NCBI RefSeq assembly: GCF_964355755.1
Contig: NC_092677.1
Span: 13,352,601-13,416,600, forward strand
Origin: Antedon mediterranea
Lineage: Eukaryota; Echinodermata; Crinoidea; Comatulida; Antedonidae
Length of the DNA: 64,000 nt
Reading direction: 5' to 3'
Position numbers and translations under genes: made by a program. The first letter of the stretch is position 1, and each line of letters starts with the position of its first letter. Of this stretch, positions 1-64,000 are shown one piece after another. Below the pieces are notes generated by a model. It saw only the letters and a list, made by a program, of their open reading frames with translations. It was not told the origin of the DNA and did not search any database.

Positions 1-670
1 GCTCAAATTGTATTGTTCCCTTACTCCGGAGAGAATGGCTAAAATCAGTTTAGATACGAAATAGATTGAAAAGGTCTTAACGAAAAAAATATTTCCATTC
101 AAATTGTTCACTAATAATATTAAGAAAAAAGTGTTAATGTTATTGTAAGCTAGGCACAAAACAGTCTTAAAGTTCTTTTTAAAAAGTATTTTGCCTCATA
201 GAGTTCTAAATTCAAATAAATCAATTGGGTCACATAGAAGAAAACAATCAAAGTCTGTATCATTCTTTAATAAAGAATTATTTAGACGTTGCAGAAGATG
301 ATATTTCTTTAATATATAATAATTGTCAAATGGTTATCTAATGGTCAAAATATGACAGTGATCAATTTGTCCATTTATCTTTGTCCATTTAATGTTGGCT
401 ATATAAATGAAAGTTCAAGCATATAAATAATAAGAAAAAATAACAGAATTATTTCTTATATCTTTCATAAATCTATAAAAAGACAGATCAACATAAATGC
501 ATAATGAGTTTTTCAACCACAAAACAATTGTGGAAAATTACTAAAAATCAACTTTAAAAAAAGAACACAATCAACTTTTGAACAAGAGTGTGTTTGATTT
601 TCAAAGATATTACATTTTTCTACATAATGTTCTGTTCAATGTTGTTATATTGTACAAGTTCTATCTAATA
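1..670. other. intergenic, no gene seen
   Basis: AT-rich sequence with no open frame, splice-bounded exon or recognisable repeat that I can support. It directly precedes two adjacent short inverted-repeat elements. Confidence 0.5.
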
Positions 671-771
671 GATGTGCCCAAATATGGTAGTGATATGACA
701 TCATCATTATATTTGGGCACATAACATTGTTTCGTCACATAAAGTTTGATAGTGTAGACAGAGCTTAGGGG
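671..771 (+). mobile_element. MITE family A, copy 1 (5'-truncated)
   Basis: This is one of four copies in the window of a short element. The conserved 3' half reads through AAATATGGTAGTGATATGAC, a GGGCACATAACA-like stretch, TCACATAAAGTTTGATAG and ends in GTAGACAGAGCTTA. The other copies are at about 10,203-10,347, 51,565-51,705 and 56,733-56,833. The fuller copies start with the complement of this end, so the family has terminal inverted repeats and no coding capacity. This copy lacks the left terminal repeat. Confidence 0.7.
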
Positions 772-787
772 TCTGTTCAGACCTACA

Positions 788-1100
788 GAGTTATGCTTTT
801 GTATCACACACAGCGTACAACTCCATAGGACTGAACCAGGAAAAGATTAGTGGAAGCCACCTCTTACTACTCATGATCTTTTGTTTGTTACGACAGCCTA
901 GGTACAAGATTAGTGTACAAAGCTTATGATACAAAAGTTATGCATCATTGATTTTGATCTCAAACCAATCAAATTTTCTCTTACAACCCGAATGTTTGGC
1001 CCAATCTGTTTCGCTTTTTTTGTAAATCGAGTCTAAACACTTTGCAGTTATATGACGCTAATTATAATGTGACTTTGCTTGAGATACAAAAGCATAACTC
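788..1100. mobile_element. 313-bp foldback element with perfect 18-bp TIRs
   Basis: The left end GAGTTATGCTTTTGTATC (788-805) is the exact reverse complement of GATACAAAAGCATAACTC (1083-1100). A degenerate internal copy of the motif lies near 933. There is no reading frame between the ends. This fits a MITE. It abuts the family A element at 671-771. Confidence 0.7.
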
Positions 1101-4100
1101 GATAGAGGAGAATGAATTTATCGTCCACCACCACTAGTTCCACAAACCCCATCTGCACACCTCATCATTTTCATTGATTGTTATATGTACATTTTTTCTG
1201 GGAAATAGTCTTACATATTGTTGATCTCAATCACTTATTTCCATAATTCATTTAGTAAAACTAATTATGATAATGATTTTGGGGTAAATTGTCCATTATG
1301 TTTACGACTCTGGAAAAATGATTTGCTTGAAAAGATCACTAACATACTTTTTATATTTTCATAAGTTATTAAAATTAACAATATATGGTAATTTGGTGTA
1401 AAATGTTGTTTAAGTTTATGATTATGTTTTCCCCTGCCTGTCTTTATTGATGCCTGTTTATCTACTCGCCTACCAGTCTCTGTCACAGTCTGTTGGTCAA
1501 TGAAAAAATGTCATTTCATTTTGATATATTTATTCTTTTATATTTTAATAACATTAAATCAGTATAAACACATGCAACGAGGAAACATGTTCCTATGCAA
1601 TTTTTTTTTAACATTCTGATTTGTTATTGGGTAGAAGGAAATTGTTTTTGAATGTTTAGGTTAAATTTATTATGAAAAAATCTACGATGTAAAAGAGTAT
1701 CGCAGCTAAATTAGACTAATCTCTGGTCTTCTGCTAGATGTAGATATCCTACCATGGCATATTAAATAAAGTCAAAACTTTTGTTTGTAGTCAATTTATT
1801 TCAACATAACCTTATAATTTGATGTGCATGATTAATCATTACACTTTCTTTTATAAATGTAAAGGTAATATCTATTAATGGTGTTTCTGTTTATATCATT
1901 GTATACGTAATATTTCAACATAGTTTCTTTATAGAAAGGGCACTAATGTCATGTGACACCGCATATTAATGCGCTAATATGTTCTCCTTTCGTCAATTTC
2001 AGATACCCTAGTTTTTAACCCATTTGGGAAGGGGGGAAGTGATCACGCTAATAACATTTGCGGACTATGAATTAAGTTTTTTGTCGGCTTTAGGGATAAA
2101 TATAATAATTATAATTTGTAAAAAGCCCCTATCCTGAGTACCAAGGTCATTCACAGTCTCCCGCGGGATTCATATTTTGACTGAGTATATGTTGCAAAAA
2201 AGAAAAATGTTTCATTATTGACAACAGTGTAAATTCTAACTGGCAATGTTTTCCCTGGACAGAAACATTTGTCGAGATGGGTTGTTGATTATTCTAGATG
2301 TAAACACTTTCTGTTAAATAAAATCATTAGGTGTAGCCCTGATAAAGGGGTTATCAAAAATCATGATGACATGATTTGAAATGTTTAAATAGATATTTAC
2401 AAAAATGGTCATTTTATTTTTAAAGGTGTAGGTAGTATTGTTAAAGACATTGGATTTGGGTATGGTGGTAATTTCTTACCAAACTGTTAGTGAAGATGTT
2501 TTAATTTCCCACTCTGTTGTCAACAACGAACTGATTACCTTTGGTTCTGTATGATAAGGGAAGTCATATCACCTTCATCCCATTTGTGATACATGGTTGC
2601 TTAAGTATATATTATTAGATCAACAAAAAAGAACTTTACATTTACATTAAACACTTTACCTACATTTTTTTTGGATTAAATTTAAGGTCACCAACTATAT
2701 TTAAATATAAAAATGTATGGACCAAATTTTCATCTAAAAACAGTTAAAATTGTTTAAAATAAGTTGATTCTAATAATTTAAGGGGCCCGCTATAAACACC
2801 AGATGATTTAAACGGAAGAACATTTGATGTGGGCTACTGAGGTAGTGCATTATTTTTCTCTTTTTATCATAATAAACCTTTTATTATTATTAATATTAAT
2901 ATTATTATTATTATTATTATTATTATATCAATATTTATATTTAACGTACATTTAAGACAATAAGCTGGTTTAATGTTCTTAAAGTTACGAAAATGCATTA
3001 TTTTATAAAAACATCAATAATTGGAGGTAAAATGTCCAAATCATTTGGATTCAGTTAAAAATATTTATTGTTATTATATTTATTCTTATAATATTTTAAT
3101 ACTTTTTGAGAAAGTAAAGTAATTTGCACTTGTAGGTTTAAAATGTTCATTATGCCCATTATCAGCAGTTATACAAAGTGAAACAAAGTTGCTATAAACA
3201 ACACATAAGGTGTTTTATACATCACACACATTTTTTATAATGAATTTAAAATTTTAGTACAGTCTGTGAATCCCAGTCATCGGACACCTGAATAATTATT
3301 TTTGGCAGTTGCTATAATTCTCCAGAGTTGATATTCTGAAGTAAAAAAAACTCCAGACGCGCTTTGAGGAAAATGATATTGCCAACAAGGATTTCTATGA
3401 ATGGTTTTCATCAAAATAATAAACAGATACACTTAACTAAAAATATATGAAATAAAAGTTATCAATTTCTTCTTCTACATGACCTTGTTCGATTAACTTT
3501 TTTCAGACGAAAAGAACAAAAAACAAAATGATCTAGACTTTTATCATTTTTAAAAAGAGGGCAGACATATTTAATTTAACAAATCTCTTAAATAAAACTT
3601 GGGTTCGAGCTAGAGACCTGACATTGAAACATTATTTGTTGGTGTATAAACAACACTCGGCCCCCTCTAAATTTCACAAATTACCGTAATACAAAAGACA
3701 GGACATCAAATTAAGTTCACCACTTCATTTCACGTCCCCATATTTCAAAATCCTAGATCCGCTGCTGGTACTATTAGAAATTATAGCTATAATAGCCTAA
3801 CAGAAAATGATTTTCTATGGTGCAGAGGTTCCAACTTGGAAAAGTGAAATGTCGAAAATTTGTAATGATGAAACAATGCATGTAGGCCTAATTATAAAAT
3901 AATCTGTAATTAATTGCAATCTACGCACAAACCCCCTGAAAACAACACTTTTAGTTAACACAATTACATTATCAGTTTAGTTGTGTTTTTTTTTTTTGTT
4001 CTTGTGCGAGTTATAATTATTGATTCAATTGGTAGATTTTGTGTTTGACAAATTCCAACTTTGAAGTTTACATAGCTTGATAGCCAACGCAAGAAATTAA

Positions 4101-5813
4101 GTTGCAACTAAAAAAAAAATTACACCCGTTTTAAAATTAACAGCATATGAATTTTGCAATTATAAGTACTTTTAAACACACAGAAATATCTAATTATTTT
4201 GCTTTACTTAAATGATCATCCTAAGAAAAGATTCATATAAAACATATTTTTGTTTGTACATTTTCATATTACCACATATTTATCATTCCTCTCATTAAAA
4301 ATTAAATTTTAATAATTATCAAGAGACAGATATAAAATTTTTAAGAATTTGAGCAGTTCAAATTATTTTAACATCGTAGATATATACATTGTCTTTTATT
4401 CACAAATATGCTCCACATTCATATCGAAAATCCACAAAGTTGTGATAAGTTACGGATCAGAACATGTGTGATTAATGAAGGCGACATAGGGGAGCCGAGA
4501 CCCACTGTTAACGGATGTGAACGACATTAATTTTTTTACAATATTAACCTGCCAAGAAAATGACAGAGAAATGATGTTGATAAGGAGGAGACAGATTTAT
4601 GAAGATCCATCAATGATGTATAGAAAACAACAGTCGGTGATATAACTCACTCATCCATACTATCAACATTAGCTTCTATTCACAAGAAATAATAATTTCA
4701 TTGTATCATCATTTTTAATATTTCAGTTTGTATTCTATATATTCTTATATATTATCAATTTTATTGATTATTATTTTTTTTATAAAAATAAAATAATATA
4801 CATAAATTTAAGAAATAGTATATAGTCAATTGCAATTAGGCTACCTTCTTCATAATGAAAATAAAATATAATAAGATAATTAATGTTTTGGCCATGTATA
4901 AAATTAAATCAACGGATGTTGAAGAAGACTATATAACATAGAGTAGCTTAAGGGTCTTTAACACCTGCTCCGGTCCGGATCCAGTTCACGTTTGCATCTT
5001 ATTGCGCGTATATCATTAGCGACTTATCAATTTCACATCAAAACATTTCACTTGGCTACGCGCATTTTAAGTAAAAAGATTAGCACAAGCCACATGGCAT
5101 GTGGTGAAAACGAAACATTTCCACACAAATGTATTTTCTGTGCCAGCACCGAAACTAGAGGTACGTAGGCCCTTTAAAGGTAGACTAACTTTGTATCAAT
5201 ATCTAACGCACAAAAGAATAGAAGATACAACAACCATCAAGCAATTAACTTCCCCATGTCTACGTTTAAAATAAAAGTTTTTCACCACCTATTCCTGTTT
5301 GTTCATTGACTAGCATCAAAATGATATATATTCTCAATGTTATATAAATAACAAATTTAAATAAGTGTTTAGCTTGGTATAAATATATTAGTGAACTGAT
5401 ACTATGTACTCGTAAATGACGGCCATGTGTCTTCAGAAGAAGACGGCTACAAGAACAGTAACACTAACAGTAAAATCACTGATGGAAGTACATTTCATTA
5501 TTATCTGGTCTCTCCTCTTTGAATTATGAACCTCAGATGTGAGATGTGAAACAGCTTGTCTTGCGCTAATGCGGCCTAGTTCATACAGAAGATGTGCAGA
5601 GAGCATGCTCAGATAATCAAATTAAACTATATTGATTAATATATATTTATATAATTTCTATTTTCATTAATGTCAAAAAATAATACTGTATTGTTAATAG
5701 TTTAATTTTATAAAGTACCAAAAACCAAAAGCGCTGTGAAAAACAAATGAAAGACGTTGGAAGGAATAGTTGAAAAGCGGTATGCCAGCATACAAACAAT
5801 AGTACTAAGGTTT
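1101..5813. other. gene-poor intergenic stretch
   Basis: No frame over about 60 codons looks like a protein, and no exon bounded by splice sites could be tied to a family. It contains a (TTA)n run near 2,881-2,926. A possible short element lies near 4,950-5,180, with CCTTTAAAGG at its right end. Conserved noncoding elements cannot be judged from one sequence. Confidence 0.5.
2881..2926. repeat. (TTA)n microsatellite
   Basis: Nearly pure trinucleotide repeat of TTA/ATT interrupted by a TAATATTAATA segment. Confidence 0.9.
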
Positions 5814-5920
5814 CAGCAACACATCCCCAGGTGAGCTACACATTCCCAGTCCAGCAACACATCCCCAGTCCAGCAACACATCCCCAGGTCAGCAACACAT
5901 TCCCAGGTCAGCAACACATT
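5814..5920 (-). repeat. minisatellite, about 19-20 bp unit, short array
   Basis: About five units related to CAGCAACACATCCCCAGGTC. The reverse complement of this unit is the unit of the larger minisatellite at 34,620-34,890, so the same tandem repeat occurs twice, about 29 kb apart and in opposite orientations. Confidence 0.85.
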
Positions 5921-6693
5921 TTTAAAATAGAGAGTTAAAAAGCAGTATGGCAGCATGCAAACCATAGTACTAATGATTGGTGCCACCTATCCTAGTTGAA
6001 GCTATAGAAAACCGAGGAATAAAAAAATAAAAAGTTATAAAGAAGTACAGTATTCAAAACAATGTAAAATAAGATTAACGTAGATGTTAGAAAGATATAG
6101 CACCTTTTGTATAGGTTACAGACAAAATGACGCACAGGTGAAATTCATAATGCAAAGAAACATTTCATAACAGTCTCGCGTCAAAGTAGCTTGTCAGTTA
6201 ATCGCATTATATCCAATAAACTTTGTTTGTTACGGATTTGCGTCTCGTAAAAAATTCCAAATTAAAGATTTCGTTTAATAAAAATCAGTAATTATCGTTG
6301 ATCATTTCCTTTTACATTATATATAGGGCTTGTATGTCATTTCTGTGTTACCAACAACCAATTTAATTTATTGGAATTATGTCAGAAAATAATGAAGGCT
6401 ACTCAAAAATATGTACAATGATGAGTTTTAGTAGGAGGTGTAAAATGTTTACTATTTTAAGGAGATCATTAAGTTTATTATCCCACCTGCCGACATTCGT
6501 TACTTAATAAAAATCAGTCAAATGAACATGATAAAAAAGGGAAAAAATTAAAATCATCAGAATAATAATGGTTTTTCTACTCAACAGTGATATCAACTAA
6601 TTTACCCACAATCATGAAATTGCTTTTAATTTTTATGGAGGATAACTTGATCAGAACTGATTAGGCCTATAAAGATATTTATATAACAATAAT

Positions 6694-7013
6694 TGTTGCT
6701 TAGTGCCGAATAAATCAATTTTTCATCTCAAAAATATAAATTTTATACAGACCACATTTATTCTAAATAACCATTTAAAAAAAATTACACAAAAATGCAA
6801 TCCGGTCAGGCGGTCAAACTGACATGATACTATAGATCAAATAATGGTTATTTTGCAATTAGAAAATTGCAAAGTGATAACCAGTTGAATGTTCTAAGTG
6901 TTTTAACCGTTATTTTCATGCTGCCATGATTATTGAAATTTTCAAGAAATTGGGATAATTTATTCACATGGTGACTACTAATTGGTGTTTTTTTTGCAAC
7001 AGAAACCGGACCT
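6694..7013 (+). mobile_element. MITE family B, diverged copy
   Basis: Shares with the copies at 16,483-16,902 and 42,316-42,745 the start TGCTTAGTGCCGAATAAA, a segment reading ACCACATTT...AACCATTTAAA, a CAAGAAATTGGGATAATTTATTCA segment close to the right end, and the end GCAACAGAAACCGGACCTTA. It is the most degenerate of the three and has lost the first bases of its left end. Confidence 0.65.
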
Positions 7014-7275
7014 TAAATTAGTACAATATATATATATATATATATAGGTCTAACAAAGCAATCAAAATCCAGATGAAAAAATCATTATTAGATAAACATC
7101 TATGAATCTGAATTTACAAAAATAAATCAGTAGTGCTACTTTGCCAAAAGCAGCTAATGTTTCTTAAATTTTCAGTAATAAATATTTAATTTACGATTTA
7201 ATTTGTGTTGCAGCATTGTTTCAAATTCTAGATGAGAAAGAAAATCAAAATCGTATGTCTTTTATTTAACGCAAT

Positions 7276-7356
7276 GTCTAGTTAACATTACCAATACACT
7301 GTACAATTATACAGGTGTACGCTTAGGGTCATGTATGGTCAATTTATATATACTTA
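7276..7356. repeat. 81-bp direct repeat, copy 1
   Basis: Nearly identical to 7,738-7,818. Both contain AATACACTGTACAATTATAC and end in GGTCAATTTATATATACTTA. No coding capacity. Confidence 0.85.
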
Positions 7357-7737
7357 TCGCTGCCATTTTTTAAACAATTATTGTTTATACCATTATAAGT
7401 AGAAAAGAAAAATACTTCAAATAATCCAACAAATAACCCTGAAAATTATGGATTGAAAAACTGCATCCCTAGTCAATCCAAACACGAAGTACAATTACGG
7501 GGGATATGTGATGTAAGCCGGCAGCCTGACGCCAACCTGTGATAGATGGAGGAAAGGTGACTATACAGTTGCATGCACGAACCTATTATTGCCATCAATC
7601 AGCGACATGGACAAGATGATATAAATCAATCAAGCATGCACAATAAAAGATCCTGAAGATAATGGTAAAGGATGCGATGGATAAGAATTACATTTCCTTT
7701 CTTGTATTTTAACAACGAGTTGATGGAAAGAAATTAT

Positions 7738-7818
7738 GTCTCGTTAACATTAACAATACACTGTACAATTATACAGGTGTACATTTAGGGTCATGTATGG
7801 TCAATTTATATATACTTA
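7738..7818. repeat. 81-bp direct repeat, copy 2
   Basis: Second copy of the 7,276-7,356 sequence with a few substitutions, about 460 bp downstream. This suggests a local duplication. Confidence 0.85.
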
Positions 7819-8129
7819 ATGTTCTTAAGATTCTTTCGCCGATTAGTATAGACTATTACATTCAATATTATATCGTCATTTGATACTGTAATTTCTAATA
7901 ATTAATATAAATAATGAATTCAGACATTATGTTCCAATGCTGGCTACTTTATTCAAGCATTAAAAGAGAAAAACATGTCTATTTGAATGAATACGGAAAA
8001 AATTTGTTAGATTTTGAAATAATGAAATTTCACATAAAATGCAAAGTGTTTATATAGGGTAAACCTAATGTATCTACTACATGTGTACAGTAAACACCTA
8101 TTTTTTTATTTTTGCTTTTTTCCCTTTCT

Positions 8130-8400
8130 TGCCTTTTGTTGTTTTCTGACTAGGCTACTGTAGGAGGCACCGGATCCCTGAAAAGATCAAGACTTAACCG
8201 ATGCTAACTGGGGTACTTACACACTGATCCCCAGTTAGCGGTGATGGTGTATTCCCATACTCCGGTTTCGGGTGCTAGTTTGGTGTTTTTGTCTTTTTGT
8301 TCTCTTCCTTTTGGTTTCCACTCTTTCTCTTTATTGTCGAGCGCATAGGCTAGGCATCGTTTATTTGTGTTATATAAATCTATCTATCTATTATTATCTG
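8130..8400 (+). mobile_element. possible 3' end of a retroposon
   Basis: The sequence runs through GAGCGCATAGGCTAGGCATC and a GTTATATAAATC tail into short tandem ATCT units, which resembles the 3' ends of LINE or SINE insertions. Its base composition is richer in GC than its flanks. There is no reading frame, and the family is not identified. Confidence 0.3.
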
Positions 8401-8425
8401 TTATTGTCAGTTACTTGATCAACTG

Positions 8426-8790
8426 GGGTGATAACCGACTGCGGTGCTAACCGACTGCAGTGCTAACCGACTGCGGAGCTAACCGACTGCAGTGCTCGCC
8501 GACTCCGACTGCAGTGCTAACCGACTGCAGTGCAAACTGACTGCGGTGCTCACTGACTGCGGTGCTAACCGACTTCAGTGCTCGCTGGTTGCAGTTCTCG
8601 CCGGCTGCGGTGCTCACCGACTCCGACTGCAGTGCTAACCGACTGCAGTGCAAACTGACTGCGGTGCTCACTGACTGCGGTGCTAACCGACTTCAGTGCT
8701 CGCTGGCTGCGGTGCTCACTGACTGCGGTGCTAACCGACTTCAGTGCTCGCTGGTTGCAGTTCTCGCCGGCTGCGGTGCTCACCGTTTAC
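8426..8790. repeat. GC-rich minisatellite with 16-bp unit and higher-order repeat
   Basis: The basic unit is close to GACTGCAGTGCTAACC (16 bp). A higher-order segment beginning GACTCCGACTGCAGTGC at 8,501 recurs at 8,619, giving a period near 118 bp. The array is much richer in GC than its surroundings. Open frames on both strands are by-products of the repeat, because neither the unit nor the period creates stops. Confidence 0.9.
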
Positions 8791-9477
8791 AATGCTACAG
8801 ACAGTGGAGCACACTTCATGTTGATGGAACGAAGTGGCCTTTTATGTTGACTTAAAAATAACAGTGAATAAATTAAGTTAAATTACACATTCTAAAGGAA
8901 TCAATATAGCAGTTATATGGGTACTATTGAAAATGAGTGGCCTGGAAGCCATTTGTTCAAACATGTCCTGCATGTATGTGCATACAATGAATAGCGATTT
9001 CATCCATTTGACTTAATTAGTGGAAAATAAATAATTAAAATTGGCATATTTAGAAGGAAAAAATAGCGCAAGTCCTTGATACAAAAAACAATTAGTCTGT
9101 ATCTCAAACAAAATGGTGATCTATGGGCTCTCGCAACGATATACACAATTAAATAGCACTTAGAAAAGCGCCCTCAAGGCACACATGTATGTCAAAGTGG
9201 TTAATAACGATGTTGTTTTAGTAGGTGTTACCGTCACATTGATAGATAACTATGTACTTTTTCTACATGTACAAATTTATCAGTTGGTTAAAAGAACAGG
9301 CTATATTTTACAAATCCGACATATTTTGACTAGGGGCACAAGAGTAGGACAGCTTTGTGGGGGTGATTGGCCCCTTGTTGTTGCTGCATGACATACAAAC
9401 TTAAAGGTTGGCTGGAGGAGATGAAGGCTATTCATCACATAGTTTAATATAGTAATTAAAGTCACTCAAACATTGTT

Positions 9478-9662
9478 AAAGTGCACGAGGATGACAAAAC
9501 CCAAGGCAAAGATGAGCTATATGGCGAAGATATTGATGAATTTGAATGTCCTAACGAACAACACAAACAATTTATCTCTAGATTAACGCTACATTTGATC
9601 TTTTTCTTTTTTGACTTCAAGGATTTTAATAAGATTGACATGATGATAAAAGGGAGAAAAGT
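9478..9662 (+). pseudogene. possible orphan exon or degraded coding fragment
   Basis: An open stretch has a protein-like acidic composition (DELYGEDIDEFECPNEQ) in a desert where other frames look random. There is no ATG at its start and no clear splice donor after it, and the end turns into a Phe-rich run. I do not recognise the family. It may be a relic of a retroposed gene or chance. Confidence 0.2.
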
Positions 9663-10202
9663 GTCAACTAGTAATTAATTATAATGTTGATTAAATTAAC
9701 TAGTAGTAAAATATTTTGAATATTATGAAAAAAAATAACATTGTGCAAAAAAAGGTCTTCTGCCGATTTCAGAATATTCTAAAGTTATCTTGGCTCAATA
9801 GTGCCCAAATCTATATCTAAATTTGTTTATAATTTGTTTTTATTTATAAAAAAATATTGGGGAGATTTGTTAAGACTGGTTTCCAATACGATGTAACTTA
9901 AGGAAGCATGCAATGCAAATAGTTTGAACAAAAAGCAACTAATTTTCGAACAGCCACTTGTGGTTGGTCAAAGAACAGATAAAGCAATTATACTTTTCCC
10001 TGCCCTGACTAAAATATCATACTCTTTTTTTGTTCGTTTAACATAAGGGGTCATAAATAGCTGTCTCAATTATAGGTTCAATTCTTTGTTTATGATTGTA
10101 ATTAAAAAGATAATATGCAAATTTGATGTTATTGTTGGAATAATTTATTTACAAACTTTCTCTTTTTGCAATTTAAAGACGACTGACTGAAATACATTTG
10201 TA

Positions 10203-10347
10203 CCAGTCTTCACACTATCAAACTTTTTGTGACAAAAAATGTGATTTGTCCATATATGGACATGATGTCATGTCACTACCATATTTGGCCATATCATTAC
10301 CATATTTGGGCACATCACACTTTTTTTGTCAGTGTAGACAGAGCTTT
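10203..10347 (+). mobile_element. MITE family A, copy 2
   Basis: Both terminal repeats are visible. The left end CACTATCAAACTTTTTGTGAC mirrors the right end, which reads GTCAGTGTAGACAGAGCTTT. The interior contains CCATATATGGACATGATGTC and two copies of ACCATATTTGG. No coding capacity. Confidence 0.7.
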
Positions 10348-10970
10348 AGAATAAATCAAATCCCTTTGTTTATATTTCTGAAATGCATGTCAGTGTGTTG
10401 GACCAGTTTCTATGTTACCTCACACCATAATGACCCTTATGGTCACAAGTTATTACACTGCCAGTTCATTCTCCTGCTGGTGACATCAATCCAGCCTTAC
10501 CTCTGCGAATCCATCCTGCGAAAAACATCAATCATTCAATCAGCTTTCAAACCGAATTACAGTTTATCCATCACGCACCTTACTATCAATCATGTTACTC
10601 ATCCATCAGACTTTTGCTATCATGTATCTACCAATCCATTCATCAATCAACCCTTTGCTTTCAACTTCTTCATATCTACTATTACTTAATCATTATACTA
10701 CTCAACAGTGGCAGCATGTTTACACTTACAGTAAGGTTAACAGTATTCAAAAACAACTTTACCCATATGACCCCTTAAAACACCAAAGAGGATTGAAAAC
10801 TCAAGCAAGAAGATTGCTCTAAAAGGACCACCCTCTTCACACCAGCATACATTGTTACAAGTTGTAACAATTTGTAACATAGTTTAATCTCATGATTTGC
10901 TCCAAGTTTTCATACACACATATACAAACCTTATAGAAAAATAGTTGGGTGCTATTTTATTTGATATCCT

Positions 10971-11090
10971 CTGGTATAATCCCATCCCCACATGAAATTG
11001 GACCGACTTCAGGGGTTGGACTATACTCCGGGAGATCCTAGGTAAAGAAAAATTTCTTGTAAAAACTCATATGAACTGGATAGAGAGAGG
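10971..11090 (+). repeat. dispersed repeat C, copy 1
   Basis: Shares GGTATAATCCCATCCCCACA, TGAAATTGGACCGA and, after a diverged middle, TTTCTTGTAAAAACTCAT and GAACTGGATAGAGA with 12,083-12,200. It lies 1.1 kb from that copy in the same orientation. No coding potential. Confidence 0.75.
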
Positions 11091-12082
11091 CCTACGTCCA
11101 GACCAAAAGTCTAGACATGGGGATATGCATGTTTGTGAAGTCAGACATAAAGTATGGGGTGGGATTAGACCCGAAGTGGGATTAGACCCGAAGTGGGATT
11201 ATACATACTGTACTACGGTACTATAATTGGTCAGTTTAATACCAGGGTAATTACACATGTACAGTAACAACTTGGGACATCCCGTAACAACAAAACAGGT
11301 TTTTCCACAAATTGTCTTCACACTATGCAAACATGGTTACAACTTGTTACACGCTGTTACTTTTTGCAGATGTGAAAAGGGTGCAAGTTTTAAAAATGCC
11401 AAACGTTACTATTTTTCAAGATCGTTTAAAAGTATTTTGATCATTCTTCCTCAACAAACTTTCCTTGGTTAAAGCAACCAATGCAGTTTGGGTGAGTTGA
11501 CCAAGAGGAAGTTGCAAAAAGCGTTTGTATTATAAACGTTCTAGTTGAATCTAGCCATTCATTTTGGTTTGAAAAAAAAAAGTAAAGTGCAAATGAGACC
11601 TTCTAGTTTGTAACACCTGTCCGCATTAGATTTATAATTATGTTAAATATATCCGCCAAAGGTTACATGAATTAGCAGTATGATTTAAAACAGGAAATAC
11701 AATACGTTTTTTAATTTGCAGTTGATTAGTAAAGGACAAAAATCTATATATGTGAACATTCTAAAAATTATAATTTATATGATTTAAAACTAGATGGTAT
11801 ACTGATCACATTTTTTCTTCTTCATAACATCAAAGTTAATTTACAGTTTATAACAATTAAAATTTATATATAAAATTTATCTTTTTATGTTTTTTAATAT
11901 TTTGTGTCTTTTTATCTTTAAGAGCTTGTATTAAAAGGTTACACACAATTGGCCAAAAGTTGTGACGTTTCTACATTGTAGACAACTTAAAAATTGATTT
12001 TCTTTAACTAGAGAATATTTTCGAACATCAACAGCAGTATATAAAGCTAATTTATAGTTTATTACGGAATCTGTATATATAT
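11091..12082. other. intergenic, no gene seen
   Basis: AT-rich. A GGGATTAGACCCGAAGT unit is duplicated near 11,160-11,200. Short frames here lack coding features. Confidence 0.45.
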
Positions 12083-12200
12083 ATGGTATAATCCCATCCC
12101 CACATGAAATTGGACCGAATTCTTGGGGAGACCCAGCTAGTCTAGAAAAAAAAGATTGGTAAGCATTTCTTGTAAAAACTCATCTGAACTGGATAGAGAC
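12083..12200 (+). repeat. dispersed repeat C, copy 2
   Basis: Second copy of the 10,971-11,090 sequence. The flanks also share a TAATTTATAGTTTATTA / AGAATCTGTAT motif at about 12,045-12,080 and 12,218-12,252, so this part of the desert has been locally reshuffled. Confidence 0.75.
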
Positions 12201-15200
12201 AGTAGTATATACAAAGGTAATTTATAGTTTATTAAAAGGACAGAATCTGTATGTGTACATTCTAAAACAATAATATATTTAACTGTCCAAAGGGGCAATA
12301 ATGTACAAATGTGCATTTTTCTGGCAATACAACAACCTACATCCTGCATTCTCAGCTGCTCGCTTAGATCCAAAGCGTGTAAATTGTTTATGCTACGGTG
12401 GTACAGGGACGTTTAAAAACAACAAGATTTTCTGGAAAAAATTGGATTCAGGAATTGGAAATCAAGTTGCAATAAAAAGACGGCCATCATGTATACTATG
12501 GCTGCTATAAAATGAGTAACTTGCACTTCTGTGTTTTACATCTGTCATAATAAATGACGTTCTTGTGAACATCTTGATACTTTAATCCGTGCATTACCTT
12601 ACAACTTGTTGTTTTACGCCAACGTGTGAAGGTACCCTATATTTTATTAGCCACCCATTTATGTTTGAAGGCCAATAAGTTTAATATTTAGTATATCTAT
12701 TCATCAATATAAACCATTTAAAGTCATTTAAACGTAAATAAAAACAATCCCATAATACCAGAGTTTATAAATGTCGAAATTCGTAAACTTTAAGTGTTTC
12801 ACTAAATGGAAACTGTAAATTGATTTTGAACTGGAGTTCACACTTGGTGTTACTGTCCTAAAGAGCTTCAGATTATAGGGTCAATTCTTAGTATTCTAAA
12901 CTAATACTATAATATATATCATAAGAATTAACTAATAAATAATACAGACTGGTTAAACCTTAAAGAGTAAAAGAAACTTACTCAAAAATTATCAGAAATA
13001 CAACGTTAATGAATAGGTTTCAAAATGAAGAATCAAATATACTGAAGGTAGAATTATTATAAATCCCTCTGACTTTGACCAGGGAGTAGAACAGTTGAAG
13101 ATAGCACACACTACATCCTGTCATGTAATGGTAATAGAAACATTAAATAGAACCATTGAATAGAACTTTTCCCATGCAATAGAACTTTTACCGTTCCATA
13201 GAATACAAAATTAACCAATCAAAGGATACACACAAGATGTGTTGAATGAAATTATGTATCTTTATGGAATAAGACGAACATAGTATTATAACATTTTTAT
13301 TCTTTCTGTTCAGGGTTAAAACTATTATTATACTAAATCTAAACATCGTTTACTACAGAGGGCTCACTTCATTTATATCATTTAATGCTGGCCTCTGAAG
13401 ATTGTACGTCGCCATAAAATGAAACTCAATTAATCAATTCTGACGTCCATAGTTTTGACTGAAAGAGAGAGGTGCATGTCAGGCCATTAGGAATTTGCTC
13501 ACACCGGTAATTTTTTACCCATTGGGAAGCATGTACAGTGACCGCCTTTCGTTGTGTTGGCACGCTAGGTCTGTTGTGTTTCCCATGATTTAATAGTAGG
13601 CCTAACACATATTTCGCTCCAATGTGAATACTCTATAGCTGTCTGTTCTCTCTTCGTTTTTCTTACTATTTTAAAATCCTTGTAAATGAAATGTACAGTA
13701 AGTTTCACAATAATTTACACACCTTGAACCTTATAGACAATTAATATATTACAGTATACGTAGCTCTTTGTGATTCAATAGAATATTGTAAACAACATTT
13801 ATTGCATGACATCATTATCTACACAGCAGTATAGTATACATAGTGCATTGAGAGCTTGCTTATATGCGCTACATAAGAATGAACTATTATTATTATTATA
13901 TAGTATATATTCCTTTTAAATACTTAATATTAAATTGAAAACATTTTAGATAATTTCAAAAGTTAAAATCTAGTTTTAAGAATTATTTATTGATATTATA
14001 TACTATTTTCTAATTTTAATCATTAAGTCTTACAAATTGGCATGATTTCAAACCGAAAAGGTCAATAGATTAAAGAACTAAAAAATAAAAACATTCATGA
14101 ATTTCAATAGTAAAATTAAATTACATTCATGATTAATTTAAATAAAATTAGATTTCTGATTTCTGAAATAACTTGTATTGGAGGGTGTTATCTTTTCATT
14201 TAGTTATGTTATCCCCTTGGTAAGTAGGCACGATATAGACTTTGGGGTTACATTTAAATTTACATTTTATTATAACGAAAACCTTTACAATATTTGAGAC
14301 ATTTAGGAGACACTAGAAGCAAGAAAACTAAGACCAAAAAAAATAGGCATGTCATTAATTATTAAACCTATTTAGATTATGAGTAAACATAAGAAACAAA
14401 CGTGACAAGGCACCCGATATAAACAAAAAACTATCAACGTTTTACACAATTTATTTGTTGAATGATTGACATTATGAGGGCAATGAAAAAAAATCCATAA
14501 TAAACTGTAAAAGTTTATTCCCCCATTATTACAACATCATGCTCAGTGAAGTGGAAATGATAGTCACATTAAACGGCTTCATTAACATACTTTAGAAATC
14601 GTAGTTTTCTTATGAGGGCTGGAAAATGACTAACCTTATTAAACCAATTTACCTGGTACAAAAAAAAAAAGAATTTAATCTATTCATTGTTTTTTTTGCA
14701 TAATCAAAGTCTTTAAACTAATGTGGGTATATATTTGAGCAAGTGATTACAATAATCACTTATTTTTTGCTTTAAATTACATTTTTTTCAGGTAGATCAT
14801 TTTTTTAATCAGTTTTTGGTCAAAATGAATAACTAGTAAGTGAAATTAAAATGACATATTGAACAACAAATAAAAAAAAAATTAGTGGGACAATATCTTT
14901 AAGTTTAAAGAATCTGCAGTATTTTCACCCTGCATTTTTATGGAAAATACTGTATAGTCATTTGAAATTTGGTAACAAAAAAATTGAAATTCCACTATAA
15001 AGTTGTTAAATCTAAAGAGGGCGCTGTAAGCATTTATTTTAGAATCAGATGATCAAAATTGTTTAACCATTATGATAATTTGTTTACACATGACAAGTTA
15101 GATCAGTCTACTCTCTTGAACAAAACCTAATTATAATTGCATTGTAATTAACACAATAGAGATTAATTTCTTTTGTTCCACCTAATTATGTATGTTGTTG

Positions 15201-16482
15201 TGTTAAATCAACAGTACAACACTGGCATATATAGGCATACAATTTACTTCACTCCATCCATATTAAATTTTCATTCTCAAAATCAAAATATATTTTGCAA
15301 AGCTAAACAAAACAGAGTAAAACAAACAGGAGTCTAAAGATACAAGGATAAAAAAAGGAATAAAGTTGTTGTTAAGATTTGATTACTATTAAACTAAAAC
15401 AAAAAGTAAAATAAATTTAATGGATTATATCTGTAAACAATATACCAAAAAAGTAGTAATTTTGTAACATAAAAAGGTATACAAAATATTATAGTCGTAC
15501 GGTTTAGGTAATAGTTATTACCTCAATTGGGAATCCAATATTCAGGAGATACCTGTACTATTTATTTATTTTTTTCACTTACCAGTGAAACGAAAGAAGG
15601 AAATATGTTTTACTAACATTACGTACAACCCCTATTCAGGGAACAAAAGGCGAAGTTTCCATTAAAATGGGTTCTAAATACATTATTTATATTGTCCATT
15701 ATGCATTTGTTTGTTAAAACCTATTTTAAAGAATTTAAAATCTTCAGAATTTTGTTAAAACAGCACTGGAATGTTTATAAAACTATGATTTTTTATTGAC
15801 TTTTATACTATCAATGAAGACGACAATATACATCTGTAATTAACCTCATTCACATTATAAAATGTTACCGCTTTCTTAGAATATTCACATGAAATGAGGG
15901 GTTAATTGTGTGGGTATAGTTTTCATACTGTATGTAACTTATACATCCACAAACTGATTATCTTCAGTGTATGTTCTCGTATCTTTTTGTTCATAATACC
16001 ATAGTGGCCTATGATCTATTACAAATTACTGTATATTTGATTCCCTCCCTTCAACTATTATAACTGGATATACAGTAGCTTAGATTTATGATCACATCAA
16101 CTTGTATAACTAAAGACAATAACTTGATTTTGCAGTCAGCATACAGTATGCTGAGTGCTAGAGTCTGGCCCAGATCTGTCATTTGGAATAATGATTAGTT
16201 ACAGGTCTTTTCTTTTATTTTATCTTAAATTGGCAATCTTCCAAATGTTGAAATCTAATAATTATTACATCGTTTAAGTTATCTGGACAAAAAAGACCAA
16301 TTTATAAAGCTTATAACTAAATCAGTTAACAGGTCAAATAAAAAAAAAGTATTGGATTAAAATTGAAATCAAATTTGGTTGTATCAAATAGAACAGAACA
16401 TTCGAAATGAATTATAACACACACAGAAAAATATTCTATTTCAGTTAAGTATCAAGAAGGTGATAAAGGTTGATCACCTTTA
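12201..16482. other. gene-poor intergenic stretch
   Basis: No supported gene. A likely retroposon tail lies near 13,850-13,905 (GCGCTACATAAGAATGAACT followed by TTA repeats). The rest is AT-rich single-copy-looking sequence. Confidence 0.45.
13850..13905 (+). mobile_element. possible retroposon 3' tail
   Basis: GCGCTACATAAGAATGAACT followed by TTATTATTATTA is typical of the 3' end of non-LTR retroposons in invertebrate genomes. No 5' body was recognised. Confidence 0.3.
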
Positions 16483-16902
16483 GGGTCTATTTCTGCCATG
16501 GAGGTTTGTAACTCCATGGTTTCTGCTGCATAGTGCCGAATAAACAGATTATTTTAAAAATTTAATTTTTATATTGACCACATTTCTCCTAATTTTTTGC
16601 TCCAAAATGACTGTTTAAATCAGTGGGTGGTCGTTGAAAACAATCGTTAGAATTACCCAAAAATTGCTATTGGTCCTGGCAGTTAATTCAGTGTTCGTTA
16701 TTTTGTGTTACAGCTAAAAGTTGCTAAGCAATAACCGGTTAAATTGCGTTCCAACACCGAATTCAATGGGTGTTTTTAACCGCTTGTTTTGCGCTGCATT
16801 TTAACCAGTTAGCACAAAACTTACCTGTTTCTGCTCCCAAGAAATTGGAGTTAATTTATTCAAACCATTTTTATTTTTATGCAGCAGAAACAGGACCTGA
16901 GA
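16483..16902 (+). mobile_element. MITE family B, full-length copy
   Basis: The left end contains TTTCTGCTGCATAGTGCCG and the right end ATGCAGCAGAAACAGGACCT, which are inverted complements. The interior shares GTTAGAATTACCCAAAA, TTGGTCCTGGC and CCCAAGAAATTGGAGTTA with 42,316-42,745. The left end carries a short extra segment around GGAGGTTTGTAACTCCATGG that interrupts the terminal repeat. No reading frame. Confidence 0.8.
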
Positions 16903-19900
16903 TGGCAAGACACACTTGATGACCCACAGCATATGGATATGGATTTATTGATAAAATATGTATTTATGCTTTTACACATGCGGAAGTCGCTATCAGAATG
17001 TTTTATTTTAGCGACTACGGTACTTTAAAGTTTCGCTAAATCCTTTATATTTACCACTGTGCCCTGCTGGAGATGCAGTTAGAAGTAACTGTTACAGCTA
17101 GGTTTCTGGCTTTATACAGTAAATAATAGTAGGCCTAATCATAACAGTTGTGAATTAAATTTATAAATTATCAAATATAAGAAACGTAAAGTTTAAATCT
17201 GAACTGTTAAACACCAAAAGACATTAAAATATGTCATGGAAAAGCCGAAAAATGCCAGAGATGTTGGGGAAAAACCTGGGACCTCTGGCCAACAACTTTA
17301 AGGGGGAGTGAAGAAAAGATTGTAAAAAGATTTGATTGTTGTTCATATCTCTTAACGATTTATCTATCCTGTAATAATTTACAGCTTTTGTTCCTTCTTT
17401 CATGATTTACACATCAAATGGGGAATATTTTAAGGAAATATTCTGGCACTGTTATTGTAAGATAACAATATCCGTAAATTATGTCCAATCTCAAGCAGCA
17501 AAAAAACACTACAAAACTCACTGCCACAGTCAACAATAAATAAGGTTACGAAAGAGTGATTTACGAGGCAACTGATGGTTCTAAACCAACGACCTCGAAA
17601 AAACATCAATCAATCAAAGCAGATAAACATATGCCTTTGATCTTTACCCACTCAGATCTGGGTTTTGCAGTCAGGGCAGATTTGAGCAGGCCAACATGGG
17701 AACTTCACGATCTGCCACCTGGGGTCTGGATATAATCCATCAATCAATCTGTCATAAAAATCTGGATTAGCTCATCTTTCAGTCAATCAAAAGTACACAA
17801 ACTCAATTCCCTGTTGGAGAATATATATTAGGACAAAGAGACTACTGTATAGATATTGCACAGTTATTGTATGCATATGGTTGCAATAATAAACATGTAT
17901 GAACATTGTATATCTGCCAAAATATTTTTTTATGATGCGTGAGAATTTATTAATTTTACAAGATTCTTCAATATATTTAGCATGTTACAGTAACCTCTAC
18001 TGGTTGGTAGCAACACCAACAGTATGTTGGAATACACACAAATCTGCCTTATATAGCAGTGCAACGCTATTTAACCCAAATATTACAGTAATTACAACAT
18101 TGTTATAACTGGGTAACATACCTTTAGTATACAAATGATGAGCCGTTTTAATATCATATATATCCAAGTATGTTTGGTAGAACAAAAACATGTTATGTTC
18201 TGTATAGCCGGTTCAATTCTATGCAGGACCTGAGTATAAATAAAATAGTTAATTAAAGTATTAATACAGTACATAAAAATTTATAAAATACTCTTGACAT
18301 TTCAACCTCATGATTTTATCATCTTTGTTTTTTATGCAGTTCAAGCAATGTAGTTTCTTCATGTTGCAGGATGGAATAATATGTTTCAATGTTCTTTGTG
18401 CTATTTTCTGTAATATAGCACCATTACATTGAAACGTACAGTAATAATCTTAATCATCATGGTGATTTAAATGCAAAAGTATTTATTCTGGCCCTCAAGC
18501 TTAACTGGAAACTGAGGAAATTCGGAGTTAAACAGTAGGCTTATATACTATTGCACGATCATGCAATATGTACTATTGTATGATCAAGCAATAGTACATA
18601 CTATTGCACAATAGTAATTTTTTTTATTTCGGCTGCCATCTCGTTAAATGTAGTCCATCTTTCAACTCATAAAATATTCTCCTCCATCCAACATTTATTC
18701 TTTGTACAATATATACAGTAATGTCTATTTACTAGCAGAAAATGCTAATAAATAGACCTATAGTATTGTGATGGTATCATGGTTTGTTTTAATGGTTATT
18801 ATCAGTACTATATATTGAATAATAAAAAGACATTTTTATTAAGAATAATAAAAAGATCACCTCTTCAACTATATATTAATATTACATTCTTATAGGTATA
18901 TTCTGATATATATATTTTGTGCCTGAACTAATTAGTCACTAATGATGGTAGGGGATTGCTAATCACTACTGTTCACAGTTTTTTTTTAAACGTACCAACA
19001 CAATGAATAATATACAGTAATAAGTTTAAAAGGTGTTGTGTTCATTTGATTCATTTTGATATCATTGTTAATGATTACAGCTGGGCAAAAAATTAATAAT
19101 AAGGCCAAATATATATCGAAGAGTCAACCCTTAATAAACTTCAGGGGAGGGGATTGTCTTTTTCTTAATGTACTGTATTCAATAGGTCATCGACATTGAT
19201 TCATGCTACCATTCTGAAATAAACTGACACCAACCCTTTATATATGAACAAAATGAATCACTACTTCCAACTTCAAGAAACAATTTAATGCAATAAAAGT
19301 GTTCATGTATGCTAGCGATAATCGAATGTTTAAATGATGTTATATCAGAATTTTTTTTTCCATTTAAAAAACAGGCAGCTCAAAAATTAGGAGAGGGAGG
19401 CACTTAACAAGTACATATACTTTTGGCCTAATCAATGTTTAAAATAAATATAATATTAAAGTGCAGACACTTTCTCTCTGCACTAGGGTCTTAGGCCTAC
19501 AGGTTTACCATACATTACAAGGCCTGGCCATATCAATTTGCTTAATAAATATGCTAAATTTCATCTTTTGTACTGATTTACATGTCACCAACCTTAATCA
19601 AACACAAGTATATCAATTTCAAAGCCATGTATGCATTACTGATCATTGATATGACAATTTTGAATCAAGCGCGAAATGAACATGACCATATTGCAGTTGC
19701 AACAACACTGAGCACTTGCAGTTACTCAATGGATTTGAGCATTGCACCATTTAATAGGCATAGAAATGATGAATAATAATCATGTTTTTCTCCAGATGGT
19801 GCTTTTAAACAAGGATTGCTTGATTTTTTGTTAGCAACCCCTCCACTCCAGAGTTTGCACACAAGGGCTTCAATTCCAGTCGTTGGTGTCAATTAAAGAA

Positions 19901-20923
19901 TACCAGAGTAAAAAAATACCCGAAAGTCTGCTTCAAACTGCAGAAACACACCAAAACAAACCGTTAAAGGTACAATTTGTGTTTGGGGTCAGAAGACCAA
20001 AAATGTATTTATCATCCATAGGGTAGTATTAACAACGCTTCTTAATTATACTTCTGAATTCGGTTTGATCTTGAGTGCCAGTACTGTATGTTTTTTTTTG
20101 TGCAGAATATCAATGGAGAAAAATGACATTAATGATTTAAAAAGTGTTTTGTTTGTTATTTTTAATGATGAACATAATTAGGCCTATGTAGGCTATCGTC
20201 ATAATGCTCGTTCACAAAGTCGTAGACCTAGTAGTAGGGTGTCCACTCATAATATCCGTATCTAGGCTATCACGAAGAAAAGCCAGGTGCATTGCCTTGG
20301 CTTCACGTGTTCCTAGCTAGCTAGGAGTGGTGGGGGCTCACAATTTCTGAAATTGCTAAGTTATTAAAAACACGTATGAGACCACTATCAGTGACATAGT
20401 CTTGATTTATATATTGTTACCTTATGAACAATACAGTATTGTGTAAAGCAGATCACACAGGATTAAAAAAACCACACATTGTTATTAAGCAGACAAACTG
20501 AAATAGGCCTACACCTGCATTCCAGGTATGTCCAGTCCAGCGTTGCCAGGGATAAAATTAAATTATGCCGTAACATGTCTCAAGCAGGGAACATTTTCGC
20601 CAGTGTAGCGTAGCAAAAAGCTATACAAAACAACCTTATTGCTACACATTTTGAAAATTGTGTAGCAAAAAATACAATACAATACAATACAGTTTGATTA
20701 GCAATATTGCTAAACAAAATTTTTAAATGAAAATTTTCCCTGTCAAGTAATGCCAGATTGGGAAAAATAATGCCAAATCCACAAAATGTGGCCCTAATTA
20801 TCGCCACCAAAGGTTGCATGTTTATAAAACGTCTGTAAATAGGGCCTAAAATGTTATCCCATGTCGTTCAAATTTATTTATTTATATATCGCTATCTAAT
20901 CCAGTTTGAACAATACCATGAAA
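16903..20923. other. gene-poor intergenic stretch
   Basis: No gene supported. Notable local structure: overlapping inverted TACTATTGCA / TGCAATAGTA words at 18,545-18,615; an imperfect foldback at about 20,575-20,745, where AGCAGGGAACATTTTCGC is mirrored by GAAAATTTTCCCTGTCAAG; and a short run of AATAC pentamers near 20,668-20,690. Confidence 0.4.
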
Positions 20924-21140
20924 GCTCCAGTGGTCTGATGGTTAGAACATCTGCATATCAAGGAGGCGGTCCGAGTTCGACCTGTGTCGAAAATTAATTA
21001 AATTTCAGTATATCACCGGGCGGTTTAGAATTAATGTTCTTTGCCTGATGTGTTGGATTCTCTCAGCTATACTAGCTGGGGTTCGAATCTGTATGCATTT
21101 TAAAAAATAAATATGAAATGTTTTTGAAAGAGAGATATTT
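20924..21140 (+). mobile_element. tRNA-derived SINE (family D)
   Basis: The head reads like a tRNA: an A-box-like TGGTCTGATGGTTAGAAC, then a B-box-like GAGTTCGACC about 30 bases later. The body contains TTCAGTATATCACCGGGCGG and TTTAGA. A degenerate second copy at 46,653-46,790 shares head and body. The 3' part contains a GGATTCTCTCAGCT...GGGGTTCGAATC segment that is reused in the elements at 21,185-21,565 and 22,735-23,175. Confidence 0.6.
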
Positions 21141-21184
21141 AGAGAGTCAAGTTAATTTAGGATAATAAATGTAAAAGATTAACA

Positions 21185-21565
21185 ACAACAAAATTTCAAC
21201 AGTGTGGCGCCGCGAATGACTATCAATTTAATGTAAGAAAAAAGGGAATTATAATTCTCTTGTTACGTGTTTAGAAAAGAATTTATATCTCATCGTTGGT
21301 ATGTCGGCGTTGTTATGCAAATGAGTGTGTGCATGAGGTGTAGTGGGAAAGAAGACTATCGTTTGGATTCTCTCAGCTCTAATAGCTGGGGTTCGAATCT
21401 CTACGGATTTCTTTCTTTTTTTAAATAAATATAAAATGTTTAGAGAGTCAAGTCTCATCGTAGTTAGGTATGTCGGCGTTGTTATGCAAATGAGTTTGTG
21501 CAGGTGTAGTGGGAAAGATGATATTGTTAGTCATTCGCGGCCAACACGCCACATTGTTAAATTTA
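21185..21565. mobile_element. inverted-repeat element with about 40-bp TIRs
   Basis: The left arm (about 21,185-21,224: CAACAGTGTGGCGCCGCG, AATGACTA) is mirrored by the right arm (about 21,526-21,565: TAGTCATTCGCGGCCAAC, ACGCCACATTGTTAAATTT). The interior has a partial internal duplication (ATGTCGGCGTTGTTATGCAA at about 21,301 and 21,469) and a tRNA-B-box-like GGTTCGAATC. Most of it is repeated almost exactly at 22,946-23,175. Confidence 0.65.
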
Positions 21566-21599
21566 GATTGTTGTGCTAAACATAACATTTAGGCCTACA

Positions 21600-21790
21600 A
21601 CATCAAAAATCGGGTGGCGAAAAGCCACTGAAAAAATTAAAGTTGTTATGGTGTGCTCTCCCTGCCTCAGCACTAAGGCCAATTGAAGCCAAATGTGCCC
21701 CTTTATCATTTTGTACTCTTGGGTGGGCTTCTTTTCCAGATGGACTTCTTTTCGAGATTTTTTCAAACTAAATGAGGGGATCTGTTAGGT
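21600..21790 (+). repeat. fragments of SINE family E and of a foldback repeat
   Basis: About 21,646-21,690 matches part of the SINE body at 22,354-22,400 (ATGGTGTGCTC, TGCCTC, AGCAC, AAGGC). About 21,720-21,780 (GGGCTTCTTTTCCAGATGG, ACTTCTTTTCGAGA) resembles the inverted-repeat sequence at 41,704-41,835. Confidence 0.45.
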
Positions 21791-22279
21791 TCCCGCCCTG
21801 AGAATTCATTTATTTATTTTTTTATTTGAATAATCTTCTAATGTAAAGATTAACAACATCACAATTCAACAGTGTGGTGTGTTATGACTTACACCTGCAC
21901 CAACTCATTTGCATAATAACGCACGGCATACCAACTGTTCAATATTTGTATAGGGGTAGCAGTCAATGGGTTGGTTGGATGGCCAGGCTTGTTCAGACTG
22001 CTCTTGTTCATCTAATTTATTGTATCAGTTGTTTTGTTTCTCACAATCAATTATTCACTTAATTCAATATCATTTATTTATGCTCAAACACAGTAAAATG
22101 TAGTACATGGTTTGAAATCATTTTCGTTTGTTCAAGATTAAAATTCACAACAAATTGTGAAATTATTTATTACATTAATGTATATGTATTTAAATGAATA
22201 GAGAGGATACACTAGCCAGGCCAGGCATCGGCATATTCACCAATTTTTATTTATTTGTTCCTAATTTTCTGACATAACT

Positions 22280-22592
22280 TATGTGTTCTTAAAATTGAGG
22301 GCGCCAAACACAAAATTTACGAGATCGGAAAGAGGCGGGAAGCCAAAAAAAAAATGATGGTGTGCTCCCTTGCCTCTAGCACGGTAAGGCTCTCTCACAG
22401 CCTTGGGGTTACCACACATCAGATGCTTTGATGTTATTGCCTCATGATGTGTGGTGGAAAGGGGGACGTTTAAGTCTGTGAACCCCAAACACAGAAGCTC
22501 GCATAGCTTTAACTCTTTTCCACCGACCGGCGTGGGGTTTGAACCCACGATATCGTGTTCCACGACGCTCTACCGACTGAGCTATCCGGCCC
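22280..22592 (-). mobile_element. tRNA-derived SINE (family E)
   Basis: Read on the minus strand from 22,592. The head has TAGCTCAGTCGGTAGAGC (A box), a short anticodon-arm remnant, and GTGGGTTCAAACCCCAC (a complete T arm with B box), with an acceptor-like pairing of GGCCGG to CCGGTC. The anticodon arm is too short for a working tRNA. A body of about 240 bp follows, ending in a T-rich tract and CGCCTCTTTCCGATCTCG. Frames across it are not genes. Confidence 0.75.
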
Positions 22593-22945
22593 TCTGGTTT
22601 ATACCAAGGTTAAAACTAGATTCGTTTCCTCAAAATTACGTCATGAATATGCACAGTTATGACGTAACGATTAGAATGACGTAATATGAAGCGCGTATAA
22701 GACTATACTATTGTCACATTTCATTACTCGTGTACATTGTGGCATAACGGGTAGTGCTCTAGAAACTATCGTTTGGATTGGATTCTCCCAGCTCTACTAT
22801 TTGGGGTTCGAACCTCTAAGGATTTTTTTTTTTAAATAAATATAAATGTTTTTTCTTTCATTTTGAAAAAGAGATATTTAGAGAGTCAAGTTAATTTAGG
22901 ATGATATAATGTAAAAGATTAACAACATTAAAAGAATGACTAACA

Positions 22946-23175
22946 ATTTAATGTCAGAAAAAAGGGAATTATAATTCTCTTCGTTACGTGTTTAGAAAAG
23001 AATTTATATCTCATCGTTGGTATGTCGGCGTTGTTATGCAAATGAGTGTGTGCATGAGGTGTAGTGGGAAAGAAGACTATCGTTTGGATTCTCTCAGCTC
23101 TAATAGCTGGGGTTCGAATCTCTACGGATTTCTTTCTTTTTTTAAATAAATATAAAATGTTTAGAGAGTCAAGTT
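22946..23175. repeat. near-identical copy of 21,224-21,452
   Basis: About 230 bp match 21,224-21,452 with only one substitution and one single-base insertion that I can see. The copies lie 1.7 kb apart in direct orientation. Both include GGGGTTCGAATCTCTACGG. A shorter related piece is at about 22,769-22,870. Confidence 0.85.
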
Positions 23176-23392
23176 AATTTAGGTTAGGCAGGGGCTGGTC
23201 GTAGAAACTATATTCTTTCCATATTTTGAAGTCCAATTTTCGGGCACCTGGCAACTCTATTTTTCTAAATTACTAAAATATTAAAACATAATACAAATGA
23301 GAATTCAAAATATACACAGGTTTAACATGCTAATATTATGTACAATTTTAAAATACAGGCAAAATTCAAAAAGAGACACAGGTCAGAAAACT

Positions 23393-23700
23393 AGTTAAAT
23401 TTAGGACATGGATCTTTATGGATAAGATATTGTTTAAAATGTTTCTTAACATTTCCTACAGTAGCTTGGCGAATTAAGGACGGGAGATTATTAATGTAAG
23501 GTTGGGCTCTTAGTCAAAGCTACGTTTGTAAGTTTCAGTCTTAGGACGAGGAACAACAAATAAACCAGCAGTTTAGGATCTTGTGGCGTGGTTGTGTTTA
23601 ATCTGTTTGCATTTTTCGTTCAAGTAGGTTGGAGCGATGTTGTCTAAATATGACATTAAATGCGAGGCAACCTAGTTGGTAACTTTTTTCGACATTTAAT
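23393..23700 (-). mobile_element. non-LTR retrotransposon fragment, C-terminal end of RT ORF
   Basis: The minus strand conceptually reads NLPSLIRQATVGNVKKHFKQ and a few more residues to a stop at about 23,393. Upstream, in the same direction, IAPTYL...HATRS and VPRPKTETYKRSFD appear with in-frame stops and a frameshift. This order is the usual C-terminal tail of LINE reverse transcriptases (jockey/CR1-like). It is truncated and dead. The sequence to about 23,180 is probably its 3' UTR. Confidence 0.7.
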
Positions 23701-24866
23701 GTATCAGTATATAAAATGTGTAAGAACATTGAATGTATCTGTTCTTGGTGGGAGATTTTAATCAACTTTCTACGCGTTTCATGTCAAGTTAACCAACTAT
23801 TTTTACGCTCGCGCTGCGCATGTAGCGGTAAAAACATCTTTTTCGCATCAATTTTGTTTTTCCAGCCTTTTCTAGTAATTTTACCAACTTTTAAACCATT
23901 TCGACTAATAATCACGTCATACGAGCACTTCGAATCGGACAATTCGCGCGCAGTTTTAAAGAAAAGTTCCAAAATTTGTCAAAATTATGCCTTTTTTTAA
24001 ACAGTTAAATGGAAGTTGATATTAGATATCGGATCATGCATCAATATGGCTAATCAGACATTGTGACGTAATCGTATGGCCACTCGAATATAAAATATAG
24101 TATTTTTGTCTCTTTCGTAATAGCTCATCACTTTGATAGAGCTCATCTCCACTTATCCGTATTCCATTTCCCCCCATATTTTGATATTGTCTAGGTTAAT
24201 TTTCTTTCACATGATTTACCGTTTTTAAAATTGTTATTCGGGCCTACGCCATCATGTGCAAAAGCGTGAATAGCTTTGGTCACGTATTTTCCAATCAATT
24301 TTATTTTTAATATGTTCGCCTATAGCTCCTCAGAATAAAAAGCGATACTCATGATTAAAACGTTTTCTGGAATCTGTTGAATTGTATATTTTCCGGCGTT
24401 CATTTTGTTTAAACCATGGAAAAAGTTTTCACATTTTCGCCAATATAAAACAAAAACACTGGAAAATGTACTAAATAGTTACTTAAATTCCAAGTGCTCC
24501 CACCGGCAACTTACTCATTCCCAAAGATACAATTGTCACTACAAAATCGATGTATGTTTTCTTAATTTTATTATCACTCCGGAAAATATTAACCAAGCAA
24601 TAATAGGCCTACATTATCCGAACGTCATGATTATTATAGTTAATAGGCTTACTATAAAATAAAATTATCATGTGAATCAAATACAGTATGAGCAAAAATG
24701 CGCATTCAAACAGCCTTTAATACTTGTACAGTTCATTCAAAGAAACACAATGGTGGTCTATAGCCTACATCCGGGTTATCAGATACTAATTTCCATGACG
24801 TCATCAACAAGCCCAAGAGTGTAACAGCCATGTTCTTTTGAAAATAAACGCCCAAAATCTACTAAA
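23701..24866. other. upstream region of the zinc-finger gene
   Basis: No gene. The short open frame at 23,716-24,000 has no family resemblance and overlaps another on the opposite strand. The last 100 bases before the ATG at 24,867 should hold the 5' UTR of the zinc-finger gene. No TATA box or clear initiator could be assigned. Confidence 0.4.
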
Positions 24867-27800
24867 ATGCCGCGAGGAAGACCGCCTAAATTGAAGATTC
24901 GTATTGACGGTTTATCAGGTAGGAATTGTTAAGTGTTTGGTGGGTAATTTATTACTTATTATCTGCAATTAATCAGTCCGCTTTTCGCTGTTTTGCTTCC
25001 ACCATGTAGTTCCGTATCGTCAACTCTGTTTTTTGTGAGTAAATCAGCTACTCCTTGAGCGGAATAATACATCAATTTTCACTTTACTCAAATCGTTGGC
25101 GGCGAAATTTGAGGAACTTTCTTGTAATTATATTATCCCTAAATATTTACTTGTATTTATCGTCAATTATGGTTACAAATTAAACGAAAAATCTCTTATT
25201 TTCAATCATAGTTTATTACAAACGAAGACCGCCCAAAAGCCTTTGTCAGCCTAGGCTATTGCGTTTCTATGTCTAGGCCAATCAATGCAAAGGTTCAATG
25301 ATTAATGAAGGGAGGAGGGCCTTTCCCCGCCGGGGAGGTTATGTACCTTCCTACCTTTTGTAAACCTAGGCCTCTTGCCGACAGTCATGACATTATTCTA
25401 ATGGCATAATGTTTAGATTAAAAAGAGTTAATCAAACTCAATTTCCTAAACAAAATTTAGGCCTAGGCCTACACAATATTAATATTATGCTAATAAAACA
25501 TTAATTACAAACAGTACAACAATAATTATTAGCCTGAATAAATGAAAGAAGGGCTTTCTCTTCTAAATAAGTGTTTCTTTTAAAATTGTAGTCTATTTTT
25601 GTGACTTTGTGCTACTATGCTTTTGAGAGCGGTGGTGGTATGGCGTAGAGTTAAAGCTTGTTTCCTAGGAAACTACGCAAGGACAAAGCTCAATGCAAGT
25701 AATATAATAGCCTACAGAATGTCCGAGATAACTCTAAGTCTAATATGAAACCGCACAATTATCATTGCCCTAAAATTATGAAAACAGAGAAATCTCCAGA
25801 ATAAATGGACAAATCAATTACCCACACACCACAAAGCAGGCTGTTCAAAACCCTATGATGAGTGTCAAACGACCAAGATTACTAAACTTAATTCTAGATA
25901 GTTTGAGAACTGAAATAATTCATTTGATTTTATTGGAATTTAATGTCATATTTGTTTATATTTTGTATAGGAATCGGTATTGAAAACAATGCTCCTACTT
26001 CTCCAGGCACTGGTCCTTACAAATGTGAGAAGTGTGGTGAGCAATTTAAGAAATTTGCACAGGTTAAACGACATGAACGAAAGCATGATTATGAGAAACC
26101 ATACAAGTGTGAATCATGTTCGGAATCGTTTAACAAAGAGTACAACTTGATGTTACATAAAGCTTTACATGATCTGGATACTCCGCAATGTCCAGATTGC
26201 CAGAAGAAGTTCTCAAGAGTTGCGAGTCTGAAAGCTCACCTTCTGATTCATGAAGAGGATGAGTGTATTGATTGTCAGGATTGTGGAGAAGAATTTGCAT
26301 TCCAGGTAAGTTTTTATCCAGGTGGATTGCTTGAATTTAAAACTAAGTCTCAAAGCTTACAGTATTAAGTAATTCCAAAATTGTCTTTTTTTTCAAATAC
26401 ACAACAATAAGCAACTTACTACTGACATACAGGATGCCTCATTTGAGGTTTGAGGAGTATAGTAAAACAAGGCACTAGGTTTTGAATTCTGGACATAGTG
26501 GTCCTTAGGATTTGGATTGAAGTACGCACATACCACCAGCTACTTCACTACACTCCTCATGTTATATTATGTTTTTATTTTCAACACTAGTTCGAACTGG
26601 ATAAACACATTAAAAGCCATGTAGAAAACCTTGGAGATGGAACATCAGCAGATTGTAAGATTTGTGGAGAAGTCTTTGTTTTGTCAACGGACCTGAAAGA
26701 TCATATGATAAAATGTCATTACAAAGCTAAGTTAGTATGATTTTTGCATATCTTACAATAATGTACATTTACTACGTATATTAGTTCTGAAAAGAACTGT
26801 TGAATTCAACAGTTCTTTTCAGAACTAACGTGGTGTACCACAAACTTATATCAACATTTAATTTCGTCATGCAAACCTTCAAACAATATAATGTACATTT
26901 AGTTTCAAATTTAAACTCATATAGCAACCCACCTTCTCTCTCCCATGCCTTTTCTCTCCAAACACATTGTTTAAATCACAGTCTACTGTGCAGGCTTCTT
27001 TGTTGTTGGTTTAATTAGCTTCAATTATCTTGTTGGTCCAGTACTGTACTTCTTTCTTGGGTTAAAATCTATCTGAATGACAGACTAGGTATCTTGAGGT
27101 TCGAGTCCTACCTGAAAATTACATGTAAATATGTTATGGTGTTTATTTAGCATAAAGTATGATATGTCAGAATAGGGCAAACATCAGACCAATTACAGTG
27201 ATCCCTAACTCAAAGTTAATTTTTGTTTCTAGGTCTACTCTTTTAAATGCAAAGTCATATCGTAAACACATCGATCGCTCTGCATTTCAACATGAATGTG
27301 ATCACTGCAGCAAATGTTTCCAGAAACCAAGTCAACTGTTGCGACATCGAAGGATACACACAGGTTGGTTAAATAATATAGTTTACATACATACTGTTCT
27401 GTCTGAAATCACTGATGCATGACCCTTGCTCTAATACAGAGGTTACAGCAATGCTTCTCCTCGATCCTGATACTGTATGACGAATGCTATGCGATCATTG
27501 CATTGGTGTTTATTAACCAATTTTTCATTTGTGTCTCTTGAACCAAATTAGGTGAACGTCCTTACTCTTGTGACCAATGTGACAAGGCATTCAATCAAAA
27601 AGGAGCTCTGCTCATTCATATGACAAAACATACAGGAGAACGACCTCATTGTTGCGACCTTTGCCCTCAAACCTTTTCACAGAAAGGAAATCTCCGAGCT
27701 CATATTGCTAGAGTCCATGAAATTAACCGAGGAATGAACAACACTTACCATTGTGTCCAGTGCACATGTGTGTTCAGGAAGCTAGGGAGTTTAAATGCAC

Positions 27801-30800
27801 ATATGAGCAGAATGCATGGTGCTGAGGGCATGGTAATGGACACAAGTATTGAAGTTCAAGATAGTGAACCAGTTATGTTAGTGCAAAATCAACTTGGCTT
27901 AACTGATGAAGCAGTTGATGATGTCGTTCAGCAGTTAATGAATCTCTCTGAGCAAGTTACTGGAGCTTCCGATGCAACGCAGCAGATTCACCAGATAGCA
28001 ATTAGTAGTAATATTAGCTCGGATATCTTACAAAAGGCTTTAGAAACCAGTGGTCTTATTGAAGCTGCAGAAGCTGAAATCCAGAGTCAGCAGAGTCAAG
28101 AGGGAGAGGAAGGAACCTCTATTGTGCCATTCCAAGGAAGTCAAGATGTCATTCAAGGTGTCCAGCAAGTAGCTCAGTCTGTTGCAATTCTTCTGAAGAA
28201 ACAGCAAGTTAAAAGATGTGTAGTTCCTAGATATCATTATTGTAATTATTGTCAGAAGTCCTTCAAGAAACCAAGTGATCTTCAAAGACATATACGAATA
28301 CACACACGAGAAAAGCCTTACAAATGTACTGTGTGTGAAAGAGCATTTACAGTAAAGAGCACTTTAACTGCTCATATGCGCACTCACACAGGCGTAAAGG
28401 AATACAAATGTCATGTTTGCAATAAATGCTTCACAACCCATGGCAGCATGAAAGTTCATTTACGTCTTCATACTGGAGCTAAGCCTTTTGGTTGTCCATA
28501 TTGTGATAAAAAGTTTAGGACTTCAGGTCACAGAAAAACTCACATTTCTTCACATTACAACAATACAACTATACGACGTCCAAGAAGAATTCAAAGGCCT
28601 AAACCTTCTGTGGATCTTCCAGATGTTACACTTCAAGAACCAATCTTGATCACTGATAATGGTCTAATACAACAACCACCACGTAGTTCAATCAACCAGT
28701 TTTTAACAACTGATCTTCAACAGATTGGTGGTGTTGATCGACCATATAAGTGTGGGCACTGCGAACGAGCCTTCAAGAAATCTAGTCATCTTAAACAGCA
28801 TACGCGGTCCCACACTGGTGAAAAGCCATTTAAATGTGGAGAATGCAGTAAATGTTTTGTGTCTACTGGTGTACTAAAAGCCCATATGAGGACTCATACT
28901 GGAGTTAAGAACCACCAGTGCAATATGTGCCAAGGTCTGTTCACTACTAGTGGAAGCTTGAAAAGGCATATGTCCACACACAGTGAACTACGACCATTCA
29001 TGTGTCCTTACTGTCAGAAAACATTCAAAACCTCGGTCAATTGTAAGAAGCACATGAAGACACACAAAAGAGAGCTTGCAATGCAGCAACTTCAGCAGGA
29101 ACAGCAAGGGCAAGATCAAGTCAGTCAACAGCAACAAGATGCTAGCCTTGCTGAATTGGAAGAGCAGACTACAGCCATCTTGGAGCAACTTGGTCAGGCA
29201 CAGACTCTGGGACCTCCTACCAGTTTATCTGATCAAACAGGTGGACAAAACACAGTTGTGCCAGAAACATTGACAGAATCAGCCAATATGCTTCAGGAAG
29301 GATTGTCTCAAGAAACCTTAACTCAAGCAGCATTGGGTGCTCGAAATCTAACGCAAGTATCACTTACGCAACAGACATTGAATGCCATTGCCAACCAACA
29401 AGTGATGGCTGCTAATCAACAAGCTCTTTCTCAGGAACAGCAGATTAGTCTACAAACCCAACAGATTCAACAGCAATTAGAAGCCATTACTGGGCAGCGG
29501 TCATCAATTTTACAGCAACAGTCAAATAATAACTCTGCAATACAAGCCATTATGTTAAATAATATGCTGCAACCCCAACTCCAAATTCAAACTGAGGCTG
29601 ATAATGATAAAAGGACTTACTTATGCTCATACTGTTCAAAAGGATTTAAAAAGTCCAGCCACTTAAAACAGCATGTTCGTTCGCATACAGGTGAAAAGCC
29701 ATTTCCTTGCAGACAGTGTGGAAGAGCTTTTGTCACTTCTGGTGTACTTAAATCCCATTTACGCACTCATTCTGGTGTTAAGAACTTTCGGTGTAATATC
29801 TGTCAAGCAGCATTCTCAACCAACGGCTCTTTACACAGACATATGGTAGTTCATAGCTCTGAGAGACCATACAAATGTAATCAATGCAACCAGACATTTC
29901 GTACTAGACTTCTTCTTAAACGACATGAACAAACACATTTAAAAGAACAGACAAAGGTTGCAAAGAAAGTAAAAGATGTATTGCAGCTAACGAATGAACA
30001 AGCTATGCATCTAGTTAATTCATCGCCAACCAAGGGTCTGTCTGTGTCCGAAAAAATCCTTATTCAGTCAGCTGCTGAAAAGGGTCGTATCAGTGAAATT
30101 AAAGATAAAATAGAAGAACTCAAAAGAGCACCTAGACACAAAAATCAATGTACTAAATGTCCAAAGAGCTTCAAGAAACCAAGTGATCTGGTGCGTCACC
30201 AGAGAATTCATACAGGTGAAAAGCCATTCAAATGTGATAAATGCGATAAAGCTTTTGCTGTTAAATCAACTCTAGACTGTCATATGCGTGTTCATAATGG
30301 CTCCAAGCAGTTCACTTGCCACATGTGCAAATCACAATTTGCTACAAAGGGGAGCTTGAAAGTTCACATGCGATTACATACAGGAGCAAAACCATTTAAA
30401 TGCCCATATTGTGGTGAGTGTTTCCGTACATCAGGATCTAGAAAGATGCACATACATCAACACATGAAACCTGATGCTCCGCCAAAGAAGCAACGTAAGC
30501 AGCCACAGGCTAAACCAGCCACTGAGATTGAAGAAAATGAAGAGAATATCCCATCACTATCCACTACCATGACATCTGAAGCAAACCCAACAGTTTGTCA
30601 AGTGCAGACAACATCTGGTAACATTGATCAAACAAATCTACAACCAGCATTTCCGCAAGGTATTCTCCCTATTACATTGTCAGGAGGTGAATATGCACAA
30701 TTTAGTGATGGTTCAATTGCGACTGTGTTAACTCAAGGATTAGAAGGCATGCAGCTACAGTTGAACACTACCAATATTGGACAAGGACTGCAGATTTCTG

Positions 30801-32898
30801 GCCTGGATTCTAACATTACCGTTCAGATTGATCCAAACATTCTGCAACAACTTCAACAAGCTGTATTAAATCCTGTCGCTCTTCAAACTGAATTGGGAAC
30901 AATCCAGACAAGTTCAGAGAATGCTTTATCTCATGGAGCAGTGATCCAGAACATGGAGATACAACCTAATTTCTTAGTCCAACTTGATGGAAACTCTCTT
31001 CAACAACTTCAAATACAGCAGTCGGCAGATGCAGGCAGATTGCAAGTAGTTGATAATGTAGCCAACTCTGGGGATACTATTCGTGTTGTACAGACCGATT
31101 CTGGTTTCACTGCTGTACCATCTATGCTTTCACAAACACAGGTTACAGAATCAAGTGCACAAAATATATCTGATGATAGTAGCATTGGTAAAGTGCAGAG
31201 TGGTTCACAATCAGTAACAAATCCACAAATGTCAGGACACATAGTACAAGAACATTCTCAGATATTTCTTCAAGCACAAGAGACCCTTCCGCATGATGCT
31301 CAGTCTTTGCTACCTCAAACATCTTATGAAAACATTCAACTGGCACAATCTACAGAGTCATCGGCGATGCCTCTTGCAGGTTCTATTTCGTCATCACAGA
31401 ACGAAACAACCAATAGTATACAACTTTCTCTAGAAAGTGGAGAAACCCTTACACTACCACAGGCCATTCTTTTCCAACAGGAGTTGTTACCACAGGCAAA
31501 CCCAAATGATGGTAATGCAAGTTCTACTCAACATGCAACTTTTTCAGATACATCTATGGATGTACCTGGATTAGATGAAGAAATGGTTGAACCAACAGAA
31601 CCTAGTGGTGATTTACTTGGAGAGAATCTTGCAGATGATAGTCAAGGTGTAGACAAAGATCATGAAAATGCATCAACAAGCAGTGCTCTCTCAGCTGCAG
31701 CATCAATTGGTTCAATTTACCCTTGCACTGAACCTGAATGTAAATCTGTAAGTTTATCACATTTAACTACTACTAACCCACCTGGTAATAAATCCAACAC
31801 CTCATTCATTTTCAAAATTATCTACAGTATGTGGATGTATATACAAAATAGTACAAAAATGTGAAAATATATTATATTTGTTTATGTTGACAACTAGGTG
31901 TTTACACAAATGAACCAATTAAGAAGACATCAACGTGAAGCGCATGAAGAAATACGTCCTCATGTGTGCAGTACGTGTTCCAAGGCATTCAAACGACCAG
32001 GCCATCTGAAGGAGCACATGGCCACTCACCAACCAGGCCCATCACCCAATAAGAATAAGCCCACCCCACATGTGTGCTCAGAGTGTGCTAAAGCATTTGC
32101 TAAGCCTAGTCAGCTGGAAAGACACAGGCGTATACACACAGGTAAGAAGATGCGGTAATTGTGGAAACAATTTTAGCTACTGTATGGTGCGCAAAATGAG
32201 CAATAGCATGCAAGATAATGGATATTTAATCTTCTCATTTGTTTCTTCAATTTAATAGGTGAACGTCCATTCAAGTGTCCACAGTGTGATAAAGCCTTTA
32301 ACCAGAAAAATGGTCTCCTGATACACATGAACACCCACACAGGTGAACGACCTTTTAAGTGTCCTTACTGCGATCACATGTTTTCACAACGAGGTAAGTT
32401 GAACTAGTTATTGAGCATCACATTATTATACAGTTTCAACAAGCATTTTTTTGCTCACAAACAGCTTCATGTTTTTGTTTTCGGAATTGATTGAAAAACT
32501 GTATCCTTGAGCTTGTCTTGTAGTGGAACTGGCTTGGCTTCCAATCCATGTGTCGGGCTTGGAATTATTTCGATTCCACTTATTATTATAAAATAAAATT
32601 ATAGTTTATGGTTTCTCGCTATTTGATGAATATGAATTTTTTTTTTTTTAAAATACAGTATATAGTAATGTATGCATGCTTTATATTTGTAGGAAATTTG
32701 AAAACTCATCTTCTTCGCAACCACCAAGATAAGATGATACCCGGTACAAGCCTCATCCAAGATGGAGTAGGCGGCTCATTTGACCTGAGTGATGTCATTG
32801 AGTCATTTGATGACCCAACAACAAAAACCATCGATGAGGTTGATAATGTTACGGAGGGGTTAGATCTTGAAAGAACTATGAACTTCTTTGTTGACTAA
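24867..32898 (+). CDS. ZNF236: ZNF236 orthologue, 30-finger C2H2 protein, 8 exons
   Basis: Coding exons: 24867-24918, 25971-26305, 26591-26730, 27233-27363, 27552-31747, 31898-32141, 32259-32393, 32693-32898. All have GT-AG ends with matching phases; they sum to 5,439 nt and 1,812 aa. The start MPRGRPPK resembles an AT-hook. I count 30 C2H2 fingers, several split across introns: nine N-terminal, four blocks of four (28,228-28,560; 28,741-29,065; 29,618-29,940; 30,138-30,470), then five near the C terminus. Long Gln-rich linkers lie between blocks and after block four. The tail is acidic ([12 protein letters not shown]). Human ZNF236 is known as a roughly 1,845-aa protein with 30 fingers, so length and finger number both fit. 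It is a nuclear DNA-binding regulator by family. The first exon is short and its ATG was chosen because exon 2 continues its phase. The transcript boundaries are not known. Confidence 0.88.
26781..26828. repeat. 48-bp perfect palindrome in intron 3 of ZNF236
   Basis: Perfect inverted repeat centred on GAATTC, with arms reading TTAGTTCTGAAAAGAACTG and its complement. The same arm plus the adjacent GTGGTGTACC word occurs at 45,669-45,705 in the Penelope-like fragment, so this looks like two element ends head to head. Confidence 0.9.
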
Positions 32899-34017
32899 CA
32901 CAAAACAATTAAAATATGGAAATATTTGTTAAAAATACACACAAAAAAATATTTATTTGTATTTAAAATTACTGTATATGGAAAAATGTTTGTTTTTATC
33001 TGTATTTGTATTAAAAATAACTGGCTTGAAACTATTTTAAGAATTTTGTTAAAAAACTGAATTGAATTTTGTTCTATGACCACCACTACCTTGAATAATA
33101 ATTTGTTAGCAAGTTACTTGAGCTGTTAGTTTCATTTTTTTAATTATTTAAAATATTTACTACTGTCATGATATAAATTACACCCAATTTTTTATTATAT
33201 ATATGTATAATGTAATATGGATGAATTCATTCATCATTCAATCAACTACTACAGTGATGTGATGTTATTTGGGGAATAAATAGGTATTATTTGGCATGTA
33301 ATAATAAACAACAGCTTCATTCATTTTTACAAATTTTACAAATCACAAATTCAGTGCATAAGTTAATATTTGCAAAGATGAAGTATGTGAAAACTTGTTC
33401 ACTAAAGATATTTTTGAGAGAAAAATATCAAAATTTTTGTTGTAGAACTTCAACCAGTTTAAAATAAAATATTACAATTACCACGAATTACAATTGAAAT
33501 GTTGATTTATTGTTTTCTTCAATGTTTATATACAAAAAATGTTTCACAATAGACGTCAGAAAAAATACATCAAATTATATAAGATCAAATTAAACTTACC
33601 AATTTTTTACAAAGCAATGAATGAAAACGGAATATAAAAAATGCAGTTTAGAAAATATTTGTATTAAAAAAATATTGATAAATTTGGAGAAAAAAAGAAT
33701 ATTTGGATTGCTTATATTAAAGAATATACAAACAATGAAAACAAAAATTTGAAATTGGTTGCCAGAAATGTATTATCTATCAATGATGATATAATTACAC
33801 TGGTATTTTGAAAAAGTTGACACCTCAAGAACAGAAATTATAAAGAAACTTCCTAATAGTCACAACACATTTTGAGCTTTTGACTATAATATTAGGGTTT
33901 ACAATCTAGCCATCAGCGGTTTTGGAAATTATAAAATAATTACAACAAAACAAGTATATAAAAATGTGTTTTCCTTATGCATAGTATGGCAGTTTGAAAT
34001 GTCATATGCAGTGTTAA

Positions 34018-34288
34018 AGGGGACGAAACGGAATGAAGATAGTAGGAAAGAGCAAGAAAATAGTGTGAAAGGGACAAAGCTAGTGTGAAAAGAGATGAAA
34101 CTAGTGTGAAAGGGGACGAAACTAGTATGAAAAGGGATGAAGCTAGTGTGAATGGTGGATGAAGCTAGTGTGAAAGGGGATGAAGCTAGTGTGAAAGGGA
34201 ACGAAGCTAGTTTGAAAAGGGAACGAAGCTAGTTTGAAAAGGGATGAAGCTAGTGTGAAAGGGGACAAAGCTCAGTGTGAAAGAGGGG
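34018..34288 (+). repeat. minisatellite, 21-bp unit
   Basis: About eleven imperfect units near GAAGCTAGTGTGAAAGGGGA plus T. Purine-rich on the plus strand, with degenerate edges. It lies between the convergent gene ends. Confidence 0.9.
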
Positions 34289-34619
34289 AGGTTGTATTAG
34301 ATAGAGGTGGAAAAAGAAAACAAAAATAAACATAAGAAATATATAGGGTATATACTAGATAACATAATTTTATATACATAATCATTTTACAAGGTCAGTG
34401 TTACGGTATTTAAATAAGTCTCCCATTTACAGTAGCAATATATACTCTATATAATGCGATTTCATTTTTTTTTCCAATGATTTTTTAATGTTAAATTATC
34501 CAAGATATTCTATTTAAAAAGACCACTATTCAGTTACAAATAAAATAATATTTTAGACATACAAAACATGTACACTTGTCTTTTACACATTTGAATAAGC
34601 ACTACGAAGTTGGGAATGT

Positions 34620-34890
34620 GTGGCTTACCTGAAGATATGTTGCTGACCTGGGGATGCATTGCTGACCTGGGAATATGTTGCTCACCTAAGGGATGTGTTG
34701 CTGGACTGGGGATATGTTACTGACCTGGGGATGTGTTGCTGACCTGGGGATGCGTTGCTGACCTGGGAATATATTGCTTACCTGGGGATATGTTGCTCAC
34801 CTAAGGGATGTGTTGCTGGACTGGGGATATGCTGCTGACCTGGGGATAAGTTGCTCACCAGGGATGTAATATGGCACCTGGGAATTACTA
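34620..34890 (+). repeat. minisatellite, 19-bp unit with higher-order repeat
   Basis: Units near GTTGCTGACCTGGGGATAT. A longer variant block containing CTCACCTAAGGGATGTG followed by TTGCTGGACTGGGGATATG occurs twice (about 34,680 and 34,795), showing duplication of multi-unit blocks. The unit is the reverse complement of the small array at 5,814-5,920. Confidence 0.9.
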
Positions 34891-35622
34891 TTACAGTACA
34901 GGGGTATTATGTTTACTGATGATGAATTGGATCTTAACGCTTATATGTAATGCAGATGTTTGTGCTGTAATAGTGACAAATTAATTAAATTAATTAATTG
35001 AATATTAGTACAAACGTGTAACAGACGTCAAGGTGCATGCATAACTATACTCTTGCAACTACATTAAATTATATCATAAATAGTGTTTTAGTGCCAATCT
35101 TTATAATTCTACAAATGTAAACTATATTATAAAACAATTTTGCAAACTTGTTATACCTAATATTGTGATGTGAAATGTTCAACTTTTAGAAATAAATATG
35201 GAAAATGCTTTTATTTACCAAACATTTCCATGTGATTTGGTCCCTTGGAACTTTGTGAATAACGGTCACAAAATTAGAATTTATCATGGAAATCAAAGGC
35301 CATGAAACAGTAATGAGCAGTAATAGTATTACAAAAATCTAAAAACTTTACAGTAATATTACTGATATTATTGCACCAAATAAAAATCAAATATTTATAA
35401 TCTTTAACACCAATTGTGTTGTGTACATATCTAGTAATTATAAAAAAAAACCACTTTGCAGACCTATATATACCTATATACAAAAAATATCATCAAATTT
35501 GGAAGCTTTTCAGACCAAGTAATAATATTCATCATTCCAATTTGGACTGGCAGTTTCTGATTTCAGTCAAATAGATATGTACAAAAAATGATTTTACTTG
35601 GTAAATAAAAAAATCAAAACTC

Positions 35623-38600
35623 TTATTCTTCATCTTGCATACGTCGAAGTGCTGCCTCAAATGCCAACATCCTTCTTTGTCGGACATCTGATTGGTTTGT
35701 GTTGCCTGACGAAGATATTAGTTGTTCACTTGGTTCAACCATGCCATTATTTAAATTACCGTCTTCATTAGGCGATTCTGATTGGAATGAAGAGGTGGTA
35801 GCTGAGGCTGTTTTTTGAGATAAATTCTCATTCGCATGCTTCATTATATAACGCCTAGATGAAAATATAGAAAGCTTGTTAATAAAGGAAATTGTGAAAA
35901 TGTATTGCTTGGTACGGTTTCAACCTGACCACTTTTTTACAGAGGCCTTTGTTTGTTTGTTTTCTTTCTTTCTTTATTTCCATTCACAACAAAAAAACAA
36001 ACATACATAAAGAATCATTACAAAAATGAAAGAAAAACTTGTGAAAACTGGACCACCTTATTTCTTGTGGCTACATCACTGATACTATAATGCACTATTT
36101 TGAGAAACCAGGGATTAATTTCACACTTTATACATAGCTTTATTATTATTTAATAATAATCACGACCATATATAGTATATTGCATCGCTGCAGTGAGAAT
36201 ATTGCCTGGCTGCAGTGAGTGTATTGCATGGCTAGAGCAAGTATATTGCATAGCTGCAGTGAGTATATTGTATTGCTGCAGTTAAGTATATTGCATGGCT
36301 GTAGTGAGTATATTGCATTGCTGCAGTGAATATATTGCATGGCTGCAGTGAGTATATTGCATTTCTGCAGTGAGTATATTGCATAACTGCAGTGAGTATA
36401 TTGCATGGCTGAAGTGAGTATATTGCATGGTTGCAGTGAGTATATTGCATGGCTACAGTGAGTATATTAAATTTGAAGCTTTGGTAGAAGGATTTCATGG
36501 TCATGAAAATGGGTAAAGTTGGATTGAACTTCTGGCAAATTTTTCAAATGCACTATTAATATTATATCACACAATACATTCACTCCTCTTAAAAAGACTA
36601 CAGTACATTTCAATCAATTTAGGTCATATTAAATGTAGTAATAAAGTACTAGTAGTAGCAAAATTGAAAGACATTGAGCACTACAGTAATGCCAAATAGA
36701 AGCATCTCACTTTCTGGCTTTCTGCATCAGTTGTTTTTTTCTTTGGTTTAATATTTCTTCTCGTTCTGATGCATTTTTTGAAAATCTACTTGGCATTGAT
36801 TCAACGCTTGAATATTCTGAAGCTGGTTCTTGCTCTCTAAAAATATGAAATGAAGAAATATTTCATAAATACAAATAATATTGCATTTTAATATATTCTC
36901 TTTCATCAAATACCATACTCCATGAAAAAGATTTTTTCATATCCGAAGACTCACAAATTATTTGTCTTTTCTCTTTAAAATGTTCTTAATGGTACTTTTC
37001 AATTCAGCAGTTCGTTTTTAAATAAATAGTTAAGGGGAACAAAAGATAAAATAATTATATTAGATCATGTTCGTCTAGAATTATAACAAATTATGTACCT
37101 GAGATGCTGTGTCTGCATGGCACTTGCATCTCCAGCTTCCCCTATCCTCTGCTCTCCTTGAACCACATCTTCTTCTTGGCGTGTCTCCACTGTATAACTT
37201 GGGCTCAGATTAGCATGAGGGTTTGTGTTAGCACTGAACTGGACAGGGTTGTGTTGGGGTTGAGCCGGACGAACATCTTGCTCAGGTGGGGGAGTTGGAT
37301 CATCCGGTATGGGTACCGCAGGAATATGGATGCGATGCTCAAGGATATTGTCGATAGTTATTTCCATTGATCGTGTACGTTGTAGGTCTTCTAAGATGAT
37401 TTGAAGGGGAATATTTGGAAACATTTGTTGGACATTGTTCGCCTGGGAAAAAAACACAAACCCATCAAATCTGATCATTACAGTATAAAACCAAAAATAA
37501 ATATTGGCTTCTTTCACCTTGTATATTTAGTATATCAAGGGCATAGGCTGGGTTGGGCATTGGGAAGTGCACTTCTCAGGGAAGTGCAACTGCAGGTTAG
37601 CAAATTACTGGGGGTGGATAAAGGATTTCAGAATACTTTATGAACCTACACTTGGTCAGAAATGTCACACTTACACTAAACATATCAGTACTGCTACTAT
37701 ATTTAGACAGTTAAAAATAGCATTGATCTATAAAGTCAATGGCAACACTTTGGTTAGCCAGTGTTTTAAGTGTTCTGGTATTTATTGAATTTCTAATTGT
37801 AACAAAGTGAATAATGATGAATGAAAAATGAATAAATATATCATATGTTATAATAATTATACTATAAACTAGAATTTAATTCGTCACTTTGACGAATTAT
37901 AGGTGATCATTTTTATTATTTTAATGAAATTAACATTTTTTAAACATGCACGTACGTTAACATACGATCGTAAAAAGTTGATGTACGCCATCCTATGACA
38001 TGTTGCATATACACTTATAGCACTAAGTTGTACCTATTATGTTTCATATACAATATGTACAGTATATACTGTATATCTATATACAGTGTAGCATAGGTGA
38101 AATTACGGGACCCACATCGTGTTCTAAATTGTTGGTATGATGGAATTATCAAAATAAACTCAAAGATAAAAATTTCGAAAAATAATGAATTGAGCAAATA
38201 AAATATAAGGATTGGAAGAGAATTTGACACGTAGAAGCGCAATGCGCGCTCTTTGAAATTTGTATAACTTCAACTAAAGAAATTTAAAAACTACTTTTTA
38301 ACTTCAACTGGCCATAAGATAACGTCACAACATCCGATAGGCTTAATTTTTATATGAATTCATATCTACATTTTATCAGCTTTCATAATAAGTTATAATC
38401 TTCAAGGTCACCTTTAATTCTGAAGAGCTGTAAGATATTCAAATGTATGGTGTAGCTGAAAATACACGACCTAGGTTATTCAAGTTTTTACGCATGATAA
38501 CGTCATCAAAATGAAAATATTGACAACTCATGAGAAAGATAATTAATTGAGCAAGCACATACTAAAAGTTGAGCGAAAATTGGGTTCAAATAACGGAGAT

Positions 38601-41600
38601 GCGCTCTATTGAATGTGATAACCCACACAAAAAGATAAAAATTACTAATTTTTAAATTCAAGTGGCCATTTGATGACGTCATACCATTTTGTACGTCTAA
38701 TGTGTATATACATTTATATTTACAACTTGTTGGCTTCCATATTAAGTTAAAAAAATTGGGGGTCATCTTCCATTCTGAAGAGTTATATTCATTTTAAAAA
38801 GGCCCTACTTTTTACCATTTATAGCACTTTTGTACAATTAATGTGCGCATTTTGTCATTTTTAACGTGATCGTATACCGTTATTTTAAGTCGGACTGGAC
38901 TCAAAATCGGAGAATGTACTAAGGATTGTGTGTAGAATGTGATGTATACATCACATTTTATTTTTTACGCTTTTTACGGATTGCGTGCGCAAAAACGTAT
39001 TTTTGCGCAGTAATTTTTTGAAACACGCAAATGGCCTAATTCATGCCCTAAATTAATCAAAACTTAATTTTGACCTTTTTAAAATCTTTACGCGCGATTT
39101 CACGTGCATGACCTTGAGACGCGCCAGTTTTTATTTGCTAATATTTTTTACCTTGACCTGAAATGTACGTGTAGTGAATTTCATAAATATGTGATAATGA
39201 ATTATGGACATATGATTGATAATGTGATTTCACAAAATGGCGTATACGTGACGTCACGGATGAGTGATCACGCTGAAAAGCTTATTATGGCTAAGTTAAA
39301 GTATTTGAAAGACATTGCGAAATTTTTGTGATCATTGTTATTCAACTTTTTGAGATAATTGCTAAACAAAAAGTGTACAGAAAGAATAATAACAATAATA
39401 AAGATTTTGTACAATAACAATAGGTGATCATTTTATTCTAAATGATCACCTAATGATGTACAATGAAAGAATTGTCACCGATGAACCACTCCACGACAAT
39501 GATAATATAGATTGACAATGATGCAAGGTCAGAATGAAGATGGAATATGACAATGATGCCTGAGCTAATGATAATAAACAACTGTTGTGATGAAGTCAAT
39601 AGTGGTATTGACAATGGGAGAAACTGGAAAGCACTTACCCATGTACGTAGCTGTGAGTTAGCTTGAACTCGTTGCCTTATACCATTGCCTCCATGCATCA
39701 CTTCAACAGAAAAGCTAGGCAACCAAGCAAAGATTCTGGAGCCTAGAAAATACACACATAACAAGTTCACATATAGGGCTGAATATAAAGAAAATGCTGA
39801 CATATGAACTTGTTTAAAGTAATCCATTCTGCCTCATTCAGTTCAAAGCCACTTCTGTCAGAATTATGTCGATATTTTTTTTGTTTCATTGAACATCATT
39901 ATGTATTGTCACGAAAAATGGAACCAAACTGTGACTTGCACCACTATGACCTTTGAACTTTCAGTAAATTTGTTATATTAAAGAGAAGTTGGCCTTTAAC
40001 TGCATATTAATTAGTTTCAGATGAATAATTTACCATCAAAATGAAACACATTTCTATGATTAACAAGGCGTGGATCTAGTTGGCCAACCCTGGCATTGAC
40101 TCTGGCGCCAATCACTGCCGCTCCTCTTGCCTGGTTCTGTGCATTCTCACGGTCTGCCTGCTCTGTCGGTACTGGGTTGAGGCTAAGAGACTTGCGACAG
40201 GTAGGACATGAGGTATCATGCTCCATCCAGGATCTGAGGCAAGAACTAAGGAGCGAAGAGAAAATGAAACAATTATTTTGTTGAAGAATTCTTTTCTACT
40301 GATAGAGCAGTATGTGTACCATAGAGATAATATTGAGGGTTAATTTCATGTTATATTGCCCCATTTATGATGACATCAGAATAGCATTATTCTCGGATCT
40401 AGATTTTAATCTAAACTTAAAAAATATGTCACAAAATGAAAAGTTTATATTTATTAAGGGTGCAAATGATCCCGATATCATCAAGCCAGTTATGAAATAT
40501 GTATGTTCGGCGTTTGAAAGACGCTCGACTATTCAGGCCTCCACCTGATACTGAGCGACCTTTATGTTCATTAAATGCTTTTATTATTGCTCTTTCTTTT
40601 ATATCTATGTTCATTTTTGTAAATGTTGTTGATTAACCATACCTTAATGTTAAGGTGAATGTTAATAAATTTTAATTGAATAAGCCAAAGACTAGAGGAC
40701 GTACTCGTACTCTTCTATTTATTTGATGTCTTTAGGCACATGTGGCCAAAGATTACCAATAGTAAATTAATGACTGTCCTATCAGGTAGATGGTAATCCC
40801 CATGAAAAGGGGCGTTTTTTTCAACCAGTTCACCGTTCACAGTTCACTATCTTGACTAAAGTGGACATAGACAACAAATGTTTATAGTTCTTATCCGAGA
40901 AGACTTGTTCCACCACCAGAACTAGGAGAGATATCAATGCACAACTTGTATTGGACAGGGTAATTCTTAAAATAAAGAAATATCCTTTATCCCATTCCAA
41001 ATAGTATAAAAGCGTAAAGAATAAAAATTAGAGAATAAAATGTACATACTTATGAAACAAATGGTTGCAGGGTAGTTTTCGAGCTGTGGACATCTGGTCC
41101 CAGCAGATAGCACATGTATCATCTCCATTTTCAAGTTCCTCTTTAGTTGCATATGCAAACCTGGTGAAAACCAATCATTGAAATATAAGACATGCATTTA
41201 ACTTGATAATTGCATCGGAGGTTTGTCATGGCAAGTCTAGCCCTAGAATTTTGGATAAACCTGTATGGAAACATACTCCAATAATGCAGCTAGTAATCGG
41301 CACAAAGTTGTGTCTTGACCTCTACCATGTACCCATTTGTACACCTGGGTGGAAAGGCAAAATGTAAGGTTCTGTGTCTTTCCGAACCCAACAATCCCAC
41401 GATTCAATGTCCAATTCACTGCGTCACACAAGTGGTCTCTTAATATTTTAATTGTTAAATACAAACCTTGTTTCCAGGCTGTTGACAACTCTTCGGTAAT
41501 TCTTGTGTTTTCGTAATTTACGTTGGATCTCTGTGTACAGGAACCTTAACTGCATACAGATCACAAGACTTGCCATACTAAGGAAGATGTTGCCCCATAA

Positions 41601-44600
41601 CTAAAAGAACAAGAAACATTAAATTAAAATATATTACCTTCCTGTAATTTTGTAGTTTAATATGCCATTTAAATGTCACAAACAATAATAGATATATCGA
41701 TATACAATAAAACCTAAAAAAGAAGCCCCCCTCATTGGTCTGAAAAAGTTATCTCAAAAAGAAGCCCATCTCTAATTCAAGCTCACTGGGCTTCTTTTCA
41801 AGATAGTATGGGCTTCTTTTTGAAACAGACTATTTGAACATTAAAGGAACAAAGTGATTTCATATAAAATATGCCTCATTAAATTTGTTTGTGTCTTCAA
41901 TGCCTTTTCGGCAGTAAGTTTTTATTGAACTGAGCATTACAGTATAAATGGTGGAATTTTCCTATTAATCAAAAGTCTTACCAACATATGAAGATGGTGC
42001 AAAAAGTCCACGATCAAAACTGTAGTGTCCAAAATAAGGTTAGTGTAGTAAGTGAGCGAGCCTCGCTCTTCCCACAATCCATCATGGTGCAGGTCATACA
42101 GATGAATACCATACCTAAATAGAATAAGTTAAACAATTAAGATCATTCAATTGTAGGTGCTGTCAATGTGCAGAGTGCAATCATACCATAGTGTGATTGA
42201 CCCCAATTCGTGGCTTTCATGGAATTGTACTGTAAGATAGGTATTTGGAGAATACCGATGGTCACTGTGCTTATGTTTGATTATTTTGATTGTTATTAGT
42301 AAAGTCCCACATAAAGGGTCTGTTTCTGCTGCATAGCGCTGAATAAACCGGTTATTTAAAAAATGTAATTTTATATTGACTGCATTTCTGCTCAATTTTT
42401 GCTCCAAAATAACCATTTAAATCCGTGGGGGGGTCGTTGACAAAAATCGTTAGAATTACCCAAAATGCAATTGGTCCTGGCTGTTAATTCAAACATTACT
42501 ACAGTGTAGTTGACTTGAGGTCAACAGCTGTCAATCAAATAACCGTTATTTTGTGTTGCAGCTAAAAGTTGCCCAGCAATAACCCGTTAAATGGCGTTCT
42601 TCAATGGGTGTTTTTAACTGGTTATTTTGTGCTGCCTTTTTAACCGGTTACCACAAAATTGTCCTGTTTCTGCTCCCAAGAAATTGGAGTTAGTTTATTC
42701 ACACCATTTTTAACTGGTTGTTTTTATGCACCAGAAACAGGACTTTAAATGGCTCACTATCACGGTTAACCCACACCTCATAACATTAACAATCTTTTAA
42801 AAAATTGGCTATAGATAAATTTTCTCATTTGGTTGTAATCAAAGAGTATAACATGTTTCTGGTGGTAGAACGAGTCTTCTCAAGATCCAATGTACACATC
42901 TAGCTCATGTGCACTTTAAAGAACCTAATATCCCATTCGAGACAAGTAGGGGGTTACCCTGGTGTATTAATTAGTACACACACAGCCATTGTCACTCACT
43001 CACAGCCACTGATCATAACTGGGCCCTCTGGGAGACCAGTCCTTGAGTAAGGAGGTCACCCAGTATAATAGATAAACATTAAAAAAAACCTTGTCATTGG
43101 TGTGTAAATAAATACTTACTTGGCAATAACATATATGGCACGCACAATAAGGATGATGCACTGAAAAAGAAGCAAAAAATGTAATGTATATTGTTTATGA
43201 AATGAAATAGAGGAAATTTGAAAAAAAAAAACATACAGTATTTCATCATCTTAACTTTCTTTTATTATGATGACCAATGTCATAGGTACTGAATTTTTTT
43301 ATTTATTAATTTTTTTGGTTTTTACATAAAGTAATAGAAACCTTTTATGACACGTCAAACAGACCTGCGTATGTACTGTACACTCAGGAAATCATGCGCA
43401 AAATGACTATTGGACTTGATAGCTAAATAGGCTAGACTAGACATTTGATATAACAACAACTTCTGATAGATTACCTCTGCCAACATGAAGAAGAACGTAT
43501 TGACATCAACTGGATATCCAACAAAGAAACAGACACCAACCAAAATGAAACCACAGATTAAGATAGCAAACAGAAGACCCATTATCTTGCCATGCATCCA
43601 GTTTGAAGTAGTCGGTGAAGACGAAAGCTAAAAACAAATGTAGGATTCAAAAAATGAAAACTTTCAGTAAAGCTGTTTAGTACGCGACAGTGTTCTTCCG
43701 AAGCAGGTTTTGCTAGCAAGATTTGCCTGATTGGCTCCAACCGGTATTAAAATGGTGTAAGAAAAATATACATAAAATACTGTAAATACTAATTTATTAG
43801 TGGTAGGTTAGGCCTAGCCATTAAAAACATAGACCAAAGAGTACTTGAAGGCTATTATGTCAATTTTATAATTAAAATTAATTCAATTTTTTTGCAATAA
43901 TTAATTTGCTGGACATGGTTCCTATATCGGGAGAACACTGCATGAGTAACCATTTACCTAGAATTTTCTTATTAATATTCATAATGAAAGACATGGAATT
44001 AAATAAAAAATTAATTGAAAATTTAATTACAGAGCTCGGCCTCAAACTAGACCTAGTCATTATGTTAACAACTATATAACCTTCTAATTCTACATGGTAT
44101 AACAAGGTCTTTGTTCTGTATAAATAATGTACTGTATTACATGGCAAGAAACTAATGATTTTAATATTAATTTTAAAAACTAATATCAAATCATACTGTA
44201 AATTAAAATATTTAAGCATGTACAGTAGATGATAATTTCATATTAAATAAAAAAAAATAATTTAAAATCATCATATACAATAAAAATTCCAGAAAATTCT
44301 AATCAAATTAGTGGATCAGAGTATTAACTATAGAATACTGTAAATTACAATATTCAAATAGTAAATACTATAACCTAATTACAATATTCAAATAGTAAAT
44401 ACTATAACCTAATTACAATATTCAAATAGTAAATACTATAACCTAATTACAATATTCAAATAGTAAATACTATAACCTAATTCTTGTACTTTATTCCATA
44501 GTATGTCAATATTTTGATAATGAAAACTTGATTTGTAGTCATTTTTTAAAGTATTTAGTAATAAATTATTAACAGATAATTGTATTTATTTACAATTGAT

Positions 44601-47600
44601 CTAAACAACAGTGAACTGTATAATTTTGTTTGCATACATGTACTGTATACACTAGGAATATTTTTTAATGGTAATATTTAACTAAAAAATAAAATCTAAG
44701 CTTTTATTCTACTATCCAGTTATTGATACAATTTATATAATTGTCTGTAAAACAGCAAATCAATCTACACTCAAATTTTTGTATAATAAATAAGTTTTAA
44801 AAACCTATAAAATATTTTGTCAAATTTGGAAAGCAAAATTAAAACTAATATACACTATATATAAACTAGAAAGCCACTCCAAGAGTGCATACCTCTGCCT
44901 ACTGTAACATTCTTCTACATAAGATTTAATCCCTAGAAAATTTGTGTGTGTCTTAATGCTGTGTATGATTTAGACTAATTCCACTACAAGCATGTGTATG
45001 CGAGTTTGGTGTAATGGATGTAACAAGCCTTTCAATTAACAATAGCTTCAGTTGACTAATATTAGAACAGCAAAGCGAAAACCAAACGAATGAATTTGAA
45101 AAGAAATAGTTTTTTTAAACTACTCGCATCAAAAAACGTGTATATTAAATCTAATTGTGTTTTAAAATTACAAACCACAAATTATAATTCTTGCCTCTTG
45201 AACAAAAATGAAATCACACGCGATCGATTACATATACCTCCTTGGCGGAGGTAAATAATATTTTAGCACATCAAAATAATTAACATCAATAATGATCAAT
45301 ACTTGAATAATTCTAAATAGTAATATTGGTTTAAAAAAATATAAAATAAATTGAAAAAAACTTACGTATTCTGATCGATCTTTGCAGAGAATAATAAAGA
45401 GAATAAGAAAGGCAATTATTGAAAACCAAGCTGACCACAACACCATCTCCTCCAGCACTTGAGCATTCACAACACCAAAGATAAAAATAAACTTGTAGAA
45501 GACAAAGTTTGCAAATTTTTCCTTTAGGCGCTGTAAAAAATGTGTAAGATGTTATCATAAAGGACCATTTACACTAGGACGATAAGAATCGAAAATAAAT
45601 AAGATAAGATAATTATATTGTTTGAAGGTTTGCATGGCAAAATCAAATGTTGATATAATATAAGTTTGCGGTACACCACGTATGTTAGTTCTGAAAAGAA
45701 CTGTCAAGTTTTCTCGACGTTTCGATCAATATGCTTTGATCATCCTCAGGAGTGAGAATACAATAATACTGTAGACACGCATATATTTTTCTTACATAAA
45801 AAAAAAACAAATCTAAAAATTGTTTATTCTAGAACTATAGGATAACCATCTATGCTGCCTTTGATGAAAATATTTTTTTAACACATCCAATCAAATGACA
45901 TCATGATTAGTATGAACAAAAATATAGTGGTGATACAACGATTTTATTGTTCTTATGGATCATGACGTCATTTGATTGGATTTTGAAAAATATTATTTTG
46001 ATCAAAGACGCAATAAATGGTTATCCTATAGTTATAGAATGAAAACTTTTCTAATTTTCTTTTGTTTTATGTAAAGAAAAATGTATGAGTATCTTGTGTC
46101 TATATTTATCGTCGATCGCTATCGTCCTCTAGTGTAAATTAGCCTTAATATATTACCAACTCAAAATCGCAGGATCTCCGAATTTGATAAAATAGAACTG
46201 GTGTATTGAGATACTGTAGTCCTACTGTACATGAGGGCTTGGTTAAAAATTTCCCTGGTTTGAGGATTTCAGTATTGTTTTGGTTATTTATTTGGTTTGA
46301 GGGTGAACTAAATGACACACTATCTAATAGTATTTTAACTATGGATACATTTTTTTTTTAATGATCCAATATTTAAAAAAAATCGTAAAACTGACATCTT
46401 TATTCAAGTTTTCTCTGCATGGACGTGCTAATGATTAAGCTGTGTCGACCCAGTGAAAGCTCATGTAAAAATGAAAGTTTGCGATTTTATTCAACTACAG
46501 TATATTGGATCATTCAAAAGAAAATTTATCAATAGTTAAAATTCTACAATGTAGAAGAGGAGGATCCCATACGTATGTAGCCAAAAGAAAATGTATCAGT
46601 ACTATATAGATATCCAGATACCTTTTCACTAATGTTAATAGAATTATTTTAGTGGTTGATAACGGTAGAGGATATTGCATATCAAGCAGAATATTCTTGG
46701 TTCAAATCTGGGTTAGATTGGCTATTTTTTCAGTATCACTGGGTGGTTTAGAGATTCAGTATATTGTGTGTATTACTTAGAATAAACTAGAACCATTATT
46801 TATTATATATTAATAAACACTAACCTGTCTTTCACTAACTCTCAGTTTGCCAATGATAACCAACTGAAGAACTTTGGCAAACAGAAACAAACAGCAGTAG
46901 GCAAAGTTGACCAGGACCTGGAGAAAACAAAACATTTGATTTGACAGATCACACACGGGTGAAGAAAGAGAAATGAATAGCCCTAGTGCCTGCAAAGTTT
47001 GTTTGGAGATCGCATAGCAAGGTTTGGGAGTCTCATAATATGGTTTTGGAAGAGTCTCATAAGCAATGACTGAGAATTTTTACAAGGTTTGGAAATCTCG
47101 TAACAAGGGAATCACACTGCAAGATATTGGAGAATCAGTGTTTTGGGGTCTTGTAAACAAAAATTGGGATTCATAATGTGGGATTTAAAATATTTTGTAA
47201 GTGTAGAAGATTATTAATCTTAAAGCAAGGTTTAAGGAATTTACATTTTAAAAAGAAATATAGTACAGTGTGTCAAACAATTATTTCACTTACTAAAACA
47301 TATATTGGCTCCTGCATGAAAACTTTAAACAGCTTTATTGCATAACTATCTGATGGCAGTAATGTATAATCCATAAATGGCTGTTCAAACTCTGTTTCGT
47401 CATCATTTGAATGCCATCTCTTCTCTTCCGTCTCCTTCTCGACTGATCTATCAGTCCAATTATTTTCTGTTGCTGCCGCTGCATCATTCTTTGATGACAA
47501 TTCCTCGGGATGCACAGTAGAATCTGCACTTTCAACTGGTTGGTTGTTCTGTTCAACTGAATACTTACTAACGTCACCAGATGGTGTGATCGAAACCACT

Positions 47601-47815
47601 TCAGAATAATCTTGGGTTTCCCGATTGTAAGAGTACTCAAGCGGAACATTCGCCTTCAGCTCATCTACTGTTGGATTTGACATAAATGCCTGAGCATTGT
47701 CAAATAGAACAACCTCATCTTTAGCGAACCATAAGCACATACCCATAAATAAAAAACTTACAGAGGTATAAGTTCGAAGTGATGGAATAGGTAGTCTACC
47801 GATTCGAATTGGCAT
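35623..47815 (-). CDS. AMFR: AMFR/gp78 orthologue, ER membrane RING-H2 E3 ligase
   Basis: Coding exons on the minus strand: 47815-47294, 46917-46825, 45530-45366, 43627-43475, 43160-43120, 42114-41982, 41600-41467, 41160-41050, 40245-40034, 39742-39639, 37442-37099, 36836-36711, 35854-35623. All phases agree; they sum to 2,370 nt and 789 aa. The start MPIRIGRLPIPSLRTYTS and VLVNFAYCC...LRVSERQ match the AMFR family, followed by several hydrophobic segments. RING-H2: C430, C433, C445, H447, H450, C453, C464, C467. After it comes SRIFAWLPSFSVEVMH. The CUE domain is about 557-600 (QQMFPNIPL). The UBE2G2-binding region is about 691-717. The VCP-interacting motif R774-x5-AA-xx-R784 sits at the C terminus. 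By family knowledge it ubiquitinates ER-associated degradation substrates with UBE2G2 and p97/VCP. It is longer than the human protein (about 643 aa), partly because of an acidic insert between the first two membrane segments. Confidence 0.93.
36176..36470 (-). repeat. minisatellite, 22-bp unit, in AMFR intron 12
   Basis: About thirteen units near GAGTATATTGCATGGCTGCA plus GT. The unit has no stop in several frames, which creates long false open frames on the minus strand. It lies between the last two AMFR exons, about 240 bp from the nearer exon edge. Confidence 0.92.
37870..39460. mobile_element. probable composite insertion in AMFR intron 10
   Basis: TATAGGTGATCATTTT near 37,899 recurs as ATAGGTGATCATTTTATT at 39,420 and inverted as AAATGATCACCTA just after it, so the element may span most of this intron. 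The interior holds two diverged copies of a roughly 300-bp unit (38,145-38,440 and 38,500-38,790). They share CAACTGGCCATAAGAT / CAAGTGGCCATTTGAT, a CGTCA word and ATTCTGAAGAG. No transposase frame was recognised. Confidence 0.4.
41704..41835. mobile_element. short foldback repeat in AMFR intron 6
   Basis: AAAAAGAAGCCC units on the left are mirrored by GGGCTTCTTTT units on the right, which would fold into an imperfect hairpin. A related fragment lies at 21,720-21,780. Confidence 0.55.
42316..42745 (+). mobile_element. MITE family B, full-length copy in AMFR intron 5
   Basis: The left end GGGTCTGTTTCTGCTGCATA is mirrored by TATGCACCAGAAACAGGAC at the right end. The interior is shared with 16,483-16,902. 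It carries an extra roughly 45-bp segment around GTAGTTGACTTGAGGTCAAC that the other copies lack. Confidence 0.8.
44347..44482. repeat. 34-bp unit, four perfect tandem copies, in AMFR intron 3
   Basis: Four identical 34-bp units at 44347, 44381, 44415 and 44449, each starting ACAATATTCAAATAG and ending AACCTAATT. I see no mismatch between copies, so the array is very young or homogenised. Confidence 0.95.
45664..45775 (-). mobile_element. Penelope-like element terminal fragment with hammerhead-like core
   Basis: The minus strand carries CTGAGGA (45,749-45,743), a 6-bp perfect stem GATCAA/TTGATC (45,741-45,736 with 45,729-45,724) with a 6-base loop, then GAAAC (45,723-45,719). This is the order CUGANGA, stem II, GAAA of hammerhead ribozymes. 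The plus-strand text GACGTTTCGATC...ATCATCCTCAGG is the kind of sequence found in Penelope-like element ends, which are known to carry minimal hammerheads. One extra unpaired base precedes stem II and I could not find a convincing cleavage-site strand, so it is probably a relic. Confidence 0.5.
45825..46055. mobile_element. inverted-repeat MITE with roughly 85-bp arms
   Basis: The left arm runs ACTATAGGATAACCATCTAT, TTTGATGAAAATATT, CCAATCAAATGACATCATGA. The right arm is its complement: ATCATGACGTCATTTGATTGG, AATATTATTTTGATCAAA, AATGGTTATCCTATAGTTAT. The arms nearly meet, so the transcript would fold into a long hairpin. No coding capacity. Confidence 0.8.
46653..46790 (+). mobile_element. 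degenerate tRNA-derived SINE (family D) in AMFR intron 1
   Basis: Aligns with 20,930-21,040: AGTGGTTGATAACGGTAGAG (A-box remnant), ATTGCATATCAAG, TTGGTTCAAATC (B-box remnant), then TTTCAGTATCACTGGGTGG and TTTAGAG. Confidence 0.6.
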
Positions 47816-47835
47816 TTTGTAAAATTGGTTTAAAA

Positions 47836-48482
47836 CTGAAAAAATATTTCTTGATCAATATAATTTTACTAGTAAGTAGTAGGCTAGTTACTCATCTTTC
47901 AAGTAAAATATAATTCTTTAATTTGAAAACCTGAAATGAAAAAACAATAATTTGTAATTTGTATTTAGCATTTTTAGTTTCTAAATTTTAGCATTTCTTC
48001 TAGGGCCTAGTAGGCTAGGCCTAGGTAGGTTAGTTTTTTAAAGTTATACAAATGTTTAAAGCAACAGTAAACAGATTAAAGAAAGGCCTAGGCCTAATTA
48101 ATAGTTAGCATAGTAGGCTAGGCCTTTTTAGTTAGCCTAGCTAGGCCTAGAAGTAGTAGGCTATGAACGGTAGTCAATGTAGTAAAAGGCCTGGCCCTGT
48201 ACAGTATCGTACAACCGACGTGGTATTACTATTACTTACGTAGTACTGTACTAGGCTAGGCCTACTACTAGGCTATCTAGTAGGCTAGCCTCCAAGGCCC
48301 TAGTAGCCTAGGCTAGTACTAGGCCTACTACACACTACTAGGCTCTAGGCTACTACTACTAGGCTAGTAGCCTAGGATAGGCCTGACCATAATTCGCCTA
48401 ATCTTTTGTCATTATTTATGATTAGGTTATTGTTAACTACACTATTTTCACATATATTTTTTTAAACCAAAACCTGTCTTAC
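47836..48482 (-). other. 5' UTR intron of AMFR with TAGGCCTA-rich tract
   Basis: On the minus strand a noncoding exon can end at 48,483, followed by the donor GTAAGA, and rejoin at 47,835 after TTTTTTCAG, 20 nt before the ATG. The interval contains an irregular tract at about 47,990-48,400 built from overlapping TAGGC, GGCCTA and TAGTAGGC words on both strands, several of them self-complementary. It is not a clean tandem repeat. Confidence 0.6.
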
Positions 48483-48620
48483 CTAAACAGAAGGATGCTT
48501 CTCACAAAACGAACGAAAGGGGCAAAGAAAGGGAGGTATCACGTCCAAAAAATTGAGTTTTCGTCATCCCATTTTTTATTTCATTGCTCAGTATGCTGTA
48601 GCGCCCCTATAGTTCCAAAT
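48483..48620 (-). promoter_or_regulatory. probable AMFR 5' UTR exon and promoter region
   Basis: Upstream of the inferred noncoding exon donor at 48,482. The stretch is less AT-rich than its surroundings (AACGAAAGGGGCAAAGAAAG, GCGCCCCTATAG). No TATA box was placed and the start of transcription is not known. Confidence 0.35.
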
Positions 48621-49105
48621 GACTGTTTGTTGGTTCCCGGTCGGTACGTGTGTGGTGGTAGAATCAGTACACTAACTAATTTTTTTTCTCGATCTTTATT
48701 TTTGGTAAATGTTCTTACATAATATATATTAGTATAAGTGTTATTATTTATACATTTTTTAGTTTTATACCAGGATTGTCCATTGAGGTTGATAATGTAT
48801 TTAAATAATTAATTATGATAATAATTAAGACACACCCTACTGTATTTTAAATTACATTATTAGTTTTTCAGAGCTAAAAAACATTAAATATTAAGAGTAT
48901 TTATATATAATTTATTTATAATTTAAACCATAACATCTAATTTAACTGGCTCATTCATGATTTTACATACATTATAAGTGTGAGTAACTTATTCTTATAC
49001 TTCTGCTTTAATTATTTTAGATATTTGATTATTTTCCCCAAAGCTACAATACCAGGCAATAAATCTACAATACCAGAACATTATAACAGATTTGCAACAC
49101 AATCT

Positions 49106-49336
<231 letters not shown>

Positions 49337-49339
49337 TGT

Positions 49340-49963
49340 TATGTGTAAAAGACAGACCTAAATTTAGTTAGGCATGTTTTTTCCCTTTCATTTATAAACT
49401 TATTATCGCTGTGCACATGGGGCATGAAACCCCGCGACCCCTTGTTATAATTATAGATCCCCCTCTCCACTCCCCTTCACTATTACGCCACCCAACCAAA
49501 CAAAAAATCACTAGGAAATTAGACACACACACACATCCGACCACAAACCATATAGAAAACAATATTTCATTGTTGACAGTATGTCCAATGTCCTCTTTAT
49601 AATATCTTCCGGTGTGTACGTATAATTATGCTACAGGAAGTTTGTTTCCTCTTCATTTTCTGAGTTGGCAAAAAAAATTGTTTTAACATAATACAACGAC
49701 TTGTTGTATCGTACTTTGTACATGATACTAGAGCATTTTAGCCGTATAAAACTACTGTTAAAATTACACCGATTTAAGATCTAAGCATTTCATTACAAGA
49801 ATTGTCAAATTGGTAATAGAAGGCGTTGCTGTAGTTTGTGTAATATTTACGGTAAGTCAGTGTAATTTACGGTATATTTCTAAGTAGGCTACTTCTCATT
49901 TCTTCCTTGTTATTCGAGGCAGTTTAATTACCATGTATATCTATAATTTACTCCTTTATTCAG
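49340..49963. other. upstream region of DED gene 1
   Basis: No coding sequence. A C-rich, purine-poor stretch lies at 49,430-49,510. Near 49,850 ACGGTAAGTC could end a noncoding exon whose acceptor would be TTTATTCAG just before 49,964. The TATGCATAACAAAG module seen before genes 2 and 3 was not found here. Confidence 0.35.
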
Positions 49964-49972
49964 GCCTAAAAA

Positions 49973-52812
49973 ATGGAGAGCACATTTAGAGACTTTCGTC
50001 AAGAATTCAGCAATGTGTATCCTGGAGATAAAAGACGACAATTGAGATTTCTTCTTCAAGACTACATACCAATAGGTGTATTGGCACGTACAAATATCTC
50101 CGGAATGGAATTATTTAATGAACTTCAAAATAAAGGGGTTATCGCATACAATAATGTCAACGTTTTGTCAGAAATCGCAGTCTTGACAGAAAATGCCCAA
50201 GCAAAAGCCAGTGTGCAGAATTACAAAACAGAAGTCGGTGCACAATATGACAAAAGTGGGGCAAGTATGTATTTGTCTTTGTATCGTAAAAATCTTTATA
50301 AAGCTATAATTGCAATGACGGAGGAGAACGGGGGTGACGTCGACAACTTGGTTGGTTTCTACGGATTACGTCATCTTGGTCTCCAGAATAAATGGGACGT
50401 AGTTTTTCATCTGGAAAAAGAAGTGGAATTAAAAGATGAACAGAAGTCGTTGACGAGCTTTGCCAATCAGTTGAACAAAACAGCCAAGTCCATATTACTG
50501 GGTACGTATTTTAAATAAATATTAAATAATATTTAAAGTTGCATCGTCTAGGCTTATAGTTATACGGTTCATGACACACTTTTACAATTTAGTCTGCTTA
50601 TTTGAATTTAAGGCGTATAGGTCTACGCATTGAATAACCAATCGCCTTATGTATTGCTTGTTTCTATATTTTGTATTAAAATAGGATTTAGCCTATATCT
50701 TAAAAAATGCACTTTATTATCATCTATGATACCGTAGCACTTTTTTTAAAACGAAGACATCTGTTTTTAAATTTTATTTTTACAGGCCAAGAAGTCAGTA
50801 GGCCTATTGCAAGAGGAGGAACACCTATGTCAACAGGTAGATTTATTAATAGCCCTAAATTCGGGTTCAATATTGACGTTTTGACAAACCCTGGCCTATT
50901 GGTATTAAATGAACGTGCAGAACTTACTTTGAGCATATATGTCTGTGTGTCAAGTTTAGGCCTACGTATTCACTTCCTTTTTTTTAATGTAAAAGCTTGG
51001 TTCATATTAAGTCATTTGATAATGTATTTCCTCATAGAGGCCTATTTGTGTATAGCATTGTGTATCAGCCTAGCTTGAATTTAGGTTTCATTTAAAAAAA
51101 TGAGACTTCAATCACATACATTTACTCCTGTTAATTTGCAGTTTTAATTAAAATACTGCAGAATCTTCGTTATCAAAAAAAAAGAATGATTGATTGACAA
51201 AATAACAGTAATAATTGTTTTAATTTTGTAAGTGAAAACTTAATTTGTTCGGTTTTTTTCTTTAGAACTTTATTAAACCTACAAAATGGCCTATTCTAAG
51301 TCTGATTTTATTAATCTTCATTTTTCCTGTTTTGGGACACAAATACATCTTAGAAAAACGATGTTTTTTTATTTATGTTTTCAGCTACAGATGGTGTAGT
51401 GACAGACTCTACATCGACAACATCAAGGCCTACACCAGCAACAACAGCAACAGGTAAGAAGTAAAACCAACCGAATCAGAAACCTGTTGTTTTATGATTG
51501 CCTTTTCAAAGGGCAGTGTGAGGAATGCCAGATGTTGCGCAAACACTTAGCCTAAAGCCCTGTCGACATTATAAAACTTTATGTGACAAAAAATGTGATG
51601 TCATGATACACATAATATGGATATACCATTACCATATTTGGGCATATAACTACCATATTTTGGTACACCTTTTTGTCAATCTAGTTTGATAGTGAAGACA
51701 GAGTTTAAAAGAAGTAATCTGTAACAATAAATTGCTGAGCTAATATGATCTATGGTAAAACCATGAGCACAACATTATAAAAGTGTTACTATATATACAT
51801 TGTGGAAAGGATACGTATTAACAGATCACTGTACATCATTTTTCCTTGTTATGCTTTTAATTAATTTTTTTACAAGTTCATAATACATGACAAATTTAGA
51901 AACCTTCTATCTATAATACAAAATCTTAATCCTAAAAGTGGAAATAAGTCACGTCCTGGATCCATGCTGAACGGTTCCTAGTGAACCTGCGTTCAAACCT
52001 ACAGTGATTCACTATCATTCTGGAAATTATCTCACGCAAGATTTAGAATTTTAACGACATTTGGAATTATTGTTGACTTTATTAAGCTATTGTGTACATT
52101 TTATCTTGCCTAAGGCACGACATAAACAAAGATAATTATATTTATTATAAGTACTTGTTACCAAACAAAAACACGAAATACCAATCCTACTACTGTACTA
52201 ACAATTATGATATTTATTTTAATTGACGGTTGTAATGACCTGATTATCAGCCAATAACACGAACTTCTTTTCTATTTTTTTTCAAAAGTGAACGAGGTTG
52301 ATTTCAAACTCCTGAAAATGAATGTTTCAGAGTATTACGATGACAGAGATTGTCTCATTATGCTTAGAGTGTTATTTGGAGACCACATGGTAACACAACA
52401 ACAGAAAACAATCAATACCACAATAGATTTGTTAAATGTATTAGTTGAATCTGATGATCTAAGTTCCGATGATATCTCTATAATATTCGATACAATCAAC
52501 TTGACGGGCCAATACGGTTTACAACGTGAGATTCAGGCACAACTACCATCATTCCCAAAAGTAAAAAAGATCCCGATTTCTTACTTTACACCATACAGAC
52601 AGAACATAATGAAATTTGGAAGGGGCATAGGCGAACAAGATGTAATGAAGATTGATGGGTACTACAACACTCCGGTTAAGAGATACGAAAGTAGCTGGAA
52701 GATGATATATGACTTAGAATTTAGAAACATCATCAAAGAAAAGAACATCAAAGAATTCGTTGCACTGTTGACGAAATTGAAACTTCCATCCGCTGCAGGA
52801 TCGTTTGAATAA
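49973..52812 (+). CDS. four-DED protein, gene 1 of array
   Basis: Coding exons 49973-50501, 50786-50836, 51385-51453, 52289-52812; phases 1/1/1; 1,173 nt, 390 aa. Exon 1 (aa 1-176) is a tandem death-effector pair. DED1 has RQLRFLLQDYIPIGVL and MELFNELQNKGVI (helices 2 to 4 of the DED pattern). DED2 has LYRKNLYKAIIAMTEE, NKWDVVFHLEKEVEL and LTSFANQLNK, close to the second DED of caspase-8. Two small exons give a linker: RPIARGGTP, then a Thr/Ser/Pro-rich piece. Exon 4 gives a second pair: LRVLFGDHMV...DLSSDDISIIFDTINLT and PYRQNIMKFGRG...SSWKMIYDLE. No caspase, kinase, death-domain or transmembrane segment is present. A role as adaptor or decoy in caspase or immune signalling is inferred. The start follows an acceptor at 49,963. 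A MITE sits in the last intron. The RxDL motif usual at DED helix 6 is absent. Confidence 0.8.
50786..50836 (+). other. linker exon 2 of DED gene 1 (51 nt, phase 1-1)
   Basis: Preceded by TTATTTTTACAG and followed by GTAGAT. It encodes 17 codons rich in Arg, Gly, Pro, Thr and Ser, so skipping it keeps the frame. No matching exon exists in genes 2 or 3. Confidence 0.65.
51385..51453 (+). other. linker exon 3 of DED gene 1 (69 nt, phase 1-1)
   Basis: Preceded by TTTATGTTTTCAG and followed by GTAAGA. It encodes 23 codons, nine of them Thr (TSTTSRPTPATTAT), a likely flexible and possibly O-glycosylation-like segment, though the protein shows no signal peptide. In frame whether included or skipped. 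Confidence 0.7.
51565..51705 (-). mobile_element. MITE family A, copy 3, in last intron of DED gene 1
   Basis: Both inverted ends are visible: CTTTATGTGACAAAAAATGTG at the left, and TTTGATAGTGAAGACAGAG at the right. It lies in the intron between the linker exon and the second DED pair. Confidence 0.75.
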
Positions 52813-52894
52813 TTTAGAATTATTGAAAGGATGTGAATTACACACACGGTTCTTCTCTGTAGGCAAGAACATATCAGTGATAAACGATATATAA

Positions 52895-53060
52895 TAACCT
52901 TCCTTCCTTGCACTACTGAGGATGGGCTATAGTGCTGCCCGAAAGCTCTGCATTTTATGTCTGGCTGTTTTACTTTATCGTTTTGATTTAGATTGAGCAA
53001 TTTGTTTGCTATGTGCGCTTTATAAATCTTATTATCTTATTTTATCTTATTTTATTTTCT
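52895..53060 (+). mobile_element. probable retroposon 3' end downstream of DED gene 1
   Basis: GCACTACTGAGGATGGGC, CCCGAAAGCTCTGCATT and a terminal GCGCTTTATAAATCTTATT followed by TTATCTTATT repeats look like the tail of a non-LTR retroposon. It begins about 80 nt after the gene 1 stop, so it may supply part of the 3' UTR. Confidence 0.45.
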
Positions 53061-53900
53061 ATCTCAATTGAGATCCAGCCACTGATACCCACAGCATTAT
53101 TATTATTTTCAGTATTTTGATTTATATATAAATATTTATTTATCATAAGTATTATTATTAACGATTTCCTCGACGCATAACCAATTCATCTGATTTGTAT
53201 GGCCTATTGCAATATATAAATCAGTTCCAGCGTGACGTCATGGTCCATTATAAAAGCTTAATAGGCCTACTCTATCACTGGGCTACTTTATGTTAACTAA
53301 AAACTAACTATGAATATTTAAATGAAGCAATGGTTCATTCACATAAACATAATATTTAGATTCTTTTTTACATGGAAGTAAGTCTCAGTTTCGTCCTTAT
53401 ATAAATATGTGATACTTAAGAAAAGTGAGTCTGGTAAATTGGTGTTTTTCTGCTATAGTGAAACATATCGTACCATGTTTCCGCTTATAGATAGGCCTAC
53501 GTCTATGTTCGTCTACTTTTCAATACAAATAACAATACTGATATAAATAGAGCCACTGCCTAATCCACAGCATTATCATTTTCAGTATAATCAGCCTTTG
53601 TATATAGTAAATTATATATAATGTTTTTATTGAAATTAACAATACGCAGTTTGCTTCTCTGACTTATGTTTCAACTTTAATCCTTTTATATATTATTGTT
53701 AATGTTATAGTATTGGTTGCGAGGTTGCTTATTCTACTTGTATCTTCATTGCGATCCATCCACTGATATCCACAGCATTATCCATTTTCAGTAATTTGCC
53801 TTCGAATATACAGTATATCATAAATTATATAAATAATGTTTTTATTGAACAATACTCAGTTTTTCATGTAATAAAGATGTGCTTCTGAATTATGTTTCAT
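53060..53900 (+). repeat. three diverged copies of a roughly 150-200-bp intergenic repeat
   Basis: Units start near 53,060, 53,540 and 53,735. Each has GATCCAGCCACTGATA-like text, CCACAGCATTAT, TTTTCAGTA and then an AT-rich TATATA...AATGTTTTTATTGA tail. A fourth copy at about 59,645-59,760 precedes DED gene 3, so this unit probably travels with the gene duplication. Confidence 0.65.
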
Positions 53901-54049
53901 TTCTTTAATCATTTGCATGTTAATGTTATAGTATTTGGTTTTGGAATTAATATTAAATTTGATTGAAACTGTTTCTTTCTTCCGTTATTAGAATAAATTG
54001 CAGTTTGATTTTGACCTAAAATACAATTCCTAAAAATAGATCCATCAAT

Positions 54050-54184
54050 CGTAATTATGCATAACAAAGAAAAGACGCGATCACTCGTCGCTTCAGTGAC
54101 CTGATCTCCGTACTGTGGTAGTTGTAGAGGGAAAAGAAAGATTAAAACTAACCCTAGTTTTCCTAACTAAAGGAAAGGTAAAAG
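54050..54184 (+). promoter_or_regulatory. shared upstream module and 5' UTR exon of DED gene 2
   Basis: Conserved with 58,480-58,625 and 59,995-60,126: TATGCATAACAAAGAAAAG and ACGCGATC, then a diverged stretch, GTGGTAGTTGTAGAGG, and AAAGGAAAGGTAAAAG followed by a donor GTAAGG at 54,185. A matching acceptor TTTTCAG ends at 54,985, eight nt before the ATG at 54,993. So this is probably a noncoding first exon with its core promoter upstream. Confidence 0.6.
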
Positions 54185-54992
54185 GTAAGGATAGTTATTG
54201 CATAACATGTTTCAGATGGGTCCATACCAAAGGAATAATGGCGGATTATTTGATGTTTCAATTCAAAATAGGCTACAGACCGTCGCTCATACCGAACGCT
54301 ACAAACAGGCGAAATAACAATACTATAGGTCTCCTACAATAAAACTTTTATTATCCAAAATTCCGGGGAAATTCATTTCATAACCGTAGTCTAATAGTTA
54401 TCGTTCATCAATGATTTACAATATCGTATCAAATCGTAAAGAAATTAGTACTCTACTAGCTAGTCTGTCTATAATCAATTACACATATTAGGCCTACTAT
54501 TAGAAAATTAGAAAATACTATACGTTCGATAGGCCTCTTATAGAGGTGCATATGTACATTCGGTTTGGCAGGTTGATTCGTACAATCATAGAGATATTAT
54601 AGTGAACTCTGCTCACAGTGTATAGGACTGAATAAATATTAAACCGATAAGGCGAGTATATGGTCCTCTTGAAATGTGTTTATGATAATAATAATAATAA
54701 TAGGGCTTATAGGCATAATAACATATTTATATTACTCATGTCTAAAGGATACTGATTAAAGATGCTGTAAATACACAATAATAAAACAGGATGCTGAAGT
54801 TTCTTATATCTGTGGCTGCGACACGATCAGTTCCATGCCTTACAGATAAGTGTACAATACTGTTGGTATTTGTCGCAGTCATACATAAGATCAAAGGACG
54901 AGTTCCCATCTTGAGAACATGTTTCTGTAGATTGTCTTGGTAGGGCAATTTCTAAAGTCTCAATTATAAACTAAATTCTTTTCAGTAACAAA

Positions 54993-56694
54993 ATGGATGA
55001 TAGCTTTACAGAATTTCGACAAAAATTCAGTAATGCTTATCCCGGGGATAGAAGACAGGAATTGAGATTTCTTCTGCATGATCATCTACCGATTGGTGTA
55101 TTGTCTAAGGAACACAACTCAGGAATGGATTTGTTTAATGAACTTAAAACTAAAGGCATCATCAAATACAATAATGTTAAAATTATGTCAGAAATTGCAG
55201 ACGTGACAGAAAACGCCGACGCAAAAGCAAGTGTAAGTAAATACAAAAAGGAAGTTGGTAAAGACTATGATGGCAAGGGTGGGAAAAGTTTGTCTTCACA
55301 TCGTAAAACTTTCTATAAAGCTATGGATGAAATCACGGAAGAATTAGACGGAGGTGATGTACATAAGTTGGTTGGCTACTATGGATTGAGTTCACAAGGC
55401 ATTACAAATAAATGGGATTTAGTGTTTTATTTGGAGAAAGAGTTACAATTAAACACACGGAAGAAACTGGAGAGATTTGCCAATCAGTTGAATGCGAGTG
55501 CAAAAGTCAAATTGCTTGGTATGTATGTAAAACAGTGCTATTAATGTATATTTAAATTAATATCAAATAACAGCATAAAACTGTTTACTTATAATTTTAG
55601 TAGATAACTACAATATTGTTTTGTATGGCCAGCATATATAGCTGACCACATATCGGACTAAATTTGCAATTACAGTATATATTTTTGTTCAAGAAGGGGG
55701 GCGGGGGGAGCGGGAGAACGATTGATGATAAGTTCTAAACTTCTGGTCTCTGTCTGGATAAAAAAATGTATATCTTACAGTATGTTAATTTGTTGTTGGA
55801 AATAAAATATATATAAATTGGTTCTTCTGTATCGGTTATTCAACTACTGTTCTTATTTACATGATGCAGGTGAACAACCAGTTGCTGGTGGGGGTGTCGT
55901 GGAAGCAACATCAACAGCAGCAGGTAAGTATCCCTTTGAACCGACTAAGGTTGTATTATACAATGCATTGAGAAAAATGTCTGAATGAATACTCAAATTT
56001 TCCTAAGCGTTTCAGCCTAAATTTACGATTCATAAAACCGATAACATATATAGGCCTACAATGAGAACGAGGAAAAATGCCATATACCATTTTTCAATAT
56101 TTTTGTTCACAAATTAACGGATTGAGTCCAATTAACAAACCTTTTTCCTGATTTGCAGAATTGACCGACGATGATTACAAGCTTTTCAAAACGACCGTGT
56201 CAGCGTATTACGATGACAGACCGGATTGCCGCATTATGTTGATGGTGCTGTTTGGAGACCATGTTCCTACACAAAATCATAAAACACGTAATAGTACAAT
56301 AGATTGGTTAAATGCGTTAGAGGAATCTGATGATTTAAGTTCTGATGACATCTCTATCGTATATGATACAATAAACCTGACAGAACATTATGCTTTACAA
56401 AAGAAGATCAAAAAAGAAAAACTACCATTTCCCGAAGTTAGGCCAATAGAAATTACCAACTTCAGCAATTACAGACAGAAGATAATGAAATTTGGAAAGG
56501 GAATAACTCCAAATGATGTAGCAAAGATTGATGGGTACTATAACAATCCAGTTAAGAAATACAAAAGTAGTTGGGGTATGATATATGATTTAGAATTTGA
56601 GAAATCAATCTTCAAAGAAAGCAACATCGACGAATTTGTTGCAAAGTTGAAGCAATTGAAACTTCCGTCAAGCTCGGCAGAATTGTTGGAATAA
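54993..56694 (+). CDS. four-DED protein, gene 2 of array
   Basis: Coding exons 54993-55518, 55870-55923, 56159-56694; phases 1/1; 1,116 nt, 371 aa. DED1 (about 4-72): RQELRFLLHDHLPIGVL, MDLFNELKTKGII, VKIMSEIADVTE. DED2 (about 99-172): SSHRKTFYKAMDEITEE, DVHKLVGYYGL, NKWDLVFYLEKELQL, LERFANQLN. A single linker exon adds Gly/Val/Ala/Thr residues (176-193). DED3 (about 195-275): CRIMLMVLFGDHVPTQ, LNALEESDDLSSDDISIVYD. DED4 (about 293-365): YRQKIMKFGKGI, DVAKIDGYYNN, SSWGMIYDLE, IDEFVAKLKQLKL. DED4 lines up with DED2 (D-V-x-K, G-Y-Y, W-x-[LM]-[VI]-[FY]-x-L-E), so the protein is a duplicated tandem-DED unit. This is the most compact member. Poly(A) candidates are AATAAA near 56,933 and 57,333. 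Cytosolic adaptor role inferred. Confidence 0.82.
55870..55923 (+). other. linker exon of DED gene 2 (54 nt, phase 1-1)
   Basis: Bounded by ATGATGCAG and GTAAGT. It encodes GEQPVAGGGVVEATSTAA, 18 codons, short and flexible. Removing it would keep the frame. Confidence 0.75.
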
Positions 56695-56732
56695 TTCAGA
56701 TTTTATGCAAATTATCGGAAATAATTCTATAG

Positions 56733-56833
56733 TGATATGCTTAAATATGGTAGTGATATGACATCATCATATCCATATATGGGCACATCACATTTTTTGT
56801 CACATAAAGTTTGATAGCGTAGACAGAGCTTAG
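56733..56833 (+). mobile_element. MITE family A, copy 4, in the 3' UTR region of DED gene 2
   Basis: Starts 39 nt after the gene 2 stop with GATATGCTTAAATATGGTAG and ends GATAGCGTAGACAGAGCTTA. It is 5'-truncated, like the copy at 671-771, to which it is very similar. Confidence 0.75.
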
Positions 56834-58425
56834 AGCCTTGCACCTGATGATAAAATCGATATTTTTTATCTCCTTCATGAAATAGTCTGTAGTTTACAAT
56901 GTTTTATTCAAAGCAACTAAAATCGTTACGAAAATAAAATTTAATCAAAACGCTTGTGTGTTAGCATACTTAAAATGCTATAATTAAAGTTCAAATAAAT
57001 AATTTTGTTCTAAAAAATTTATCTAATAAACTTTCTTATGATAGATAGGCCTACATTTACATTTTTTGTTTATAAATTGATGGCCTGTAAACATTTTATA
57101 TAACTTTTTATTTTAGTATAATTTATACTCTTTTAGTTATGGAAGACATTGTTATTTCTTGGTTGTATGGCTACGTATGACTACCAGTTATTTGAATAGT
57201 CAAGCAGCTTTATTAATATTTAGATTTAAATATTTTAGAGCAAGTAAAAATTAGTGTGATCAAGTATATAATACATTTTATTTTGTATGTACAGTACAAG
57301 ACCAACTTGTGTTGATCTGGTCTCTCTGTTTAAATAAAGTTGAACTTGAACTATATTCTTTTTTGTTAATTTATTTTGAGAAGACGAGTTCTCGGTAAAC
57401 CTTGAGTTAATACATTATTTATTAATTGATTATTTGGAGAGTGTGGAGCAGGCGGGAGTAGATTATGACAATGATAATAACAGATAAGTGATGACAAATG
57501 CAGTAAATTCACAGTTTCATAACCAAACAGGTCAAATCTACACAATATGTTAATAACGGTTATCATTGTCCTATATTGTATGGTTGATTGATTGAAATGA
57601 AAAGGTGCTATTATCACACCAAGAGCGATTCTGTGGTGTTGTATGGAGACATTTGCCATCGAGGAGGCCTATTTTCAATCATTAAACATCATTCATTTTT
57701 CACACTCAGTGAACTGCCTGTCGTAAGAGAGCATATATTTATGATTTAAGCCTAAAAATATCATTTCTTCCTCGAGTGAACTTCAGCACAAACATGCTAA
57801 TTCAAAAGACACAATCGTTCACCCCTGTGCTGTCTGTAATAAACCTTTCGTTACAAATAGATTGGAGCTACCGTTGACATTGATAATAATAGTTACCGTA
57901 TACCTGGAATTTCCCTTTTGATCGCTTCGACAGTACAGTACCTAAAAATAGGTTTTAAATACAGTATTTATGCAAATGCAAACGTTTAGGTCTATGCTGA
58001 TTTTAGAGAATACGTTGAATTGCTCTTTAGGCTAGTTGAGAAGAGTGGAACCCTATTGAGGGGAAATTATCGAGACCCAAACAAATTGTCCCCTTAATAA
58101 TTTTAATTTTTAATCTATATGTAATTCGAAGAGTTACCAAGCCGTTTTCGACCGACCTTTTTTAGTGTTTTACATTGTTTAGGCCTACTGTTTGTTGGCC
58201 AAACGAATAAAATAAGATAATTGGCTAAAGGATTATAATTCATTTTCATTTAATTTGTCATTCCGTCAACAAAAGGACAACTGCAGATTTGACTAGTGTT
58301 TAGACTGTTTAGTTAATTATAACCATAACTTTATTTTGGCGCGTAAAAATATATGATACTACAGAATTGTACCCCTTTTCAATTAACTCGACTTTATCGT
58401 TATAGTATCAATGTGATTTTTACCT
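56834..58425. other. intergenic between DED gene 2 and the orphan module
   Basis: Contains the likely gene 2 poly(A) signals in its first 500 bp. No further exon with DED similarity was found on either strand. The minus-strand frame at 57,366-57,659 shows no family resemblance. Confidence 0.45.
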
Positions 58426-58429
58426 TTTC

Positions 58430-58625
58430 CTTAAAATACAATTTTGTAATCCCCATTCTCTTCTACAATTCCTAAAAATAGATCCATATAGCAAAAATAT
58501 GCATAACAAAGACAAGACGCCATCATAGTCAAACGACTGTTGTGAACTGATCGATCCATACAGTGGTTGTTATAGAGGGGCAAGACGCATCTATTTTTTA
58601 GTTTCTTCAGTATAAAAGGTGAAAG
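58430..58625 (+). promoter_or_regulatory. orphan copy of the DED-gene upstream module
   Basis: It has the same parts in the same order as before genes 2 and 3: TCCTAAAAATAGATCCAT, TATGCATAACAAAGACAAG, CAGTGGTTGTTATAGAGG, GGCAAGACGCATC, and a final GTGAAAG followed by donor GTAAGA at 58,626. No DED exon follows within 2 kb. Instead come a short hairpin element and a LINE fragment. It is either the remnant of a lost gene copy or a distal first exon for gene 3. Confidence 0.6.
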
Positions 58626-58651
58626 GTAAGAATTATTATAATTACGTAAAT

Positions 58652-58769
58652 ATCAGTTAGGGGGAAAATGGCAAAATCAGCACTGTGGTTATGTTACAAG
58701 AGTTGTCAATAGATTATCTGATAAAACTCATAGAAAGTAGGAAGCCTTTTGCCATTTTCCCCTAAACTG
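58652..58769. mobile_element. 118-bp foldback element
   Basis: TCAGTTAGGGGGAAAATGGC (from 58,652) is mirrored by GCCATTTTCCCCTAAACTGA (ending at 58,769). No coding capacity. It lies immediately after the orphan module. Confidence 0.75.
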
Positions 58770-58779
58770 ACATAGTACG

Positions 58780-59550
58780 GTACAAAGGATAGCAATTACC
58801 ATTCGCCTTAATTATTATATTATAAAAATATAAAGAGTGAAAAACACGACAACCTTCAGTACAGTTACTTATGCATATCAATATTTTCAACATAATCATA
58901 ATAATCTGTGGTTTCTGAGTAAATGCATGGTTTCTGGTAATTGGTACGACATTGAACAATTGAGTTAATCGATGAGTAGTACACTGTTGATGATAGTTAA
59001 GGTCTTTCAACTTTAAAAGGTTTAGGGAGGAAAATAAGGGATCTGAGTGAGCTAGTGGTGGTGCACCTGATATTATTCGAACTACTTTCTTCTGTTTGAT
59101 AAATAATCTGCTAGTGTTGGACTCATACGTGTTGCACCAAACTACATTGCAATAGTTTAAATATGGTAAAATAAGAGTACAATACAAGGTATGAAGAATG
59201 TTTTTGGAAGAAAAGAAGACAGTCTAAAAATGATACCAATATTTTTGGATATTTTATTTTTAATTTCTTTAATATGTTGCTTTCAAGTGAGACCTGAATC
59301 AATGGTAACACCAAGAAATTTCGTATTTTCTACAAGTGGAACAATATGTTCATTAATTTTAATATGTCTATCATCAAGATTTACAGGTTTGCGAGTGTTT
59401 CGAAACAAAATAGAACAGCATTTCTTAACGTTAACGGAAAGTTTGTTTGCTCGGAAATATTCACACACTTTAGTCAGTTCCTGGTTGACAACCGCAAATA
59501 CTGTATACTGTATAACACAAAATAGACACAATTCATCACTGTAAACATAT
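58780..59550 (-). mobile_element. LINE reverse-transcriptase fragment (jockey/CR1-like)
   Basis: The minus strand reads, in order, FRANKLSVNVKKC, INEHIVPLVENTKFLGVTID, then a Trp-to-stop change (TGA), KQHIKEIKNKISKNIG, a frameshift, LYCTLILPYLNYCNVVW, and VRIISGAPPLAHSDPLFSSL with LLKLKDLNYHQ. This is the thumb and C-terminal part of a non-LTR reverse transcriptase. It is dead, with at least one nonsense and one frameshift change. It splits the region between the orphan module and DED gene 3. Confidence 0.85.
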
Positions 59551-59644
59551 TTAATTTATTTATAGTATGGCATAATAATTTTCGGTGTTAACATATTAAC
59601 GTATGTGTGCATGTTGCGTTTGCGTCAAAGTGACGAGTTCAAAT

Positions 59645-59760
59645 ATAGTTTATTTGTATTTTCATTGCGATCCAGCCGCTGAACCACCATTATTATTTCT
59701 TCAGTAATCTGAATTTTAAGGTATGCACTAATGATAATGAACAACATAAAAATGTGTACG
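59645..59760 (+). repeat. fourth copy of the intergenic repeat seen at 53.1-53.9 kb
   Basis: TTTTCATTGCGATCCAGCC, CGCTGAACCACC and TTCTTCAGTAATCTG match the 53,735 unit (CTTCATTGCGATCC, CACTGATATCC, TTTTCAGTAATTTG). It supports an origin of gene 3's upstream region by duplication. Confidence 0.55.
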
Positions 59761-59919
59761 TAGCAGTATAGTTATGTGCCGATAGTAAAAGGCAGTGTTT
59801 TTTTATATTTTCATTTTATACTTTGCCCATTAGGCCCTAATGTTACTAATGTTATATTATTGTGAAGATTGTAAACAAAGATCAAATTTAATTGAAAAAA
59901 AAAAATGTTTAGGCCCTCT

Positions 59920-60126
59920 GTTATTAGAAACTGCAGTTTGCTTTGACTTTGCCTAACAATACAATTTCCATGCAGGGAAATAATACAATTTCTAATAATT
60001 ATGCATAACAAAGACAAGACGCGATCTCAGTTCGTCGATAGGGATTCTTTGACCTAACCCTAACAGTGGCTGTTATAGAAGGGCAAGACTCATCCATTTT
60101 TTTACTAAGTAAAGGAAAGGTAAAAG
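59920..60126 (+). promoter_or_regulatory. shared upstream module and 5' UTR exon of DED gene 3
   Basis: Conserved core TATGCATAACAAAGACAAG at about 60,000 and ACGCGATCTC, then CAGTGGCTGTTATAGAAGG, GCAAGACTCATCC and AAAGGAAAGGTAAAAG with donor GTAAGA at 60,127. The partner acceptor TTTTTTTCAG ends at 60,700, seven nt before the ATG at 60,708. Confidence 0.62.
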
Positions 60127-60707
60127 GTAAGAAAATCGCATAACATGTCTCTTAAGTAGGCCTACAATTGATTTAATGGGTACATGTTAAAATGTTGATG
60201 TTCGATTTCAGACTACGTGTCGCTCATTACCGTACGCGACAAACTGGCGAGATTACTGTATGCCTAGTCTTTATAATGCTTTTTAAAATGTTCATCATTG
60301 ATTTACAGTATCATATCATTCGTAAGAAATTAGTTTATAATGTTCTACTGTCTATACTCATTCATAAATACGTACTATTATTAAGAAATTAGGGAATACA
60401 ACCATTTTGATAACAGGCGTGGCACGGCTGGTTGTTGATGCGTGCGATCATCGAGATAGTGAACTTCATTCACAGTTAGTAGTGGCGCTGTTTTATATAA
60501 TTTGTATGCACTAGTTTTACTTATATAGAATATATACTGTATATTTAAAGAAGTCGGTGTTCATATCTTTTAAAGACAAGTTCTTTTTAATAGACGAATA
60601 AATAATCATTTTGAATAAAACGACAAATAAAAAAAAACAACAGTAGACTTAAAAGAAATTGAGAAAGAACAACAGGCTCAATTACAAACTTTTTTTTCAG
60701 TAACAAA

Positions 60708-61612
60708 ATGGATAGTGAAAGACTGCGAGACCTTTGTCAAGAATTCAGTAACGCTTATCCTGGAGATAAAACACGGGAGTTGAAATTTCTTTTACATGAT
60801 CACCTACCGGTTGGTGTAATGGCACAGGAGCACATTTCGGGAATGCAGCTTTTTAATGAACTCAGATCTAAAAGCAACATCACATACGATAGCATTACAA
60901 TTTTGTCAGAAATCGCAGACGTAACAGAAAACACCAAGGCGAAAGAAAGTGTAATTGAGTACACACAATATATTAGTCGACTCTATGATAGGGATGGTTT
61001 GTCTTCACATCGTAAAACATTTTATAAATCTATGATTCATATCACGGACAAAGATTTACGGAAGTTGATTGACTACTACGGATTAGGGTCACTAGGCATT
61101 ACAAATAAATGGGATTTAGTGTTTTATCTGGAGAAAGAACTGAAGTTAAACACACGAAAGAAACTGGAGAGATTTGCCAATCAGTTGAATGCGAGAGCAA
61201 AAAGGATATTACTAGGTACGTAGTAAACAGTATTTCGAACATATCATGTGCAGTCTAGATATTCTTTATGTAAGTATGCTTTTATTCTATAGGTTTCACA
61301 ACTCAATGCGAAGAAACAACACGTATACCAGATTTGTTTTTCTATTCAATTCGATTTTTACCTTGTTGACATTAGGCCTATGTAGTTCTACAAATTACTA
61401 TTAATTAATTAACAGTACAGTAATCAGATGCAATAACCAACAACATCCACTACGATTATCGAAAACCTTAACATTTATCAAAACGTAATTGAAGGAGATT
61501 CTTTTGGGGAGTCAAGACACATGGCTTTAAACGCCACCACAACAATATACATTTATTTTATGTAAGAGCCTTTTTTTAAATAAATTTGATATTATTCTCT
61601 ACTCATCATACA

Positions 61613-61659
<47 letters not shown>

Positions 61660-63845
61660 TATATCATTCAGATGGTGCACATGGTAGCGGAAGTCGAAGT
61701 GGTACAACGGCATCAAGCGAATCAGGTGAATATCATCATCTATATACAAATTAATTACATCTTTTGCGTAAACCTCAAAACCAAACACGTGCTTTTTACT
61801 TTCTGGTCTTCGAAAACAATTCGATGCCTGACTCTGGTTGATCCAATATGGCCGATTAACCAGTAAAAAGAACATCGAGATAAATTTCCATTTGCTATAA
61901 CGTAAACTGTCTCGTGTACAATTTTTTAAAAATGATTGATTACATCCTTCATACGGTACTTCGTTATTTACACGGGTAAGTCGATTTCTACTCCCCACCA
62001 AAGTTTGCGGTAATTGTGCTAAAATTGATTTAATTCAATGCTTTTATTCTATAGGTTTCACAACTCAAAGCGAAGAAACAACACATATACCAGATTTGTT
62101 TTTCTATTCAATTCGATTTTTACATTGTTTACATTAGGCCTATGTAGTTCTACAAATTACTATTAATTAATTAACAGTACAGTAATCAAATGCAATAACA
62201 TCCAACATCCACTACGATTATCGAGGGCAATGCTTATTGGCTTTTTGTTTCTTTGCCTGAAATTGATTTAATTTAATGTTTACTTACCTGTAAAAATAAT
62301 ACTTTTTATACCTGTTTTTTACTCTATTATACTAAGTTGGACTCACTTTTGGAAGCGGTACAGGTAAAGGTGCGCAAATAGCAACGTTTCCAACACAACA
62401 ATGTAAGTTAACATGCTCTGAAAATTTAATTTTTAAACATTTATCAAAACCTGATTGAAGGGGATTCTTTTGGGAAGGAAATGTACATGGCCTTAAACGC
62501 CACCCCAAAAATGTACACTTAATTTATAGGAGCCTCTTTTAAAATAAACTTAATATTTTCTACTCATACACTAAAAAAAATAGGGCCTAACGAATATTAT
62601 TCTGATGACGACGACTCAGATCATGGTGATGGTGCATATGGTGGCGGAAGTCGAGGTGGCGGTGGTGGAAGTCGAGGTGGCGGAAGTCGAGGTGGTGGAA
62701 GTCGAGGTGGCGGAAGTCGAGGTGGCGGTGGTGGAAGTCGAGGTGGCGGACGCGGTGGTGGTCCAAAATCAGGTGAATATCATCTATTATAACTTTTGCG
62801 TAAATCTCAAAACCAAACACGTACTTTTCACATTCTGGTCTTCGAAAACAAGTTGATGCCTGACCCTGGTTGATCAAATATGGCCGATAAGTACAGTAAA
62901 AAAGTACACCGAGATAAATTTCTCTGTACAATTTAAAAAGATTGATTGATTATGACTATATTATTTCAATATTATTAATTAACTTAATGTCTGAATGTTA
63001 AGTGATCGTTAAACAATAAAGTTGAGCATTTCCCCACCGGATTCTATTATTCTACTATAATATTCAATTACTTAAGAATATTGGTAATTCTGATGATGAG
63101 AAATGGTTGTAAGCTCAAATTAAAGACTGTTTGGATTCTAATGTCCTGTATATTTAGAATTATATTCGACGATCACATCAAAACCCCTCACCACCCCACC
63201 CCTAATCTCCACTATTATCACACTCCTAATAACAAACAATTATAATCGGTTGAACAATTTCTACTTCATAGAACATATTTGATTTTGCAGGAATGAGCAA
63301 GGCCGTTGATTTCAATCTTCTAAAAACGATTGAACATCTTTTCTAATTTTTTTTCAGAAGTGAACGAGGATGATTTCAATCTCCTGAAAATGATTGTGTC
63401 AGAGTATTACGATGACAGGAATTGTCTCATTATGCTGAAGGTGTTGTTTAGAGACCATGTGCCTCAATTCAAATTACAAGAAATGAGATCTACAATAGAT
63501 ATGTTAAACGCGTTAGAGGACTCCGGTGATTTAAGTTCAAAAGACATCTCGATAATATACGACACAATCAACTTGACAAAACAATATGCCTTGAAAGATA
63601 AGATACAGAAAGAATTACCATTTCCCAATGTAAGTGGAATACCAATTACCAACTTCACAGAGTACAGACAGAAGATAATGAAACTTGGAATGGAGATAAA
63701 TAGAAGGGATATACATAGAAGTGATATGTATTCTAACAATCCATACAAGGGATACCAAAGTAGTTGGAGAATGATAGACGATTTAGACGACGGCAACATT
63801 CAAACATTGTTGAGTAAACTGAATATGCTGCATTATTGGAATTAA
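60708..63845 (+). CDS. four-DED protein with acidic/GGSR linker, gene 3 of array
   Basis: Best model exons: 60708-61215, 61672-61725, 62337-62402, 62584-62772, 63358-63845; all junctions phase 1; 1,305 nt, 434 aa. Tandem DED pair in exon 1: RELKFLLHDHLPVGVM, MQLFNELRSKS, SSHRKTFYKSMIHITD, NKWDLVFYLEKELKL, LERFANQLN. The linker is about 100 residues: short Gly/Ser, an optional GLTFGSGTGKG piece, then EYYSDDDDSDHGDG and repeated GGGSR units. The second pair is shorter and more diverged, and its last DED ends early at LSKLNMLHYWN. Uncertain points: the third exon may end at 62,363; the fourth may start at 62,620 (in frame, 12 codons shorter); the last acceptor is CAGAAG, so it may start at 63,361. 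The linker could bind RNA or drive condensation by analogy with RGG regions; that is inference. It lies 4 kb after gene 2. Confidence 0.75.
61613..61656. repeat. (ATA)n microsatellite
   Basis: Pure AAT/ATA triplets ending about 15 nt before the acceptor of linker exon 61672-61725, so length change could affect branch-point spacing. Confidence 0.9.
61672..61725 (+). other. linker exon 2 of DED gene 3 (54 nt, phase 1-1)
   Basis: Bounded by ATATCATTCAG and GTGAAT. It encodes DGAHGSGSRSGTTASSES. It is the unexpanded sister of the exon at 62,584-62,772, which lies in copy B of the same duplication. Confidence 0.7.
62337..62402 (+). other. candidate linker exon 3 of DED gene 3 (66 or 27 nt)
   Basis: Acceptor after TTTTTTACTCTATTATACTAAG. 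Two possible donors, GTAAAG at 62,364 and a perfect GTAAGT at 62,403, both keep phase 1-1 and an open frame (GLTFGSGTGKGAQIATFPTQ). It lies in the extra sequence found only in copy B. No transcript support. Confidence 0.45.
62584..62772 (+). other. acidic and GGGSR-repeat linker exon of DED gene 3
   Basis: 189 nt, phase 1-1, donor GTGAAT. It encodes an acidic start (EYYSDDDDSDHGDG), then seven Arg residues spaced by GGGS or GGGGGS, ending GGGRGGGPKSG. At the DNA level the repeat (62,640-62,763) is the 15-bp unit GGTGGCGGAAGTCGA and a GGT-extended variant. By homology to copy A the acceptor may be at 62,619 instead, giving 153 nt, also in frame. The antisense His-rich frame over it is an artefact. 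Confidence 0.7.
63291..63346 (+). other. possible alternative or decaying terminal exon of DED gene 3
   Basis: After GATTTTGCAG at 63,281-63,290, a phase-1 reading gives MSKAVDFNLLKTIEHLF and a stop at 63,344-63,346. The DNA word GATTTCAATCTTCTAAAAACG copies GATTTCAATCTCCTGAAAATG of the real last exon 65 bp downstream, so this is a partial duplication of that exon's start. If used, it would end the protein before the second DED pair. Confidence 0.5.
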
Positions 63846-64000
63846 TAATTCAAGATTGGTGAGAATCATTTCCAACCAGTCATCTGTTAATGTCGATTCG
63901 TAACAAACATTACAGTCCTGTCTTACAACCAGAAACTATATAGTTGGTAGTATTACTGAATTACTGAATACTGTTGTATAGATTATGCTCATACATTTCT
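63846..64000 (+). other. 3' region of DED gene 3, cut by the window edge
   Basis: Only 155 nt after the stop. No poly(A) signal is seen, so the transcript end and any further array member lie outside. Confidence 0.5.

What the first reader, a model, noticed from the sequence alone, without database searches (positions are those of the whole stretch)
49973..63845. Tandem array of three genes encoding four-death-effector-domain proteins with no effector domain
Each gene joins a caspase-8/c-FLIP-like tandem DED (exon 1) to a second, diverged tandem DED (last exon). The pairs are internally homologous: [LM]-x-[FV]-L-[LF]-x-D-[HY]-[LVIM]-P recurs in DED1 and DED3 (gene 1's DED3 diverges at the last position), and W-x-[LM]-[VI]-[FY]-x-L-E with G-Y-Y recurs in DED2 and DED4 of gene 2. 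Known DED proteins have one or two DEDs, usually fused to a caspase, a death domain or a kinase-binding part. A duplicated tandem-DED scaffold, itself in tandem array, could nucleate, bridge or cap DED filaments. I know of no described family with this layout, but I could not search.
Basis: partly seen in the sequence, partly recalled or inferred. Interest (0 to 1): 0.88.

Follow-up and report, generated by a model that had tools for sequence, protein, structure and literature searches.

The report
Array of four-DED protein genes
An animal genome carries a row of genes for proteins that seem to consist only of four death-effector domains, built from the same paired-domain modules that lie beside many of its innate-immune-type receptor genes, so they may link or block an immune signalling network that uses these domains on an unusually large scale.

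Summary
Three genes (49973-63845, +) each join a tandem death-effector-domain (tDED) first exon to a second, diverged tDED last exon through phase-1 linkers; the joined frames are open: 390, 371 and 412 aa. First-exon relatives as a profile find caspase-8 (E 1.4e-6); the gene-2 last-exon model (pLDDT 82.7) matches the caspase-8 tDED (TM up to 0.73). No effector domain was found in what was scanned.

The window shows three of nine two-tDED genes in a 90-kb array. At least 299 tDED-exon places occur genome-wide (capped lists), in two deep classes, N and C. Of 103 NACHT exons, 56 have a tDED exon within 10 kb upstream. The window's N-tDEDs nest in a clade with receptor-linked tDEDs. Of fetched C-exons, 12 of 13 that follow an N-exon end in a stop; 16 of 16 others keep a splice donor.

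Best reading: DED-only bridging adaptors of a tDED receptor network; decoy inhibitors are the main rival. There are no transcript or binding data.

The parts
49973..50501 (+). Gene 1 first exon: N-class tandem DED, ends in phase-1 donor G|gtacgt
50786..50836 (+). Gene 1 linker exon, phase 1-1 (inferred)
   Evidence: GT-AG and open frame
51385..51453 (+). Gene 1 Ser/Thr-rich linker exon, phase 1-1 (inferred)
   Evidence: GT-AG and open frame
52289..52812 (+). Gene 1 last exon: C-class tandem DED, in-frame stop, no splice donor at the position used by relatives
54993..55518 (+). Gene 2 first exon: N-class tandem DED
55870..55923 (+). Gene 2 linker exon, phase 1-1 (inferred)
56159..56694 (+). Gene 2 last exon: C-class tandem DED; AlphaFold model matches the caspase-8 tDED along its length
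60708..61215 (+). Gene 3 first exon: N-class tandem DED
61672..61725 (+). Gene 3 linker exon, phase 1-1 (inferred)
62337..62402 (+). Gene 3 possible further linker exon (uncertain; the frame is open with or without it)
62584..62772 (+). Gene 3 acidic and Gly/Ser/Arg-rich linker exon, phase 1-1 (inferred)
63358..63845 (+). Gene 3 last exon: C-class tandem DED, shortened in the fourth DED

Best explanation
The array encodes DED-only adaptors of a tandem-DED innate immune network. In this genome tDED exons come in two old classes, N and C, which look like exchangeable modules lying beside NACHT receptor exons, protein-kinase exons and other immune-type domains. A four-DED gene joins one N-class and one C-class tDED by a flexible linker and then stops. 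Proposed mechanism: the N-tDED joins the assembly of receptors carrying the matching N-class tDED and the C-tDED joins proteins carrying C-class tDEDs, so one molecule couples two DED assemblies, much as FADD couples DD to DED and ASC couples PYD to CARD (recalled). Shown: exons, DED homology, the two classes, NACHT and kinase neighbours, terminal C-exons, dN/dS below 1. Inferred: splicing, that neighbours are in one gene, homotypic binding, coupling, immune role.
For: Two classes separated 100/100 among 70 sequences. Of 150 N-class places 18 have a C-class exon within 8 kb downstream on the same strand, 0 on the opposite strand. NACHT exon within 10 kb downstream for 31 of 150 N and 32 of 150 C exons; 0 on the opposite strand; 56 of 103 NACHT exons have a tDED exon upstream. 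The window's N-tDEDs lie in an 11-row clade (100/98) of 4 array rows and 7 others, of which L023, L032 and L034 have a listed NACHT exon within 10 kb downstream. Outside the array the nearest relatives of its C-tDEDs are L039, then L040-L042 (contigs C3 and C7); L040 and L042 have NACHT exons 1.0 and 1.3 kb downstream. In one array gene (L011) the N half falls in another N clade while its C half stays with the array: module exchange. Of 13 fetched C-exons preceded by an N-exon 12 end in a stop with no donor; 16 of 16 without a known N-exon upstream have a phase-1 donor at codons 39-41 after the conserved W. dN/dS among the three window genes 0.24, 0.34, 0.39 (first exon) and 0.26, 0.30, 0.48 (last exon). 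Precedent: amphioxus ASC homologues carry a DED in place of PYD (passages of PMC3196919).
Against: Known bridging adaptors are usually single and conserved (recalled), whereas this is a multicopy, diverging array, which suits decoys better. No binding was tested. The RIDL stretch of c-FLIP DED2 aligns with N-A-K-A in the first-exon profile, so the RxDL contact (recalled) is not kept there. The two lists were cut at the best 150 of 362 and of 423 candidates. The reverse order, C then N within 8 kb, occurs for 6 C-exons, probably from one gene to the next, but not checked one by one. NACHT also lies upstream on the same strand of 8 N and 2 C exons. Of 41 N-exons 9 lack a phase-1 donor at the expected place, among them L030-L032 and L035, close kin of the array. 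One paired C-exon (L045) has a NACHT exon downstream and neither stop nor donor. That the 16 are unpaired rests on the capped list; I read 4.7-5.1 kb upstream for three of them.
Confidence: 0.42

Rival explanations
1. DED-only decoys: the proteins copy receptor tDEDs and block or cap receptor assemblies, as pyrin-only and CARD-only proteins do for inflammasomes and v-FLIP or short c-FLIP do for caspase-8. Four DEDs would raise avidity or block two classes at once.
For: N-tDED nested in a clade with receptor-linked tDEDs; donor absent and stop present in the array C-exons; local amplification and divergence, dN/dS 0.64 and 0.47 between the two youngest copies, on 18 and 12 changes; pyrin-only and CARD-only proteins are described as regulators of NLRs and inflammasomes (starts of the abstracts of PMC3775265 and PMC10803020).
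Against: A simple decoy needs one tDED; the pairing of N with C is seen in about four separate places of the C tree (L028, L057 with L069, L066, array), which suits a joining role.
Confidence: 0.33
2. Decayed or truncated receptor genes kept for a time by local duplication, without a function of their own.
For: Partial N-exon at C8:13455234 and a C-exon fragment in L009; 6 of 150 and 4 of 150 listed family places carry stops; gene 3 has a shortened fourth DED; no clear phase-1 acceptor for the second tDED of L075.
Against: dN/dS 0.24-0.48 in both exons among the window genes; three open joined frames; stop 37-40 codons after the W in 6 of 7 array C-exons; the four-DED layout recurs elsewhere.
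Confidence: 0.12
3. First and last exons belong to separate two-DED genes.
For: No transcript data; the two exons lie 0.6-5.7 kb apart in the seven array pairs.
Against: The first exons end in phase-1 donors (window 3 of 3; 32 of 41 N-class exons, against 4 of 41 with such a GT in another phase); a phase-1 acceptor was found for 20 of 29 C-exons and for all three in the window; linker exons fit in frame; 9 of 10 array N-exons are followed by a C-type exon.
Confidence: 0.06
4. Structural crosslinker of DED filaments into condensates, without class-specific bridging.
For: Four assembly-type domains and a long Gly-rich linker in gene 3.
Against: Does not explain why one N and one C class are combined.
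Confidence: 0.07

Closest known systems
Caspase-8 / c-FLIP tandem DED
   Same: Two DEDs in order; best solved matches by sequence and by structure.
   Different: No caspase or pseudo-caspase domain found; two tDEDs per chain; RxDL stretch not kept in the first DED.
Viral FLIP (MC159, KSHV vFLIP) and short c-FLIP
   Same: DED-only proteins (recalled); MC159 and vFLIP are among the Foldseek rows.
   Different: Two DEDs rather than four; those act on the caspase-8 or NF-kB pathway (recalled).
DED-NACHT receptors of amphioxus, sea urchin and Nematostella
   Same: DED in front of NACHT (passages of PMC2575513); 24 sea cucumber NLRs with one or more death/DED domains (passages of PMC8913654).
   Different: The array genes carry no NACHT; the nearest listed NACHT exon is at least 574 kb away. 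The passages that I read do not describe tandem DEDs as the common module at this scale.
DED plus TRADD-N lineage-specific expansions (PMC8195603)
   Same: Lineage-specific expansion of DED proteins with a constant front and a variable back (passages); a TRADD-N match lies 0.1 kb after a tDED ORF in L016.
   Different: No TRADD-N found in the array; only 2 TRADD-N matches genome-wide at E 0.001.
ASC-type and FADD-type adaptors; amphioxus DED-ASC
   Same: Adaptor without enzyme that joins two death-fold types; amphioxus ASC uses a DED (passages of PMC3196919).
   Different: Here both halves are tandem DEDs; bridging is not shown.

Membership tests
Death effector domain (Pfam PF01335) | Sequence match to the family at its curated cut-off | tested here: not met
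   All six exons match at E 1.3e-7 to 4e-4 but under the gathering score, and in the first half only.
Death effector domain (Pfam PF01335) | Homology to DEDs of known structure | tested here: met
   Profile of 41 N-class exons: caspase-8 E 1.4e-6; of 29 C-class exons: c-FLIP 5.1e-5, caspase-8 6.3e-4. 38 of 41 and 28 of 29 members match PF01335 at E 0.01.
Death effector domain (Pfam PF01335) | Helical death fold | tested here: met
   Gene-2 last exon: pLDDT 82.7, TM up to 0.73 to the caspase-8 tDED. For the first exons the model is poor; the claim rests there on profile homology.
Death effector domain (Pfam PF01335) | RxDL charge motif (recalled) | tested here: not met
   RIDL of c-FLIP DED2 aligns with N-A-K-A in the first-DED profile; the other three DEDs were judged by eye only.
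Caspase-8 / c-FLIP | Caspase or pseudo-caspase domain after the tDED | tested here: not met
   None of the 33 Peptidase_C14 matches lies on this contig; none in the 10 other ORFs scanned.
NLR (NACHT receptor) | NACHT domain in the gene | tested here: not met
   Nearest of 103 listed NACHT exons at least 574 kb from the array's N-exons (162 candidates); stops end the last exons.
v-FLIP-like DED-only inhibitor | Only DEDs in the protein | tested here: met
   Predicted proteins; no transcript.
v-FLIP-like DED-only inhibitor | Inhibits DED assembly | not testable with these tools
   Needs binding and filament assays.
ASC/FADD-type bridging adaptor | Two different death-fold modules in one chain | tested here: met
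   N and C classes separated 100/100 and each also found beside NACHT exons; that they differ in binding is not shown.
ASC/FADD-type bridging adaptor | Physical bridging of two partners | not testable with these tools
   Needs co-precipitation or reconstitution.

The most novel reading that the evidence does not exclude
An inflammasome-like network built on tandem DEDs: receptors and kinases carry either an N-class or a C-class tDED, and recurrent four-DED proteins are the coupling adaptors that join the two classes, a DED counterpart of ASC that has arisen or been kept in several lineages of one genome.
Probability: 0.35. Interest if true: 0.85.

Novelty: new variant of a known kind. Interest (0 to 1): 0.66.

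Why it matters
Described death-fold networks use DEDs more sparingly: 8 DED proteins in human, 57 in amphioxus, 3 in sea urchin in one early survey (PMC2246300, table seen in passages; it counts proteins by other methods, so the comparison is rough). A genome with at least 299 tandem-DED exon places, many beside NACHT exons and some beside kinase exons, plus a recurrent four-DED layout, would be a natural experiment in how death-fold assemblies are wired and kept from cross-talking. It gives a direct test of whether separate tDED classes act as separate signalling channels and whether four-DED proteins join or insulate them.

Tried and rejected
Rejected: 'not DEDs'. 'Hidden effector in the array', as far as looked: of 10 further window ORFs that I chose (62 ORFs of 60 aa or more; one of the 10 lies upstream of the array) four gave nominal Pfam matches at E 0.0037 to 0.045, all below their cut-offs, a reverse transcriptase piece at 59283-59552 being the only sensible one. 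'One recent internal duplication', because each half has closer kin elsewhere than the other half.

Led nowhere: naming the organism. COX1 gave no match; papers searched by assembly size and by crinoid genome terms gave no identification. Echinoderm is only my guess from the genome's general look. The first-exon AlphaFold model was too weak to use alone. TRADD-N gave only two genome matches, so a link of the array to TRADD-N is not supported. An early idea that two array N-exons had no second tDED was wrong: the DNA shows diverged C-type exons after both.

Results against my reading: Pfam sees no second half and no hit reaches its cut-off; no RNA; possible pseudogene features (partial exon, L075 acceptor); L045, a paired C-exon with NACHT downstream and neither stop nor donor; L039, one of the 16 with a donor, is followed by another tDED exon (L071); 9 of 41 N-exons lack the donor, and 9 of 29 C-exons lack a phase-1 acceptor by my rule; the three C-type exons of L071, L074 and L075 score less apart between the two classes (95-103 against 54-56 bits) than the 70 in the tree, which had been chosen by a score over 80; 6 C-exons are followed by an N-exon. 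The 40 loci were picked by me from the lists, not at random.

Full report
The three genes named in the finding are there. Each has a first exon of 169-176 whole codons that starts at an ATG and ends in a phase-1 donor, and a last exon that begins at a phase-1 acceptor and closes with a stop. Short symmetric phase-1 exons rich in Ser, Thr, Gly or acidic residues fit between them. The joined frames are open and give 390, 371 and 412 residues. The splice model is inferred from sequence.

Both ends are tandem DEDs. Pfam matches only the first half of each exon and below its cut-off. Profiles do better. The 41 N-class relatives find caspase-8 with E 1.4e-6, then c-FLIP, FADD and PEA-15. The 29 C-class relatives find c-FLIP (5.1e-5) and align to caspase-8 across both of its DEDs (6.3e-4). 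The two profiles align to each other over 160 columns with E 1.2e-20. AlphaFold of the gene-2 last exon, with the five other exons of the window as its alignment, reached pLDDT 82.7; the 50 Foldseek rows shown, of 78, are all from DED-protein structures, the best along the caspase-8 tDED with TM up to 0.73, but none has an E-value below 0.001. The first exon, with three rows, gave pLDDT 47.5 only.

The finding is part of something much larger. A genome search with the gene-2 first exon scored 150 of 362 candidates and all 150 matched, the weakest at E 1.6e-14. The last exon gave 150 of 423, the weakest at 4e-11. The two lists do not overlap and make 299 distinct places; both were cut at 150, so this is a lower bound. 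Ten of the 300 rows carry stops. The 70 sequences that I fetched and that scored over 80 fall clearly into one class or the other, separated 100/100 on the tree. I call them N class and C class. Three more diverged C-type exons found later are less far apart in score. The Pfam DED model itself gave 90 genome matches, of 150 scored.

What surrounds these exons differs from the array. NACHT: 103 exons listed, 162 candidates; 56 of the 103 have a listed tDED exon within 10 kb upstream on the same strand. Seen from the tDEDs, 31 of 150 N and 32 of 150 C exons have NACHT downstream, 8 and 2 have it upstream, and none has it on the opposite strand within 10 kb. At C10:20.23-20.35 Mb kinase-like ORFs stand before N-class tDED exons in several fetched loci (by eye; Pfam-tested for one, in L012); calling them RIPK-like is my recollection. 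Near other copies there are leucine-rich repeats (L024), a TRADD-N match (L016) and NHL repeats, with B-box and filamin matches under their cut-offs (L026). That these neighbours share a gene with the tDED is inferred. So the tDED looks like a general module of immune-type proteins here. Caspase-like matches are far fewer: 33 exon matches of 37 candidates.

Within the array ten N-class exons lie between C8:13402573 and 13491413. Nine are followed by a C-type tDED exon on the same strand, seven from the lists and two more diverged ones found by reading the DNA; the tenth N-exon is partial. No listed NACHT exon is closer than 574 kb.

The last exon shows how such a protein lost, or never had, an effector. 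In the 29 C-class exons that I had fetched I measured the distance from the conserved W to the first stop and to a phase-1 donor. All seven array exons of this set end in a stop, six of them 37-40 codons after the W and gene 3 at 26, with no donor. Of the 22 exons elsewhere, 16 have a phase-1 donor at codons 39-41 and no stop before it. The other six are all preceded by an N-class exon: five end in a stop, at codons 27, 34, 39, 39 and 58 (the two at 39 are near-identical copies), and one, L045, which also has a NACHT exon downstream, has neither. Thus 12 of 13 paired C-exons are terminal and 16 of 16 not known to be paired splice on. These sequences are related, so this is far from 29 independent events; on the tree the terminal ones fall in about four places. 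Whether terminal is ancestral or derived was not tested; the array's exons nest among spliced-on ones, which suggests a gain of the stop there.

The tree separates the histories of the two halves. The window's N-tDEDs lie in an 11-row clade (100/98) with one other array row and seven rows from C8:24.5-24.7 Mb, C8:14.07 Mb and C6; three of the seven have a listed NACHT exon within 10 kb downstream. The array's C-tDEDs form a 7-row clade (100/96) next to L039 from C3, then L040-L042 from C7 and C3. One array gene (L011) combines an array C-tDED with an N-tDED of another clade (99/97) that also holds the C10 copies beside kinase ORFs. The genes therefore look assembled from exchangeable modules.

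Selection: dN/dS among the three window genes is 0.24, 0.34 and 0.39 for the first exon and 0.26, 0.30 and 0.48 for the last; between gene 2 and its closest copy it is 0.64 and 0.47 on 18 and 12 changes; among the six non-array C8 N-tDEDs compared it runs from 0.32 to 1.09. Synonymous distances near or above 1 are rough. Both halves appear constrained.

Function. The pairing of one N and one C module in several lineages suggests a joining role; the local amplification and the lack of an effector suggest a decoy role. I put the adaptor slightly ahead. The step from shared class to shared binding is inference. The RIDL stretch of c-FLIP is not kept in the first DED, so assembly may differ from the caspase-8 system.

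Literature seen: passages of PMC2246300, PMC2575513, PMC8195603, PMC12373286, PMC11797021, PMC12909245, PMC6321704, PMC8913654, PMC3196919; listing with the start of the abstract only for PMC3775265 and PMC10803020. No four-DED family turned up, which search open-licence full texts only. DED in front of NACHT is known; DED expansions with TRADD-N are known; the four-DED layout and the scale of tandem-DED modules are what looks new, as far as these searches show.

Noticed in passing
DED pairs at C9:14107698, C3:17145214, C3:25188122, C4:16658379; caspase-like exons at C9:14165004, C3:17087114, C3:25293898, C4:16569873, C4:16716337: DED pairs with identical scores recur at four dispersed places, and caspase-like exons (identical scores in four of five) lie about 57-58 kb from them in three of four cases: possibly a large repeated or mobile unit carrying both. 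Only coordinates and scores were seen.
   Followed up: no
L012-L017 (C10:20.23-20.35 Mb): Kinase ORFs (Pfam-tested in L012, others by eye) stand before N-class tDED exons, with CUB and MAM matches in L015 and membrane-span-like stretches nearby: a kinase with a tandem DED would be unusual.
   Followed up: partly
L026 and L027 (C9:5.46-5.49 Mb): N-class tDED exon followed by ORFs that look TIR-like and TRADD-N-like by eye (no Pfam match for the two tested in L026) and, in L026, an ORF with NHL repeats.
   Followed up: partly
window, 28 sites, e.g. 48016-48327: The palindrome TAGGCCTA occurs 28 times against 0.5 expected from shuffles.
   Followed up: partly
L009 and L010 (C8:13416601-13436600): Much of the 20 kb after gene 3 looks like a tandem satellite with units of roughly 190-370 bases (by eye from the ORF list).
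   Followed up: no
window 59283-59552, - strand: Weak reverse transcriptase match (PF00078, E 0.0037, under its cut-off) between genes 2 and 3.
   Followed up: no
C3:7876626 (L039) and L071:1137-1745: A C-class tDED exon with a splice donor is followed about 1.2 kb on by another, diverged C-type tDED exon: perhaps a four-DED gene of another make-up.
   Followed up: partly
window 49108-49338: Long (TA)n stretch upstream of gene 1 (seen in the ORF list).
   Followed up: no
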